Shown one piece after another: positions 1 through 56,183 of a DNA stretch of 56,183 nt; position 1 is the first letter of the stretch; the number at the start of each line of letters is the position of its first letter. The notes under the pieces are model-generated. The model was given only the letters and a program-made list of their open reading frames with translations, was not told the origin of the DNA and searched no databases. This DNA comes from Deltaproteobacteria bacterium. Its GTDB lineage: Bacteria; Bdellovibrionota; JACOXK01; 2-02-FULL-40-11. The stretch covers positions 1 through 56,183 of the forward strand of contig JACQJD010000080.1 in the NCBI GenBank assembly GCA_016198185.1, read 5' to 3'. The position numbers and the translations under genes were made by a program.

Positions 1-58
1 ATTTACAGAAATGGGGTTCTTTTGTAGAAGTGGAATGCGGTTTGCATGATAGCAGCCT

Positions 59-98
59 GTCATTCTGAGGCCCGTAGGGCCGAAGAATCCCGTCGTCT
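59..98. repeat. Partial copy of intergenic GTCATTCTGAG...CGAAGAATCCC repeat
   Basis: GTCATTCTGAGGCCCGTAGGGCCGAAGAATCCCGTCGTC is nearly identical to 9811-9849 (GTCATTCTGAGGGCCAAAGGCCCGAAGAATCCCATCGTC). Confidence 0.7.
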
Positions 99-140
99 TT
101 AACTCTGGTTTACAGGGCCGTTATCATGAAGGAGGAACGA

Positions 141-1253
141 ATGGAAAATATAATTTACTTGAAAAAGCGTAAGATGAATCTCAGCATTCGTCTTTGGCTG
201 GCGCTGATGGTTGTCATGTCATCTGCGATGTCACTGCCACTGTGGGGACAGGAAGAAGAAGCTCCTTCGAAAACCAATTACCACCCCTTGGTTTACGATA
301 ATGTGTCTCTTACGATGGATAACATTCATTATACTATTGAACGGATTGATGGGTTTATTCAAAAATTTAAAACCAAACGGGTTTCGCAGGGTGCCACAGC
401 GATGATGGCGGATGACCTTTCGGCAACTGTAATGTTTGCCAATGGCTGTTTAAGTCCTATTTTTGTTTCCTTAGATCGAAAATGTTTAGATCTCTCCTCT
501 CAAGATAAGGAAATTATTGAGGGCTCACGACTCAGACTGGATGAAGTGATGCTCACGTTTGAAAATTTTCAAGAGGCTGTGGATAACGGCAGAGTCCCTC
601 CGCATTCTTTTTTAAATATTTTAATCTCTGAAAAAACGAAATTAGAATCTATTCGAGACTCATTATTTCAAATTCTGGAGAAGAAAGATGTGGCCTCGAC
701 ATCGAAAAATAATTCTAGTGACGTGCTGATCCAAACTTCAGATGGCAAAACCCATTATCATCCCATTATTTATTATGGGGTTTCATCAACACTTTACAAT
801 ATTAAAAATCACCTCAAAAATCTCGAAACATTTATTAAGCTCTATGAAACCCGAGGCAAGCCCGGTGATGTTATCTTTGATAGAGATGTCGTCTTTGCCA
901 TTTCCGATGGATGGACATCACAGATTTACATGGGTAGTCAATCGCTTAAGCCTTTAAAAGCAGCGGTTGAAACCCATGTTATTGAGCTTTGCGAAGAAGA
1001 TCAAAAAATTATTGAAGACGCATTAGCTGAATTCAAAGCTATTGAGAATAAATTTCGTGATTTTACAACGGCTATTGAGGGAGGGAAGGCGGAACCTGAA
1101 GATTTCTTGGTAGTGTTGCGTTCCGCCAAAGATGAATTACGTAGCCCCTGGAGCAAGTTGGTTAAAATTATCTACAAAGATGCTCGAATCAAAAGGATTG
1201 CTGCTGTGAAAGAAAGTTTTCCTGAAGAACTCCCATTATTTCAAGAGGAATAA
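141..1253 (+). CDS. Putative secreted protein with two homologous ~140 aa repeats
   Basis: ORF 126-1253; ATG at 141 follows GGAGG; hydrophobic N-terminal segment; internal duplication (NYHPLVYDNVS... / HYHPIIYYGVS...). Family not recognised. Confidence 0.75.
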   Translation: MENIIYLKKRKMNLSIRLWLALMVVMSSAMSLPLWGQEEEAPSKTNYHPLVYDNVSLTMDNIHYTIERIDGFIQKFKTKRVSQGATAMMADDLSATVMFANGCLSPIFVSLDRKCLDLSSQDKEIIEGSRLRLDEVMLTFENFQEAVDNGRVPPHSFLNILISEKTKLESIRDSLFQILEKKDVASTSKNNSSDVLIQTSDGKTHYHPIIYYGVSSTLYNIKNHLKNLETFIKLYETRGKPGDVIFDRDVVFAISDGWTSQIYMGSQSLKPLKAAVETHVIELCEEDQKIIEDALAEFKAIENKFRDFTTAIEGGKAEPEDFLVVLRSAKDELRSPWSKLVKIIYKDARIKRIAAVKESFPEELPLFQEE

Positions 1254-1263
1254 AAATAGTTTT

Positions 1264-2709
1264 TTATTCCAATTTATAATTTTTTCCGTCATCAGCTTTA
1301 GAGGCCTTCTCAACAGTAGCATTTCCACTCCTAATGGTCTCCGTTCTCATTTTTATGTTTTTATCGGTGGCACTGCCCGTGATGATACAGCTGGTTCGAA
1401 TATCGCAGATAACATCAATATTGCTGTTGACCATGGCCCTCCCCTCTGGGCTATTGGCAATCTCTGGGTTTTTAAGCAGTGCTTTTTGTTCTGCTTCCCG
1501 TTTGCTCATCTCCCCTTGCACATCGGAAAGCTCCTTTTGAAGAAGATCGTTTGCGGTATGAAGGATGGCCTGCCGCTTTTTTCTTCCTTCCGTCTGCTCC
1601 ATGGCAACCTTCACATTCGCTGCCAAAAGCCTTAATGCTGCAAAATTTCTGGCGGAGGCTTCTTTCGGAACACAAGGCTCCGTGAGGTCCTCTCCAGGGT
1701 CTTTGATCCCAGCAAGCTCTTCATCTGCCATGGTCTCTAACTCTGATTTCATTTCAGCTAAAATGGTAGGATCAATGACCAAATAAGGGTCCTTCTCTAA
1801 GACCGCCGATATTTCTTCGGCTGCCCGAATGCGATCGTGTCTTGTAAAATCCTTATTTCGAAACACATTCAGACTATCTTGAATGAGTGCCCGTTTTTGA
1901 ATCATGAGGGCATTGTAATCCTCTGCGTTTTGAGCCAAAGCTTTAAAAGCAATGGCTTCATCGACAATGGTAAAATTTGGATTTTGAATCAGGGGATCCA
2001 GTGCTTGAGAAGAAGCATTCGCGGAAGTTTGAAGCGAGGCATTTACTTGCGACAAATTCTGTGGAAGAACGAGAGGTTTCCTCGGTTCTTCTTTCTTAAA
2101 ACGAGATCTTTGATGTTTGAGTGGGTCTACAAAAACAAGAGATGCTTTGGTTTGAATTTGAGCTGCCGCTCTACGGACCTCTGGTTCGGGAAGTATCTGC
2201 ACCTTCATGGGATGTGTGACAGAAGCTGTGACCAAAGGCGAAGTCTCATGACTTTCCTGGTGAAGAGAAGCTCTGGATTCAACATCAACAACCGGTGGCA
2301 CTTCGATATTTCTGGCTGCCAATTCCGTTTGAATTTCTAAAATAGCTTTCTTTCGTTCCGCTTGAGCCTCTTCTTTAAGTTTTGCTTGAAGTTGATAGGC
2401 TACTCGAATCAAGTTTTTTAAATCTGGAAAGAGCTCGTCTATAGGATCTATGGGATCGCCCCCATTGAGGTTTTGGTTATACAAGAGATCCCCTTGGACC
2501 CTGGGGTCAGAACCCGTTTGATAAACTCGGGCTTCTAAGGAAGTACAGAACATCCAAAGAAACAGCATGGCCAAAGGAATCTTCCATTTAAGGCCAGAAG
2601 GTTTCTTGAGCCGGCCCTTGGGATAAAGCGTTAAATCTATCGGTGGACTGACTGGAACTATATTCCAAAAGCAAACTGTGGTTACATCGGTTTCGAACTT
2701 ACATTTCAT
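1264..2709 (-). CDS. Hypothetical exported protein
   Basis: 481 aa ORF with hydrophobic segment IPLAMLFLWMFCTSLEA near the N-terminus; true start may be internal. Confidence 0.65.
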   Translation of the reverse strand: MKCKFETDVTTVCFWNIVPVSPPIDLTLYPKGRLKKPSGLKWKIPLAMLFLWMFCTSLEARVYQTGSDPRVQGDLLYNQNLNGGDPIDPIDELFPDLKNLIRVAYQLQAKLKEEAQAERKKAILEIQTELAARNIEVPPVVDVESRASLHQESHETSPLVTASVTHPMKVQILPEPEVRRAAAQIQTKASLVFVDPLKHQRSRFKKEEPRKPLVLPQNLSQVNASLQTSANASSQALDPLIQNPNFTIVDEAIAFKALAQNAEDYNALMIQKRALIQDSLNVFRNKDFTRHDRIRAAEEISAVLEKDPYLVIDPTILAEMKSELETMADEELAGIKDPGEDLTEPCVPKEASARNFAALRLLAANVKVAMEQTEGRKKRQAILHTANDLLQKELSDVQGEMSKREAEQKALLKNPEIANSPEGRAMVNSNIDVICDIRTSCIITGSATDKNIKMRTETIRSGNATVEKASKADDGKNYKLE

Positions 2710-3192
2710 AAAACACCTCCATCTGAGTGGTTATTCCCAAAATACCTATCTCTTTTTTAAATATGCAAAGGTCGTGCCAAATAAAACAACATGAGAAAAA
2801 ATATTTATTCGCGAGCTCATTTCCGACGGAAAATTAGAATTTCATTAAAATAATTAAAATTTAATGTGTAAAAAAATAAGACATCAAAATGAATTAACCG
2901 ACGGAAACCACTGTGTTTTTTTGATTTTGCCCCCTGTCAAAAGTTAGACAGTTCCCAGCACATCACGCTAAGCTCTTGTATTTTCGAGAGAAACCAAAAC
3001 AACAGGAAGAAACTTTATAAAAAAACAACACGCGTTGTAAAAAAGTTCGACGATCTTTAAATAATAAAAAAAGAAATATTAAAATCTCATTAAATTTTAA
3101 TGTGTGAGCTCTTAAGCAAACATTTAACAGCTTGTGTTTGCCTTTAAGATCCACCGTAAAGAATTATTTTTTTGAACAAACAACCTTCACTA

Positions 3193-4818
3193 TTAATCGA
3201 TGAGATCTAAAAGAGTTTGCCCGACTTTGGTGCTGTGAATATATCCAGAAAATTTTTTGGAAATTTTGGAAGGCCCATAAGACATGATCGGGACGAGGGT
3301 GGATGTATGCGTGCCGGTGCCCCACACCACTTGTTGTTCTTTGGCCATGGCCCGACCCATTAAATTGCACCGGTTTTCAAAACCATACACATAAAATTCT
3401 TTAAAATCATGAATTTTGGGCATCTCTGGATCTCCCAAATATTCATGGTCTTTGATAAAAAAGGTATTGGGTTCTGTTTTTAAAATATTTTGGGCATCTT
3501 CTAAAGAAATTTTAAATTCGCAGTTCTCATTTGTAAGCTTTTGGAGCGCTTGCGGCTTTTGTTCCATTTTAGCAAGTGCTTCAAATTCTTCTAAAATTTT
3601 CTCAAAACTCTTTTTCTGTTTAAAAATCCGATCCAAAACTTCTGGATTTCCAAAGTTAAATTTTGGTGCATACCATGCATTTTTCATGGCATCCCCAGAA
3701 AGAGCTTTTGGTGGAGGTACATTGTTTTTAGAATAACTCAATCCAAACCCCCCTGTTTCATGGTCTGCTGTAACGATTAAAAGCGTATCCCGCCTTCCAG
3801 AAATCCAGTCCATCACGCCACCGATGGCTTCATCAAACGCTAAAAGTTCATGAAGCATCATTCCGGTATCATTATAATGACCGGCATAGTCAATGAGCCC
3901 CCCTTCGATCATTAAAACAAAGCCATGCTTATTTTTTGATAGGACTTCGAGTGCTTTGAGGGACATTTCTTTTAAAGAAGGATAAGGAAAATTCGAGTCT
4001 TGTTGATAAACCCTGGTATCGATCACATAGGGTAAATTGCTGACATCAAAAAATCCCAATACTTTGGCGTGATGGGAAGCGGAAAACGTTTCTAACGCTT
4101 GCCGAGAATAAAGAATGTCATAGCCTGCATTTCTAAATTCTTGAATGAGGTTTCGATCATCTTTTCGCTTGGAAACCAACATCAGCGGTATTTTTTCATT
4201 TCCCATATCCAAATTTTTTGGCAAAAAATGCCGCAGCCCCCCAGCAAAAGCAACGTCGGGTTTTAGCTCTAAAAGATCGAGTGCAATTTCATTTTCAAGA
4301 GAACGATGACGTTGGTGCGCATAGAACCCTGCAGGCGTTGCATGCGTCATTCGCGTATTGGTCACAAAACCAACTGCTTTTCCATGCCGCTTGGCCTTTT
4401 CCAACACCGTTTCACGGCGATTTCCTTCATGGTCTAACCCGACCATCTCTGCACGGGTCCAAGCACCCGTTGCAAGCTGTGTCGCAGAGCCAGCAGAATC
4501 GGTCACCAAATTCTGATGGATGTACGTCCCCATCAGTCCCAGCTCCCCCTCCTGCATCAGCCTCTCCAAATTTAACGTGGCATCCTGGATAGCAGAACCG
4601 GGTGCTTGCTTGGCATATTGCATGGCCAAAGAAATCTGTTGTGGCCCCATGCCATCTCCAATCATCACAATAATATTCTTTGGCCTAAGCGGATTTAAAA
4701 AGAAAAAATAAATCCAAAAGAGCGAAAACAAACTCACCAAAATGAAAAGAGAAACAATAAATTTTCTGAAATTACTGGTGCACGGCTGTACGGAAACACT
4801 CGTAATAAACATGAGCAA
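3193..4818 (-). CDS. Alkaline phosphatase (PhoA family)
   Basis: N-terminal membrane segment; NIIVMIGDGMGPQQ, TDSAGSATQLATG and TADHETGGFG motifs typical of alkaline phosphatases. Confidence 0.92.
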   Translation of the reverse strand: MLMFITSVSVQPCTSNFRKFIVSLFILVSLFSLFWIYFFFLNPLRPKNIIVMIGDGMGPQQISLAMQYAKQAPGSAIQDATLNLERLMQEGELGLMGTYIHQNLVTDSAGSATQLATGAWTRAEMVGLDHEGNRRETVLEKAKRHGKAVGFVTNTRMTHATPAGFYAHQRHRSLENEIALDLLELKPDVAFAGGLRHFLPKNLDMGNEKIPLMLVSKRKDDRNLIQEFRNAGYDILYSRQALETFSASHHAKVLGFFDVSNLPYVIDTRVYQQDSNFPYPSLKEMSLKALEVLSKNKHGFVLMIEGGLIDYAGHYNDTGMMLHELLAFDEAIGGVMDWISGRRDTLLIVTADHETGGFGLSYSKNNVPPPKALSGDAMKNAWYAPKFNFGNPEVLDRIFKQKKSFEKILEEFEALAKMEQKPQALQKLTNENCEFKISLEDAQNILKTEPNTFFIKDHEYLGDPEMPKIHDFKEFYVYGFENRCNLMGRAMAKEQQVVWGTGTHTSTLVPIMSYGPSKISKKFSGYIHSTKVGQTLLDLID

Positions 4819-4870
4819 CTTTTGTATGTAAGAATGTTTGGGTTGTCAAAGACTTCCTTTTCACTCTGTG

Positions 4871-4955
4871 CCCATATCTTGAGATCACATCTTCAGGGAG
4901 TTGGAACGATGGCTCTATATCCCCAACCCCTGAAGATGTGATCTCAAGATATGGG
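4871..4955 (+). repeat. Family-1 conserved-loop hairpin, copy 1
   Basis: Inverted repeat CCCATATCTTGAGATCACATCTTCAGGG with perfect 28 bp complement, then GTTGG/CCAAC closing an 18 nt loop AACGATGGCTCTATATCC. Core shared with 51371-51455. Confidence 0.9.
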
Positions 4956-5009
4956 GAATTGATTGCAAAGATATATTTGATTTAGTAAATTTTTACGAAG
5001 GTATCGATC

Positions 5010-5732
5010 GTGCTTAAAAAACGACCACTTTTGTTTTTGGGCATTTGTGTAGGCATTTATTTTTTGAGCTTTCAGGCAATGTCATTGCCTTTGGCTGAAA
5101 AAGAAACGGCCCATCGTTTAAGTTATCATTTCAACCAACTTTATGATCAGGCCAAAAATCAACGCTGGAAGCAATCCGGACTTAATCTCGGCATTGGTGC
5201 ACTCACGGGCGCAGGTGCCGTTGCCACCTATTACTCTGGAAATGAAAAAACCAAACAAGTAGGCGTCCCTGCTCTCGGTATTTTAAGTGGTATTTTTACT
5301 TTCTATGGAGGATATCTTTTCTTTTCCCCCTCTCCATATGAATCTTGGCTTTCAAATTATCGAAATTTATCTGAGATCCGTGATCCAACCCAACGCAAGG
5401 TAAAAGTGCATTTGGCAGAACAGGAACTTAAATCTTTGGCCCTTCGCAAACGCACCGAACGCTTACTTGCGGCCAGCAGTTATACGGCTTCGGGACTTGG
5501 CATCTTGGGATGGTACACCACCCAAAATCAACGGGACTCTCAATCATTCCTGTTATACCAAAGTGTCGTAATGACCATGGCAGGATTATTTCAATTATTT
5601 CAAAAAAATGACGTTGAAACACAATACCGTTCTTACGAGGAGTGGAAAAAGAATCATAGAACGATCGTCCACTCAAACGCCCCTTCCATTTCACTCACGC
5701 CTGAAGGCCTCACCGCTACACTCTTTTTTTAA
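5010..5732 (+). CDS. Hypothetical membrane protein
   Basis: 240 aa ORF, signal/TM segment at N-terminus and several hydrophobic stretches. Confidence 0.65.
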   Translation: MLKKRPLLFLGICVGIYFLSFQAMSLPLAEKETAHRLSYHFNQLYDQAKNQRWKQSGLNLGIGALTGAGAVATYYSGNEKTKQVGVPALGILSGIFTFYGGYLFFSPSPYESWLSNYRNLSEIRDPTQRKVKVHLAEQELKSLALRKRTERLLAASSYTASGLGILGWYTTQNQRDSQSFLLYQSVVMTMAGLFQLFQKNDVETQYRSYEEWKKNHRTIVHSNAPSISLTPEGLTATLFF

Positions 5733-7372
5733 TAAGAATTCTGATAACGTTGGGTAATCGGTAACCGCCGTCCCATCCCAAACGCTTTCGTTGTAATACG
5801 CAGTCCGGGGGGCGCTTGTCGTCGTTTGTACTCGTTCCGATCAATCCGCTCAACAACTTCTTTCGAAACTTGCGGATCCAACCCTTGTTGAATGATTTTT
5901 GAAACAGAAAGGTGCTCTTCGATATAAGCTTTTAAAATTTTATCCAATGTCGAGTAAGGTGGAAGCGAATCCTCATCCTTTTGATTCGGGCGCAATTCTG
6001 CAGAAGGAGGTTTCACCAAACAATTGGCGGGAATCACTTCTTGCGTACGATTGATGAATTTTGAAATTTCATAGACCATGGTTTTGGGAACATCAGACAA
6101 CACGGCAAGACCTCCCGTCAAATCCCCATACAACGTACAATACCCTGTTGCCAATTCTGATTTATTGCCCGTACTGAGCAACATCGCTTGCCACTGATTT
6201 GAAAGCGCCATGAGCAGCGTTCCTCGAATCCGAGCTTGTATATTTTCTTCCGTTAACGTCGGTCCAACATTCGAAAAAAGCGGCTTCAATGTCTCCAAAA
6301 AGGCTTTATACAAAGGCTCTATGGAAAGGGTATAGATCTTCATGTTTAGATTTTTGGAAAGTGCCTCGGCATCTTGCCGACTTTCTACAGATGAAAACCG
6401 AGACGGCATTAAAATGCCTGTAACCTGTTCATTGCCCAAGGCTCGTACTGCTAAGGTCGCCGTTAAAGCAGAATCCAATCCCCCACTTAAGCCAATCAAC
6501 ACTTTTGAAAAACCACATTTTTGAACATAATCCCGAATCCCCAGTTCCAAAGCCAAAATGACCGCTTCTATTTCGGAAGAAGGAAGCGATCGAATTTCAC
6601 CCACCGACCGATCCACATCTACGACAATGAGATCTTCTTTGAACCTGGCACAGTGTCCAATGATGTCTCCTTTTTCATTCACAGCAAAACTGCCCCCATC
6701 AAAAATGAGTTCATCATTGGCCCCTACTTGATTGACATAAATGCAGGCAATGCCATGTTTTTGAGAAAGCGATTTTAAAACGTTATGGCGGGCGCCCAAC
6801 CTCCCCATCGAAAAAGGAGAGGAAGAAATATTAATTAAAATCGTATTCTTGGCTTTCAACAACCCTTCGAGAGGATCTTTCTCATAAAGCTTTCTTTTTA
6901 AAAATCCTGGATCATTCCAAATATCTTCACAAATAGAAATCGCCAGCGGTTTTGATTTGAACATCATGGAATGTACTTCTTTGGCTGGCTCAAAATGTCT
7001 TGTTTCGTCAAACACATCATAACTGGGTAGCAACGATTTAAAATGCTTGGAAATAATTTTTCCATCTTGAATCAAAGCAGCTGCATTCAAAAAAGGCTTC
7101 CCCGTAGCAGCTGGATTTTTTTCGACATATCCTACAATGGCTGCAATGCCATGAATTTTTTCTGCCATTTGTGTTAAAACGTTTAAATTATCTTCTACAA
7201 AATGTTCTTTATCTAATAAATCCAAAGGTGGGTACCCCACCAAAGAAAGTTCCGAAAACACAATGAGATCTGCTTGTTTCGCTTTTGCCTTCTCAATCTG
7301 ATCCAACATTTTTTGGCAATTCTTTTGAAAGGCACCAATCGTGGGGTTAATTTGACCTAATGCAATCTTCAT
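5729..7372 (-). CDS. nadE: Glutamine-dependent NAD+ synthetase
   Basis: N-terminal nitrilase-type domain (MKIALGQINPTIGAF, ISICEDIWND) plus synthetase P-loop GLSGGLDSALTATLAVRALG. Confidence 0.95.
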   Translation of the reverse strand: MKIALGQINPTIGAFQKNCQKMLDQIEKAKAKQADLIVFSELSLVGYPPLDLLDKEHFVEDNLNVLTQMAEKIHGIAAIVGYVEKNPAATGKPFLNAAALIQDGKIISKHFKSLLPSYDVFDETRHFEPAKEVHSMMFKSKPLAISICEDIWNDPGFLKRKLYEKDPLEGLLKAKNTILINISSSPFSMGRLGARHNVLKSLSQKHGIACIYVNQVGANDELIFDGGSFAVNEKGDIIGHCARFKEDLIVVDVDRSVGEIRSLPSSEIEAVILALELGIRDYVQKCGFSKVLIGLSGGLDSALTATLAVRALGNEQVTGILMPSRFSSVESRQDAEALSKNLNMKIYTLSIEPLYKAFLETLKPLFSNVGPTLTEENIQARIRGTLLMALSNQWQAMLLSTGNKSELATGYCTLYGDLTGGLAVLSDVPKTMVYEISKFINRTQEVIPANCLVKPPSAELRPNQKDEDSLPPYSTLDKILKAYIEEHLSVSKIIQQGLDPQVSKEVVERIDRNEYKRRQAPPGLRITTKAFGMGRRLPITQRYQNSY

Positions 7373-8559
7373 ATATGAAACTCATAATTCCTTAAGTGAT
7401 AAATAGCCGACTTAAAGCCACTTTGAACCATCTTTATCATATACGACTCTGAAAGACTAAAATGGTCGCTGAGAAAAAGAGCATAGTCCTCTGGAAGCGG
7501 ATGAATGAAAATATAATGAATGTCTTTGTTAAATTGTAATTTTTTTTCCAGCTCTTCGCATAAGAGTTTTCGTTTTTCTTCCGGCAAGCCATGGTCTTTA
7601 AAAAATTGATTCACCGTATCCAAGGCAATGATTTTATTTTGCCAAAGACGCTTGGAGGTATGTATTTTTTGCTCAATGAGTTGATAGATTGCCTGAATCA
7701 TCACATAGGAAATACCATAATCGGCCAAGGAACCAATCTCGGGCGTATAGTGATAGGGCTGATGGGTATAAGAAGCCAGAACCAGATCACATTTCATGTC
7801 TTTGGCCACATGGGTGGATAAGGTTTCGCGGATTTCACCATCAAAATAATACAAATTTCCTTGGCGTGATTTTAAAAGATACGGTCGATAGATGGGTGGC
7901 AACGCGGTCGACGCTGCACAAGCTTGAGAAATTTTAACAGAGCCATCATAAATAGCATGGTGTTCCGGCCGAGCTTTAAAATGCTCATATTTACAAAAAA
8001 TAGATTTATTGGAATAATCGAGCTGAGAGGCCACCACAAATAAATCTGAACTTAAATTTTGAAAACAATTGGTCGGCAAGGCAAGACGCATGTATTGTTC
8101 AATCCCGACCGTGGTAAAAAATCCCCCAAACGAAAAAACGTTTTTAATCAAAGACTCCAAAGTACCCGTGGCAACTCCTTTTTTTCGAATTTGAAAAAGG
8201 TGCAATAGCCTTTTAAAATTGGGAAGTGCAATATGAAAAAGATCTCTAAATCCCAGCGGCGGGAGCTTCTTGTTTGCTTTTTTGGGATTGGCGAAGGAAG
8301 CTACAATGTCTCGCAGCGTGTACCCACTGGCGAGCAACGCAACAATAACACTGCCCGCACTGGAGCCCACATAGGTTTGAATGGGAAGCTTCCGTTCGGG
8401 TGGCGTTAGGGATTCCTTTTTGGTCCCCCCTAGGAAATAAAACCCTTTTTTTTCAAGAGCAATGCAGACCCCAATGTGAAAACAAGCAGCTTTAATGGCC
8501 CCCCCTGAGGCCACGAGTGCAATTTTTTGCTTATGCTCAATGTGGATTTTTTTTCTCAT
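7369..8559 (-). CDS. Patatin-like phospholipase
   Basis: SGGAIKAACFHIGVCIAL oxyanion motif, GSSAGS nucleophile elbow, downstream DGEI. Confidence 0.82.
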   Translation of the reverse strand: MRKKIHIEHKQKIALVASGGAIKAACFHIGVCIALEKKGFYFLGGTKKESLTPPERKLPIQTYVGSSAGSVIVALLASGYTLRDIVASFANPKKANKKLPPLGFRDLFHIALPNFKRLLHLFQIRKKGVATGTLESLIKNVFSFGGFFTTVGIEQYMRLALPTNCFQNLSSDLFVVASQLDYSNKSIFCKYEHFKARPEHHAIYDGSVKISQACAASTALPPIYRPYLLKSRQGNLYYFDGEIRETLSTHVAKDMKCDLVLASYTHQPYHYTPEIGSLADYGISYVMIQAIYQLIEQKIHTSKRLWQNKIIALDTVNQFFKDHGLPEEKRKLLCEELEKKLQFNKDIHYIFIHPLPEDYALFLSDHFSLSESYMIKMVQSGFKSAIYHLRNYEFHI

Positions 8560-8614
8560 GAAGAAAGAATTGATTTAACTATAGCGACTTACTATAATCA
8601 AGTGAAAGTCATTT

Positions 8615-8866
8615 ATGGAAAACACAAAGTGGATGCCTCTTTTGGATTATGCAGCAACCAAAGGCATTAGTCTTTCCACCCTACGGCGGCGCATTAAGGC
8701 CAACAAAATTCAATACGAACTTCGAGGGGGAAAATATTATATTTTTGATGACGGCCAGTACCCCATAGAAGACCCTCAGAAGACCATTTCGGATTTAAAA
8801 GAAGAAATCGCAGATCTCAAAACCTACGTTAAGTTTCTGGAAGAAAAAACAGGAACGGCTCAGTAA
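8615..8866 (+). CDS. Small helix-turn-helix DNA-binding protein
   Basis: 83 aa; LDYAATKGISLSTLRRRIKANKIQYELRGGKYYI resembles excisionase/MerR-type HTH, then a coiled-coil tail. Confidence 0.65.
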   Translation: MENTKWMPLLDYAATKGISLSTLRRRIKANKIQYELRGGKYYIFDDGQYPIEDPQKTISDLKEEIADLKTYVKFLEEKTGTAQ

Positions 8867-8885
8867 GTTTTAAAAATCAAAGTCA

Positions 8886-8950
8886 GCCCACTCCAGAATC
8901 TTTCTGAGGCGGCATTGTATTTTCGAGCCTCAAAGATATTTTGGAGTAGC
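8886..8950 (-). repeat. Family-2 conserved-loop hairpin, copy C (loop motif reads on minus strand)
   Basis: CCACTCCAGAATCTTTCTGAGGC pairs imperfectly with GCCTCAAAGATATTTTGGAGTAGC; loop plus closing stem GGCGGCATTGTATTTTCGAGCC is the reverse-complement form of 23329-23349. Confidence 0.75.
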
Positions 8951-8992
8951 CAAAACTTGAAACAACTTTATGGACAACGCGCTTCAAGCCCT

Positions 8993-9748
8993 TCATGAAG
9001 GCGCTAACGATCGATATGCATTCGTCTCATTCTTTTTAATTTTCTTAAAGATAGTCACAAACTCATAAGCAGGAAGTTCTAAATGAATGCGATCGTGGTA
9101 ACGCTCCCACCAAAATTTGTAACTCTCAAAATTATTCGTAATTAAAACAGAAGGCGTTAAGCGTTGTAGCAATTCCCACGTAAAGAAATAATTGGCATCT
9201 TTCTTATTTTCGTTTTCGTAAGCTGGATCCAAAAAAACAATAAACGCTGGAATGGCCAATAAATTTTTTTCGGAAAGTAGATAATACCCAATATAATTCA
9301 AAAAGCGCGTATCATAGCGACGCAATTCGGTTAATGCATTTTTTAAAGAAACTTGTTTTTTGATTTGTTCCACCTGATCTGTCAATTCTGATCGATAGTA
9401 ATAAAGCCCTCCTAAAATTTTTCGGATATACTCGTTTGGAAAAGGGCTCTTTTCAGCGGCAATATATTGATCAAATACCCACCCTTCCAGTTTTTCTTCG
9501 ATCAAATAAACTTTGGCCCAATGGCCCTCAAGATTCTCAATTTTGATGGATTCCGGTGCTTTTTCCAAAATTTTAAGAGCGGTTCCTTGGGTTGCCCGAT
9601 GAACAACGACGCTATCAGATGCATTGGGTTTGGACCGAACATTGGCGTACACACCTGCGATCACGCCAAAGGTTTCTTCTGCAGCAAAAATAGGACCCCA
9701 CGCAATGCCCACCCCTAATCCCACAAGAAATGTATTTAAAAATTTCAT
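8993..9748 (-). CDS. Exported protein with bacterial SH3-like domain
   Basis: Signal-like N-terminus; GVIAGVYANVRSKPNASDSVVVHRATQGTALKILEK...WAKVYLIEEKLEGWV matches the SH3b pattern. Confidence 0.75.
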   Translation of the reverse strand: MKFLNTFLVGLGVGIAWGPIFAAEETFGVIAGVYANVRSKPNASDSVVVHRATQGTALKILEKAPESIKIENLEGHWAKVYLIEEKLEGWVFDQYIAAEKSPFPNEYIRKILGGLYYYRSELTDQVEQIKKQVSLKNALTELRRYDTRFLNYIGYYLLSEKNLLAIPAFIVFLDPAYENENKKDANYFFTWELLQRLTPSVLITNNFESYKFWWERYHDRIHLELPAYEFVTIFKKIKKNETNAYRSLAPS

Positions 9749-9793
9749 AGACCTATGATGAATTCAGACGCAATGACTGTCAAGGGAGATCTG

Positions 9794-9900
9794 GCAGGCT
9801 GCCGAAAACCGTCATTCTGAGGGCCAAAGGCCCGAAGAATCCCATCGTCTTCGACGATGAGTTCACTTCGTTCAGGATGACGGCATTTTGAACACCCTGC
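9794..9900. repeat. Intergenic inverted-repeat element with GTCATTCTGAG...GAAGAATCCC interior
   Basis: Ends GCAGGCTGCCGAAAACCGTCATTCTGA / TCAGGATGACGGCATTTTGAACACCCTGC are inverted repeats; internal GGGCCaaaGGCCC and CATCGTCttcGACGATG hairpins. Confidence 0.75.
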
Positions 9901-9903
9901 TGG

Positions 9904-10497
9904 TTAATTCAACTCGGTTGAATTCCTTTCGATCGGAAACAACCCCTCTTTCATGAGTAATTTTTCCAATCGCTCACTCTTGGTTTTAAGCCATTTTTCA
10001 TAGAGCCGTAAGATATCGATCGAGGAATGGGAAAAAGCGCCTTCAGAGACTTCAGCCAAAACATCCACATAGGTTGAAAAACGATTCGCCAAGTCCTCAT
10101 ACAATTGATGCAAATGCTGTTTCGAAAGGAGATTGGCAAGATTCTTATAAGCAATCCCCCCCATATTCATATAATAATCCACATCGACCAATTGACGGGA
10201 CAGGCTATCTGCAAAAAAACCAGAAACATACAACGCAAAATCTCCCAATTCTTTAAAGAGTTGAATTTTGACTTGCGGCTGTGAAAGCAGGGCCTTTTGA
10301 TATTGAAGTGCTAATGGTTTTTTTTGAGATTCTTTCATCGCCTCCATTTGCATATACCGAACCAGTAAAGAAACGAGATAAAATTCTATTTCTGGATGGG
10401 TTTCAATGTGTTGATTTTGAAGCGATTGTACAACTCTTTCCCGAAAAAACTCCAAAGGCTCATTAAAAATACTTATTTTAGAATTCTTTTTAAGCAT
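9904..10497 (-). CDS. Hypothetical protein
   Basis: 197 aa ORF, no recognised motif; plausible start ATG. Confidence 0.6.
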   Translation of the reverse strand: MLKKNSKISIFNEPLEFFRERVVQSLQNQHIETHPEIEFYLVSLLVRYMQMEAMKESQKKPLALQYQKALLSQPQVKIQLFKELGDFALYVSGFFADSLSRQLVDVDYYMNMGGIAYKNLANLLSKQHLHQLYEDLANRFSTYVDVLAEVSEGAFSHSSIDILRLYEKWLKTKSERLEKLLMKEGLFPIERNSTELN

Positions 10498-10547
10498 GGC
10501 GCTCCCCTCCTCATACCCACACCCCAGAAGGCAATACCAGCTACAGG

Positions 10548-10569
10548 CTGTTGAAAAAGGCCCAGATAC
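10548..10569 (+). repeat. Fragment of GGCTGTTGAAAA-GGCCCAG repeat family
   Basis: GGCTGTTGAAAAAGGCCCAGAT matches the left end of the element at 19106-19235. Confidence 0.5.
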
Positions 10570-10644
10570 TAAAAAGTATAACGAACAGCGCTAAAAAAAT
10601 CAAACACTTGAAGTTATAGCGCAGCCAGCAGTACACTGCTCTAG

Positions 10645-11751
10645 GTGAAGCAACGCATCATTTTTACATACATTTTAAAAGAACTCTTCTGGCCATTTAT
10701 CCTAGGACTTTCTGTTTTTGTTTTTATCTTGGTCATGTCCCAAATGCTCCGGCTCAATGAACTCATCATCGTTCATGGGGTTGGAATTGGATCGGTCCTC
10801 TTATTGCTTTTTTATTTATTGACCTCTTTTTTAGCGATTTCAATCCCCATTGCACTTTTGTTTTCGGTGATGATGGTTTTTGGCCGTCTTTCTTCAGACA
10901 GTGAAATCATTGCGCTACGTGCTTCTGGGTTTAGTTTGTTTCAACTGCTTAAACCTGTAGTGCTGTTTGCTTTAATCATTTGTACATTTTGTTTGTATTT
11001 AACCATTTATTTGGAAAATTGGGGTGCAAGATCCTATCGTTCCCTCATTTTTCAGATTGGAAAAAATAAAGCTTCTGTCGGAATCAAAGAAGGCGTTTTT
11101 AACGATGATTTTTTTGGACTTGTGTTATACGCCCAAACCATAGACTCAGAACACAACAGTTTAAAAAATATTTTTATTTACGATCAGCGTGAAAAGAATC
11201 GCCCTCTTTCTATTGTATCTGAAACGGGTTACCTGGTATCTTCTTCAGATCTACCTTCCATGTTTCTTGTTTTAAATAAAGGAAGCCTCCATTCCATTGA
11301 AAGAGACCATAGCTCTGTTCAAAAAATCATGTTTGATCAATACACCATCAATTTATCACTGGATGATATTTTTCAAGAAGATCGAAAAGAAAAAGCAAAG
11401 TGGTTGCCCTTGAATAAACTTTTGGAACGCTCTAAAGAACTTCGCCAAGAAGGGGACCTTCAAAAGGCTAGGGAGTATGAATCTGAGTTCCATCGAAAGT
11501 TTTCAATGGCCTTCGTAAGCCTCATTTTTGCAGCCTTGGGCATTGCACTCGGTATTAAACCCACTCGCGCAGTGAAATCTTTATCTTTCATCTATACGAT
11601 GATTGCCGTTGGGGTCTATTGGATCCTCTACATGAATACCAAAACACTGGCCATATCTGGCCTAGTTCCACCGGCTCTTGCCATGTGGCTTCCCAATCTA
11701 TTATTTGGATTGCTTGCAGGCTACCTCATCTATAAAACCAATCGGCAGTAA
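10645..11751 (+). CDS. LPS export permease, LptF/LptG (YjgP/YjgQ) family
   Basis: GTG start; N-terminal YILKELFWPFILGLSVFVFILVMSQML and C-terminal multi-TM layout of the LptF/LptG family. Confidence 0.85.
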   Translation: MKQRIIFTYILKELFWPFILGLSVFVFILVMSQMLRLNELIIVHGVGIGSVLLLLFYLLTSFLAISIPIALLFSVMMVFGRLSSDSEIIALRASGFSLFQLLKPVVLFALIICTFCLYLTIYLENWGARSYRSLIFQIGKNKASVGIKEGVFNDDFFGLVLYAQTIDSEHNSLKNIFIYDQREKNRPLSIVSETGYLVSSSDLPSMFLVLNKGSLHSIERDHSSVQKIMFDQYTINLSLDDIFQEDRKEKAKWLPLNKLLERSKELRQEGDLQKAREYESEFHRKFSMAFVSLIFAALGIALGIKPTRAVKSLSFIYTMIAVGVYWILYMNTKTLAISGLVPPALAMWLPNLLFGLLAGYLIYKTNRQ

Positions 11752-11753
11752 AG

Positions 11754-12893
11754 ATGTTTGTTCCGCTGGGTATTTATATTCATTTTCCGTTTTGTATCCA
11801 TCGATGCGTATATTGTGACTTTAACGTGTTTTTAGATGAAGGACCCAAAGCCCACGCTACATTCATAGATCTTCTCGAAAAAGAAATCTCTCACCAATCA
11901 AAACGCTACAGCTCCCGCTTTAAAGTAGACACCATTTACTGCGGAGGAGGAACTCCTTCTTTATTCTCCCCACCCCTGATTCAACGTGTCTTAAACTGTC
12001 TTTCTGATCAATTTCAGCTGACCCAAACATGTGAAATTACATTGGAAGCCAACCCAAATTCTTTAAACCGCGAAAACCTCGAAGGATTTTTAAAAAGTGG
12101 TATCAATCGATTGAGCATTGGCATTCAGTCGCTCACCCAAAAGCATTTAAAGACGTTAGAGAGATCTCATACAGCCCAAGAAGCTCTCGAAGCTATCGCA
12201 TTGGCCCAAACCGTTGGCTTTCGTAACATCAATTTGGATTTTATTTTTGGCATTCCGGGTCAAACGCTCCTAGAATGGCAAGAGACTCTTTTGAAAGCGT
12301 TTTCTTTGAACCCTCAGCATCTTTCTACTTACCATTTGACCGTCCCCCCTCGAAATCGTTTGTTTGAACAATTGCCCTCAGATGGCTTGGGAAAAGCTAT
12401 GTATCAATGGGCCGTTCGAGAGCTCCCCACACAAGGATTTAGACATTATGAAGTTTCGGCGTTCTCTCAAACAGGAATGGAATGCAAACATAATCTCAAA
12501 TACTGGAAACTTGAAAACTACTTAGGATTGGGGCCTGGTGCTGATTCTTACCTCATCACACCCGAGTGGCCTTTTGGATGTCACCTATCCAATATCCGAA
12601 ATTTAAAACAATACGAAACAGCTATTTTAACCCAAAATGGTGCCCTGGCTGAATCCGAAATCTTAAACCAAGACCAAGCTCAACGGGACTATCTCCTAAC
12701 CCATTTTCGGCTGATGGAAGGAATCTCGTTCCAGGCATTTCAGGATCGATTTCATCTTTCATTTGAAGATCGTTATCAAAAAATCTTGCAAAGTCTCCAA
12801 GAAAAAATGATGGTTGACATTCATAAACAAATGCTCAAATTAACGCCGAAAGGTTTATTATACTTAAATCAAGTGTTAATCGACTTTATGTAG
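11754..12893 (+). CDS. hemW: HemW-like radical SAM protein (coproporphyrinogen III oxidase-like)
   Basis: GIYIHFPFCIHRCVYCDFN (CxxxCxxC), YCGGGTPSL, EANPNS, GIQSL, H-L-KYWKLENYLGLGPGA. Confidence 0.92.
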   Translation: MFVPLGIYIHFPFCIHRCVYCDFNVFLDEGPKAHATFIDLLEKEISHQSKRYSSRFKVDTIYCGGGTPSLFSPPLIQRVLNCLSDQFQLTQTCEITLEANPNSLNRENLEGFLKSGINRLSIGIQSLTQKHLKTLERSHTAQEALEAIALAQTVGFRNINLDFIFGIPGQTLLEWQETLLKAFSLNPQHLSTYHLTVPPRNRLFEQLPSDGLGKAMYQWAVRELPTQGFRHYEVSAFSQTGMECKHNLKYWKLENYLGLGPGADSYLITPEWPFGCHLSNIRNLKQYETAILTQNGALAESEILNQDQAQRDYLLTHFRLMEGISFQAFQDRFHLSFEDRYQKILQSLQEKMMVDIHKQMLKLTPKGLLYLNQVLIDFM

Positions 12894-12911
12894 AAAAATC
12901 AAGGAGTTAGC

Positions 12912-13514
12912 GTGGATTCAGATTCTAAAAATGAACATCCCCAAGGGAAAAATGTGTGTGAACTCGGGAAAAAACCAGAATCTTCATCTACCCCTGAAAA
13001 ACCAGAATATGTGCTTAAAAAGAAAAAAGACGAAGAAGATTGGAAATTAAAATACGAAAAGGCTGCAACGGAAACGAAAGAAAATTTTGAAAAATGGTTA
13101 TACTTAAGAGCAGAATTTGAAAATTTTAAAAAGCGGATTGAAAAAGAAAAACAGGTTCACATTAAATATGGCATTGAGCATTTCGCGAAAGAACTTTTAA
13201 GTGTCGTAGACAATTTAGAAAGAGCTCTTTCTTTTACAGAAAAAGAAAATCATGAAAAATTAAAAGAAGGGATTGAGTTAACCTTAAAAGAGTGCTTAAA
13301 GGTTTTAGAAAAATTTGGCATTAACCCTATTGAAAGTTTGGGAATGAAATTTAATCCACAAGTTCATGATGCGGTTTTACAAGAGGAAAGTGATGCAGAG
13401 GCTGGAACGATTTTAAGAGAAGAACACAAGGGATATTTGCTTCACGATCGACTGCTGCGCTCTGCAAAAGTGATTGTGGCAAAACCAAAGTCACTGGGCA
13501 CAAAAGGAGGATAA
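12912..13514 (+). CDS. grpE: Nucleotide exchange factor GrpE
   Basis: Coiled coil; [42 protein letters not shown]; directly upstream of dnaK. Confidence 0.95.
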
Positions 13515-13515
13515 T

Positions 13516-15462
13516 ATGGCAAAAGATAACGAAACCAAAGGCAAGGGTAAAATCATAGGGATTGATTTGGGGACAACCTTTTCATGTGTGGCCATCATGG
13601 AAGGCAGCGATGCCAAAGTCATTGAAAATTCAGAAGGACAAAGAACAACGCCTTCTGTCGTTGGCATCACAGATAAGGGCGAACGATTGGTAGGAGCCTT
13701 GGCACGTCGCCAAGCGGTCACCAATGCGCAAAATACTGTCTATTCTGTAAAACGTCTCATGGGCCGAAAGTACGATACCGAACAAGTTAAAAAATGGCAT
13801 GAACGCGCTTCTTACGACATTGTCAAAGCCGATAATGGCGATGCGTGGGTTAAACTTCGAGATAAATCTTATAGTCCTCCGGAAATTTCCGCTTTTATTC
13901 TACAAAAAATGAAAAAAACAGTTGAAGACTATTTGGGTGAAAAAATTGAACGTGCTGTTATTACCGTACCTGCTTATTTTAATGATGCGCAGCGGCAAGC
14001 CACCAAAGACTCAGGTCGCATTGCCGGATTAAACGTTGAACGAATTATCAATGAACCCACCGCCGCAGCTTTGGCCTATGGGCTGGATAAAAAGGGAGAT
14101 CGAAAAATTGCGGTTTTTGATCTGGGGGGCGGAACCTTTGATATTTCCATTTTGGAATTGGGGTCAGGGGTTTTTGAAGTTAAGGCAACGAATGGAGATA
14201 CCTTTTTAGGGGGCGAAGATTTCGATCTTGCCATCGTAGAATTTTTGGCGTTGGATTTTAAAAAAGAAACTGGCATTGATTTAAGAAAAGATAAAATTGC
14301 ACTTCAACGACTCAAAGAAGCTTCAGAAAAAGCAAAAATTGAACTTTCTTCATCTGTAGAAACGGATATTAATTTGCCCTTTATTACGGCCGATCAATCT
14401 GGGCCCAAACATTTAAATGTTAAATTGACCCGGTCTAAACTGGAAAGTTTGTGTCATGATTTGATTGAACGTGTGGTTGCGCCTTGTCGAGGTGCTCTCA
14501 AAGACGCAAAACTTTCTACCACGGAAATTGAGGATGTCATTTTGGTGGGGGGAATGACCCGCATGCCCAAAGTTCGTGAAAAGGTAAAAGAAATTTTTGG
14601 AAAAGAGCCTCACAAAGGCGTCAATCCCGACGAAGTGGTGGCCATGGGCGCTGCCATTCAAGCAGGTGTTTTACAAGGAGAGGTCAAAGATATTTTGCTC
14701 CTCGATGTTACCCCGCTTTCTCTTGGAATTGAAACGTTGGGCAGCGTTTTTACAAAAATTATCGATCGAAATACAACCGTTCCCACGCGTAAAAGCCAAG
14801 TATTTTCAACCGCTCAAGACAATCAACCCGCCGTGACTATTCATGTGCTCCAAGGGGAACGTGAGATGGCCTCTGATAATAAATCTTTGGGCCGTTTCGA
14901 TTTGGTGGGCATCCCACCGGCACCTCGAGGACTTCCACAAATTGAAGTCACCTTTAACATTGACGCCAATGGCATTGTCCATGTCAGCGCCAAAGACAAA
15001 GGAACTGGCAAGGAACAATCGATTGAAGTAAAACCTTCGAGTGGACTCTCGGAAGATGAAATTCAAAAAATGGTTAAAGATGCCGAAACACATGCATCCG
15101 AAGACAAGAAAAAAGCAGAATTGGTTCATGCCAGAAATAATTTGGATAATTTAATTTATACTTCCGAAAAATCATTGAAGGATTATGCAGATAAAATTGA
15201 TGAGCCAACCAAGAAAACCATTGAAACGGCTCTAGACCAAGCCAAAAAGGCATTATCCAGTGATGTGGTCAGTGAACTGCAATCTGCGATAGATGAACTC
15301 AATCGTGCTTCTCATAAGTTAAGTGAAATCATTTACAAAGAAACATCTTCGCAAAAGGCTTCTCAAGAAGCCCCTTCGCAAGCGTCGGCAAACGCTGAAA
15401 CAAACAAGGGCAAAGGTAAAGATGACGACGTCATTGATGCAGATTATAAAGAAGTAAAATAA
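13516..15462 (+). CDS. dnaK: Chaperone DnaK
   Basis: [58 protein letters not shown] 13516 after AAAGGAGG. Confidence 0.99.
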
Positions 15463-15490
15463 CCTGCTACCTCTCTTCGGTGGAACTACG

Positions 15491-16639
15491 TTGGCTACAA
15501 CTAAAAGAGACTACTATGATATTCTGGGCGTTGATCGAAGCGCTAGCGCAGACGACATCAAAAAAGCTTACCGAAAGCTTGCCTTAAAATATCATCCCGA
15601 TCGCAATGCGGGAGACAAGCAAGCCGAAGAACACTTCAAAGAAATTTCAGAAGCTTATGAGGCGCTCTCAGATGCCCAAAAACGGCAGGCCTACGATCAA
15701 TTTGGTCACGCCGGTATGGGACAAGGCTCATTTCAAGAGGGCGGTTTTGGCCCGGGGGGTGCGGCAGGATTTGGATTTGAGGATCTCTTTGGAAATATTT
15801 TTGAAGATTTTTTTGGGGGAAGAGGTCAAAGGCGCGGTCGACGACCTCAAACCTTTCGAGGCGTGGCCGGCGATGATTTGAAACTGCGCGTCAAAGTATC
15901 CTTTAAAGATGCGGCCCTCGGCAAAACAATTCAACTGAATGTTCCAAAAGAAATGTCCTGCGAGCAGTGCCATGGCTCTGGTGCAAAGGCCGGAACACAA
16001 CCTATCACTTGCCCAGAATGTGAAGGTGCTGGCGAAGTCCGATACCAACAAGGATTTTTTAGCATTGCCAGAACCTGCCCCAAGTGCCAAGGACAAGGGA
16101 AAGTCATTGGTTCACCTTGCCAGACGTGTCATGGCTCTGGACATGTGCGACAAACCAAAAAATTAGAAATCAATATCCCCGCGGGGATCGATCACGGACA
16201 AAGTTTAAGAGTTACTGGAGAAGGCCATGCTGGATATCAAGGGGGATCTCCAGGCGATTTATATGTATTGGTTCAAGTAGAAGATCACCCTTTTTTCCAA
16301 CGTGAAGGGGAACAGGTGATGTGTGAAATTCCAATCACGTTTGTTCAAGCAGCTTTGGGAACTGAAATCGAAGTACCTACCTTATATGAAAGAGTGAATA
16401 TGTCGATTCCCGCTGGCACCCAAAGTGGAAAAATTTTTAGGCTTCGAGGGAAAGGCTTCCCAAGACTTCATGGCTATGGTAATGGGGATCAATTGGTAAA
16501 AGTCATTGTTGAAGTTCCAATGCATTTGAATGCAAGTCAAAAGAAGCTATTGGAAGAATATGCCAAAATAACTGGAGACAAGGTAAATCCCATGCGACAA
16601 GGTTTTTTAGATCAAATGAAAAAATTATTTGGCGCATGA
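15491..16639 (+). CDS. dnaJ: Chaperone DnaJ
   Basis: TTG start; J domain with HPD; G/F-rich region; four CxxCxGxG zinc repeats. Confidence 0.98.
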
Positions 16640-18489
16640 AACACTTTTTTTCAAATTCTGTTTTTAGAGGGCTTTCTGTTTTTTTGCTTCTCTTAACTGC
16701 TTGTGCGCAAATCCCGATACGTCGAGATCCACCTCAGCTAGAAGTCAATGAAACAGCTGCTCAAGCCTTAAAAAAGATTACCCTTGCCCACCGTGAAAAA
16801 GATTTAAGCTATATTGAAGCGCTGAAAACATTTCTCGCCACTTATCCCGATACGCTGGAAGCTCAAGAAGCAAAATTTGAAATAGCGCAAGCGTATTATA
16901 CTCAAAACCTCATTTCCGAGGCTTCCAAAACATTAGAAGAGTTAGATCCCGAATCACTGGCGCAAACCATGGCCGCAAAAGTTTATTATCTATCTGCACT
17001 AACGGCACGTAAACTTGAACTTTATTATGAAATGACACGGTATCAAATTGAATTCTTGAAACGCTCCACTTCGGCAGCCGCCCATGAAAAAGTCAAACAA
17101 GAGATCTTATCAACCCTCGAAACCCATTTGGATATCGATCGGATGGAAGCCTTGCTTTCTGAATACCCACAAGAATTTCCTGCTGGTGAATTACATTATT
17201 ATTTAGGCAAACACCTTTTCGATCAAGGCAATCATGAAAATGCAGAATCCCATTTTACACAAGCCCTAGAGCAACTTTCAGATGAGTTTCAAAAAGAAAA
17301 AATTAGTCGATTTTTGGCTGAAATTCACAAAACCTATTCAACCCAAAAACACGTCATTGGATGTATCTTGCCGCTATCCGGTAAATATGCTTCCTACGGA
17401 GAAAAAAGTCTGAAAGGCCTTCAACTGGCGTTGGATTTCTTTTCTGAAACTTCTACCAAAAACTTTGAATTGGCCATTTACGATTCTCAGGGAGATCCTC
17501 AAAAAGCAGAACAGGGTGTTTCAGAACTGTTGGAAAAACACGGCGTTATGGCCATTGTCGGCCCCTTACTCCAAAGCACTTCCGAAGGTGCTGCCAAAAG
17601 AGCACAACAATTACATGTTCCTTTCATCAATCTTTCTCAGCATCCAACCCTTTTAGAAACAGGTGATTTTATATTTCAAATTTCCATGACAAAAAAACAG
17701 GAAGTCCGTGCTTTGGTCCATTACGCCTGTGAACAACAAGGACTGAAAAAATTTGCGATATTGTACCCTGAAGATCCCTACGGTATTGATTTTGTAAATT
17801 TATTTTGGGATGCCGTGGAATCGTGCGGAGGAGAAGTGGTGGCCGCAGAAGTTTATGCTTCGGGGCAAAAAGATTTTAATCAAGAAATTAAAAAACTGGT
17901 GGGGTTACAGTGGCCCAGGGCGAGAACTCAAGAATATACATCGGAAGAAGCCAGATTAAAAATGGTGTTAAACCGAAAAGAACTTCAGGAAAAAGAAGTT
18001 AAACTTTCACCCATCGTTGATTTTGAAGCCCTCTTTATTCCAGATCATGTCAAAGCCATTGGACAAATTGCACCTACCTTGGCTTATTACGATGTCGAAC
18101 ATGTTTTGTTATTGGGAAGTGAAAGTTGGAACTCCCCCGAGCTGGTTACCCGGGGGCAACACTATATTGAAGGTGCTGTCTTTGTAGATGGTTTCTTTCC
18201 ACACAGTGGGAACCCACAGATTAAAAATTTTGTAAAACAGTATCAAACGATATTTGGTGAAATACCCCAAATTTGGCAGGCCCAAGCGTATGATGCCATG
18301 GATTTATTGACCACCCTTTTATCTAAAGAAGATGTGGATACCCGAGAAAAACTTAAAAATGAATTAACGGCCCTTACAGAAATAGAGGGGGTCACAGGCC
18401 GTTTGTTGGTTTTGGCCCCACAACAAATTCAAAAAGAATTGGTTTTGCTAACCGTAAAAAATCAAAAAATAACCACGCTGTCAGAATAA
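16636..18489 (+). CDS. Lipoprotein with TPR-like region and LpoA-like periplasmic-binding fold
   Basis: Lipobox LLLLTAC; helical repeats; [28 protein letters not shown] typical of type-1 periplasmic-binding/PBP-activator proteins. Confidence 0.82.
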
Positions 18490-18545
18490 TCTTTTTCTAA
18501 ACTTTTTAAATTTCAATTCGTCTGATGTGTACAAATGCAGAAGCT

Positions 18546-18630
18546 ATTCAAAAAGTTAATTGAAGCATGGCAACCTCTCTGAGGCTTGAAATGATAGGAA
18601 GGGGCCATGATTCGAATTAACTTTTCAAAT
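18546..18630 (+). repeat. Family-2 conserved-loop hairpin, copy B (degenerate right arm)
   Basis: AGTTAATT.GAA.CATGGC / GCCATGATTCGAATTAACT outer arms; CTCTCTGAGGCTTGAAATG at 18575-18593 matches TTCTCTGTGGCTTGAAATG at 23321-23339. Confidence 0.65.
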
Positions 18631-18716
18631 GAAGGTGAGCCATGCTAGAATAAGCGTTTGTTAATAAGGTGATTGTGTAAAATTCCCTAATTAAATCTTA
18701 ATGATAGGGGGTATCT

Positions 18717-19085
18717 ATGAAAAAGAAGGATCTAGACCGGTTCAAAGAAAGACTTTTGAACCAAAAACAACAAATCTTGCACAGCAGCGAAAAAATCAGG
18801 GCAGAACAGATGAACATCGAAAGAGAAGATCTGCCAGATGAAATTGATCAAGCAAGCTCTGAACTATCCAAATCACTCATGTTGCGACTCAATGACCGGG
18901 AGAGGGCCATATTGCCTAAAATTGAACGCGCCCTTGAAAAGATTGGACGAGGTGAATACGGCATTTGTGAAAATTGCGAGAGTGAAATTGGCCTTTCTAG
19001 ATTAGAGGTTCGGCCTTTTGCGTTGCTGTGTATTAAATGCAAGGAAGAAGAAGAACACAAAGAAAAACTCTACGCCAATTCTTAA
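18717..19085 (+). CDS. DksA/TraR-type zinc-finger protein
   Basis: GRGEYGICENCESEIGLSRLEVRPFALLCIKCKEEEE, C4 zinc finger of the TraR/DksA family. Confidence 0.9.
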   Translation: MKKKDLDRFKERLLNQKQQILHSSEKIRAEQMNIEREDLPDEIDQASSELSKSLMLRLNDRERAILPKIERALEKIGRGEYGICENCESEIGLSRLEVRPFALLCIKCKEEEEHKEKLYANS

Positions 19086-19105
19086 GGATCGCCCTTTAAA
19101 ATAAT

Positions 19106-19235
19106 AGGGCTGTTGAAAATGGCCCAGGGACGCCGCACCTGAAGGTGCGCGGCCCCCCCCTGAGGCGTACTTGTGATGAGTACGTTGAGGCAGACACGAC
19201 GAGCGACGTAGATACGGGCTATTTTGAACAGCCCT
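19106..19235. repeat. Intergenic inverted-repeat (MITE/REP-like) element
   Basis: Termini AGGGCTGTTGAAAATGGCCC / GGGCTATTTTGAACAGCCCT; internal CGCACCTgaAGGTGCG and CGTACTtgtgatgAGTACG hairpins; no transposase. Confidence 0.8.
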
Positions 19236-19261
19236 AAAGTTAGCCTTTAAAAAGGCCGAAA

Positions 19262-19291
19262 CACTTCATAGATATAGGAAATCTATGAGTG
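19262..19291 (+). promoter_or_regulatory. Hairpin enclosing Shine-Dalgarno and start codon of lon
   Basis: CAC(T)TCATAGAT-ATAGGAA-ATCTATGAGTG: 8 bp plus 3 bp stem with one bulged T; AGGAA in loop, ATG (19285-19287) in stem. Confidence 0.6.
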
Positions 19292-21690
19292 ACCCTTTCG
19301 GACAACCCAAACCGCTTACATTGCCAGAAGAATTACCACTCCTTCCGGTTCGTGATGTGGTTATTTTTCCTTATATGATCTTGCCGCTTTTTGTGGGAAG
19401 AGATGCTTCCATTAAAGCCATTGAGGAATCCTGGAAAAGCCACAAACTGATTCAACTGTGTACTCAAAAAAACGTATCCGATGAGAACCCAATACCGCAA
19501 GACATCTACCCCATTGGAACCTATGCCTCAATGATACGAATGAGAAAATTACCAGATGGTCGTGTGAAAATTATGGTCCAAGCCATTGGAAGAGCGCGGG
19601 TTAAAAAATATACCCACACCACTCCTTTTTATACGGTTGCCATTGAACAGTTAGAGGATTTTTCTTTAAAAGCACAAGCTCCTGCAGATGTTCAAATTGA
19701 AGCTTTAATTCGAACCGTAAAAGAACAACTTGAAAAACTAATTTCCCTGGGGAAAATGCTTTCTCCCGATCTTTTAATGCTATTGGATGAATCGCAAGAT
19801 GCCGGGCAATTGGCGGACCTGATCGGTGCCAACTTAGGGCTTCGTGTCCCTGAAGCACAAAGTATTTTAGAATTGGTCGATGTTGAACAACGATTGGAAA
19901 AAGTATCCTCTATTCTGACACGAGAGTTGGACGTCTTAAACATGCAAGCCAAGATTCGCTCTCAAGCACGCGATGAAATGACGCGATCTCAACGAGAATA
20001 TTATTTAAGAGAACAACTCAAAGCCATTAAGACGGAGCTCGGTGAACTGGATGCCAAAGAAGATGACATCGATGAATTGAGACACCGCATTGAAACGGCA
20101 GGCATGTTACCGGCCGTTCAACAAGAAGCACTGAAACAATTGCACCGATTAGAACGCATGCATCCAGAATCTTCAGAATCCAGCGTGGTTCGAGGATACC
20201 TCGATTGGCTCATCGACATGCCGTGGGCTAAAAAAACCGACGACAACATTGATATTAAAAAAGCCAAAGAAATATTAGATGAAGATCATTTCGGATTAGA
20301 CAAAGTGAAAGAACGCATTTTGGAATACCTCGCCGTTCGAAAAATTAAAGACCATACAGCAGGTCCTATTTTGTGTTTTTCAGGCCCCCCGGGCGTTGGA
20401 AAAACCTCGCTTGGAAAATCCATTGCCCGAGCCATGGGCAAAAAATTTCATCGTGTTTCTTTAGGCGGCCTTCGAGACGAAGCTGAAATCAGAGGACACC
20501 GCCGCACGTATGTGGGCGCCATGCCAGGTAAAATTATTCAAGGCATTAAATTAGCGGGAACAAACAACCCTGTTTTCATGCTGGATGAAATTGACAAATT
20601 GGGAAGTGATTTTAGAGGAGATCCCTCTTCTGCACTCCTTGAAGTCCTTGATCCAGAACAGAATTCAAGCTTTGTGGACCATTACTTAAATGTCCCTTTT
20701 GATCTTTCAAAAGTATTGTTCATTACAACGGCCAATTTAACAGACCCCATTCCGCCAGCCCTCAAAGACCGAATGGAAATTATTCAATTGCCCGGCTACA
20801 CAGAGCTTGAAAAAAATAAAATTGCGGAACATTTTTTAATTCCAAAACAACTTGAAAATAATGGACTCACGGTCGCTCAATTAAAATTTACGGAAGGCGC
20901 GATTTGTAAAATCATTCACCATTATACCCAAGAAGCAGGGTTACGAAATCTAGAAAGAGAAATTTCTTCCATTTGCCGAAAAGTTGCTCGAAAAATTACA
21001 GAAGGACACAAGGACCAAATCGAAATCTCAGATAAAAATATTCAAGAATATTTAGGCATTCCAAAATACCTCAAAGAAGAAGGACAGGAAAAAAATGAAA
21101 TTGGCATTGCCACAGGATTAGCGTGGACAGCTTATGGCGGGGAAGTGCTCTATGTGGAAGCACGAGAGATGAAAGGAAAAACCAAAGCCCTGACCCTTAC
21201 GGGACAATTGGGAGATGTCATGAAAGAATCTGCTCAAGCATCTTTGGGATACATTCGTTCATGTCAGGAATTTTATGGCATTGCGAAAGATTACTTTGAT
21301 GAACATGAACTTCATATCCACGTCCCCAAAGGAGCCATTCCCAAAGACGGACCTTCGGCCGGCGTTACGCTCGCAACAGCTATTTTATCGATCATTACGA
21401 AAAGAGCCGTGAAAAAAGATATCGCCATGACCGGTGAAATTAGCTTATCGGGAAAAGTCTATGCTGTGGGCGGCATTCGAGACAAAGTATTGGCGGCCAT
21501 GCGACAAAATATTTTTCAAGTCATTATCCCTGAACAAAACAAAGATGTGCTCAAAGAACTTCCTGAAGAAGTCATTCAAAAAGTAAAATTCATTTTTGTA
21601 AAGACCCTGGAAGATGTCTTTAGAATTGCTTTGGAAACCACCCACGCTCTCAAAACCCACAAAGCCAGAGAAATCGAAAAAGCCGCTTAG
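19285..21690 (+). CDS. lon: ATP-dependent protease Lon
   Basis: LPLLPVRDVVIFPYMILPLFVGR, Walker A GPPGVGKTSLGKSIA, catalytic PKDGPSAGVTLATA. Confidence 0.98.
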   Translation: MSDPFGQPKPLTLPEELPLLPVRDVVIFPYMILPLFVGRDASIKAIEESWKSHKLIQLCTQKNVSDENPIPQDIYPIGTYASMIRMRKLPDGRVKIMVQAIGRARVKKYTHTTPFYTVAIEQLEDFSLKAQAPADVQIEALIRTVKEQLEKLISLGKMLSPDLLMLLDESQDAGQLADLIGANLGLRVPEAQSILELVDVEQRLEKVSSILTRELDVLNMQAKIRSQARDEMTRSQREYYLREQLKAIKTELGELDAKEDDIDELRHRIETAGMLPAVQQEALKQLHRLERMHPESSESSVVRGYLDWLIDMPWAKKTDDNIDIKKAKEILDEDHFGLDKVKERILEYLAVRKIKDHTAGPILCFSGPPGVGKTSLGKSIARAMGKKFHRVSLGGLRDEAEIRGHRRTYVGAMPGKIIQGIKLAGTNNPVFMLDEIDKLGSDFRGDPSSALLEVLDPEQNSSFVDHYLNVPFDLSKVLFITTANLTDPIPPALKDRMEIIQLPGYTELEKNKIAEHFLIPKQLENNGLTVAQLKFTEGAICKIIHHYTQEAGLRNLEREISSICRKVARKITEGHKDQIEISDKNIQEYLGIPKYLKEEGQEKNEIGIATGLAWTAYGGEVLYVEAREMKGKTKALTLTGQLGDVMKESAQASLGYIRSCQEFYGIAKDYFDEHELHIHVPKGAIPKDGPSAGVTLATAILSIITKRAVKKDIAMTGEISLSGKVYAVGGIRDKVLAAMRQNIFQVIIPEQNKDVLKELPEEVIQKVKFIFVKTLEDVFRIALETTHALKTHKAREIEKAA

Positions 21691-23012
21691 CTTTTGATCT
21701 CCTTTACTTCGCAAATAACCTCACCTTTAAAAAATTGGACGGAAACCAATTCCTGAGGCCTTAAGCTGGAAGCATCACGAACGATGTTCATTTCTTTCAA
21801 ACGATGGGTAATGCTATAGCCTCGTTCTAAGATTTTAAAAGGACTGAGGGTGGTTAATAAATCGGTTAACCGCTGTAGTTTTTGTTTCCGTCGTTCGAAA
21901 TAAAGTTTAAGACCCGTGCCAAAATGGACTTTGAGTTGAAGAAGTCGCGTATTCCCCTGTTTCAGATTTTGTTGAAAGGTATAAACCAAGCGCTCTTGTA
22001 AATCAGAGAGGCGAAGCTGCCAATCTTGTAATTTTTTTCGGGGGTCCACGATTCGACCTTGAAATTCTGTGAGTTTATTTTTCAATGACTTTAACCGTCC
22101 TAAATAAGCTTGACGTAATTGAGAAAGACTTGAAAGCACTTGTTTTTGAAGATCCACTTTGTTTTTAACCACCAGTTCAGCCGCCGCAGAAGGGGTCGGC
22201 GCCCGTAAATCTGCTACAAAATCGGCAATCGTAAAATCCACCTCATGCCCCACGCATGAAATAATGGGAATCTTCGAGTTAAAAATGGCTCTCGCCACAC
22301 TTTCTTCATTAAAAGCCCACAGATCTTCCAAAGAGCCTCCGCCCCTTCCCACCAAAATCACTTCGTGTTCACCCAGTTGATTGACCACTTCAATGGCCCG
22401 TACAATCTCTGGAGCAGCTTTCTCTCCCTGAACCGCAGCGGGGATAATAAGAACTTCCACATTGGCATATCGACGATTGAGCACAGTCAGAATATCGCGA
22501 ATGGCAGCCCCTGTCGGTGATGTAATAATGGCTATTTTTTGGGGGAGAAAGGGTATTGGCTTTTTATGATGCTCATCAAACAAACCTTCTTTCAGTAATT
22601 TTTCTTTCAACTTTTCAAACTGAAGCTGAAGCGCCCCCACACCCACAGGCTCAATAACATCCAATATAATTTGATAACTACCACGGGGTTCATAAACAGA
22701 AATGCGTCCGCCACACATCACTTCTAAACCATCTTCCAGCGTAAATTTTAAGGATTGGTTTTTAAATCGAAACATGACACAAGCAATCATCGCCGTTTCA
22801 TCTTTTAAATTAAAATAAAAGTGGCCTGAGCTTGGGCATTTAAAAGAGGACACTTCTCCCTTGACCCACAGGGATTCAAATCCTGTCTCTAATAAAGACT
22901 TAATGTCACGCGTAAGTTGAGAAACCGTATAAACGGTTTTATCTACCTTCTGAACGAGAACCGGTTCCACGATCGAAGATTCTATGCCATCTTGCATGCT
23001 GTTATATTCCAT
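21687..23012 (-). CDS. xseA: Exodeoxyribonuclease VII large subunit
   Basis: YTVSQLTRDIKSLLETGFESLWVKGEVSSFKCPSSGHFYFNLKD; GRGGGSLEDLWAFNEE; GHEVDFTIADFVADLRAPTPSAAAEL. Confidence 0.96.
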   Translation of the reverse strand: MEYNSMQDGIESSIVEPVLVQKVDKTVYTVSQLTRDIKSLLETGFESLWVKGEVSSFKCPSSGHFYFNLKDETAMIACVMFRFKNQSLKFTLEDGLEVMCGGRISVYEPRGSYQIILDVIEPVGVGALQLQFEKLKEKLLKEGLFDEHHKKPIPFLPQKIAIITSPTGAAIRDILTVLNRRYANVEVLIIPAAVQGEKAAPEIVRAIEVVNQLGEHEVILVGRGGGSLEDLWAFNEESVARAIFNSKIPIISCVGHEVDFTIADFVADLRAPTPSAAAELVVKNKVDLQKQVLSSLSQLRQAYLGRLKSLKNKLTEFQGRIVDPRKKLQDWQLRLSDLQERLVYTFQQNLKQGNTRLLQLKVHFGTGLKLYFERRKQKLQRLTDLLTTLSPFKILERGYSITHRLKEMNIVRDASSLRPQELVSVQFFKGEVICEVKEIKS

Positions 23013-23067
23013 GGATTAAAAAAAAATGTCAAACTGAGATCGATCCTGTGTTAAGCATGGAAATAGG

Positions 23068-23262
23068 ATGGAAAAAATTAAAAAATGTTTTCGAGTTTTG
23101 GTTTATGTGGCCGCAATTTATGGAATTTTGCAAATCCCCTACCACCAGAAACCCTTGTGGCATACGGTTAAAGCTTATGGCGTTGGGGCGGGCTTAAAAC
23201 TCCAAAAAAAAGCAACTGCTATCTTGGACAGTGCAAAGCAGAAACTAAAAGAAAAGTTTTAA
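23068..23262 (+). CDS. Small hypothetical protein with one TM segment
   Basis: 64 aa ORF starting just after xseA on the opposite strand; weak support. Confidence 0.45.
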   Translation: MEKIKKCFRVLVYVAAIYGILQIPYHQKPLWHTVKAYGVGAGLKLQKKATAILDSAKQKLKEKF

Positions 23263-23289
23263 AAGCTAACAAAATCCGGCTTTTAAATG

Positions 23290-23388
23290 ATTTACAAAGC
23301 TGAGTTTGGCAGCTTGTGATTTCTCTGTGGCTTGAAATGCAATGCCGCCACAGAGAAATCACAAGCTGCCCGACTGCGCTTTGTAAAT
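23290..23388 (+). repeat. Family-2 conserved-loop hairpin, copy A
   Basis: Outer arms ATTTACAAAGC/GCTTTGTAAAT; 24 bp perfect inner stem GGCAGCTTGTGATTTCTCTGTGGC (23308-23331 with 23347-23370); 15 nt loop TTGAAATGCAATGCC. Confidence 0.9.
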
Positions 23389-23398
23389 ATTAAAACAG

Positions 23399-23653
23399 TT
23401 AGTGTTGATGTTCAGCTGGCGTTTCTGTTCCTTCAGCTTGACCTTTAGGCTCAGCAGCTAATTTTCCGCCTTCTTTAGATGCTGTTGCGGCACTTTTACT
23501 CTCATTAAAGCGAGTCTCACAGCCGCTTTTTACTTTGCCCTTTTGTTCTTCAACACTGACACTTCTTTTTTTGGTGCTTTTTTCAACTTTGGCATACGCT
23601 GTCGTAGCTCCCAAAAAAACAATCAGCATTAGAAACATTCCTAGTTTTTTCAT
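23399..23653 (-). CDS. Small exported hypothetical protein
   Basis: 84 aa, clear signal peptide MKKLGMFLMLIVFLGATTAYA; RBS-like AAGGAGG upstream. Confidence 0.6.
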   Translation of the reverse strand: MKKLGMFLMLIVFLGATTAYAKVEKSTKKRSVSVEEQKGKVKSGCETRFNESKSAATASKEGGKLAAEPKGQAEGTETPAEHQH

Positions 23654-23848
23654 ACCTTCCTCCTTATGAACTCACACCCATCGGCGTGGTGCTATTTAAT
23701 TATACTGCAATGGCCATACCAAAAATAGCTCGCGCTTAAAAAAATTATGTTCATTTGTAATTTCAAGTAGATAGAACTCATTCTCATCTGTTTTTAATCT
23801 TGAAAATACCTTAAAATACAGACTAATTTTTGATCAACTGTTTAAGGT

Positions 23849-25516
23849 TTAGATATTTAAATCAATCCCTGCTGGTCTAATAATATCTATCACCGTTTCA
23901 AAGGCTTGGGCCACCGCAGCCGCAATGTTTCGGCCAGAAGGACTATCCATGCCAAGCATTTCGCCCTTAGCATTATAACTCACCACCAGGCTTCCCACCC
24001 CAACTTGGGTAATGCGTGTGGGCAATCCAAATTCATTGTATTCAAATAGAAACTTTCTGCCATCTTGATCCACAATGGAACGTGTTTGACCTCTTTTATA
24101 ATAATCTACTTGAAGCGAAATTTTCAGAGTCTTATTTCTCGCAAAAACCATATTTCCATTTTTATACTTGTATTCGGTCACATCCACTTTTTTGGTTTTT
24201 GCCTCCGTTTGGGTAACTTTAGACACTTTTTGACTGCTCTTGTCATACTCCACTTCTACTTTTTTACCATTGGGAGAGGCTTTACTCTTTAAACTGCCAT
24301 CTTCATAATATTCAAAGCGAGTGATCTGGCCTTGGCGTTCGATGGAAAGGGGTTTTCCACAGCACTCGGAATTCACCGTTTCTATCCGAATGCCATCGAC
24401 AACGGTTACTGTTTTTCTGGCAAATTTAAAGCCATCTTTTCGACGGGCATATTCAAATTCATATTTTTTAACATTGATTTGGGGATTGTGTTTAGACCCT
24501 CGCTCTGTTGTCAGAGTGACCTCTAAAAACTTGTCTTCATTTCCTTTGTGATCATACCGCACCTTACGTTTCTCCTCTTTATTAGGGCCTTCATGATAGA
24601 TGACCCGATCTTTATCATCGTATTTCATGATTTCCTTTTGACCACCCGCAACATACTGAACTTCTATTAAGTGATGCTTCTTATAGGCATATTTAAATTC
24701 GAATCCATTTGAGTTTTTCGCATAAATTAAATCTTTGTCCGCACTGTATCGATATTCACACGGAGAACCTGCCGGCGGAATAATTTTAGAAACCAACCCC
24801 ATCGTATTGTACTCAAATGTAACGCGACGGCCGACCGCATCGGTCACCGACATCAGTTGCCCTTGAGGATTATATTTATAGAGAAGAAAATTTTTATTGA
24901 GATCTTCGACTTTTGTTAATTTTCCCTGAACATCATAATATTCCTTACTTCCGTCAGCATAGCTTCGAATCCAGACGATTTTGCCTTCGGTGTCTTTTAT
25001 TTTTTTAAGCACTTCTGGACCACGGGCTGTAGATGAAAGTTCTATATCGAACGGAATGTCACGAAGCAGTTTGTGCTCCCCGGCTAATTTGTGACGTAAA
25101 CTTTCATCGGTCAAAAGAGATTTTTTAAGTTTCTCAGACCGAGAAGCGGCGGGAAGCCTGTTCCAAAGATCATCCACAAATTGATCGACCGTTTGGGGTG
25201 TGAAATTTTTTGCCGTAAATATCGTTTTAAACCCTCCCCCAAAAGATGTAATTTCCACCGTTCCTTCAGGGGTGACTTTAAAATGTTGATCAAAATTTGT
25301 TCCCCATTTGTGACCAAACTTTCCAAAATAACCAGACATGGAATTAAAAGACCGCTCTAAAAGAAGCGCATATCCTTGACCTGGTATTCCAAAATCTTGA
25401 AATGCAAAGGTGATATTGCCATTCTGCGGAGTAATCTCCCCTTGCGAATAAGCATAACCCCCTGAAAACATTAATAAAAACAACACTGCCATGGTCTTAA
25501 AGGTCTTCATATCCAT
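23849..25516 (-). CDS. Exported YD-repeat (RHS-like) protein
   Basis: Signal peptide; repeated YD motifs such as LLYKYNPQGQLMSVTDAVGRRVTFEYNTMGLVSKI and FEYYEDGSLKSKASPNGKKVEVEYD. Confidence 0.85.
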   Translation of the reverse strand: MDMKTFKTMAVLFLLMFSGGYAYSQGEITPQNGNITFAFQDFGIPGQGYALLLERSFNSMSGYFGKFGHKWGTNFDQHFKVTPEGTVEITSFGGGFKTIFTAKNFTPQTVDQFVDDLWNRLPAASRSEKLKKSLLTDESLRHKLAGEHKLLRDIPFDIELSSTARGPEVLKKIKDTEGKIVWIRSYADGSKEYYDVQGKLTKVEDLNKNFLLYKYNPQGQLMSVTDAVGRRVTFEYNTMGLVSKIIPPAGSPCEYRYSADKDLIYAKNSNGFEFKYAYKKHHLIEVQYVAGGQKEIMKYDDKDRVIYHEGPNKEEKRKVRYDHKGNEDKFLEVTLTTERGSKHNPQINVKKYEFEYARRKDGFKFARKTVTVVDGIRIETVNSECCGKPLSIERQGQITRFEYYEDGSLKSKASPNGKKVEVEYDKSSQKVSKVTQTEAKTKKVDVTEYKYKNGNMVFARNKTLKISLQVDYYKRGQTRSIVDQDGRKFLFEYNEFGLPTRITQVGVGSLVVSYNAKGEMLGMDSPSGRNIAAAVAQAFETVIDIIRPAGIDLNI

Positions 25517-25525
25517 TCCCCCTTT

Positions 25526-26383
25526 TCATATTCTTATCGTCACAATTTTTTTAATCATGAGTCCACCTACCGTTAGCAAAACCAATCCGATCAAAATTAA
25601 AATGAGCCCCGGAAATGTGGTAAACAAAGGTTTCATATGCTCCGGATCAATGAGATACATGAAAGCTCCTAATCCAAAAGGGGCAAATATTAAAATCGTT
25701 CCTTGAAAGACACCTTGCATCGTGAGAGCAGAGATTTTGTTCTCCAATTTTAAGCGCTCCCGAATGGTATAAACAATAATATCAAAGGTCTCTGCCAAAT
25801 TTCCACCCGTTTCTCTTAAAACAACAACAGCGGTCACAAACATTTCAATATCTTCTGACGCCATCCGCTTGGCGAAGTTCAGGAATGCTTTTTCAATCGC
25901 AACACCCAAGCGATGCTCCGATAAAATAAGATTCATTTCTTGAGATAAGGGATTGGGCATTTCTTCCACCACCAATTGAACGGCTTGAACCAAGCTGAGC
26001 CCCGATCTTAACGCACTGGACATGAGCGTCAGACCATCAATCAATTGCAGATTCACCTTCATCCGACGTTTTTTGAGCAAGATACCAATGAAAGGGCGTG
26101 GGGCCTTAAAGCTGATAATAATGATGAGCAATGCGAAACTTAATCCCATAAACACATTTGGCCACCATAAAACAATAAACAGAAGTCCCAAAATAAATGG
26201 CGTCAGCATTAGGATTTTAAATGTTGTTTTTTGAGAAAGCGGAATAAACATTTGGTCCAATTTTGTGGAAATCCATTCTGCATTGCCAACCGTGTAACGC
26301 TCGATGGAGCCATAAAACACCAACGACACGGTAAAGGATAAGATCCCAATCAAAAGATAAGCTGCGATTAATGAAAGAGGCAT
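25526..26383 (-). CDS. Tad/type II secretion F-domain inner-membrane protein (TadB-like)
   Basis: RSGLSLVQAVQLVVEEMPNPLSQEM...ETGGNLAETFDIIVYTIRER typical of T2SF domains; adjacent to CpaF. Confidence 0.88.
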   Translation of the reverse strand: MPLSLIAAYLLIGILSFTVSLVFYGSIERYTVGNAEWISTKLDQMFIPLSQKTTFKILMLTPFILGLLFIVLWWPNVFMGLSFALLIIIISFKAPRPFIGILLKKRRMKVNLQLIDGLTLMSSALRSGLSLVQAVQLVVEEMPNPLSQEMNLILSEHRLGVAIEKAFLNFAKRMASEDIEMFVTAVVVLRETGGNLAETFDIIVYTIRERLKLENKISALTMQGVFQGTILIFAPFGLGAFMYLIDPEHMKPLFTTFPGLILILIGLVLLTVGGLMIKKIVTIRI

Positions 26384-26385
26384 CG

Positions 26386-28242
26386 TTATTCTTCCTCGCC
26401 AAAATCACTTTTTCGTCGTTTTACCGTCCACCCTTGGGGCAGACGCAATCCTTTTTGTTCAATTTCCATAACAAAATGCGGGAGATGCTCGGTCTTGATA
26501 AAATCGCCATAAACGCGACCTTGGGCATCAATCCCTTTTTGCTTAAACACAACAATATCTTTAATTTGAATATGATCTCCCTCAATGCCCATCACTTCAC
26601 TGATATGTGTAATTCTACGAGATCCATCTGAAAAGCGCGCAATTTGAACAATTAAATTCACAGCCGATGCAATCTGTTCACGAATGGCTCGAGAAGGAAG
26701 ATCCATCCCCGCCATCATGACCAACGTTTCCAATCGCGAGAGACAATCTCTGGGGTTATTGGCATGCACCGTCGTTAAAGATCCATCGTGGCCTGTGTTC
26801 ATGGCTTGCAACATGTCTAACGCTGCGCCATCTCGACACTCTCCCACCACAATACGATCGGGGCGCATCCGAAGGGTATTTCTCACCAAATCTCGAATCG
26901 TAATGGCCCCTTTGCCTTCGATATTGGGCGGCCGACTTTCCAATCGACACACATGCGGCTGCGTTAAACGCAATTCAGCAGAATCTTCGACGGTAATAAT
27001 GCGATCAGAAGCAGGAATAAAAGAAGAAAGCACATTGAGCAGGGTTGTTTTTCCGGTGCCCGTCCCCCCCGAAACCACAATATTTTGACGTGATTCAGTT
27101 GCCGCTCTTAAAAAATCTGCGATTTCATCTGTTAAAGATCCAAATCGAATGAGATCTTGAATCGAAAAGGGTGTCTTTGAAAATTTACGAATGGTTAACA
27201 CAGGTCCGGTCAAAGAAAGCGGTGGAATAATGGCGTGCACCCGAGAGCCATCCGGAAGCCTGGCATCACAATAAGGCGTCTTTTCATCAATCCGTCTTCC
27301 CAAAGGCGCAACAATTCTTTCGATAATTCCCAAGAGCTGTTCATCACTTGTAAAATTGAGGGGCACCAATTGAATCTTTCCATTTTTTTCAATGTAGATC
27401 TGGTCTTTGCGATTAACCATAATTTCTGTGACGGCAGGATCTGCAAGCAACTTTTCCAAAGCCCCCAAACCCAGCGCTTCATCTAAAATATCTTGCACAA
27501 ATAACCTGGCAGCCGTGCGATCTGCGATTGCAATATTTTCACGTTGCATAATGGCTAAGATCGCTTGTTTGGTGCGTTGTCTTAAAAGAGCTATTTTTTT
27601 TGGGTCATTCCCAGTTTCGGTATCAAGCTTTTTAAGGTTTAATTCTTCAACCAATTGATCTAAAATTTTTCTTTTTAATTTAACTTGGGGATCTTTCCCA
27701 ACCACCTCCGGCTTTACCACACGAGGTTGAATGGAACTGTAGGTTGGGCCTTCCGTTCCTGTTGCCTGAAGAATTTCATTTTGAGCAATCTCTACAATGT
27801 GTTTGGACAACAAAACGTCTTTTAACTTCATCACATATTTGGCCGGTAAGCTTTGGGGGTAGCTGGCAATCAAGGTCACGTGTTCTTGCTCAGCTTGAGC
27901 CACCAAGGCATGCTGCGGGATTGCCCCTAAAATATTACATGCCAGTTGTGCCTTTATCCGATGGGGGTCCATTTTTTGTGCCACATCGTATTCATTAAAC
28001 ACCACAAAAATTCGGTCTCTGCGAATTTTAGAAGAAAGCTCGTCAATGAGCGTTCTCGTTTGGACCAAACTTTTTTCATCGGTCGGGGTTGTCACCAACA
28101 GTGCCGAGGCCAGTGGTAATTTCTGAATCTCTTCGCTGACTTGAACTGGAACACGTTCCAAATCAAATGCCGCTTGTAAATTTTTAGCCAACATCGTTTT
28201 CCCACTTTTGGCAATCCCTGCAATGACTAAAAGAGATTTCAT
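26386..28242 (-). CDS. CpaF/TadA-type secretion ATPase with N-terminal CpaE/MinD-like domain
   Basis: C-terminal VVSGGTGTGKTTLLNVLSSFIP, ITVEDSAELRL, RPDRIVVGECRDGAALDMLQAMNTGHDGSLTTVHAN; N-terminal LLVIAGIAKSGKTMLAKNLQ P-loop. Confidence 0.92.
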   Translation of the reverse strand: MKSLLVIAGIAKSGKTMLAKNLQAAFDLERVPVQVSEEIQKLPLASALLVTTPTDEKSLVQTRTLIDELSSKIRRDRIFVVFNEYDVAQKMDPHRIKAQLACNILGAIPQHALVAQAEQEHVTLIASYPQSLPAKYVMKLKDVLLSKHIVEIAQNEILQATGTEGPTYSSIQPRVVKPEVVGKDPQVKLKRKILDQLVEELNLKKLDTETGNDPKKIALLRQRTKQAILAIMQRENIAIADRTAARLFVQDILDEALGLGALEKLLADPAVTEIMVNRKDQIYIEKNGKIQLVPLNFTSDEQLLGIIERIVAPLGRRIDEKTPYCDARLPDGSRVHAIIPPLSLTGPVLTIRKFSKTPFSIQDLIRFGSLTDEIADFLRAATESRQNIVVSGGTGTGKTTLLNVLSSFIPASDRIITVEDSAELRLTQPHVCRLESRPPNIEGKGAITIRDLVRNTLRMRPDRIVVGECRDGAALDMLQAMNTGHDGSLTTVHANNPRDCLSRLETLVMMAGMDLPSRAIREQIASAVNLIVQIARFSDGSRRITHISEVMGIEGDHIQIKDIVVFKQKGIDAQGRVYGDFIKTEHLPHFVMEIEQKGLRLPQGWTVKRRKSDFGEEE

Positions 28243-29753
28243 TATTTCACCCTAAATTTTCGTTTTAAGTCTTTGGCGCCCTCGGAAGCCGTTTGTAAAA
28301 TCTCCGGGGTCACAAAAATCACAAATTGACTTTTATTGTTTTGAAAAGATTTCGAACGATACAGATTAAATAACAGATTTTCATTATTCGCTAAGCTCGA
28401 AGGAATGCGATTGTAATTCGATGCTAAATTATTTGAAACAATTCCACCAATAGCGGCACTTTCTCCGGAATTCACAATAAGAACCGTATTAATGTTATTG
28501 AGCGAAATAGAGGGTTGCCCACGCTCATTAAAATCAATGACGGCTTTTAATTTAAATGCAATGTTGAGCCTCACTTGGGTGGAGTCTTCGAGTGTGGTGG
28601 GGAGAATTTCCATGGTAAGTCCTACATCTTGAAACTCGGTTCCTTGCTGAGTCGCGCCACCAGAGGTTGAAAAAACAGTAATGGGGATTTGTGTTGCATT
28701 CTCCAGTTTCCCCGTCGAATTGTTTTGAACGACGAGTGTGCTCGACTCTAACACACGTGCATGTCCATGGGTTTTGGCTTTGTTTAATTTTGGGATTAAA
28801 CTTGAAACCGTTGCCGTTACCGTCGTTGCTAAATTTCCCTTTTTAAGTTCAATGGTTGATTCATCTTGAATGCCGGGAGACCAATTAAAAGCAAAATTCT
28901 TAGCATAGTTTTTACTGAGCTCCACATAATGGGTGGTAATCCGAACCAATTTTTCCGGCTGAGCTGCAGGCTTTGCTTTGACCACCAACAAATTTACAAC
29001 GACTGGCGGACCCCCACTGGGTTTTTCAATGACACCTTCTTTTTCTGCTTGGGTCACAAAAATATCTGGCACATAGGTCTTAGCGGTTTCAATGGCAAGC
29101 ACGGCATTTCGATTTTCATCGCCATCCGGCCCTCGTTCCACGGTCCCTTCCACCAAAAACTTTTGGTTCACGGCTCTGACCCGAACTTCTTTATGGCCCA
29201 TTTTGTGAATGTCTTCTTGCATTTTGTCTGCAATGATTTTTTGGGCCACAGGACTGAGTGTTGCAATCACCCCCAGTTCTTCCTTCGAGTATTGATTGGC
29301 GACGGTAATGATTCGATTGAGATGCGCAGGAAGCAAAATTTCACCATCAATTAACACTTTTTTCCCAATGATTTTAATTTTGACCCCTTCAACGTCTTTT
29401 AATAAATCTCTCAATTCTGCTGCTACTTTGGCCCGATCACTGACAATGACCGTAATGGTAATGACCACCCGGTTTCGCTTTTCAAGATCTTGAATCGTCA
29501 CAGAGGTATTCCCATTTTTCTTTGGAACCAGCGTAATTTGTTTTTGTTCGCGCAAAGCAATAAAGTTACAAACGCTGGGATTGCCCACAATAATGTTGCC
29601 AGGGGTAAAATCCAAATCAATGGTCTTGGTAACCCCTGCCGTTAGTGTCTCGATCATAGCTTTTACAGGAAGTTTTTCTTGAGAAAAACTCTGATGTGAC
29701 CATCCCAAGATGATCATCAAAATGAAAAATGGAACTCTAGACGTTGGTTTCAT
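28242..29753 (-). CDS. Secretin, CpaC/RcpA family
   Basis: Signal peptide; KTIDLDFTPGNIIVGNPSVCNFIAL pilus-assembly N domain; C-terminal secretin segment ending FVIFVTPEIL. Confidence 0.9.
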   Translation of the reverse strand: MKPTSRVPFFILMIILGWSHQSFSQEKLPVKAMIETLTAGVTKTIDLDFTPGNIIVGNPSVCNFIALREQKQITLVPKKNGNTSVTIQDLEKRNRVVITITVIVSDRAKVAAELRDLLKDVEGVKIKIIGKKVLIDGEILLPAHLNRIITVANQYSKEELGVIATLSPVAQKIIADKMQEDIHKMGHKEVRVRAVNQKFLVEGTVERGPDGDENRNAVLAIETAKTYVPDIFVTQAEKEGVIEKPSGGPPVVVNLLVVKAKPAAQPEKLVRITTHYVELSKNYAKNFAFNWSPGIQDESTIELKKGNLATTVTATVSSLIPKLNKAKTHGHARVLESSTLVVQNNSTGKLENATQIPITVFSTSGGATQQGTEFQDVGLTMEILPTTLEDSTQVRLNIAFKLKAVIDFNERGQPSISLNNINTVLIVNSGESAAIGGIVSNNLASNYNRIPSSLANNENLLFNLYRSKSFQNNKSQFVIFVTPEILQTASEGAKDLKRKFRVK

Positions 29754-29754
29754 C

Positions 29755-30606
29755 TTAATACACCGGTGTTACTTCCGTCCCCCGAAATTCTAGCCAACGC
29801 GGCTGACGTTGAATTTTAACACCCTCTTGTCCTTGCGAACTTCTGGGCCCCAAAATCTTTTCGGCCGTGGTCGTAAAGAGTGTTTCAATCGACCGGTCGT
29901 CTGAATTTCGAAGCGATAGGAAAATGCTTCCTTCGCCACTGGTCAGTAAAAAAACAATCCCTTGGGCTTCATCGGGCGAAAGCTCGAGTGTCGCATTGGT
30001 AAACCGAGTATCGGTTCTCAGATCTCGCTTTACTTCTTTTCCCGTAATGGGATCTTGAAGTGTTTCGGTGGGAACAGAAGCCACCACATACCGTCCGGTT
30101 GCCAACACCAAAATATCTTGAAGCACGGTTTTGACTTCACGTTTTTCACGATCCCCCGCACCATAATCAATCGATGATAAAACATCCACACGATCGCCAG
30201 GGCGAATGAGTCTTGCCACACCATGAATATCGGTTACCGGTACCGTCATCGCTCGTTTTCCTTTGCTCACGCGCGTCGATAACTTTCCTTGAGTTTCTTC
30301 AAATAAAAGTTTGTTTTGGAGCAGTTGTTCCCCTTTTTTAATGGGCACGGTGGTAATCAGGCCCACCACATCTTTGATTTCTGAAAAGGTTCCTGGCTGA
30401 ACATAGTTTTGAGGAACCGAATCCACTCTAACCATGGTTTCATCCAAGGTCGTAAGCGCATTGATGTCTTGATTGGCCACCACAATTTTTTTGGGTGTTG
30501 CCAGCTGTAAGAGCGACGACTTCTGTTGATTGACAAATGACCAAATGAGCGCAATCGCCAAAATGGCCATTACAACTGAAATTAGAATCGCACGTGGATT
30601 ACTCAT
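29755..30606 (-). CDS. Flp pilus assembly protein CpaB/RcpC
   Basis: SAF-like region IVVANQDINALTTLDETMVRVDSVP, RAMTVPVTDIHGVARLIRPGDRVDVL. Confidence 0.9.
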   Translation of the reverse strand: MSNPRAILISVVMAILAIALIWSFVNQQKSSLLQLATPKKIVVANQDINALTTLDETMVRVDSVPQNYVQPGTFSEIKDVVGLITTVPIKKGEQLLQNKLLFEETQGKLSTRVSKGKRAMTVPVTDIHGVARLIRPGDRVDVLSSIDYGAGDREKREVKTVLQDILVLATGRYVVASVPTETLQDPITGKEVKRDLRTDTRFTNATLELSPDEAQGIVFLLTSGEGSIFLSLRNSDDRSIETLFTTTAEKILGPRSSQGQEGVKIQRQPRWLEFRGTEVTPVY

Positions 30607-30618
30607 GATTTTCCCCCT

Positions 30619-30957
30619 TTAATTGCATGTGACCGTCCGACAAATGCCGATGATCGTCTCAATCGGCCTTTCATCTTCGGCATCCCCTGCATTGAGAAAT
30701 GGAATGCCCGATGTGCGAACCCGAGGTGATGTTCCCAAGGCTCGCTGTTTATTCCCCAAAGAAGGCATATTGACGTTGTGATCGAGTGTTTGTGTTAAAA
30801 ACCGATCCCGAACATTTTCTTGTGTGGTAATGGCGGCCTGAATACACTCAAAAACATATAAATTAAAAAGAATGAGAAAAATAAAAAAGGGCACCAAAAT
30901 AATAAATTCAATCATGGCCTGTCCTTTATTCGTCGGTATCACTTTTTTCTTATTCAT
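30619..30957 (-). CDS. TadE-like pseudopilin
   Basis: MNKKKVIPTNKGQAMIEFIILVPFFIFLILFNLYVFE; start chosen at internal ATG. Confidence 0.78.
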   Translation of the reverse strand: MNKKKVIPTNKGQAMIEFIILVPFFIFLILFNLYVFECIQAAITTQENVRDRFLTQTLDHNVNMPSLGNKQRALGTSPRVRTSGIPFLNAGDAEDERPIETIIGICRTVTCN

Positions 30958-31408
30958 TGTCCAACACCCCTTCTGATTGACTTCGAACTTCCGCGGGTCC
31001 CGGCTCACGGGTGAATGGGGAGGCAACCGTCAATGTTTGTAAGGGATTTCCAAGCGTCCCCAATAAAGGAATGTAACTGAGCACCTGATACGTTAATTCA
31101 ATGCGTTCTCCCGCAGCATCTCGAATGACGTGTTGTCCTGGAATCGTCAGCGGCGATGCCAAAAATCCCAACCGATTGTTTTGGGGGGAACCCACAAGCT
31201 CTGACAAATATAGAGAACTATTTCCCGAAACAGACTCTGACCTTGCTGTCATAAAACCTGCATACCGCATGACATGAGAAGCAACGTACGTCAGGGACAA
31301 CTGAACATGAGCCAAAATCAAAAATAAAAGCAGGACAAAAATGAACAAGAACTCTGTTAAGGATTGTCCTTTTTTATTTTTAAGATATGGTTGACACAAC
31401 ACGTTCAT
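30950..31408 (-). CDS. TadE-like pseudopilin
   Basis: KNKKGQSLTEFLFIFVLLLFLILAHVQLSLTY, class III signal-like N-terminus. Confidence 0.75.
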   Translation of the reverse strand: MNVLCQPYLKNKKGQSLTEFLFIFVLLLFLILAHVQLSLTYVASHVMRYAGFMTARSESVSGNSSLYLSELVGSPQNNRLGFLASPLTIPGQHVIRDAAGERIELTYQVLSYIPLLGTLGNPLQTLTVASPFTREPGPAEVRSQSEGVLDNE

Positions 31409-31414
31409 TTTTTG

Positions 31415-31588
31415 TTACCGAAACTCGCGCCCCGTGTTCAGTTGACGTTCGATGACATCCGCTTTCAGACGCGGGGCTGCCTGTTGAAAAATATCTACAA
31501 AAAAAAGACTGAGTCGCCACGCGATCATCACCACAAACGTCACAAGCAACATATACTCAACGATGGTCTGACCGCTGTGCGCTTTCAT
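31415..31588 (-). CDS. Flp/TadE-like small pilin
   Basis: MKAHSGQTIVEYMLLVTFVVMIAWRLSLFF; G-x4-E class III prepilin pattern. Confidence 0.7.
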   Translation of the reverse strand: MKAHSGQTIVEYMLLVTFVVMIAWRLSLFFVDIFQQAAPRLKADVIERQLNTGREFR

Positions 31589-31601
31589 GGATAAACGTGG
31601 A

Positions 31602-31784
31602 TTAGCCACCGCCCCCCATGGAACTAATTGCATTTCGAATTTTGTCCGTCACTTGCCCCACCAATCCTTGAAATTGAGGCTGAAACAATTTGAACAAAAT
31701 CATGACAATCCCCACCACAAATACAATCATGAGAATGTATTCCAGTGTATTTTGTCCTTTATGATTTCGAAGTAACTGTCGCAT
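31602..31784 (-). CDS. Flp-type major pilin
   Basis: MRQLLRNHKGQNTLEYILMIVFVVGIVMILFKLFQPQF; canonical Flp pilin layout, first gene of the Tad cluster. Confidence 0.85.
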   Translation of the reverse strand: MRQLLRNHKGQNTLEYILMIVFVVGIVMILFKLFQPQFQGLVGQVTDKIRNAISSMGGGG

Positions 31785-31902
31785 GTTTCCTCCTTATAGG
31801 AAATGGATGTACGTTGGGTACACCCTCGTTCTGTTTTCTTTTCGGTAAAAATACGACAAAGCTTAAATAAGGTTATCTCCACGCACGTTCCACCTTACTT
31901 TT

Positions 31903-31908
31903 ATTATA
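31903..31908 (-). promoter_or_regulatory. Candidate -10 (TATAAT) of the Flp/Tad operon
   Basis: Minus strand reads TTGTGG-16 nt-TATAAT about 120 nt upstream of the flp start. Confidence 0.4.
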
Positions 31909-31993
31909 ACCAAGGTCAGAAAGACCACAAGGTAGGGCTATAAACCCCTCTATGGACTTGCACATTAAAATTTCATTAAATTTTGGCGAAGAT

Positions 31994-32021
31994 TTGACAT
32001 CTTTGCCTTTATTTGTATAAA
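31994..32021 (+). promoter_or_regulatory. Candidate sigma70 promoter of the HNH-like gene
   Basis: TTGACA-16 nt-TATAAA upstream of the 32101 ORF. Confidence 0.6.
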
Positions 32022-32100
32022 ATTTTGGTAATTCTTATATGTCGAAAATAGGGTTCGGCGTTTCTACAAGTCACCTTAAATGACTTACTAAGGAGGAGAT

Positions 32101-32592
32101 ATGCAAAATAGGGTCGTCGTTGCTATCGTAAAGGCGTGTTTTGTTATTGCCTTTTCTTTAACGGTCACGCTGGCTTTCTCATACCCCTTGATCCCTGATC
32201 CAGAAATCACCCAGGGAGATCTTTGCACAGAAGATAACCCTGATTTTGCAAAGTATCGGTATCAAGAAAACATCCCTTATTGTCAACGTAACGTCAGCAA
32301 AGCCAGACGAGAAAAAATCTATGAAAAATACAATATCCCCTCCCATTGCAGATATCTGTATACGATAGATCATTTTATTCCACTCTCTATTGGCGGTAGC
32401 AATGCGGATCAGAATCTTTGGCCAGAACATGTTTTGGTAAAAGCCACACGGCCAAAGTTAGAAGAGGAGATTTACCTAGCACTGGCACAGGGAGAATTAA
32501 ACCAACAAGAAGCAATCGATATTATTATCAAAGAGAAAACCACAGAGCAACAAAGCCCCCCGGATAATAACAGCAAAGGTGAATGTAACTAA
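32101..32592 (+). CDS. Exported HNH-like nuclease
   Basis: Signal peptide; YTIDHFIPLSIGGSNADQNLWPEH resembles the HNH motif; strong AAGGAGGAG RBS. Confidence 0.75.
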   Translation: MQNRVVVAIVKACFVIAFSLTVTLAFSYPLIPDPEITQGDLCTEDNPDFAKYRYQENIPYCQRNVSKARREKIYEKYNIPSHCRYLYTIDHFIPLSIGGSNADQNLWPEHVLVKATRPKLEEEIYLALAQGELNQQEAIDIIIKEKTTEQQSPPDNNSKGECN

Positions 32593-32607
32593 CAGGGATC
32601 GCTTAAG

Positions 32608-32724
32608 CATGTCACCCCGAATGCTGGTGAGGGGTTTCATCGATGTATCCCAGAGTATAGTTGATGAGACATTCCGAGCGCCCCCGGCCTTTGCCGGGAC
32701 AGGCTCCGGGCAAGGAATTTTCAC
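32608..32724. repeat. Intergenic repeat-like element with hairpins
   Basis: GTCACCCCGAATGCTGGTGAGGGGT and CCCGGCCTTTGCCGGG hairpins in locally GC-rich noncoding sequence. Confidence 0.45.
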
Positions 32725-32777
32725 CGCTTATTAGATTGAAAGAGAAAGTTATTTCTTCAACGGAAACAGCGATATTT

Positions 32778-33092
32778 CTAAGCTGCTTTTTTCTCTGGAG
32801 TAACATTAAGTGCCAGTTGATAACCTAGGGCCTTAAGAATTTTATAAATGGTATCAAACGTTGGAGCTCTCCTTTGATCACCTTTCTCAAGGCGAGCAAT
32901 GAGAGGTTGTTTGACCTGAGCTCGTTTGGCAAGCTCAAGTTGAGACAATCCAGATCTTGCTCGAAGATCAGAAATTAAATGAGCCGCTTGAAGATAAAAT
33001 TTTTGCTCATCAAATAGTATTTTTAAGGATTTATCTCTTTTAAGTTGTCTTGCGATAATCGTTTCTAATGAAACACTTTTTATTTTTTTCAT
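32778..33092 (-). CDS. HigA-like antitoxin, XRE-family HTH
   Basis: LISDLRARSGLSQLELAKRAQVKQPLIARLEKGDQRRAPTFDTIYKILKALGYQLAL. Confidence 0.88.
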   Translation of the reverse strand: MKKIKSVSLETIIARQLKRDKSLKILFDEQKFYLQAAHLISDLRARSGLSQLELAKRAQVKQPLIARLEKGDQRRAPTFDTIYKILKALGYQLALNVTPEKKAA

Positions 33093-33427
33093 GAAAGGAC
33101 CTCCTTGAGTCGTTTTCTAGCCACATCTAACTCATGTTTAGGGGCTTTTTGCCCCTGTTTCTTATACGAATGTAAAACATGCAGGTGATCAGAAGAAAGC
33201 ATTACATAGAAAAATCGCCATCCTCCTCCTCGCGTTCTTATTTTTATCTCCCAGAGCTTTCCTTCAATAGGTCTAAACTGACATCCCATGGCATTCAAAC
33301 CATACTTTTTAATATCCTCAAAAACAGCCAAGATGTGAGCTTTATCTTCCCTGCTCAAATCCTTTAAAAAGTCCTCAAAATAATTCCTACCTGAATGCGA
33401 ACTTTGAAATGTAATTTTCACTGCCAT
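33089..33427 (-). CDS. RelE/HigB-like toxin
   Basis: FRPIEGKLWEIKIRTRGGGWRFFYVMLSSDHLHVLHSYKKQGQKAPKHELDVARKRLKEVL; overlaps the antitoxin by 4 nt. Confidence 0.88.
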   Translation of the reverse strand: MAVKITFQSSHSGRNYFEDFLKDLSREDKAHILAVFEDIKKYGLNAMGCQFRPIEGKLWEIKIRTRGGGWRFFYVMLSSDHLHVLHSYKKQGQKAPKHELDVARKRLKEVLS

Positions 33428-33430
33428 CAG

Positions 33431-33452
33431 AATATAACCACATGGTTATATT
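33431..33452. promoter_or_regulatory. Operator-like palindrome of the toxin-antitoxin operon
   Basis: AATATAACCA-CA-TGGTTATATT, perfect 10 bp arms, between TTGACA and TATTCT on the minus strand. Confidence 0.75.
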
Positions 33453-33512
33453 GTCAAGGAATTTTTCAGGGAGATTGTCATTTTAACAAAAGAGTTATAT
33501 AAAGCCTCGTCC

Positions 33513-34511
33513 ATGATTAATAAAATAATTTTTATTATTTTCTTATTATTTTCCATTGGGTCTTATGCCGAAAATAGAGACATTGGTTTTAAAATTGAAA
33601 TAGATACCGAGAAAATCTTACGATTCAAAGATAAAACGGTTCCCAAAATTCTGGAAATTCTAAGCCAAGAAGGCATTAAAATAATTCGTGTTGATAAAAT
33701 GCAAAGTGCCGATCCACAATATACCACGATTCCTGATCTTTATGAGGATTCTCAAAAAGAATGGTATGAAGCTCAATTATTGGAAGAGCCACATGCAGTA
33801 GGTGTTTATTATGCAATTCAAGATCATGAGAATACCGGATTAAATCCGCCTTATAACGATTTGCCGACCATTGCGCTTTTAAAAAATGCGACATTGTATA
33901 CAATTCTTCATGAATATTTACACCACCTGATCACGTTATTTCAGACTCATGGCAGAGGATATCTTTGGCTCGGAGACCAAAAAAAATCTTATGGAACAAT
34001 TGTGCGTGAAACTTTTGAAATCCCTTATTTAAATGCAAAAGGGGATTACCAATATTTATTGCAGAAAAGTGCTAGTATAAAATCAGAAATCATAGACAAT
34101 TTTTATCGAAAATATCTTTCTCTGGGCGTTCAACATATTAAATATACTTACTTTAAAGGATTAGATCATCTTATCATTCCAAAGTTTCTCTACGAACATG
34201 CGGAAGTTTTTGGCGATCAGCTCAATAAAAAAGAAATCTTAGAAGATCTTATCCGGACCTTAGATGAGATTGCTGATGAAGAGAATAAATCTTTAAAAGA
34301 GATGATCGATTATGTTCAGAAAACAGGTCGAGAAAATTTAAAAAATGATGAATTTCTGGGAGTATTTTTTGGTGAACAGGATCCCATTTTGACCTTTATC
34401 GAAAATTCAGAAACTGCCCAAGAGTATAAACGAATTCATGATTGGACAGTTTCAACTGCGCAAAAGGACTTTCCTGAATTAATTGAATCCTCCGAAAAAA
34501 ATAAAGAATAG
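33513..34511 (+). CDS. Exported protein with HExxH motif (putative zinc metallopeptidase)
   Basis: Signal peptide MINKIIFIIFLLFSIGSYA; TLYTILHEYLHHLITLF. Confidence 0.6.
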   Translation: MINKIIFIIFLLFSIGSYAENRDIGFKIEIDTEKILRFKDKTVPKILEILSQEGIKIIRVDKMQSADPQYTTIPDLYEDSQKEWYEAQLLEEPHAVGVYYAIQDHENTGLNPPYNDLPTIALLKNATLYTILHEYLHHLITLFQTHGRGYLWLGDQKKSYGTIVRETFEIPYLNAKGDYQYLLQKSASIKSEIIDNFYRKYLSLGVQHIKYTYFKGLDHLIIPKFLYEHAEVFGDQLNKKEILEDLIRTLDEIADEENKSLKEMIDYVQKTGRENLKNDEFLGVFFGEQDPILTFIENSETAQEYKRIHDWTVSTAQKDFPELIESSEKNKE

Positions 34512-34555
34512 AACTTAAAACATCTTAAAAGCGATGGGATTCCTGTATAAGGTTT

Positions 34556-35047
34556 TTATGGCGAAAGATGAATCGTCATCCCTTGTTGAAAAAGGGTGAG
34601 CGCATTTTGAAAAGAAACACCATGAGAGTCCGAAGTCTGGTTTTTACGAACAATCCACCCGGAACCCATGGGGGTTTGGATTTGAGTTCTCACATAAAAT
34701 GCTTTTAAAATATCTACCTGCTCTTTTGTTTCGAAATCCCATACCATCCCTTTCCATTCTGATGAAGAATGCTTTACCGCATGATTAAAAAAACAACCGA
34801 TGTCATCAAAAAAAATGGTTTGGATATTTCCGTAACGATCGGCCGATTGAACCGCAACTGAAAATCGCAAATCATTCACAATCATCCCACACTGCATGCA
34901 ACTATCCATGCCAAGCCGTGGCAGTTTAAATTGAGCACCCTTCCATGCCCAAACATAAATCCATAAGATATAAATCAATAAAAAAAGAAACCCTGCCCCT
35001 GCTAAAATATAGGGAACTTTTTTATTCTTGAGGACAACTTTACCCAT
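34556..35047 (-). CDS. nosL: NosL-like copper chaperone
   Basis: Membrane anchor; MDSCMQCGMIVNDLRFSVAVQ; nos cluster context. Confidence 0.85.
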   Translation of the reverse strand: MGKVVLKNKKVPYILAGAGFLFLLIYILWIYVWAWKGAQFKLPRLGMDSCMQCGMIVNDLRFSVAVQSADRYGNIQTIFFDDIGCFFNHAVKHSSSEWKGMVWDFETKEQVDILKAFYVRTQIQTPMGSGWIVRKNQTSDSHGVSFQNALTLFQQGMTIHLSP

Positions 35048-35050
35048 CCA

Positions 35051-35866
35051 TTACCATTCTTCTTGTTGTGTAAAAATCCAACAGCCTACCAAGCTAAGGA
35101 CCAGCGTCATCAAACTGAGCCAACCGATTAAATACAAAGGTAAACTTTGACCGATCATGCGATCCAGATACATGCCCGCCGCCCCCAATACTTCTAAGTC
35201 GGTCGCCAACAATCGAATGACGAGAATTTTAAAAACCTCAACCGGATTAAATAAACTCAAAGCCACAATAGCCTCACTTCTGAGTCGCAACAGATAAGCC
35301 GTCCCCATGAGACCCAAATCTCCAATCACCGTCAAAAACAACCACAAAAAAATAGCCGCCCCAGTCGCATGAGCTCTGTTATTTGAAAAAACCGAAATCA
35401 TCATTCCCGTCGCCATACACATTACCGTAAAGAGAAGGGCCAATCCCCACAAAACCAGAAAACTTCTTGCCATGTGAACACCCCAAAACCCAATCACCCC
35501 ACTGGATATGGCAAACCCCAGAGAAAGAGAGGTGGCCAATGCTAAAAAGGATCCCAAAAAACGACCTGCAAAATAATGAACTTTGGTCAGAGGATGACTG
35601 AGAAGATACACCAACACCCCTTCTTCTCGATCTCCCGAAATCAATTGCGCACCCAAAGCAAATCCCATGAGCGGAATAAAAAGCATGAGCACATTGACCA
35701 ACATGGCCGAGAGTTTGTTAAACTGAGAAAAGGTTTCTAAATCTGAACTGCCAATAAATGAAAGTAAAAAAGTTAAAAAGGCAAATCCCAAACTAAAACT
35801 TAAGAGCCAACGATTTCGAATGGCCTCTTTGTAAGACAAAATGGCAACCAACCACACTTCATGCAT
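35051..35866 (-). CDS. nosY: ABC transporter permease NosY
   Basis: ABC-2-type permease with GDREEGVLVYLLSHPLTKVHYFAGRFLG; start moved to MHEVWLVAILSYKEAIRNRW. Confidence 0.86.
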   Translation of the reverse strand: MHEVWLVAILSYKEAIRNRWLLSFSLGFAFLTFLLSFIGSSDLETFSQFNKLSAMLVNVLMLFIPLMGFALGAQLISGDREEGVLVYLLSHPLTKVHYFAGRFLGSFLALATSLSLGFAISSGVIGFWGVHMARSFLVLWGLALLFTVMCMATGMMISVFSNNRAHATGAAIFLWLFLTVIGDLGLMGTAYLLRLRSEAIVALSLFNPVEVFKILVIRLLATDLEVLGAAGMYLDRMIGQSLPLYLIGWLSLMTLVLSLVGCWIFTQQEEW

Positions 35867-36518
35867 AAAAGGGTTCCTTGAGTGAAATGGATTCCACACT
35901 CGGTGCAACCAACCTACCATCTTGAATCTGAATCAAATGATCAGATACCCATTGCACCTCTTCCAAACGATGACTTGAAAGCAAAACCGTTTTCTTTCCT
36001 CGCCATCCTTTAATGATTGAAAGAATCTCTCGCGTGGCCCAAGCGTCCAAGTTGGCTGTCGGCTCATCCAAGAGCACAATCGAAGGATCGGTCATTAAAG
36101 AAAGGGCGATGGAGAGCTTTTGGCGCATCCCTCCCGAAAGCATATGAATTTTTTTGGACACATGCGCCGCTAAACCAAATTCCTCTAAAACAGTATAGGC
36201 CTGTTTTAAATTTACATTTCGCAATCGAGCAAAAAAATGGACTGCTTCCTGAACACGCATTTCAGCCCACAGAGGTAAGTACTGAGGAATATAGCCCATG
36301 GTCTTTTTTATTTCCTGTGCATGATCCTTGAGATTGAGTCCATGAACCTCAATGCTGCCTTCGTAATCCAAAATTCCTAAAATACATTTCAAAAGTGTTG
36401 TTTTACCAGAACCATTGGCCCCAAGAATGCCAACCACTTGTTTGTCGAAAGTTACCGTAATATCTTTTAAAACTTCGTGCGGCCCATAAGACTTATATAA
36501 ATGTGATATTTCAATCAT
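35859..36518 (-). CDS. nosF: ABC transporter ATP-binding protein NosF
   Basis: Walker A GANGSGKTTLLK, LSGGMRQKLSIALSLMTDPSIVLLDEPT; start moved to MIEISHLYKSYG. Confidence 0.9.
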   Translation of the reverse strand: MIEISHLYKSYGPHEVLKDITVTFDKQVVGILGANGSGKTTLLKCILGILDYEGSIEVHGLNLKDHAQEIKKTMGYIPQYLPLWAEMRVQEAVHFFARLRNVNLKQAYTVLEEFGLAAHVSKKIHMLSGGMRQKLSIALSLMTDPSIVLLDEPTANLDAWATREILSIIKGWRGKKTVLLSSHRLEEVQWVSDHLIQIQDGRLVAPSVESISLKEPFYA

Positions 36519-37843
36519 AAATTCATAACGCGATTTAATCCCCATGAAATGAATAGAAAAAAAATAGCCACCCAAAAAATGCTATAGGAACTTGATTGCC
36601 TTTTGATCGAAGTCCAAGGATGCATGCTGGGTGAGGGATCTTGGGCTTTGGAATCTGGTTTGAGCCATGGAATGGCACGGCTCGCAAATTCAAGCGCCAT
36701 CATCGCCGGACCAAATTTAAATAGTTTAAATCCTTCATATCGATCGGTCAGGTCATCGGCCAAGTGAGACAAACGATAGGGGATAGCCCCAACGCCCTGA
36801 CCCTGTATATCGATACCCGTATAATCACTCCAATAATTTAATTCCCACTGTGCTTCAATTCTTTCAGCATGGAGCACGCCCAATGGTTGCCAATTATCGA
36901 TGAAATCATTCTGACGATAATTCGCTCCCGTACTTCTTCCGATGAAAGATACACCCACATCATTGAAAACAATTCGGTTACGCTCAATGAACGCAGGTCG
37001 AATATCCTCTGAAAGAGCACCCATTGGAGAATTATCAAAATAAATGCCCACACGATTGCGAAACAATTCATTGTGATTCATTTTAAACTCATTCGAGTCT
37101 TTCAACGCGATCCCAAAACCACTTGGCCCACGATTATTTAAAACCGTATTTCCGAGAATGCTTAACTTGTGACTGTACATGGCATAAATGCCAACAGAAT
37201 TATTTTCGATGATATTCTCCTGGGCTGAGGATTCATCTGAATACATAAAATGAATTCCATATCGACTGCTCTTCATTTGATTCTGATTGAGAGTGGCGTG
37301 TGGAGAATACCAGACAATGACATCTCTGCCTCTAAAAAATTCATTGCGAACCAATTGTAAAGAAGAACTATACCAAGCCTTGAGAAGATCCCCTCGCTGC
37401 GCCAATGCCAAATCGTAACCAGAAATTTTACAATCTTCAATCTGACTGAAAGGACTATTGAGAAGTTCTATGCCAAAAAGACAATTTTCCACCTTGCTGT
37501 TTCGCAGTTCAAAATGAGCACCGTCTTCTACTTTAATACAACTATCCTCAGCCCCTAAAGTGACACCCGAATTTCGAATGGTGATTCCTGAAATATGCAC
37601 CTGCGGAGCTCGTACTTCCAGAACAGTTCCCCGCAGCTTCCCATCTAAAATCACATCATTCTTTGCAATCAGTGTTAAAGGTTTTTGAATTAAAAAATTT
37701 CCAACGTAAGTGCCGGAAGGAATGAGAACCGTTTCACCCGCTTTGGCATGGTTAATGAGCTCCTGGAAAACAGCTGGTGTCTTACTCTCAACCTCAAAGG
37801 ATAAAAAAATTAAAAGAAGCCCACCGAAACAAACACCTCTCAT
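36515..37843 (-). CDS. nosD: Periplasmic copper-binding/beta-helix protein NosD
   Basis: Signal peptide; right-handed beta-helix repeats (NVILDGKLRGTVLEVRAPQVHISGITIRNSG); C-terminal TM. Confidence 0.9.
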   Translation of the reverse strand: MRGVCFGGLLLIFLSFEVESKTPAVFQELINHAKAGETVLIPSGTYVGNFLIQKPLTLIAKNDVILDGKLRGTVLEVRAPQVHISGITIRNSGVTLGAEDSCIKVEDGAHFELRNSKVENCLFGIELLNSPFSQIEDCKISGYDLALAQRGDLLKAWYSSSLQLVRNEFFRGRDVIVWYSPHATLNQNQMKSSRYGIHFMYSDESSAQENIIENNSVGIYAMYSHKLSILGNTVLNNRGPSGFGIALKDSNEFKMNHNELFRNRVGIYFDNSPMGALSEDIRPAFIERNRIVFNDVGVSFIGRSTGANYRQNDFIDNWQPLGVLHAERIEAQWELNYWSDYTGIDIQGQGVGAIPYRLSHLADDLTDRYEGFKLFKFGPAMMALEFASRAIPWLKPDSKAQDPSPSMHPWTSIKRQSSSYSIFWVAIFFLFISWGLNRVMNL

Positions 37844-38427
37844 GTGGAAGCCTGTGTCAGAAGCTTCTTTTTGATGTTAATGGCCAGCATGTAAATGCCT
37901 GTCGCAAGAAATCCCAACCAAAATCCCACTCCAAACATAGCTTGCGTATGAAATTGACCAATTTTTCCAGCCCCCAACAACCGAGGCATAAACGGTTTAA
38001 TATGCACCGGCGCTTCTGGACTTAAATAATGCCCAAAATAATACATCCAAAAAGTAAAATCACCGATAAATCCAATCAAAAAAAGAATGGGTGGTAAATA
38101 AAAGATAAAATAAATTTTTTTCGAAAAACTTAAAACAATTAAACCTCCTAAAATTAAAAGCCCAACAGCCAGCGCAGCAACTTTCCTTTCCCATTGAGCT
38201 GCATTTTGTAATTTCTCCATCCCAATATAATGATTGAGTAAGTTGACTTCATCGACATCCCCTTCCACATGATCCAAATAAACTTTCATGTGAAGGCCCA
38301 TTGGATATTGCGGAGCTTTGAGATGCATCACCCAATATGGAAAGAAATAGGATCCCGCCAAGATCAATGAAGCCAGAAAGAGCAGAGCATAAAAGGATGG
38401 ATAAGATTTCAACATTTGAAACGTCAT
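37840..38427 (-). CDS. Membrane protein between nosZ and nosD
   Basis: 195 aa, several TM segments, tightly coupled to neighbours. Confidence 0.7.
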   Translation of the reverse strand: MTFQMLKSYPSFYALLFLASLILAGSYFFPYWVMHLKAPQYPMGLHMKVYLDHVEGDVDEVNLLNHYIGMEKLQNAAQWERKVAALAVGLLILGGLIVLSFSKKIYFIFYLPPILFLIGFIGDFTFWMYYFGHYLSPEAPVHIKPFMPRLLGAGKIGQFHTQAMFGVGFWLGFLATGIYMLAINIKKKLLTQAST

Positions 38428-38430
38428 CCC

Positions 38431-40374
38431 TTATTGAACCACCAAATAGCCTGTCATTTCCAAATGAAGCGCCGAACAAAATTCTGTACAATAATATGGG
38501 AAAACACCGGATTGATCGGCTTTAAACTCAACCGTTTCCACTTTTCCGGGTTCCAAAGAAACATTGATATTGTACCGACTGATGGCAAAGCCATGTGTTG
38601 CATCCAGAGCGCGCTCAATACTACTTAAGTGTATTCTCACCAAATCTCCTTTTTTAACGTTAATAAGGTCTGGCGTCAGATGACTTCGAATGGTGGTCAT
38701 ATAAACATCAACCGTATTCCCCTTACGAACAATGCGTTCTTTACCGGCCAAAGTTGCAACGGGACTGGGTTTCATTGTTTCAGCACTCATCCCCAGTGGA
38801 TAAACACTCCACGGTTTTAAACGCTCTGCTTTTACAATTTGAGCGTAATGAGGCTCTGCGTTCGGAATGGGCATATCATATAAAACCTGCATTTTTTCTG
38901 AACCGGTTGTAGAAACAAGCTGAAAGTTTTGAGGCAACAACGGACCCACATTCGGAAAACGATCAATGGCCCATTTGTTTAATGAAACACAATAGCCTTC
39001 ACCTGGCTCGGCTGTATCCCCCTCAACACAAGAAAGGTGCCCGATATTATAATGCACCGAAACTTTATCCAAAAGTTTCCATGCTGCGTTGCCCTTGTGA
39101 TAAGGCTCTCCCAATGACCACTTTGCAATGGCTGAGTCTAAAAATAGACTGGTATAGGCATAGCCTTGTTTATCAAATTGCGTATGCAGCGGCCCTAACC
39201 CCACTTCAATCTGAGCCGCCAAAACAGAATCAAATTTTAAAATGGGAACACCATATTCATCTTTCCCTTGAACCAAGTTCTGAGCTATCGCGTTCTTTAA
39301 TTTATTGAATTCAAATACAGTCACATGAGGGTCTAATTTTCCAGATACAACAATATAATTGCCATCTGGCGAAACATCCACACCATGCGGACTTTTAGGT
39401 TCATGGATAAAATAAAGTAATTTTTCTTGGATGGCTTGTTTAAGTGTAATGAGCTTCATCCCTGCTGTTTTTTGAGTCCCTGCGGACTTGGCCACTTTTT
39501 CTGCTTTTTTCCAATCAATCACATGTAAAAAATCCATATCATTGCGTGAAACGGCCATTTCCAATTGAGGTTTCTGATTCATATTATCTGGAGAGGCTAA
39601 CTCCGTGTTGATCGAATTGATAAACAGATACCCATCACTGACTTTTTTTCCAAGATCCACAATATCTTGCCAATACGGAGGCAGCTCTATTGAAAAACTT
39701 TGTGATAGATTGATTTTTCCTTGTGCGCGATCAAATTTCCAAAAGGTCACAACCCCACGATATTTTTTTTTATAGTCCGTCATCGGGGCATAGCGTGCCC
39801 CCAGTGGCACATTATATTGTGAAGTTTCAATAATATATTCCGTGTTGGGGGTCACAAATGTCCCGCCATGATCATTGACAAATAAAGGATTTTGAAGAAT
39901 TTGCTTGGTCGAAAAATCACGTAGGTCAATGACCGCAACACGCGCATTGGCCTTATCATTCACAAATAAAAATTGACCGTCATAGACACCATTGGTTTCA
40001 GAGAGTGCAGGGTGGTGAAGATCTCCCCACCTGAGCGCTTTACCGCCACCATCTAATATACGTTTGGAATCCAGAGAACCCGTTCCCCAGCCTTGCCAGG
40101 AGTCTGGTGAAAAAACAGGAATCGTTTTAATCAGACGCATAGAAGGAAGACCAATCACCAGAACACTGCCGGCATGTCCCCCCGATGCAAACATGAGGTA
40201 TGGGTCATGTTTCCCAGAGGGCGTATAGGTCATCAGCGCTGCGCGCATATCCGAAGCGGTCAACCCTCTTTTTTTAGCAATGTCCTCTAAAACAGAGGCC
40301 TGACTTTGTGTGGCAATGCATAAAAGCACCAGATATCCACTTAAAATAAATCTGATTCTACTGAGGATCATCAT
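38431..40374 (-). CDS. nosZ: Nitrous-oxide reductase, Sec-type (clade II-like)
   Basis: Beta-propeller signatures (SPHGVDVSPDGNYIVVSGKL); C-terminal CuA motif GVFPYYCTEFCSALHLEMTGYL; N-terminus lacks a twin-arginine motif. Confidence 0.95.
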   Translation of the reverse strand: MMILSRIRFILSGYLVLLCIATQSQASVLEDIAKKRGLTASDMRAALMTYTPSGKHDPYLMFASGGHAGSVLVIGLPSMRLIKTIPVFSPDSWQGWGTGSLDSKRILDGGGKALRWGDLHHPALSETNGVYDGQFLFVNDKANARVAVIDLRDFSTKQILQNPLFVNDHGGTFVTPNTEYIIETSQYNVPLGARYAPMTDYKKKYRGVVTFWKFDRAQGKINLSQSFSIELPPYWQDIVDLGKKVSDGYLFINSINTELASPDNMNQKPQLEMAVSRNDMDFLHVIDWKKAEKVAKSAGTQKTAGMKLITLKQAIQEKLLYFIHEPKSPHGVDVSPDGNYIVVSGKLDPHVTVFEFNKLKNAIAQNLVQGKDEYGVPILKFDSVLAAQIEVGLGPLHTQFDKQGYAYTSLFLDSAIAKWSLGEPYHKGNAAWKLLDKVSVHYNIGHLSCVEGDTAEPGEGYCVSLNKWAIDRFPNVGPLLPQNFQLVSTTGSEKMQVLYDMPIPNAEPHYAQIVKAERLKPWSVYPLGMSAETMKPSPVATLAGKERIVRKGNTVDVYMTTIRSHLTPDLINVKKGDLVRIHLSSIERALDATHGFAISRYNINVSLEPGKVETVEFKADQSGVFPYYCTEFCSALHLEMTGYLVVQ

Positions 40375-40805
40375 TTTTTCTTCTCCTTTTTTAAAGATTC
40401 TTTTGATGTTTCATCGATATAAGATAGAACTTTCCCAATTTCATCATCTGAAAGGGCTAAGTTGGGCATTTTCGTAAAAAACTTTCCAAGCATTTCCATC
40501 GCAATAGGATCTTTCTTGGCAAAGGCCGCATCCGGGTCTTTCAACCAACTCAACAACCATGATTTACTTCGACGCTCAAGAACGCCTTTAAGATCTGGTC
40601 CCGATAAAGTTCCTTGTCCAATGGTGTGACAAGCATTACAGCCCTTGGCCTGGAAAATTTTTTTCCCTGCTTCTATGTCTGCGGCGCTCCTTTTGGTGGA
40701 TTTTTCATCGGCTTTGACAAGGCCCACACCCGCCAAGCTAAAAAACACCACGAGAATCCAAACAGAGCATAAACTGAAACTACATTTTTTGCGTCGTGTC
40801 ATCAC
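40371..40805 (-). CDS. c-type cytochrome
   Basis: Signal peptide; single CNACH haem motif; downstream methionine candidates. Confidence 0.88.
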   Translation of the reverse strand: MMTRRKKCSFSLCSVWILVVFFSLAGVGLVKADEKSTKRSAADIEAGKKIFQAKGCNACHTIGQGTLSGPDLKGVLERRSKSWLLSWLKDPDAAFAKKDPIAMEMLGKFFTKMPNLALSDDEIGKVLSYIDETSKESLKKEKKK

Positions 40806-40826
40806 TACTCCTTTTTTCTCAAAAAA

Positions 40827-41279
40827 TTACGATTTGCATTCATAACAACAAGATTTCATCTTCCAAAAACCAGGTTTAAACTGTAAAGTGGTCAGCATCG
40901 TCACCGTAAAAATAAAAATTCCCACAAGTTGTAACAAACCTGAAATGACAAATAAGGTCGTCCAAAAGGTATTTTCCATGGGCTGATAAAAGCGAATGAT
41001 GGGAAACAGCATCATTCCCACCAATCCCACATTTGATGCCCACCAATTGAAACCTTGCCAAAAGTCCGAAATCAGTGAATGAGCGCAAAATCTTGGGATC
41101 ACATGATAGCCCAAACCAAAAATCATCATGGTAACCCACCCAATCATCATGATATGAATGTGCGAAAAACGCAGGATTCCAACACTCTTTGGATACACAG
41201 CCATACACAGCCCCACCCCTGCTCCCAACAAGAGATATAAAAGCGCTGAAATGGTAAACCATCTAGAATATTTACTCAT
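40827..41279 (-). CDS. Haem-copper oxidase subunit I-like small membrane protein
   Basis: Four TM segments; RFSHIHIMMIGWVTMMIFGLGYHVIPRF; C-terminal KSCCYECKS. Confidence 0.7.
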   Translation of the reverse strand: MSKYSRWFTISALLYLLLGAGVGLCMAVYPKSVGILRFSHIHIMMIGWVTMMIFGLGYHVIPRFCAHSLISDFWQGFNWWASNVGLVGMMLFPIIRFYQPMENTFWTTLFVISGLLQLVGIFIFTVTMLTTLQFKPGFWKMKSCCYECKS

Positions 41280-41332
41280 TTTCTGCTTTCATTTTCATAT
41301 TGTCAGTCAACATAAAATATTTTACTATAATT

Positions 41333-41352
41333 AATAGATGAATATATCTATT
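41333..41352. promoter_or_regulatory. Palindrome in the nos/Rrf2 divergent intergenic region
   Basis: AATAGAT-GAATAT-ATCTATT, perfect 7 bp arms. Confidence 0.5.
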
Positions 41353-41399
41353 GATAAAAATACAATGAGAGAAGTTTGAAAGTCAATGAATAATTTTTT

Positions 41400-41837
41400 A
41401 TGTTAACCTTAACCTTAAGCCAAACCAATGAATATGCCTTACGGGCAATGTCTTATTTGGCTCATGCCGGTGGAAAGATACCGCTCACGGCCACGAAAAT
41501 TTCACGTGAGACAAAGATTCCCCAACATTATTTATCAAAAATAATGAAACTCATGGTCAATGCGAAGTTGGTGCATTCTCAAAAAGGGCATCGAGGAGGA
41601 TTCGTACTTGCAAAACCACGAACGAAAATTCGTTTTTTCGATATCATTGTTGCCACGGGATATAATCCCAACCCCAATCGATGTGTTTTTGGATGGGCGA
41701 CTTGTAATCCCAAACTCCCTTGTATGCTGCATCACGCTTGGAGCGAGCTCAATACAACTTTTAAAACATGGGCTTTGGAAAAAACGTTGAATGACATTTA
41801 TCCAGAAAATAAAACAGCAAGACAGGTTAAGTCATAA
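41400..41837 (+). CDS. Rrf2-family (NsrR-like) transcriptional regulator
   Basis: LSQTNEYALRAMSYLAHAGG...PQHYLSKIMKLMVNAKLVHSQKGHRGGFVLAK; cysteines CVFGWATCNPKLPC consistent with Fe-S ligation. Confidence 0.9.
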   Translation: MLTLTLSQTNEYALRAMSYLAHAGGKIPLTATKISRETKIPQHYLSKIMKLMVNAKLVHSQKGHRGGFVLAKPRTKIRFFDIIVATGYNPNPNRCVFGWATCNPKLPCMLHHAWSELNTTFKTWALEKTLNDIYPENKTARQVKS

Positions 41838-42547
41838 GCATTTGTTTTTTGGGAAGCTGCCGTCACCAACGTTTTCGATAGAGTTTCAAACTTCTGCACG
41901 TTGTTCAAATGGTCGTGTATTTCTGTATCGCTTAAAGCATTGAGTACCCCTGAAGAAAGCAACAGGTAAATGTCTTTGACTTTGGGAACTTTGGTGTCAA
42001 TGCTTCGAATGCTTAAGGGATCGCTTTTACCCATAAATTGCAGCGGAATATTGGTATGTGCATGCGTGGGCTTTATTTTTTTATATTCTGCCAAAGAATC
42101 ATCTTGCGTCAGCTGAAAAAGATCTGACTTTCTATAAAGATAGGCTCTGCAATTCCCCACATTGGCAACGATAAAACGATCGGCCAAAGTCATAAGCAAA
42201 AGAACACTCGATCCCATATTTTCAAAGACATGATCATAGCGAGCACGTTCAACAATTTTGGTATTGGTTTTTAAAAGCAATAAACGCACATAATTTTCTT
42301 CTAAGGTTAAATTTTCTTGTTTTTCAAACGGCCACGTGGCCTGGGTTTCCATTGAAAAGGAGTGGGCAAATTGAGGAATGAGTGAACACGCCATTTGGCT
42401 CGCAAGTACCCCTCGGTCATGACCCCCCAATCCATCACTCACAACATAAATGCCGGTTTCAGAATCAATTCGAAACACATCTTCATTGATTCCTGTTACA
42501 CGATTTCCCAGAGAATACCCATGCGCAATGAAACGATTTTTATTCAT
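41798..42547 (-). CDS. PP2C-family Ser/Thr protein phosphatase
   Basis: GNRVTGINEDVFRIDSETGIYVVSDGLGGHDRG, NVGNCRAYLYRKSDLFQLTQDDSL. Confidence 0.9.
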   Translation of the reverse strand: MNKNRFIAHGYSLGNRVTGINEDVFRIDSETGIYVVSDGLGGHDRGVLASQMACSLIPQFAHSFSMETQATWPFEKQENLTLEENYVRLLLLKTNTKIVERARYDHVFENMGSSVLLLMTLADRFIVANVGNCRAYLYRKSDLFQLTQDDSLAEYKKIKPTHAHTNIPLQFMGKSDPLSIRSIDTKVPKVKDIYLLLSSGVLNALSDTEIHDHLNNVQKFETLSKTLVTAASQKTNAYDLTCLAVLFSG

Positions 42548-44480
42548 ATTTTTTTAATTTCCGTTGTGCTTTCTCATAAAATTCATCGGACGGCGGAATA
42601 TGTTCCACAATCCAACGAAAGCGCTGTATCGCTTGATCCACACGGCCTACATTTTCATCAATGACCGCTTCGGTATATTCCCGTTTGGCGATTCCATGTA
42701 ACGCAACAAAAATTCGATCTAACAACTTTTGAGCCTCTGGATGAGAAGGATATTCCTTTAAGACCACTTCTATGATTTCTTTTGCTTGCATATATTCCTT
42801 GGAATCCAAAAGATTTTTAGCTTTATGGATAGCTGCCAGATGTTGCTGTTCAAGTTGTGCTTTGGTCATGGTAATAAATTGCTCTGCTTTGGCATAATGC
42901 TTGGGATCAATTCCTTCCATTTTAAGCACCTTACGCCAGACTTCCAATGCTTGAAGCTTTTTTCCGTTTTGATCTAAGATGGCCCCTTTTGACAACCAGT
43001 CTTCTGCTTTTTTATTTTTTTGGAGCATTGAAGTATCTTTCGGCTCTTGTTGCGGCTTCCGGACTGTTAATTTTTCTTGAGCCACCGATCTTTTCTCGGC
43101 TGCCTCTGGATGTTCGGGTTCCAGTTCCAAAATCTTATCATAGGCCTCCACTGCTTTTTGCCACTGCCCCCGATTAAAATAATCCAGAGCAACGGCAAGA
43201 TGTAATTTAATATCTTCCTTTAATTTTTCTTCTTCAATCTTTGCCTTTCTTTGTGACTCAAAAAAATTCTGTTGAGAAAGCGTCTGATTCACAATTTTTA
43301 AAAACTTGATGGCTTCCACATACTGAGGTGCCATATTCAGTGCTTCTTGCGTTGCAATTTGAGCATGAAGATATTGTCTGTTTTTATAAGCAGCTTTGGC
43401 TTCTTGCAATTTTGCCAACACATACTCTTTATCTATTTTAGTCAAATGAGAAAGTTCATCTTTAGCACTGGGGACACGCGTAAGAGGCCCTTCGGAAACG
43501 GTTAACGTCGGATCTGAAGCAGGCCTCGGGGGCTGAATTTGGGTATAGACGATGAGCAATGCCCCCAGTGCCCCCAATGCAAATAACATTTTTTGACGCT
43601 GCGTAAAGGTTCGTCTCATTTTTGAAATCCCATAGCGAGGCGATGGTGATCGCCACTCTGGAACAATTTTTGAAAGCGCGGTATCTGCCTGTACAAGCGT
43701 CGTAGGGGACTGAAATGAAAGTTCAACAATATCTTCATCACACAACGCAAACTGCAACACACTGTCCCCCAATTGAATATGGTCGGAACTTTTTAAGAGA
43801 TGAGGGGATGTAATCTTTTGATGGTTCACATAGGTACCATTCATGCTGTTTAAATCTTCAAGTACATAGCCTTCTGCTTGAAGTAAAATTTTGGCATGTT
43901 CTCTCGAAATTTTGTCGTCATCCAAAAAAAGATCACAGGCAGCATCTCTGCCGATAACCATTTCCTTTCCTTGAAGATCGTAGCTGGTATGTGGACTCTT
44001 TCCTTCTAGAACCATCAATTTTGCTTTAATACGATGGCTTGAGATCATTGTTTCATCGGTACTTTTGGGAACAGCCTTTTTTTCATGCCCCATCGTTTCG
44101 TCTAAAATAATGGGAAAATCCTCAAGGGATTCCTCTGTCTCCGATTTTATGACTGGTACTGCCTCGCCAGCAGAAGTTTCTGGAATGCTTTTGTTTTCCA
44201 AAAGAATGGTAAAGGGAGGGATTTCAAAGGTAGCAGGTAACGTTAACGCCGTCTCTTTTTCAAGAGGAATGTTTTCAAAGAACACTTTTCCAGTTGCTGT
44301 TTTTTTGACTAACTTTAAACTATCTTCTTCCAATATAACAGCGGCATGTTCTCTCGAAATATGCTGTTCATCTAAAACAATTTCACAAGTCGCACCTCTT
44401 CCCAAAGTAATGGGAAGTTGCGTCAGGAGGCCCTCGGAAATTTTTTTCCCATTTTTTAAGAGCGTCCAGCGAATGTTCAT
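42540..44480 (-). CDS. Protein with two FHA domains, TM segment and TPR repeats
   Basis: Two FHA signatures (ITLGRGATCEIVLDEQHISREHA; MVIGRDAACDLFLDDDKISREHA); TM; C-terminal TPRs. Confidence 0.9.
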   Translation of the reverse strand: MNIRWTLLKNGKKISEGLLTQLPITLGRGATCEIVLDEQHISREHAAVILEEDSLKLVKKTATGKVFFENIPLEKETALTLPATFEIPPFTILLENKSIPETSAGEAVPVIKSETEESLEDFPIILDETMGHEKKAVPKSTDETMISSHRIKAKLMVLEGKSPHTSYDLQGKEMVIGRDAACDLFLDDDKISREHAKILLQAEGYVLEDLNSMNGTYVNHQKITSPHLLKSSDHIQLGDSVLQFALCDEDIVELSFQSPTTLVQADTALSKIVPEWRSPSPRYGISKMRRTFTQRQKMLFALGALGALLIVYTQIQPPRPASDPTLTVSEGPLTRVPSAKDELSHLTKIDKEYVLAKLQEAKAAYKNRQYLHAQIATQEALNMAPQYVEAIKFLKIVNQTLSQQNFFESQRKAKIEEEKLKEDIKLHLAVALDYFNRGQWQKAVEAYDKILELEPEHPEAAEKRSVAQEKLTVRKPQQEPKDTSMLQKNKKAEDWLSKGAILDQNGKKLQALEVWRKVLKMEGIDPKHYAKAEQFITMTKAQLEQQHLAAIHKAKNLLDSKEYMQAKEIIEVVLKEYPSHPEAQKLLDRIFVALHGIAKREYTEAVIDENVGRVDQAIQRFRWIVEHIPPSDEFYEKAQRKLKKYE

Positions 44481-45463
44481 GGTGCTTGGCCTCTTTCTTT
44501 TGATTTTGCTTCTTCAATTTTTTTCAAACTGTCACAATATTTTTCAAAATCTGGGTTCTCCAGCATCGATTGTTCCGCACGAATGTCACAATACCCTGTT
44601 GCAGGCGCACGTCTGGCCAAAAGGGCCATCACCTGTTGGAAGTGGTGGACCGCCAATGCATATTGAGCACTGTTAAAATAATTAATCCCTGATTTGTAAT
44701 GTTGATTAACACTCTCTGTGATTTCTTGCTCCACTTTATCCAAATGAATCTTGGCCAAACGATGCTCTGGATAAAGTTCTAAAGCAGCTTTGAAATCGTC
44801 TAAGGCGCGCAAATAATTCTTGGAAAGCCATTCCCGATAACCAGAAAGATAGAGTTGATTCGCTTTTTCATAGTTAATGGCATAACTTTCTCGGCTAATG
44901 TCTGGCAAGGCCCCTTCGAGATTTAAATCAGAAGAAGGTTCAAATTCATTTTTTTTATCTCCCGCTGGTTTCCGCTGAGGAAGCGGCTGGAGCAGAATCC
45001 AAAGCAATGCTAAAACAAAAATCCCTCCCCCGCCATACCAAAATAAGTGCTTCATGGAGGAATGGCTCTGTGGTGGGGAACTGGCTGAAATAGGTTCCGT
45101 TTGCAGCCCCGTCGTTTCGTGGAATTCTGTCACTGGCTGTGCTGTAGAGGCTAGATCACAAAATCGAAATACGTGTTTTCCAATTTGAATCACATCTCCG
45201 TTGTTTAGTTTTTGATTTAAAATTTTTTGTTGGTTCACCAAGGTCCCATTCGGTGTGTTGAGATCCATCAAATAGTAGGCCCCTTCTTCATACGTAAGAT
45301 GTGCATGATGACGCGAGACACGTTGATCCTCGAGAACAACTTCATTGTCTTGAGATCTTCCAAAATGAAGTGTTTCCAAGGAAAGCTCAATCTGAATTCC
45401 CTTTTCTGAAGGGGATAATCCTTCCAAAAATGGCTTGCGTAGATTGTGGTTACTCATACCCAT
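44477..45463 (-). CDS. FHA-domain protein with TM and TPR-like region
   Basis: LHFGRSQDNEVVLEDQRVSRHHAHLTYEEGAYYLMDLNTPNGTLVN; TM; TPR-like C-terminus. Confidence 0.9.
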   Translation of the reverse strand: MGMSNHNLRKPFLEGLSPSEKGIQIELSLETLHFGRSQDNEVVLEDQRVSRHHAHLTYEEGAYYLMDLNTPNGTLVNQQKILNQKLNNGDVIQIGKHVFRFCDLASTAQPVTEFHETTGLQTEPISASSPPQSHSSMKHLFWYGGGGIFVLALLWILLQPLPQRKPAGDKKNEFEPSSDLNLEGALPDISRESYAINYEKANQLYLSGYREWLSKNYLRALDDFKAALELYPEHRLAKIHLDKVEQEITESVNQHYKSGINYFNSAQYALAVHHFQQVMALLARRAPATGYCDIRAEQSMLENPDFEKYCDSLKKIEEAKSKERGQAP

Positions 45464-46980
45464 TCCATCCTCTTTAACTGAACAATGTAATAATCAATAA
45501 GCCTGTCACTGTTTTGAGCGGCCGAAATTTTGATTTGGTACTTTTCCTTTTGGATTTCTAATTCTTCAACACTGCTTTGTCCGGAAGCAGCTTGTCCCAA
45601 TCCATGGGAGAGATTACGTAACAAATCTTGGTTTTCAATCATGTCTAAAATATTTTTTTCCCGAATCTCTTCATTGTCTTTTAAATTTGCCAGGCGATAA
45701 AAGATGGGGTTGGCATAAACAACCTCATAGGTATCACTTAAGATGACCACCCCTTCTGGTAAGGAAGTTAGTAAGCTTCTCAAGATTTCGTCGCTGTTAT
45801 GGGAAGAGCTTATCTCTTGGGAGGCTTGTTCGGAAGGTGTCATTTTTGAAACCAAATCTCTGGTCTTTTTGAGCACTTGATTAATGGATCCCACAATTTG
45901 AGACATGTCTTCAAATTTTGTTTTGAGCTCCAAAGGACGATACCCCTTTTGAAAAGAAGTTTTTATCTCCTGATACACTTGTCTAAAGATATGAGATGTA
46001 AAATGATGCAACAAAAAATAAAAAACACTCGCCAACAAAAAACTAATGATAAAGGTTTTTAAAATAAAACTTTGCTTCTCGCCTTTCAAAAATCCAATTT
46101 CTTCTGTATTAAACACTGCTTGAACAACAGCGGCCACCCTTTGAACATTGTTTTTTTCATCAAATTGAAAAATGGGATAAGAAATCAATGCTCGACGATC
46201 ATTGAAAGGTTCAACGAGCAAAGATTGGGCTTCCACCCCTCTCAAAACGGCCCCCACCGCATCCACGCTCTGATCCAGTCGTTCAGCTGGAGACACAATT
46301 TTTTTGGTTTGTGGATTAACAATGTTTACAGATAAAATGCGTTCATCATAACGTCCAAAATCGGTGCTCAAATGAAACGTATCATATATTAGCACACCAT
46401 TTTTGAGCTGGATAAATTTTCGATTTTCATCTGCAATTTTTTTGAGGATAAACTCACCCCGTTTGGTGGCTTCCAAATAAAGTTTTTGTTGCGCCGTATG
46501 CATCAGCCAGGGGGTGGTCAATAAAAAATTAAGAATGACAAACAGTCCAAACAAAAGAAGGGTAAAGTATTTCCATTCGATATGCCTGGATACAAATTCT
46601 AAAAAGGGTTCATACCAAATCATTCTTTTAGGTTCAGACACAATAGGGGTACGGCGTTCCAGATATTCTTGAGGCTCTATGAAATGGGGTAAGAGTTGAA
46701 CAACCACATCATAAAAAGAAATCCGATCGCCCAATTTTAATTCCTTTTTTTCAATCTTTACACCATTCACATAAACACCATTACGACTGTCCAAGTCTTG
46801 AATCCAAATTTTGTTTGGCTCAACGGTCACCACAGCGTGTTTTTTAGAAATACCCTGAGAGTCCAATGGAATATCGCATTCGGATGCTCGTCCAATGGTA
46901 TTGGGACCTTCTTTGAGTAAAAATTCTTTTTTCGAAGAAAGACCTTGCATTAAAACAAGTTTAACCATGCTTTTCCTCAA
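45454..46980 (-). CDS. FHA domain plus membrane sensor and PAS-like domain
   Basis: N-terminal FHA (NTIGRASECDIPLDSQGISKKHAVV...DLDSRNGVYVNG); two TMs flanking a sensor-like region; C-terminal PAS-like LLTSLPEGVVILSDTYEVVYANPIF. Confidence 0.85.
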   Translation of the reverse strand: MRKSMVKLVLMQGLSSKKEFLLKEGPNTIGRASECDIPLDSQGISKKHAVVTVEPNKIWIQDLDSRNGVYVNGVKIEKKELKLGDRISFYDVVVQLLPHFIEPQEYLERRTPIVSEPKRMIWYEPFLEFVSRHIEWKYFTLLLFGLFVILNFLLTTPWLMHTAQQKLYLEATKRGEFILKKIADENRKFIQLKNGVLIYDTFHLSTDFGRYDERILSVNIVNPQTKKIVSPAERLDQSVDAVGAVLRGVEAQSLLVEPFNDRRALISYPIFQFDEKNNVQRVAAVVQAVFNTEEIGFLKGEKQSFILKTFIISFLLASVFYFLLHHFTSHIFRQVYQEIKTSFQKGYRPLELKTKFEDMSQIVGSINQVLKKTRDLVSKMTPSEQASQEISSSHNSDEILRSLLTSLPEGVVILSDTYEVVYANPIFYRLANLKDNEEIREKNILDMIENQDLLRNLSHGLGQAASGQSSVEELEIQKEKYQIKISAAQNSDRLIDYYIVQLKRMEWV

Positions 46981-47338
46981 TTCGTAATTGGGTTGCGACT
47001 TTCAATTTCCAAAAATCGATGGTTCCGGCCGGCCATTCAATGGCAGATCGTGCTTTAAAATGAGGCCACGTCATACGATAGGGCTGTAACGCAGGATACA
47101 ACGCAACAATGATATTCTTGCTATCCATAAAGGCGACGTCAATCGGGTATTTCATAAAAAAGGTATCAATCATGAAACACCCCGGAGAAAGAATTAAAGC
47201 TTCCTGGGAACGCAAGGGAGGTTTTCCCAAAAGACCAAATATTCTCTCCCAAAGACTTTCGGTCCCTGTTGCTTGCGATGAAATGCACTGATCCCCGTAA
47301 AAAATGGAATAGCCTGTCTTACAAGAAACCGCCACCAA
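46961..47338 (-). CDS. DUF192-family protein
   Basis: LILSPGCFMIDTFFMKYPIDVAFMDSKNIIVALYPALQPYRMT matches the DUF192 pattern. Confidence 0.82.
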   Translation of the reverse strand: MVAVSCKTGYSIFYGDQCISSQATGTESLWERIFGLLGKPPLRSQEALILSPGCFMIDTFFMKYPIDVAFMDSKNIIVALYPALQPYRMTWPHFKARSAIEWPAGTIDFWKLKVATQLRIEEKHG

Positions 47339-48269
47339 TGTTAATGCCTCCTTTTAAAAATTGAACAATCAGTTTGGCAAGAATTGGCCCCAGAACCACA
47401 ATGAAAACAGCTGGTACAATAAACAAAATGGTCGGTAGCAATATTTTTTGGGATGCTTTGGCGCCAGCTTTTTCAGCTGCAATAAACCGTTCCACCCTAA
47501 TTTGATCGGATTGTTGTTTTAAAACAGTGCTGATATTAGCACCCATCTGATCTGCGGTCACCAGCACCGCCACCAAAGAGGAAATTTCAGACATGCTCAG
47601 ACGATCGGCCATATTTCTAAGTGCTTGAGCACGGGTATTGCCAACTTGAAGTTCCTTGAGAACTTGTTGCAATTCTTCAATTAAAGGGCTGGGCATTGCT
47701 TTTTGGACCACACGCTGAAGTGCTTTCATAAAGTCTAATCCCGCTTCGGTACAAAGACTCATGAGATCAATCACAAAGGGAATGGCCAAACGAATGTGAC
47801 GCTCACGATTTTTAATGATGTTTTGAATCCATAGATTTGGAAAAAGCCATCCCAGCGACGAAAAGATCAAAAGGATCCAAAGGGGATGGGTCAGTTTCAA
47901 AGTCAAATTATACGCCAATGCTGCTAACGGTAATAAGAAGGTTAGAAAAATTTTAAGCCCCAAAAATTCATCTGCTGTTAAGCTATCGGAAAGACCCGCC
48001 TGAACCAGAAGTTTCTTTTTATGTTTTCGAAAAGCATCTATTTTTAGGTTGCCAATGGAAGGCAGTAAATAAATTCGTATGATGGGGAGCGTCAGACGCA
48101 AAACCAAAGATTCAGAAATAACAGCCGTTTTAGCTTGGGTAGGGAGATTTGCTCCTTTTCCCATCCTAAAAAATTGATACGAAATGATAAATACGCTCAA
48201 TCCTATTAAAATACTTGCCAAAATAAGCATACGGATATCCTCATGTTCCCTATCGGCATAAAAGATCAA
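47319..48269 (-). CDS. Tad/T2SF-domain membrane protein (TadC-like)
   Basis: FVIDLMSLCTEAGLDFMKALQRVVQKAMPSPLIEELQQVLKELQVGNTRAQALRNMADRL. Confidence 0.87.
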   Translation of the reverse strand: MIFYADREHEDIRMLILASILIGLSVFIISYQFFRMGKGANLPTQAKTAVISESLVLRLTLPIIRIYLLPSIGNLKIDAFRKHKKKLLVQAGLSDSLTADEFLGLKIFLTFLLPLAALAYNLTLKLTHPLWILLIFSSLGWLFPNLWIQNIIKNRERHIRLAIPFVIDLMSLCTEAGLDFMKALQRVVQKAMPSPLIEELQQVLKELQVGNTRAQALRNMADRLSMSEISSLVAVLVTADQMGANISTVLKQQSDQIRVERFIAAEKAGAKASQKILLPTILFIVPAVFIVVLGPILAKLIVQFLKGGINIGGGFL

Positions 48270-48319
48270 TAAGATGAGTCAAATAGGAATTTATCCTCAT
48301 TTATGGTATTGAAATTTTA

Positions 48320-49243
48320 ATGGACCTCGTAAAGCGTTTCTTCGAAAAAGATTTAAAAGCCTTAACCAAATTAATTTCATGGGTGGAAAATCAATCTCCG
48401 CAAGTCCTTGAAATCATGCCTAAAATTTACAAACACATTGGCAATGCCAAAATCATAGGGATTACCGGCCCTCCGGGAGCAGGTAAGAGTTCTTTGGTAG
48501 ATCAACTTATTTTTGAGCTAAGGAATCAAAATTTGAAAGTGGCCGTTTTGGCAATTGACCCCTCCAGCCCCTTCAGTGGAGGAGCTGTTTTGGGGGATCG
48601 TATCCGAATGCAGTCTCATGCCAATGATGCTGGCGTTTTTATTAGAAGCGTTGGATCACGGGGATCTTTTGGAGGGCTCTCTCGAACCACGAAAGAAATT
48701 GTACGCGTTTTTGATGCCTTTGGATTCGATGTCATCTTAATAGAAACGGTGGGGGTTGGCCAAACCGAACTTTCCATTATGGAAGTTGCGCATACCACCG
48801 TTGTCATGCTGGTACCTGAATCTGGCGATACGGTACAAACCCTCAAAGCAGGACTTTTAGAAATCGCGGATATTTTTGTTGTGAATAAAGCCGATCGACC
48901 CGATGCCCAAATGATGGAACAGCAACTCAAAGAAATGGTTCAACTTCAACATGAATCTCGACTGTTTTGGGCGATTCCTGTTTTAAAAACACAAGCCCAT
49001 AAAGGCATTGGCGTTGCAGAGCTGTGGCAAAAAATAATGGAGCACGAGAAAGTCTTGAACGATCAAAAAGGTCTCTTAGAAAAGAAAAAAGCACAAGAAC
49101 GAAAATTAGAATTTATTGAAATACTCATTCATGAACTTAAGCGAAAACTCTTAAAACATCTTCCAACCCATGAGATAGAGCAGGGGACCAAAGATCCTTA
49201 TTCTGCAGCACAAGAAGCACTAAACAACATTCAAATTAAGTAA
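48320..49243 (+). CDS. MeaB/ArgK-family GTPase
   Basis: GITGPPGAGKSSLVDQL, LAIDPSSPFSGGAVLGDRIRM, IETVGVGQTE, VNKADRPDA. Confidence 0.93.
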   Translation: MDLVKRFFEKDLKALTKLISWVENQSPQVLEIMPKIYKHIGNAKIIGITGPPGAGKSSLVDQLIFELRNQNLKVAVLAIDPSSPFSGGAVLGDRIRMQSHANDAGVFIRSVGSRGSFGGLSRTTKEIVRVFDAFGFDVILIETVGVGQTELSIMEVAHTTVVMLVPESGDTVQTLKAGLLEIADIFVVNKADRPDAQMMEQQLKEMVQLQHESRLFWAIPVLKTQAHKGIGVAELWQKIMEHEKVLNDQKGLLEKKKAQERKLEFIEILIHELKRKLLKHLPTHEIEQGTKDPYSAAQEALNNIQIK

Positions 49244-49244
49244 T

Positions 49245-49283
49245 AAAAAAGGCGCAAGAGTTTCAAATACTTTGCGCCTTTTT
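49245..49283. terminator. Bidirectional intrinsic terminator
   Basis: AAAAAAGGCGCAA...TTTGCGCCTTTTT between convergent genes. Confidence 0.8.
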
Positions 49284-49303
49284 AATTCTATTTTAAATTT
49301 TAA

Positions 49304-49576
49304 TCATGATTCATCTGGATATTCTTCAACATCTTCATCAGGAGAAGATGGTTGCTCAGCAGAATTTCCTTCATCTGCGGGCTCTTCTATCTTCCCAGAT
49401 TCATCGGATGGAGCAGGATACTCTTCCACTGGAGGTTGCCCTTCCTGAGTTGTCCCTGGAGCAACTTCTTCCGTGGATACCCCGGCTTTTTCTTGTTGCT
49501 TTGTAAACAAATAATATCCAATACCAGCCAATCCCAAAAGAACTACAATTAAAATAACAATTGATTTTGTACTCAT
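49304..49576 (-). CDS. Small membrane-anchored acidic protein
   Basis: N-terminal TM, P/E/D-rich tail; AAGGAAACG RBS upstream. Confidence 0.6.
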   Translation of the reverse strand: MSTKSIVILIVVLLGLAGIGYYLFTKQQEKAGVSTEEVAPGTTQEGQPPVEEYPAPSDESGKIEEPADEGNSAEQPSSPDEDVEEYPDES

Positions 49577-49684
49577 ATCGTTTCCTTTCTAATGAAAAAA
49601 CATTCATGAATGTATAACAGAAAACCCCTCCCATGGGAAGTATTTAGTAAGTCATTAAAAACCAGAATTCCTATGGTTGGGTTA

Positions 49685-49705
49685 CCTTTTTTGAACAGCC
49701 CACCC
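49685..49705 (-). repeat. Half-copy of GGCTGTTGAAAA repeat family
   Basis: CCTTTTTTGAACAGCCCACCC resembles the right end of 19106-19235. Confidence 0.4.
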
Positions 49706-49719
49706 ACGGGATCAACAGT

Positions 49720-50886
49720 CTATGTCTCTCGTAGGCGTTGGGCGGCGACAGGTATAATGAGGTAATTTCCAGGTCTTAGCAGGCGTGCGGATTTAATTTT
49801 GTTAAGCTCCATAATAGGATCAATATTGGTTCCATATTTCCTAGCAATTCGATAGAGCGTATCTCCAGATGTAATTTTGTGAACATGAAAAATGGTCTTT
49901 TCTTTAGGAACAATGGCATCATAATGTGTCAAAAAAGTTTCTTTTTTCCCTTCTGGAATTCGAAGCGTATATTCTTCAACATCCGGAGGCGTGCACCATC
50001 TTTGCAATTCTGGATTCAGGTATTTAAGATCTTCGAAAGAAACATCTAATGCAGAAGCCGCTTTTCTTAAATCAACAGGGCGATTCACCACCACCAAATC
50101 AAAAGCCCAAGGATCTTTATATTCTACATCTATAAAACCATATTTTTCCGGATTTTTTGCGATCAGAACTGTCGCAATGAGTTTTGGAATGTATTGTTTC
50201 GTTTCTCGCTTTAAGTAGCGATAGCGTGTCATTTCCCAAAAATCTTGCGTTTTATGTCTTTGGATCGCACGTTTGATTTTATTTTCACCGGCGTTGTAGC
50301 CCGCAGCCGCCAAAAACCAAGAATCAAACATGTCATATAAATCTCTTAAGTATTGAGCCGCTGCAACGGTTGACTTAATCGGATCTCTTCGTTCATCTAT
50401 CCACCAATTCGTTTTCAGACCATATCTTTTGGCTGTCCCACGGATGAATTGCCACGGGCCTACCGCATGGGCCCAAGATTGTGCTTGATGATTAAAACCA
50501 CTTTCGATCATGGCCAAATAAACCAAATCGGTAGGAAGACCATGCTCTGAAAGAATCTCTTTCATCACCGGAATATACCGACTCGAACGACTTAACCATC
50601 TTACAAAATGTTTTCGATGTTGTTTTTGAAAATAACGGATAAAGTTGTCAACCTCTTGGTTGACAACAATCGGAATATCAAAAGAAGGATATTCTCGTTC
50701 CGAAAAAGCCATTGTTTCTGGCAATGAAACCTCAGGAGAAGTTTCTGGCTGTACTTGGGAAATGGGTAAACCTTCATATACCGCAGAAGGAGTCGTTGCG
50801 CATCCGACCAGAAATAACAAAAGCAACCCTTTGGAACAGTTCATGAGCATAGAATACATAGGATATAAATAGATTAGCCAATTCAT
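49720..50886 (-). CDS. MltD-like membrane-bound lytic transglycosylase with LysM
   Basis: Lipobox-like LVGCA; SLT motif AMIESGFNHQAQSWAHAVGPWQFIRGTAKRYGL; C-terminal LysM HKITSGDTLYRIARKYGTN. Confidence 0.93.
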   Translation of the reverse strand: MNWLIYLYPMYSMLMNCSKGLLLLFLVGCATTPSAVYEGLPISQVQPETSPEVSLPETMAFSEREYPSFDIPIVVNQEVDNFIRYFQKQHRKHFVRWLSRSSRYIPVMKEILSEHGLPTDLVYLAMIESGFNHQAQSWAHAVGPWQFIRGTAKRYGLKTNWWIDERRDPIKSTVAAAQYLRDLYDMFDSWFLAAAGYNAGENKIKRAIQRHKTQDFWEMTRYRYLKRETKQYIPKLIATVLIAKNPEKYGFIDVEYKDPWAFDLVVVNRPVDLRKAASALDVSFEDLKYLNPELQRWCTPPDVEEYTLRIPEGKKETFLTHYDAIVPKEKTIFHVHKITSGDTLYRIARKYGTNIDPIMELNKIKSARLLRPGNYLIIPVAAQRLRET

Positions 50887-50981
50887 CTTTGGGTTGTCAA
50901 TGCAATCATCATTAAATTGCTTGATCTATCCATTTTGTATGCTAGTATCGCCTTTCGTTGAAGGTAAGGAGGTTTTGAATT

Positions 50982-51308
50982 ATGGCTGAAACAACCGTCA
51001 TCAGTGGCGAAATTCAAAAATTAGAAAATTCTAAATTAATTCCTCGAGAATCTTTCAAAGACGTTTCTTTAGAAGAATTGGTTCATACCAAATTAGAAAG
51101 TTTTATTGATCAAATTCAAGGATATGACGTAAACGATCTTTACCCCGTCATTATTGAAAGAGTTGAAAGACCCTTGATTCAACTGGTTTTAAAAAAAACG
51201 CGTGGAAATCAAGTCAAAGCCGCTTCTATTTTAGGGATTAATCGAAACACGCTCAGAAAAAAAATCAACCATCTCAAAATTAAGATCAAAAAGCCTTACG
51301 TAGAATAA
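50982..51308 (+). CDS. Fis-family DNA-binding protein
   Basis: LIQLVLKKTRGNQVKAASILGINRNTLRKKINHLKI, Fis-type HTH. Confidence 0.88.
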   Translation: MAETTVISGEIQKLENSKLIPRESFKDVSLEELVHTKLESFIDQIQGYDVNDLYPVIIERVERPLIQLVLKKTRGNQVKAASILGINRNTLRKKINHLKIKIKKPYVE

Positions 51309-51370
51309 AATAATAAATTTCTTACCTCGCTAGGGATTATTCAAAAAGATAATCCTTAAGTACAGTCTAT

Positions 51371-51455
51371 ACCCATATCGCAGATCTCTCCTTCTAGGAG
51401 TTGGAACGATGGCTCTATATATCCAACCCCAGAAGGAGAGATCTGCGATATGGGT
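51371..51455 (+). repeat. Family-1 conserved-loop hairpin, copy 2
   Basis: ACCCATATCGCAGATCTCTCCTTCT with perfect 25 bp complement; tip GGAGTTGGAACGATGGCTCTATATATCCAACCCC shared with copy 1. Confidence 0.9.
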
Positions 51456-51510
51456 AATAATTGAAAATGCCTTTGGAAGGCTATGTCTATGAGATATTAT
51501 CTTCTTGCCC

Positions 51511-51699
51511 CTATGGGGCTTTATATTTCTGGATAACTTCGCGAAGATAATGCGCAATGGCTTGCCGTAAATCGTCTTCCGTCATGTGCTCTGGAGAGAT
51601 GCCCAACGTTTTTAAAACCGTTTTTAATTCTTGTTCAATCAGTTCCGGGGGAAGACCACTTAATTCAATCACTTTTTTAAAAAGTGCTTTTTGACTCAT
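51511..51699 (-). CDS. Small hypothetical protein
   Basis: 62 aa ORF immediately downstream of pabB-like gene. Confidence 0.5.
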   Translation of the reverse strand: MSQKALFKKVIELSGLPPELIEQELKTVLKTLGISPEHMTEDDLRQAIAHYLREVIQKYKAP

Positions 51700-51703
51700 G
51701 ACA

Positions 51704-53050
51704 TCATCTTTCGTTGAACCTACGTCCGTTTTGATATTGTAATGCAGCCATCAGCGTTTTCCCTTTATGGAGTGTTTCTTCAAATTCCTCTCGTGGATGG
51801 GAATCACTGACAATGCCACCTCCCATAGGGAAATAAAATTTCCCATTCATGGCCAATAATGTACGAATAGCAATATTCAAATCCCATTGTCCACGATAAT
51901 CCATGTATCCCAAACTACCCGTATAAATCATTCTGGCATGAGGTTCTAGCTCATCAATAATTTGCATGGCCCTTAATTTGGGAGCACCCGTAATAGACCC
52001 CCCGGGAAAAGTTGCACAGACAATATCCGACAGGCGTTGCGTGCACAATTGGCCTTCAATGGTTGAAACCAAATGATGAACAGAGGGCAAGGATAAAAGT
52101 TCAATATCTTTGGTTACACGTACCGACCCTGTACGACAAATTTTGCCTAAATCATTCCTCTCTAAATCAACAATCATTCGATGTTCTGCCAAATTTTTTT
52201 CACTGTTACACAGTGTTTGCTTTAACCCTTCATCCTCTAAAGGATTTTTGGCCCTGGGAACTGTGCCTTTAATCGGTTGTGTTTGAATTCTACCACGATC
52301 TATTTTTAGAAATCGCTCCGGAGAAACACTTAAAATATGAACGTCGTTAAAGTGAATGTAAGCCGAAAAAGGAGCTGGATTTATTTTTCTGAGTTGTTCA
52401 TATATACTCCAGGCATTTTCTGATTGGGTCAAATGAGTTGAAAAATCTGCAGAAAAACACTGTGACAAATTGACCTGATAAATCTCCCCCTGTCTGATAT
52501 AAAATAAGGCTTGCTGTAACATCCGCTCATATTGTGCAAAGGTCATATTGGATTCAACATCGACTTCTAAAACGAACGGTTTTGGTTCAACGGGACGACT
52601 AGAACAACGATCCTGAAATAGATTGAATTTTTCTACATCATTCTCGCGCTCTTCCACAGAAATAAGATAGGTGGCTTTTTGCCGATGGTCATGAATAAAA
52701 AAAGTATCATACCTTCCAAAACAAATATTCTGTGGCAACTTCGGATTTTTTTTAACCCCTGAAAGCTTTGGTTCCCAAAGACGCACCGCATCATAACTGA
52801 TCCAACCAACCCCTCCGCCCATAAAAGGAAATTCTTGAAATTCAGAAGGAAGATTTTTTTCTAAAGCCCCTCGGTTACACAATTCGGCTTCCATCTCCCC
52901 CAATGAATCATATAAAGCTTGGGGGCATGCGCTCCAGATGGAAAAACCATGATCATCAGAACTATCTAAAAAAAAACAATAGGGTAGATCAACAATGGTT
53001 CGAAAGAGTTCGCAGGGGGATCGATCGGTACGTAACCTAACCCATTTCAT
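51704..53050 (-). CDS. pabB: Aminodeoxychorismate synthase component I (PabB-like)
   Basis: Chorismate-binding motifs: GEIYQVNLSQCFSA, PIKGTVPRAKNPLED, ERNDLGKICRTGSVRV, FPGGSITGAPKLRAMQIIDELEP. Confidence 0.92.
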   Translation of the reverse strand: MKWVRLRTDRSPCELFRTIVDLPYCFFLDSSDDHGFSIWSACPQALYDSLGEMEAELCNRGALEKNLPSEFQEFPFMGGGVGWISYDAVRLWEPKLSGVKKNPKLPQNICFGRYDTFFIHDHRQKATYLISVEERENDVEKFNLFQDRCSSRPVEPKPFVLEVDVESNMTFAQYERMLQQALFYIRQGEIYQVNLSQCFSADFSTHLTQSENAWSIYEQLRKINPAPFSAYIHFNDVHILSVSPERFLKIDRGRIQTQPIKGTVPRAKNPLEDEGLKQTLCNSEKNLAEHRMIVDLERNDLGKICRTGSVRVTKDIELLSLPSVHHLVSTIEGQLCTQRLSDIVCATFPGGSITGAPKLRAMQIIDELEPHARMIYTGSLGYMDYRGQWDLNIAIRTLLAMNGKFYFPMGGGIVSDSHPREEFEETLHKGKTLMAALQYQNGRRFNER

Positions 53051-54383
53051 TGGAATGCGCTAAGTTTTCAAAGGTCGTATACTGCTGAAGGAAGGCCAAT
53101 CGTACCACGCCCACAGGACCACTGCGTTGCTTGGCCAAAATAAACTCTGCCGTTCCTTTCCACTCAGAATCTTTGTTATAAAATTCATCTCGATAGATAA
53201 ATCCAATCAAATCTGCATCCTGTTCGATCGCTCCCGATTCACGAAGATCGGCCATCATGGGCCGCTTGTCATTTCGATTTTCAACCGCACGATTTAATTG
53301 TGAAAGAGCAATCACTGGCACATTGAGTTCTTTGGCTAAAGATTTTAAGCTTCGAGAAATTTCTGAAATTTCCTTTTCTCGAGATTCTAAATAAGATCGA
53401 TGACTTCTCATCAACTGTAAATAATCCACAATCACAAGCTGAATATCATGTTCAACTTTAAGTCGCCGACACTTCGCACGAATTTCTAAAGCAGATAACG
53501 AAGGAGAATCATCAATATAAATAGGTGCTTCGGACAATTGTCCTGCTGCTTTCGTTAGCTTCGGCCAATCACTGTCTTGAAGCCGGCCAATTCGAAGACG
53601 AGTGGCATCCACTTTTGCCAAAGAAGTTAACATCCTCATCACCAATTGCTCTTTAGACATTTCAAGAGAAAAAACCACCACAGGTGTTTTTGAAAAGATC
53701 GCAGCATGTTGTGCCATATTTAATACCAAAGACGTTTTTCCCATCGACGGACGCCCAGCCACCACAATAAAATCGGAACTTTGAAACCCAGAGGTCAATC
53801 GATCCAAATCTATAAATCCAGAGGCAATCCCCGTAATGGCTTCTTTTTTTTCGTAAAGCTTTTCAATGGTTTTAAAACTGGATTTAACAATATCACGAAT
53901 AGGCGTAAAACTTTTTTCGAACCGTTGGTTCGATACTTCAAAAATAGCTTTTTCTGCAGAATCTAAAAATTCATCCAAATCCGCCGTATCTTCAAAACCC
54001 TTCGTGGCTATTTCAGAGGAAACCAAAATTAATTTTCTTAAAATTGCTTTTTCACGAACAATTTTGGCATAAAAAGGAACATTGGCCGATGTCGGAACAT
54101 GGTTCATGATTTGAGCCAAATAACTGGCACCACCAATTTCTTCTATTTGACCGACTCTCTTAAGTTCTTGGGTTAAGGTAACCAAATCTGCGGGTTCGCC
54201 TTTTTCAGAAAGGGAAATAAAAGCCTTAAAAATTTTCTGATGGGCTGGCTTATAAAAATCTTGCTCTGTTAAATATTCAAGAGATTTATAGAGCGCATCG
54301 TTCTCAAGTAAAATGCCTCCCAAAATAGACTGTTCGGCTTCAATATTTTGAGGAGGAATACGGCTATCATAGGGGGAGGCCAT
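53037..54383 (-). CDS. dnaB: Replicative DNA helicase DnaB
   Basis: PPQNIEAEQSILGGILL; AGRPSMGKTSLVLNMAQHAA; VVFSLEMSKEQLVMRM. Confidence 0.97.
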   Translation of the reverse strand: MASPYDSRIPPQNIEAEQSILGGILLENDALYKSLEYLTEQDFYKPAHQKIFKAFISLSEKGEPADLVTLTQELKRVGQIEEIGGASYLAQIMNHVPTSANVPFYAKIVREKAILRKLILVSSEIATKGFEDTADLDEFLDSAEKAIFEVSNQRFEKSFTPIRDIVKSSFKTIEKLYEKKEAITGIASGFIDLDRLTSGFQSSDFIVVAGRPSMGKTSLVLNMAQHAAIFSKTPVVVFSLEMSKEQLVMRMLTSLAKVDATRLRIGRLQDSDWPKLTKAAGQLSEAPIYIDDSPSLSALEIRAKCRRLKVEHDIQLVIVDYLQLMRSHRSYLESREKEISEISRSLKSLAKELNVPVIALSQLNRAVENRNDKRPMMADLRESGAIEQDADLIGFIYRDEFYNKDSEWKGTAEFILAKQRSGPVGVVRLAFLQQYTTFENLAHSNEMG

Positions 54384-54406
54384 ACGATATTTTCAATAGA
54401 CCATCT

Positions 54407-54850
54407 TTAACCAGCCACCACTTTAAGTTTAACGGTTGCTGTAACATCTTGACTCAATCGAATGTTCACCGGAAACTCACCTAATGACTTAATCGGTTCA
54501 TGTAATTGAATACAATGCTTATCAATGTCGTATCCCTTTTCTTTAATAATGGCTTGCACATCTTTGGGGGTTACAGAACCGAATAGTTTTTCTTTTTCTC
54601 CAACCTTTTTGGGAATCACAAGTTCTAAACCAGATAGTTTTTCAGCCAATTCCTTGGCCAAGGTTTCTTGATGTGTCCGTTTTTTTAACAAAGAATTCTT
54701 TAATTGATCTAAATTCTTTAGATTCGCTTGGGTTGCAGGTAATGCTTTTTTTCTGGGAAACAAATAGTTCCTGGCATAACCATCTGAAACATTCACAACA
54801 TCCCCTGGGCGCCCCAATGGAATGACTTCATCTTGCAGAATAATTTTCAT
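54407..54850 (-). CDS. rplI: 50S ribosomal protein bL9
   Basis: MKIILQDEVIPLGRPGDVVNVSDGYARNYLFPRKKA. Confidence 0.97.
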   Translation of the reverse strand: MKIILQDEVIPLGRPGDVVNVSDGYARNYLFPRKKALPATQANLKNLDQLKNSLLKKRTHQETLAKELAEKLSGLELVIPKKVGEKEKLFGSVTPKDVQAIIKEKGYDIDKHCIQLHEPIKSLGEFPVNIRLSQDVTATVKLKVVAG

Positions 54851-54904
54851 GATTTTCCTCCTTTAAAATCGGAAATAAAATGATCTTATCGTCAGGCAAA
54901 CGCA

Positions 54905-55132
54905 TTAGCTACTTTCATGAAGGGTGTAAGGCAAAATCGCAATTTGCCTGGCCCGCTTAATGGCTCGTGTGAGTTCCCTCTGATGAAAGTGACACACAGA
55001 TGAAACACGACCTGGCACAATTTTTGATCGCTCGGTAATATACCCTTCCAGTAATTTTTTATTTTTGTAATCAATATCTAAAGTAGAATCGACACAAAAC
55101 TTACATGCTCTCTTTCGAATGCGCATATTCAT
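54905..55132 (-). CDS. rpsR: 30S ribosomal protein bS18
   Basis: CKFCVDSTLDIDYKNKKLLEGYITERSKIVPGRVSSVCHFHQRELTRAIKRARQIAILPY. Confidence 0.96.
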   Translation of the reverse strand: MNMRIRKRACKFCVDSTLDIDYKNKKLLEGYITERSKIVPGRVSSVCHFHQRELTRAIKRARQIAILPYTLHESS

Positions 55133-55430
55133 TGTTTTTTTCTCCCCCTGTTCGTCGAATGGTTAAATGTTTCAAAATATCTTCGCTCAAATTAAGCATA
55201 TTTTCGATTTCACGCACCACCTGTGGTTTTGCTTCATACAAAATATAAACATAATGTCCGGAAGTTTGCTTTTTGATTTTATAGCTCAATTTGCGACTTC
55301 CCCAATCATCCCATTTTGAGATGGTCCCTTCATATTTTTGAACCAATGTTTCTATTTTTTTTTGAATGGTTGAAATACCTGCATCAGGTAATTGTGGTTG
55401 AACAATCACGATCGTTTCGTAGTGATTCAT
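55101..55430 (-). CDS. rpsF: 30S ribosomal protein bS6
   Basis: MNHYETIVIVQPQLPDAGISTIQKKIETLVQKYEGTISKWDDWGSRKLSYKIKKQTSGHYVYILYEA. Confidence 0.96.
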   Translation of the reverse strand: MNHYETIVIVQPQLPDAGISTIQKKIETLVQKYEGTISKWDDWGSRKLSYKIKKQTSGHYVYILYEAKPQVVREIENMLNLSEDILKHLTIRRTGGEKNNEYAHSKESM

Positions 55431-55536
55431 ACAAACTCCTTATGGTGTTTCATCCTATCTTTTTGGCCTATACCGCCTGTTGATGGAATGCCGCTTCGCT
55501 GGAAGCAAGGGTTATCAATTAAAAATTGCCTGAGAC

Positions 55537-56091
55537 CTATACCATGCTTTCTGGGGCTGCTTCAAGCACTTTTTCCAACCGATCTATAGCCGTTTTAAAG
55601 AAGGTGGGCAATCCCTTTAATTCTTCTGAAGAAAAAGGCGATAACACATAGGTCGCAACATCCACCTTATTTTCCTGAGAAGGACGTCCAATTCCTAAGC
55701 GAAGACGTGTAAAAGCGTCTGTCTTTAAATGCTCGATGATCGAGCGAATGCCCTTATGCCCTGCATCCTGCCCTTTATGTTTTACGCGAAGCGTCCCAAA
55801 AGGAAGATCAATTTCATCGTGAAGCACAATGACGCAAGTCGAAGGCACTTTGTAGTAGTGGCAATAAGCCTGAACAGCTCTTCCAGATAAATTCATAAAC
55901 GTCTGGGGTTGAATGAGGATAAAATCGTTATTTGCAAAATGTGCCTTTTTAGATCTTAAGGATTCAAATTGGGTGCTGTTCAGTTGAAGGCCCTGTTTTT
56001 TGGCAAATGCATCGGCCACCATAAATCCGATATTATGGCGTGTTGTATGATAAACCGTCTCAGGATTCCCAAGCCCAAAAATTAAATACAC
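55537..56091 (-). CDS. pth: Peptidyl-tRNA hydrolase
   Basis: MYLIFGLGNPETVYHTTRHNIGFMVADAFA, QPQTFMNLSG, LHDEIDLPFGTLRVKHKGQDAGHKGIRSI. Confidence 0.97.
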   Translation of the reverse strand: MYLIFGLGNPETVYHTTRHNIGFMVADAFAKKQGLQLNSTQFESLRSKKAHFANNDFILIQPQTFMNLSGRAVQAYCHYYKVPSTCVIVLHDEIDLPFGTLRVKHKGQDAGHKGIRSIIEHLKTDAFTRLRLGIGRPSQENKVDVATYVLSPFSSEELKGLPTFFKTAIDRLEKVLEAAPESMV

Positions 56092-56111
56092 AAAAAATTA
56101 AAATAATTCCT

Positions 56112-56183
56112 TTACTTCTTTTCAGTCTTCTTCTCAGTTTCTTTTTTCGTATCTTTCTTAGCTTCTTCTTTCTTTCCTTCTTC
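56112..56183 (-). CDS. 3' end of upstream gene, Lys/Glu-rich tail (possibly bL25)
   Basis: Minus-strand frame reads ...EEGKKEEAKKDTKKETEKKTEKK-stop and runs off the window; position next to pth suggests rplY. Confidence 0.5.
   Translation of the reverse strand, partial: EEGKKEEAKKDTKKETEKKTEKK

Follow-up and report, generated by a model that had tools for sequence, protein, structure and literature searches.

A hairpin with a long, perfectly paired stem lies at positions 4871-4955 of the window (the whole stretch of 56,183 nucleotides analysed here), and a second copy of it further along has the same tip and a different stem. The question raised by this locus is how the two arms of such a stem can change from copy to copy and still match each other.

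The two hairpins of the window

The preliminary description had listed an 85-nt hairpin with a 28-bp stem, a bulged A, a GTTGG/CCAAC closing helix and an 18-nt loop, and all of these parts were confirmed. The partner copy is real as well and has tip and base in common with copy 1, but it extends over 51370-51456 and is thus one pair longer than the 51371-51455 given before. Both belong to a family termed F1 and are composed as follows:

4871-4898, plus strand: left arm of F1 copy 1, 28 bp, perfectly paired (28/28)
4899, plus strand: bulged A of copy 1, conserved in most F1 copies
4900-4927, plus strand: conserved F1 tip of copy 1, with the closing helix GTTGG/CCAAC (4900-4904 / 4923-4927) around the 18-nt loop AACGATGGCTCTATATCC (4905-4922)
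4928-4955, plus strand: right arm of F1 copy 1
4956-4966, plus strand: flank GAATTGATTGC, outside the stem and common to other F1 copies
51370-51398, plus strand: left arm of F1 copy 2, paired 28/29 (A51396 unpaired with C51430)
51399-51427, plus strand: bulged A and conserved tip of F1 copy 2
51428-51456, plus strand: right arm of F1 copy 2

The folding energy of copy 1 was -63.7 kcal/mol compared to a mean of -24.1 kcal/mol for shuffled sequences. None of 200 shuffles reached this value, which lies 12.4 standard deviations below them (z about -12). The stems of copies 1 and 2 differ by six substitutions and one indel, all matched on both arms. The earlier wording that each change is matched was a slight overstatement, given the unmatched A.C at 51396/51430 in copy 2.

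Copy 1 is located between two divergent genes, as described before, namely an alkaline phosphatase ORF on the minus strand (3193-4818) and an unassigned ORF on the plus strand (5010-5732). On inspection, no T run was seen 3' of the stem in copy 1 or copy 2. With divergent ORFs on either side and no T run after copy 1, a simple terminator is indeed unlikely. Rfam models gave no match at 4871-4955; elsewhere, only a purine riboswitch was recognised (RF00167, 60.5 bits, window 32013-32110).

Two dispersed families of palindromic elements

Copies 1 and 2 had been described as a pair that might reflect coincidence or a single recent duplication if no others existed. A covariance model found F1 at 17 loci of the 1.77-Mb source genome (a 92%-complete assembly of 93 contigs, with stretches reading N at L070:17640-20000 and L121:3482-4615), and a DNA search of the genome gave 15 matches. 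Being a palindrome, the element matches the model on both strands at most F1 loci. A second and larger family, F2, has the same design and another conserved tip (GGC, a loop near TCGAAATGCAATGCC, GCC). Its model gave 82 strand matches, equivalent to roughly 55-60 loci, and F1 and F2 together comprise about 75 copies in the genome. F2 is represented in the window by the following hairpins:

23308-23370, plus strand: F2 hairpin with a 24/24 stem and the 15-nt loop TTGAAATGCAATGCC; its outer arms (23290-23388) are 90% complementary
8888-8949, minus strand: older, less perfect F2 hairpin with 17/21 pairs

A de novo search for hairpins with a score of at least 18 yielded 68 in 1.68 Mb, i.e. 14 of F1, 42 of F2 and 12 others. 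Both families thus account for 56 of these 68 long hairpins, with a few of their entries overlapping or sitting in duplicated stretches. Stem lengths across F1 and F2 range from about 19 to 39 bp. Neither the F1 nor the F2 model had a match in 58 other genomes, relatives included, and under stricter filters the F2 model had none in 378 further genomes of a phylum sample. The exact F1 tip pattern was absent from viral contigs and from a collection of 85k species, which perhaps does not include the source genome.

Nearly full-length F2 copies measure 165-166 bp (166, 166 and 165 bp in a terminus scan of three copies) and carry GGGCTGTTGAAAAAGGCC at both termini as terminal inverted repeats. An alignment of the F2 copies of L143 and L145 extends over 181 positions, with GGGCTGTTGAAAAAGGCC near both ends and no pairing in the spacer that separates termini and stem. 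The longest unit common to F1 copies measures about 145 bp, and terminal repeats were not recognised in it. A target-site duplication was not obvious by eye in the alignments of close pairs. Both families are short, dispersed and devoid of an own transposase gene, as is characteristic of MITEs. We conclude that F1 and F2 probably represent the cores of non-autonomous, MITE-like palindromic transposable elements that have spread through the genome; a mobile palindrome was among the readings offered earlier, and the F2 termini support it.

The 165-166 bp copies of F2 resemble MITEs with DDE-type terminal inverted repeats in their matching termini. To our knowledge, MITEs do not usually have a variable stem in their centre whose arms evolve in concert. 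The only DDE_Tnp_1 gene found in the genome (L144, G000:C90, about 984-2313) has GAGGCTGTCGAA inverted repeats on both sides, which are similar, not identical, to the F2 ends. Its apparent link to F2 is only a resemblance of these ends. REP/RAYT elements are, like F1 and F2, dispersed intergenic palindromes. This identity was rejected, as the 92%-complete genome yielded no Y1_Tnp (RAYT-type) gene; REPs measure 20-40 bp (PMC3733652).

F3, a third repeat, measures about 122 bp, has termini like those of F2 and was observed at window 19107-19234, in L056, L105, L080 and others. Its outer ends vary between copies and look matched within a copy. A fixed C/G difference between the arms persists in F3, and the window copy has it reversed.

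Most F1 and F2 copies lie between ORFs according to a simple longest-ORF caller, whose gene calls are crude. The arrangement of neighbouring genes around the copies showed no clear preference. F2 copies between same-strand genes are oriented with the genes in 7 cases and against them in 13, so that no clear orientation emerges. Two perfect F2 stems are located in frame inside purL (L078:150-2583). This ORF has 811 codons and aligns to PurL (3viu) in two segments, and the palindromes fall in the stretch 385-471 that lies unmatched between them.

Concerted change of the arms and its rate

Pair cells with two-sided changes numbered 36 in F1 and 206 in F2, compared to only 1-6 and 27-38 in slid-register controls; wobble cells numbered about 5 and 10, respectively. 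Two-sided changes affected 13 of 23 pairs in F1 and 20 of 24 in F2, with far lower values for the controls. Some F2 copies have an extra base pair, inserted on both arms. The share of mismatched cells was 4.0% in F2 and 8.4% in F1, i.e. the F1 arms are not all kept perfect. Among the mismatches, G.T and A.C occurred 5 versus 4 times in F1 and 11 versus 18 times in F2, in total 16 versus 22 (binomial p 0.42), so wobble was not preferred. Nearest-neighbour pairs of F2 copies differed by 145 two-sided and 48 one-sided changes; the ratios of transitions to transversions were similar in stem (58:84) and loop (15:24). In the F2 copy of L047, two mismatches have a derived right and an ancestral left arm, and in its sister L053 both arms are derived. 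The tips and the innermost stem pairs are conserved in sequence, and therefore some constraint exists.

In 12 close copy pairs whose flanks could be aligned, two-sided changes affected 49 of 314 stem pairs (0.156 per pair) and one-sided changes 9 (0.014 per site), while the flanks diverged by 0.157 per site. Stem pairs thus changed at the rate of the flanks (0.156 versus 0.157), which are perhaps not strictly neutral. Transitions and transversions were distributed alike in stem pair changes (28:21) and flanks (55:44). The 12 pairs are few and some copies were used in more than one of them; because of this sharing, three non-overlapping pairs are given separately, with 6/80 two-sided and 2/80 one-sided changes and 13/203 changes in the flanks. 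Flank neutrality was assumed in the rate comparison, and F2 termini are conserved, so the flanks may not be neutral. This assumption and the independence of the pairs are the weakest points.

A two-site model in which conversion is 50-100 times as frequent as mutation gave two-sided changes of 0.14-0.15, one-sided changes of 0.03-0.07 and mismatches of 2-4%. With independent arms, the values were 0.025 two-sided and 0.265 one-sided. A model in which pairing is selected, adjusted to yield 4% mismatches and kept simple (weak mutation, no tunnelling, a single selection strength), gave 0.004 two-sided. According to these models, a two-fold error from flank neutrality would not close the gap between conversion and selection. 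The matched changes had been ascribed to either selection or a copying mechanism acting on pairing. Copying is supported by arms that change in concert at the flank rate, by the lack of a wobble preference and by the conversion model. Selection on pairing is not, as its simple model gives 0.004 compared to 0.156 observed.

Proposed arm-to-arm correction and its alternatives

Judged by the sequences, F1 and F2 are probably palindromic MITEs in which both arms change together through hairpin-templated arm-to-arm correction, i.e. template switching. Each element keeps a short conserved tip and a variable stem. After insertion, one strand would fold as a hairpin, the intermediate of an in-place conversion, and a mutation in one arm would then be copied to the other arm or erased. 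Therefore, the stem would drift at the ordinary mutation rate yet stay self-complementary. The copying would most plausibly be polymerase template switching (quasipalindrome correction), and conversion between the arms may be unbiased. Loop inversion is another expected trace of template switching. The flanks of L053:17057 score better when reversed; both flanks resemble each other, so loop inversion is ambiguous in this case. It is doubtful, though conceivable, that the conserved tip itself promotes the copying, in which case these would be selfish palindromes that preserve their ability to fold back by recruiting a factor or stalling the polymerase at the tip. Loss of SbcCD was considered as the cause of long-hairpin survival and rejected: an SbcD-like match below the cut-off is found in the source genome and relatives alike.

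Selection could also act on DNA structure: a protein would recognise the extruded structure, hairpin or cruciform, together with its tip, and broken stems would be lost or repaired by a second mutation. The conserved tips agree with this, a missing wobble preference would likewise be expected, and a protein-recognised tip is conceivable because the loop sequences are conserved. It is nonetheless unlikely in view of two-sided changes about 37 times above the simple selection model at the observed mismatch level, of stems that persist inside purL and of the lacking preference for a gene context.

Matched stem changes are normally read as strong evidence for functional RNA. A small RNA, terminator or mRNA stabiliser selected for pairing would be in line with the stable folds, the strong covariation and the mostly intergenic copies, as called by the simple ORF caller. 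Yet G.U was no more favoured than A.C, whichever strand is read (16 versus 22), F2 runs with same-strand genes in 7 cases versus 13 against, the hairpin has no overlapping Rfam match, no T run comes after the copy 1 stem and two copies reside inside the coding gene purL. The structured RNA put forward in the preliminary description is disfavoured by these in-frame copies, by arms changing at the flank rate and by the absence of wobble and orientation preferences, and we regard it as improbable.

The stem might also be perfected only at transposition, when one arm serves to rebuild the other, and remain uncorrected afterwards. The elements are mobile, and new copies would have matched arms in this way, too. 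However, the flank divergence of 6.4% since duplication in the three non-overlapping pairs predicts about 10 one-sided stem changes, whereas 2 were seen along with 6 two-sided ones, which makes this explanation very improbable. Chance or an alignment artefact behind the matched arms, for which one could say that hairpins may attract attention, is practically negligible as shuffles and slid registers fall far short.

Arm-to-arm copying has counterparts in other systems. Template switching was proposed to create and repair pairing in RNA hairpins, one arm being copied from the other (PMC8794818); it was inferred there in RNA genes under selection, whereas F1 and F2 are dispersed and bear no sign of RNA selection. 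Mitochondrial genes of Nematomorpha contain coding palindromes, perfect inverted repeats with no excess of imperfect ones, for which active repeat conversion was suggested by the authors (PMC6649704). Their location in coding genes is similar to F2 in purL. Unlike F1 and F2, they are mitochondrial, reach up to 284 bp and do not form a dispersed family with a conserved tip, and the flanks of F1 and F2 provide an internal clock. Rickettsia palindromic elements (RPE) are short mobile palindromes with in-frame insertions in genes (PMC10969869). The two F2 copies in frame in purL are RPE-like, while most F1 and F2 copies are intergenic. According to work cited in PMC6649704, the arms of RPE become less identical with time, whereas the arms of F1 and F2 stay matched.

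About 75 dispersed copies, some of them with flanking clocks, have strong covariation of a kind that arm-to-arm copying reproduces and a simple selection model does not. If this reading is true, template-switch conversion could be measured on natural sequences of a bacterium, and searches for new RNAs by covariation would call for caution.

The relative G002 has few long hairpins in 346 kb. A small family whose 46-nt loop is conserved was observed there (L283 and L279) and in L291:

L283:7125-7216: copy of the 46-nt-loop family
L283:3867-3958: copy of the 46-nt-loop family
L279:19208-19295: copy of the 46-nt-loop family
L291: copy of the 46-nt-loop family

The stems of this family differ between copies and pair perfectly or nearly so.

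Follow-up and report, generated by a model that had tools for sequence, protein, structure and literature searches.

Which process keeps the two arms of a hairpin paired when its stem differs from copy to copy and its loop is conserved? This question is raised by the hairpin at 23290-23388 of the window, the 56,183-nt stretch analysed here, which is contig C37 of a draft genome (1.77 Mb, 93 contigs, denoted here by C-numbers). Its arms (23290-23331 and 23347-23388) are 42 nt each and 90% complementary, and no longer inverted repeat was found in the window. When folded as RNA the hairpin scores z = -12.5, with none of 200 shuffles as good. An earlier note had described its inner stem, bubble, outer stem and loop, all of which are confirmed (Table 1). 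The note had also seen the loop tip recur twice within the window: the inverted recurrence at 8911-8932 belongs to a real degenerate copy, and the one at 18583-18593 is a fragment rather than an intact third copy, the 18583 site being absent among the covariance-model (R1) matches to this family, hereafter family 2.

Table 1. Hairpin features of the window, in window coordinates
Feature	Coordinates	Strand	Remarks
Outer stem, left side ATTTACAAAGC	23290..23300	+	11 bp, specific to the 23290 locus
Internal bubble, left side	23301..23307	+	7 nt
Inner stem, left arm	23308..23331	+	24 bp perfect; varies among copies
Loop TTGAAATGCAATGCC	23332..23346	+	15 nt, conserved; family-2 consensus TYGAAAKGCAATGCC
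Inner stem, right arm	23347..23370	+	24 bp perfect
Internal bubble, right side	23371..23377	+	7 nt
Outer stem, right side GCTTTGTAAAT	23378..23388	+	11 bp
Degenerate second family-2 copy	8885..8952	-	covariance model, E 2.7e-8
Possible family-2 half-copy	18546..18630	+	left arm and half loop, without the family right arm; weak inverted repeat I10
Family-1 hairpin	4871..4955	+	28-bp perfect stem, 29-nt loop AGTTGGAACGATGGCTCTATATCCCCAAC
Family-1 hairpin, second window copy	51370..51456	+	

Extent and setting of the repeat

A simple loop pattern with three mismatches is found 9 times in the 56-kb window against 6.7 expected, which is not above chance. Genome-wide, the loop with at most two mismatches gave 35 matches as opposed to none for a reversed-pattern control, and a covariance model recovered 62 distinct family-2 loci at E<0.001; searches of both kinds had been proposed in the earlier note, and both returned further copies. 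Family 2 thus amounts to about 60 dispersed copies (55-60). In the 1.727 Mb covered, which is most of the genome and includes the window, 91 hairpins have arms of 18 nt or more; over half of them carry the family-2 loop and about 15 that of a different family (family 1). The density of strong hairpins is 5.3 per 100 kb. A family-level relative (G002) has only 5 in the 346 kb covered, none with a family-2-like loop, and 428 kb of unrelated loci contain 14. Among 28 genomes of relatives, with up to 150 candidates scored per genome, the covariance model had no match at E<=0.1, and the weak matches that turned up singly in members of the class look fortuitous. In GTDB genomes and viral contigs, collections that may omit records of this genome or very near ones, the loop pattern occurred once per contig and its surroundings never formed a comparable hairpin, with no more than 14 of the 24 positions pairing; these single matches likewise look like chance. 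So far as these data show, family 2 is confined to this genome.

The consensus unit runs from a weakly conserved outer arm of ~20 nt (like TTCTAAAGTTATTCGAAGT) through a bubble and a 24-25 bp stem (like GGCCACTGCCAATATCTCTGAGGC) to the loop, which is followed by the right arm, a bubble and the right outer arm (like ACTTCGATTACCTTTAAAG). Its length is roughly 105-110 nt, reaching about 180 nt in one subfamily; the ends of the longer subfamily are GTTGAAAAAGGCC inverted repeats, and in some copies the outer arms are palindromic with locus-specific sequence. The copies have roughly 100-180 bp of homologous sequence in common, beyond which their neighbourhoods are unrelated, which indicates that they spread from common ancestors. 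Most are intergenic, and a few lie inside possibly overcalled ORFs. Counts by gap class, approximate because the gene calls are simple ORF calls, were 29 tandem, 9 convergent and 7 divergent, against 27.0, 7.6 and 10.3 expected from gap length. A preference for a gap class or for gene 3' ends was rejected, as these counts, and the 19 of 29 tandem copies that lie closer to a 3' end, stay near what gap lengths would give. Orientation relative to genes is inconsistent (11 same, 18 opposite).

Several other features were observed in the same genome. In the family-2 copy at C87:18449-18539 the palindrome extends outward into AAACCCAGCTTTAG/CTAAAGCTGGGTTT, so that the element sits in the middle of what looks like a terminator hairpin. 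At C42:14299-14385 a perfect 36-bp hairpin (ATGTCATCCCCCGGCTTGACCGGGGGATCT) is closed by an unrelated loop. A different repeat of ~116 bp, with ends CTGTTSAAAAAGGCCCA, occupies 19105-19236 of the window (132 bp) and recurs elsewhere in the genome (C21:59-174, C85:12963-13078 and C92:4042-4158, for example), where nine two-ended copies are listed; it is sometimes bordered by CTAG on both sides, the end of its C14 copy adjoins half a family-2 loop, and its ends are similar to those of an IS on C90 with a DDE transposase. Positions 34556-40805 of the window hold what appears by eye to be a nitrous-oxide reduction cluster (Nos-like proteins and cytochrome c) in a genome of <2 Mb.

Stem covariation and footprints of arm-to-arm copying

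The inner stem is nearly unlimited in sequence and differs in almost every copy, and even divergent copies carry perfect stems. Between ~93% and 95.5% of stem cells are paired (95.5% across 48 copies). Over these 48 copies covariation reached 0.613; shuffles gave 0.149 +/- 0.010, and slid structures no more than 0.12. Double-changed stem cells numbered 258, against 55 in shuffles. Most stem positions show all four Watson-Crick pair types, and pairing falls at positions 25-26. Mean pairwise divergence is 14% in the loop versus 57% in the left arm, the latter somewhat inflated since arms were compared ungapped. Mismatches of the G.T and A.C types are about equally frequent (26 and 34, p = 0.37), and so there is no sign of selection for RNA wobble pairs.

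Family 1, with 15-17 copies genome-wide and a 29-nt loop (AGTTGGAACGAGGAGTCTATATCTCCAAC and variants), repeats this behaviour. In the 15 copies that passed a stem filter, 94% of stem cells over 22 positions are Watson-Crick paired, most positions show several pair types, and G.T and A.C mismatches are equal within noise (5 and 4). Since the loops of families 1 and 2 are unrelated, the contrast between loop and stem is shared by two families, and the conserved loop with variable stem that the earlier note had read from the window holds in each. The copy at C7:9443-9528 has a 7-nt tandem duplication in its right arm (ATCTGAGATCTGAG).

Comparisons between close copies bear on how such stems change. 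Where flanks can be aligned, stem pairs change at about the rate of flank sites or somewhat faster, mostly in both arms. The C89/C91 pair differs at 11 of 115 flank sites and has three stem changes, all compensated; the C80/C87 pair differs at 9 of 90 flank sites, with 5-6 of 24 positions changed per arm and a 1-bp length change matched in both. In family 1, the C7/C35 pair shows one compensated change within a 145-nt, 96% duplicate. A new right arm is combined with the old left arm in C12, while C18 has the new form in both, so that C12 looks like a resident copy being corrected in place. Five of 53 copies (C32, C84, C22, C24 and C79) have, in place of the bubble, a run of 7-11 that is perfectly reverse-complementary; with flanks shuffled between copies, runs of at least 6 arose in 0.12 copies on average and never in more than 2 copies over 2000 trials. 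In C84 only the right side is family-typical, suggesting which way the tract was copied. Within family 1, the loop flank TTCCAACTCCC of C93:59521-59612 exactly complements the left side of that copy, most other copies reading CTCCAACCCC, and C58 has a similar new complement inside its loop. Taken from paralogues rather than from a single locus, these footprints are those expected from replication template switching. Template switching would also predict loop inversion; an inverted loop gave the better fit in 14 of 50 copies, in most of them by a small margin.

The earlier note had proposed a general process generating or maintaining such hairpins. Maintenance is well supported, because two unrelated families behave alike and both bear footprints of arm copying; generation de novo at each site is unsupported, since the copies share homologous sequence.

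Candidate explanations and known repeat classes

Family 2 is probably a dispersed, non-autonomous palindrome, ERIC-, REPIN- or MITE-like in make-up, the arms of which are homogenised by replication template switching. During replication the stem would extrude as a DNA hairpin and the polymerase could swap its template between the arms, in which case a point change, a small indel or a longer tract arising in one arm would be either erased or copied into the other. The stem may then drift at about the neutral rate and stay paired because of this copying. The loop, which would have no partner to copy from, would be kept by another force, possibly recognition by a mobilising or binding protein or selection for a well-folding loop. 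Most copies still have the bubble, which speaks against this reading unless template switching usually halts at the bubble or is disfavoured by selection. Template switching has been described as maintaining rRNA hairpins, in which arm-to-arm copying gives instantaneous compensatory changes (PMC8794818); the mutational mechanism is the one proposed here, but there it concerns RNA genes and here a dispersed DNA repeat.

Selection alone, with arms mutating independently and compensation favoured because a protein binds the 24-bp stem together with this loop in a functional RNA or DNA hairpin, seems rather unlikely. The constant stem length, constant bubble position and conserved loop do resemble recognition features, and strong selection with fast compensation in a very large population could be an alternative source of the high rates of paired change. 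However, the parity of G.T and A.C mismatches leaves no RNA-strand signal, gap-class placement follows gap length without consistent orientation to genes, and stepwise selection does not readily account for the multi-base erasure of bubbles or for indels matched in both arms. It is unlikely that the conserved loop is the recognition and priming site of a mobile or DNA-processing system by which the stem is synthesised anew from a single arm in each cycle, with both families working in the same mode; if it were so, the element would persist as its loop joined to any 24-bp stem that pairs perfectly.

Dispersed copies, a common unit and a conserved loop would also be expected if the stem were rebuilt at transposition through a single-stranded or hairpin-ended intermediate, new copies starting out perfect and the loop serving as recognition site. 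The perfect stems of divergent copies and the palindromic, locus-specific outer arms speak for this reading too, but we regard it as quite unlikely: C12-type copies seem to be corrected where they reside, no consistent target duplication was recognised by eye (C74 AAAGACA and C87 ATTTA being isolated candidate direct repeats), and a search of the genome (92% complete) for the Y1/HUH REP-type transposase Y1_Tnp (RAYT, PF01797) gave no match, with matches in five control genomes. Chimeric inverted repeats from assembly or amplification, conceivable in a draft of this many contigs, are extremely improbable, as an artefact would not give one conserved loop, a defined unit length and intergenic placement over about 60 loci.

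Among known repeats, REPINs of Pseudomonas fluorescens have conserved outer REP ends and a variable paired middle of set length with compensatory changes (PMC3116915). Like family 2 they are dispersed intergenic palindromes with a covarying paired part, but they keep the outer ends and vary the middle, whereas family 2 keeps the apical loop and varies the stem; a RAYT/REP origin was rejected in view of the negative Y1 transposase search of the 92% complete genome. REP sequences, some families of which are species-specific, are likewise many-copy intergenic hairpins, but with 5-13 bp stems and a conserved GTAG or CGTC tetranucleotide at the foot (PMC3733652) in place of a 24-25 bp stem and a conserved 15-nt loop, and neither foot tag occurs in the family-2 alignment or flanks. 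Sponge mitochondrial hairpin elements are also dispersed, repetitive and intergenic, but show the opposite pattern of conserved stems and variable loops (PMC2800124). ERIC/IRU, RU-1 to RU-3 and other bacterial MITEs are MITE-like intergenic repeats of about 100-170 bp (PMC2759123). Compared without alignment, family 2 resembles ERIC/IRU and RU-1 to RU-3 in size, intergenic site and MITE-like make-up. We know of no description of uncoupled loop and stem conservation for these elements. Of the features by which a bacterial MITE is recognised, family 2 shows a short, non-coding, dispersed unit with many copies in unrelated surroundings. As to terminal inverted repeats shared with a resident transposon, one subfamily ends in GGGCTGTTGAAAAAGGCC, similar to the ends of the C90 IS (GGCTGTCGAAAAAGT, CTTCGACAGCC); most copies are without such ends. 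A composite transposon between two C46 copies was rejected, the intervening gene being by eye asparagine synthase-like and not a transposase.

Other assignments were also considered. Rfam gave no family above its curated threshold; hairpin look-alikes such as mir-7 (36.1 bits against a threshold of 51.8) all fell short of it. An intrinsic terminator was rejected, as no conserved T run follows directly after the stem and the right-flank consensus starts AACt.CGaTtA.cTTTAAag. In comparison with integron attC sites, which have core boxes at the foot of the stem and come in cassette arrays with an IntI, some copies carry wrongly oriented GCCTAAC-like letters at this foot, and family 2 is scattered over the genome. 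Our literature search found no report of repeats that combine a variable stem with a conserved loop.

Implications for covariation analysis

Compensatory base changes are usually held to prove that an RNA structure is under selection. Family 2 joins extreme covariation to footprints of arm copying without an RNA wobble signal, and therefore offers a natural test bed for template switching versus selection. It also calls for caution where non-coding RNAs are sought by covariation, and it adds a class of bacterial repeat in which the rules of evolution differ between loop and stem.

Follow-up and report, generated by a model that had tools for sequence, protein, structure and literature searches.

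A MITE/REPIN-like palindromic repeat family whose arms probably evolve in concert

REPINs, doublets of REP sequences that form hairpins, are mobilised by RAYT transposases in Pseudomonas and E. coli. Their inner spacer is poorly conserved yet paired, and compensatory changes in it are common (PMC3116915). The hairpin family described here, F1, resembles REPINs in being a short, non-autonomous, multi-copy extragenic palindrome with a compensated variable paired segment. The layouts differ, however: REPINs carry conserved 16-mers at the ends and vary in the stem of the inner spacer, whereas in F1 conservation lies at the apical tip and variation in the outer stem. Further, REP sequences and REPINs have conserved ends with a GTAG or CGTC tag at the foot of the hairpin, whereas the best conserved part of the F1 alignment is the tip and not the ends. 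A search for Y1/RAYT transposases (PF01797, the only transposase family searched) gave no match in the genome, which is 92% complete, and was positive in five control genomes, E. coli among them; an IS200/REP-type transposase was therefore rejected as the partner of F1. Due to the inside-out layout and the lack of a Y1/RAYT gene in this genome, we do not file F1 as a REPIN. We also dropped integron attC sites from consideration, since we take the GTTGG...CCAAC order of F1 to be inside-out relative to their R''/R' order.

F1 and a second family, F2, share with MITEs a length of about 145-180 bp, a non-coding, intergenic and lineage-specific nature and a dispersal over unrelated sites. As for MITEs, the orthologous gaps of relatives, between fis and a small ORF, are without the F1 hairpin, and terminal inverted repeats are clear for F2 (GGGCTGTTGAAAAAGGCC, on contigs C89 and C91). 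The differences are that the terminal repeats of F1 itself are weak or decayed in most copies, that no target duplication was identified at its approximate boundaries and no cognate transposase in the PF01797 search, and that MITEs do not as a rule contain a long internal hairpin with concerted arms. Judged by sequence, F1 is thus a putative MITE in the broad sense of the term.

A further point of comparison is quasipalindrome correction. In E. coli it is established that template switching turns imperfect inverted repeats into perfect ones (PMC7202029), and the same mechanism has been proposed as a source of compensated stems (PMC8794818). Quasipalindrome correction predicts perfect and lasting complementarity of the arms, changes to both arms that pass through no wobble intermediate, and indels that are compensated, all of which F1 shows; yet it has usually been described for single reporter loci or rRNA genealogies, whereas here it is inferred from dispersed copies in one genome.

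The window, by which we mean the whole stretch of 56,183 nucleotides that was analysed, corresponds to C37, one of the 93 contigs that make up a genome of 1.77 Mb. Its hairpins of both families, and the parts and neighbours of the second F1 copy, are as follows.

4871..4955, plus strand: F1 hairpin copy 1, between divergent genes (alkaline-phosphatase family, minus strand; ORF at 5010, plus strand)
8888..8949, minus strand: F2 hairpin, partly decayed
23290..23388, plus strand: F2 hairpin with conserved tip and drifting, compensated stem
50982..51308, plus strand: fis-like gene (HTH_8), upstream neighbour of copy 2
51372..51454, plus strand: F1 hairpin copy 2, with outermost T-A pairs extending to 51370/51456
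51380..51398, plus strand: variable left-arm segment of copy 2, GCAGATCTCTCCTTCTAGG
51400..51427, plus strand: conserved tip of copy 2, consisting of the GTTGG stem, the loop AACGATGGCTCTATATAT and CCAAC
51428..51446, plus strand: variable right-arm segment of copy 2, CCCAGAAGGAGAGATCTGC, with the A-C mismatch 51396/51430
51455..51484, plus strand: right flank of copy 2, TAATAATTGAAAATGCCTTTGGAAGGCTAT, with a CTTTAGAAGGCTAT-like terminal motif at its end
about 51511..51699, minus strand: small ORF of 62 aa, convergent neighbour of copy 2, kept in 5 of 5 same-family genomes examined

Read along the plus strand, copy 2 has the order CCCATATC-GCAGATCTCTCCTTCT-AGG-A-GTTGG-AACGATGGCTCTATAT-AT-CCAAC-CCC-AGAAGGAGAGATCTGC-GATATGGG, in which CCCATATC/GATATGGG form the base, GCAGATCTCTCCTTCT/AGAAGGAGAGATCTGC the mid-stem and GTTGG/CCAAC the tip stem around the loop AACGATGGCTCTATATAT. 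Its arms (51370-51398 and 51428-51456) are 97% complementary, the A-C pair 51396/51430 being the single mismatch, and those of copy 1 are 100% complementary. The terminal motif of the right flank occupies 51470-51484 and matches CTTTAGAAGGCTAT with 2 mismatches. Folded as single-stranded DNA, copy 2 reaches −35.7 kcal/mol (z = −12.3), a value equalled by none of 200 shuffles, and it scores 99.0 bits (E 2.8e-21) against the F1 covariance model, into which it had itself been built. The first-pass annotation had placed the hairpin at 51371-51455; the hairpin is real, but each end is off by one base, and the last stem pairs reach 51370/51456.

Base, tip stem and the loop core AACGATGGCTCTATAT are common to the two copies, whereas the mid-stem differs and is fully compensated. 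The 16-nt loop core has exactly two matches in the window (4905 and 51405, both on the plus strand) and three in the genome, against a chance expectation in the window of 0.36 matches at up to 3 mismatches. Sequence and arm complementarity thus confirm what had been annotated, a second hairpin with the loop core and orientation of the first, and its setting between the convergent fis-like gene (50982-51308, plus) and a small ORF (about 51511-51699, minus) is also correct. We looked for a T-run after the hairpin of copy 2 and found none; a terminator role was rejected on this ground, and the terminator-like sites nearby are separate small hairpins. Elsewhere in the window, a purine riboswitch (Rfam RF00167, 60.5 bits) lies at 32013-32110 on the plus strand, just before an ORF at 32101.

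Searches of the genome with relaxed tip patterns gave 14 clear F1 copies, which align almost gap-free, and the F1 covariance model (R1) gave 17 places: C81, C42, C37 (two), C7 (two), C54, C35, C93, C51, C30, C55, C18, C63, C58, C31 and C72 (decayed). The model search scored 150 of the 434 candidates from a first look, so this count may lack a few weak copies. Several of the copies have decayed stems (C58, C63, C72). Beyond this genome, the model was run on seven others of the class without a match, the tip pattern (≤3 mismatches) was absent from 58 relatives, and searches of phages, plasmids and viral contigs found nothing, so that F1 has been found so far only in this bacterium. One locus in the contig collection (L022) has the F1 tip pattern but no flanking hairpin; it is coding-like, presumably FeoB-like, and we discarded it as a chance match.

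One pair of copies, C7a and C35, was dispersed recently: they show 96% identity over 145 bp, beyond which similarity stops abruptly and the flanks are unrelated. At copy 2, the neighbourhood of fis, the small ORF and pab is kept in same-family genomes, yet none of the five (G001-G005) has an F1-like long hairpin in the gap between fis and the small ORF, which in G002-G005 is no longer than a few tens of bases and here, with F1, measures about 200 bp. Because these syntenic gaps are without the hairpin, F1 behaves as a lineage-specific insertion. The same gap holds a GGCTGTTCAAAA-like fragment in G004 and, downstream of fis in G001 (L182, G001:C116), a different palindromic insertion, GTAACTACTCAGG...GAGTAGTTAC; small palindromic elements seem to have landed in this gap more than once. 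F1 copies are mostly intergenic. The gaps that hold them may be divergent, convergent or co-directional, and the copies show no clear preference for either orientation; between co-directional genes, 5 of 7 copies have the orientation of the gene.

Most of the strongest long inverted repeats in 548 kb of the genome belong to F1 or F2. The F2 tip, GAGGC-TCGAAATGCAATGCC-GCCTC, is conserved while its stem drifts, and the family shows covariation as in F1, with near-perfect pairing across 52 distinct copies. A covariance model found F2 at about 60 places in the genome, two of them in the window. Full-length F2 elements (e.g. on C89 and C91) measure about 165-180 bp and have the terminal inverted repeats GGGCTGTTGAAAAAGGCC at both ends. 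F1 and F2 are adjacent on C51, C58 and also on C35, where an interrupted F2 hairpin stands beside the F1 hairpin and both lie between paired ACTTTAGAAGTCTAT ends; it is only in this F1 copy that paired terminal motifs are clear.

Several further observations concern these linked repeats. At C35:6985-7380 (L044), F2 and F1 are enclosed by an inverted repeat that is perfect over about 31 bp and reaches past the element ends, and the F2 loop contains a further inverted-repeat insert; the predicted shape of the whole is a three-way junction. A tandem pair of F2 hairpins, 111 bp apart and with different stems, occurs at C44:1353-1536 on the minus strand (L085). The same F2 hairpin is found at three contig ends (L124, start of C48; L125, end of C52; L126, start of C68), which suggests a longer repeat that breaks the assembly. 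A third family, F3, consists of 121-bp repeats with GGGCTGTTGAAAAAGGC ends and is present both here and in G001, G004 and G005; its terminal motif is as in F2, but it is common to several genera and its inner sequence is unrelated to F1 or F2. In the window, an element with TAGGGCTGTTGAAAATGGCCC/GGGCTATTTTGAACAGCCCTA ends lies at 19105-19236, just upstream of lon, and its ends are related to F2 and to F3, the 121-bp family common to other genera of the class. A dispersed repeat, GTCATTCTGAGG...GAAGAATCCCRTCGTCTT, occurs at 59-99 and 9811-9851 of the window with 88% identity, and a similar repeat abuts the F1 copy C7a.

The first-pass annotation had read the conserved base, variable middle and conserved tip as a barcode-like layout, with the middle segments as candidate target addresses. 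In such a barcode or guide array, every stem segment would be a meaningful address matched to a target. The intact copies do all differ in their stems while having base and tip in common, and among the 12 best-paired copies no two stems are alike; identical stems, which according to the first-pass annotation would have refuted a variable segment, are thus not what the family shows. Yet all F1 stems derive by drift from a single consensus, CCCATCTCTCAGATCTCTTCTACAGGG, to which C81 corresponds almost exactly and from which the left arms of the 12 best copies diverge by 28% on average. Nor do they vary more than their surroundings: divergence per site between pairs of copies is about 0.25 in the stem, 0.14 in the tip and 0.33 in the flanks, all of them rough values, the last because flanks outside the element saturate. 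The tip is thus conserved, about half as divergent as stem and flanks, and the stem is not hypervariable.

Matches to possible targets are also lacking. F1 stem 14-mers have no match in 548 kb of the genome (0.85 for shuffles), the stem of copy 2 has no other match in the genome at ≤2 mismatches, and the phage, plasmid and viral-contig searches were empty for the stems as well. F2 stems gave 14 exact 14-mer matches where 1.4 were expected, which we take to be unmasked F2 remnants. The conserved tip and co-varying stems of the first-pass description are therefore borne out and its barcode is not: the F1 stems are variants of one consensus that reflect drift and not a code, and we reject the barcode reading, which is almost certainly wrong.

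The pairing itself is far stronger than this drift would leave it. In the 12 best F1 copies, 316 of 324 stem cells (97.5%) are Watson-Crick pairs, whereas arms that diverged independently to the observed extent would have 56%, with a maximum of 66% in 2000 simulations. Covariation exceeded all 500 shuffles and every slid register, with 57 doubly changed cells against 14.2 in shuffles, so the earlier claim that the middle segment is altered on both arms together holds across the family. Even one-base indels are compensated: C7a, C35 and C37a have an extra G/C pair at mirrored positions. The stems of C7a and C35 differ by one fully compensated pair; between those of C93 and C51 there is a compensated transversion, C-G to A-T.

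Strong covariation together with a conserved tip is the classic signature of a structured RNA, here a small RNA or an mRNA-stabilising hairpin, whose copies would be transcribed, whose loop would be bound or functional and whose stem would be kept paired by selection on the RNA through compensatory mutations. The gene orientation of 5 of the 7 co-directional F1 copies is also in its favor. In stems kept at the RNA level, G-U pairs are expected to be common and to exceed A-C on the functional strand, and double changes of the transversion type have no wobble intermediate. The best F1 copies have G-U pairs in 2 of 324 cells, however, and A-C is as frequent as G-T; the counts of G-T versus A-C are 23 versus 28 in F1 and F2 together, a test that rests on 51 cells, and 14 versus 10 relative to the strand of the co-directional gene.

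Comparison of nearest-neighbour copies, which do not amount to a proper phylogeny, yielded 190 double changes against 54 one-sided ones, and copies that differ at one or two pairs mostly show complete pair replacements. Of the double changes, 116 were of the transversion type, more than half, and 74 of the transition type; in rRNA, 61% of instantaneous compensated changes are of the transition type (PMC8794818). The missing wobble excess and the majority of transversions argue against slow compensation at the RNA level and for templated copying of the arms. We noticed no spacer inversions, which would also be expected from intermolecular template switching. Other observations against a structured RNA are that no promoter-like site was found upstream of copy 2, that Rfam gave nothing above threshold for F1, only sub-threshold matches to generic miRNA hairpins, that copies occur in divergent gaps as well, and that the syntenic gap of same-family relatives is without the hairpin. 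We consider a structured RNA unlikely; the complementarity of the arms appears to be kept at the level of DNA.

Selection could also act on DNA directly, if a nucleoid- or cruciform-binding protein needed the tip on a long hairpin at every copy, as in a fixed site with a REP-like role in supercoiling. This would agree with the conserved tip, the long and stable DNA hairpin (z −12.3) and the intergenic position of most copies. Compensation in two steps would, however, leave many half-compensated states, in disagreement with the 190 double and 54 single changes, and the decayed stems of C58, C63 and C72 indicate that not every copy is maintained. A fixed binding site is thus quite improbable as the full explanation, though selection for cruciform binding could add to templated copying or partly replace it.

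The reading we favor, with a probability of roughly two in three, is that F1 is a species-specific, non-autonomous MITE/REPIN-like palindromic repeat, about 145 bp long with its flanks, whose arms evolve in concert by copying at the DNA level. The palindrome would extrude as a hairpin, either when the DNA is replicated or when the element itself is mobilised, and a polymerase would take one arm as the template for the other, by template switching as in quasipalindrome correction. A mutation in one arm would thereby be either erased or written into both. Conservation of the tip may mean that the mobilising machinery or a DNA-binding protein recognises this part and not the stem sequence. A related and doubtful possibility is that the hairpin templates itself: F1 would move as single-stranded DNA in folded form, with the conserved tip as the recognition site, and each move would rebuild one arm from the other, so that new copies would start out perfect and their arms would then drift, as in an inside-out REPIN with a non-RAYT enzyme.

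Compensated stem changes are routinely taken to prove that an RNA is functional. The covariation of the two repeat families in this genome is of the textbook kind (0 of 500 shuffles); wobble pairs are not preferred and double changes are mostly of the transversion type, as would be expected if one arm were copied from the other at the DNA level. F1 and F2 may offer natural material for testing how often covariation is created by template switching and not by selection, and they call for caution in RNA discovery in genomes rich in palindromic repeats.
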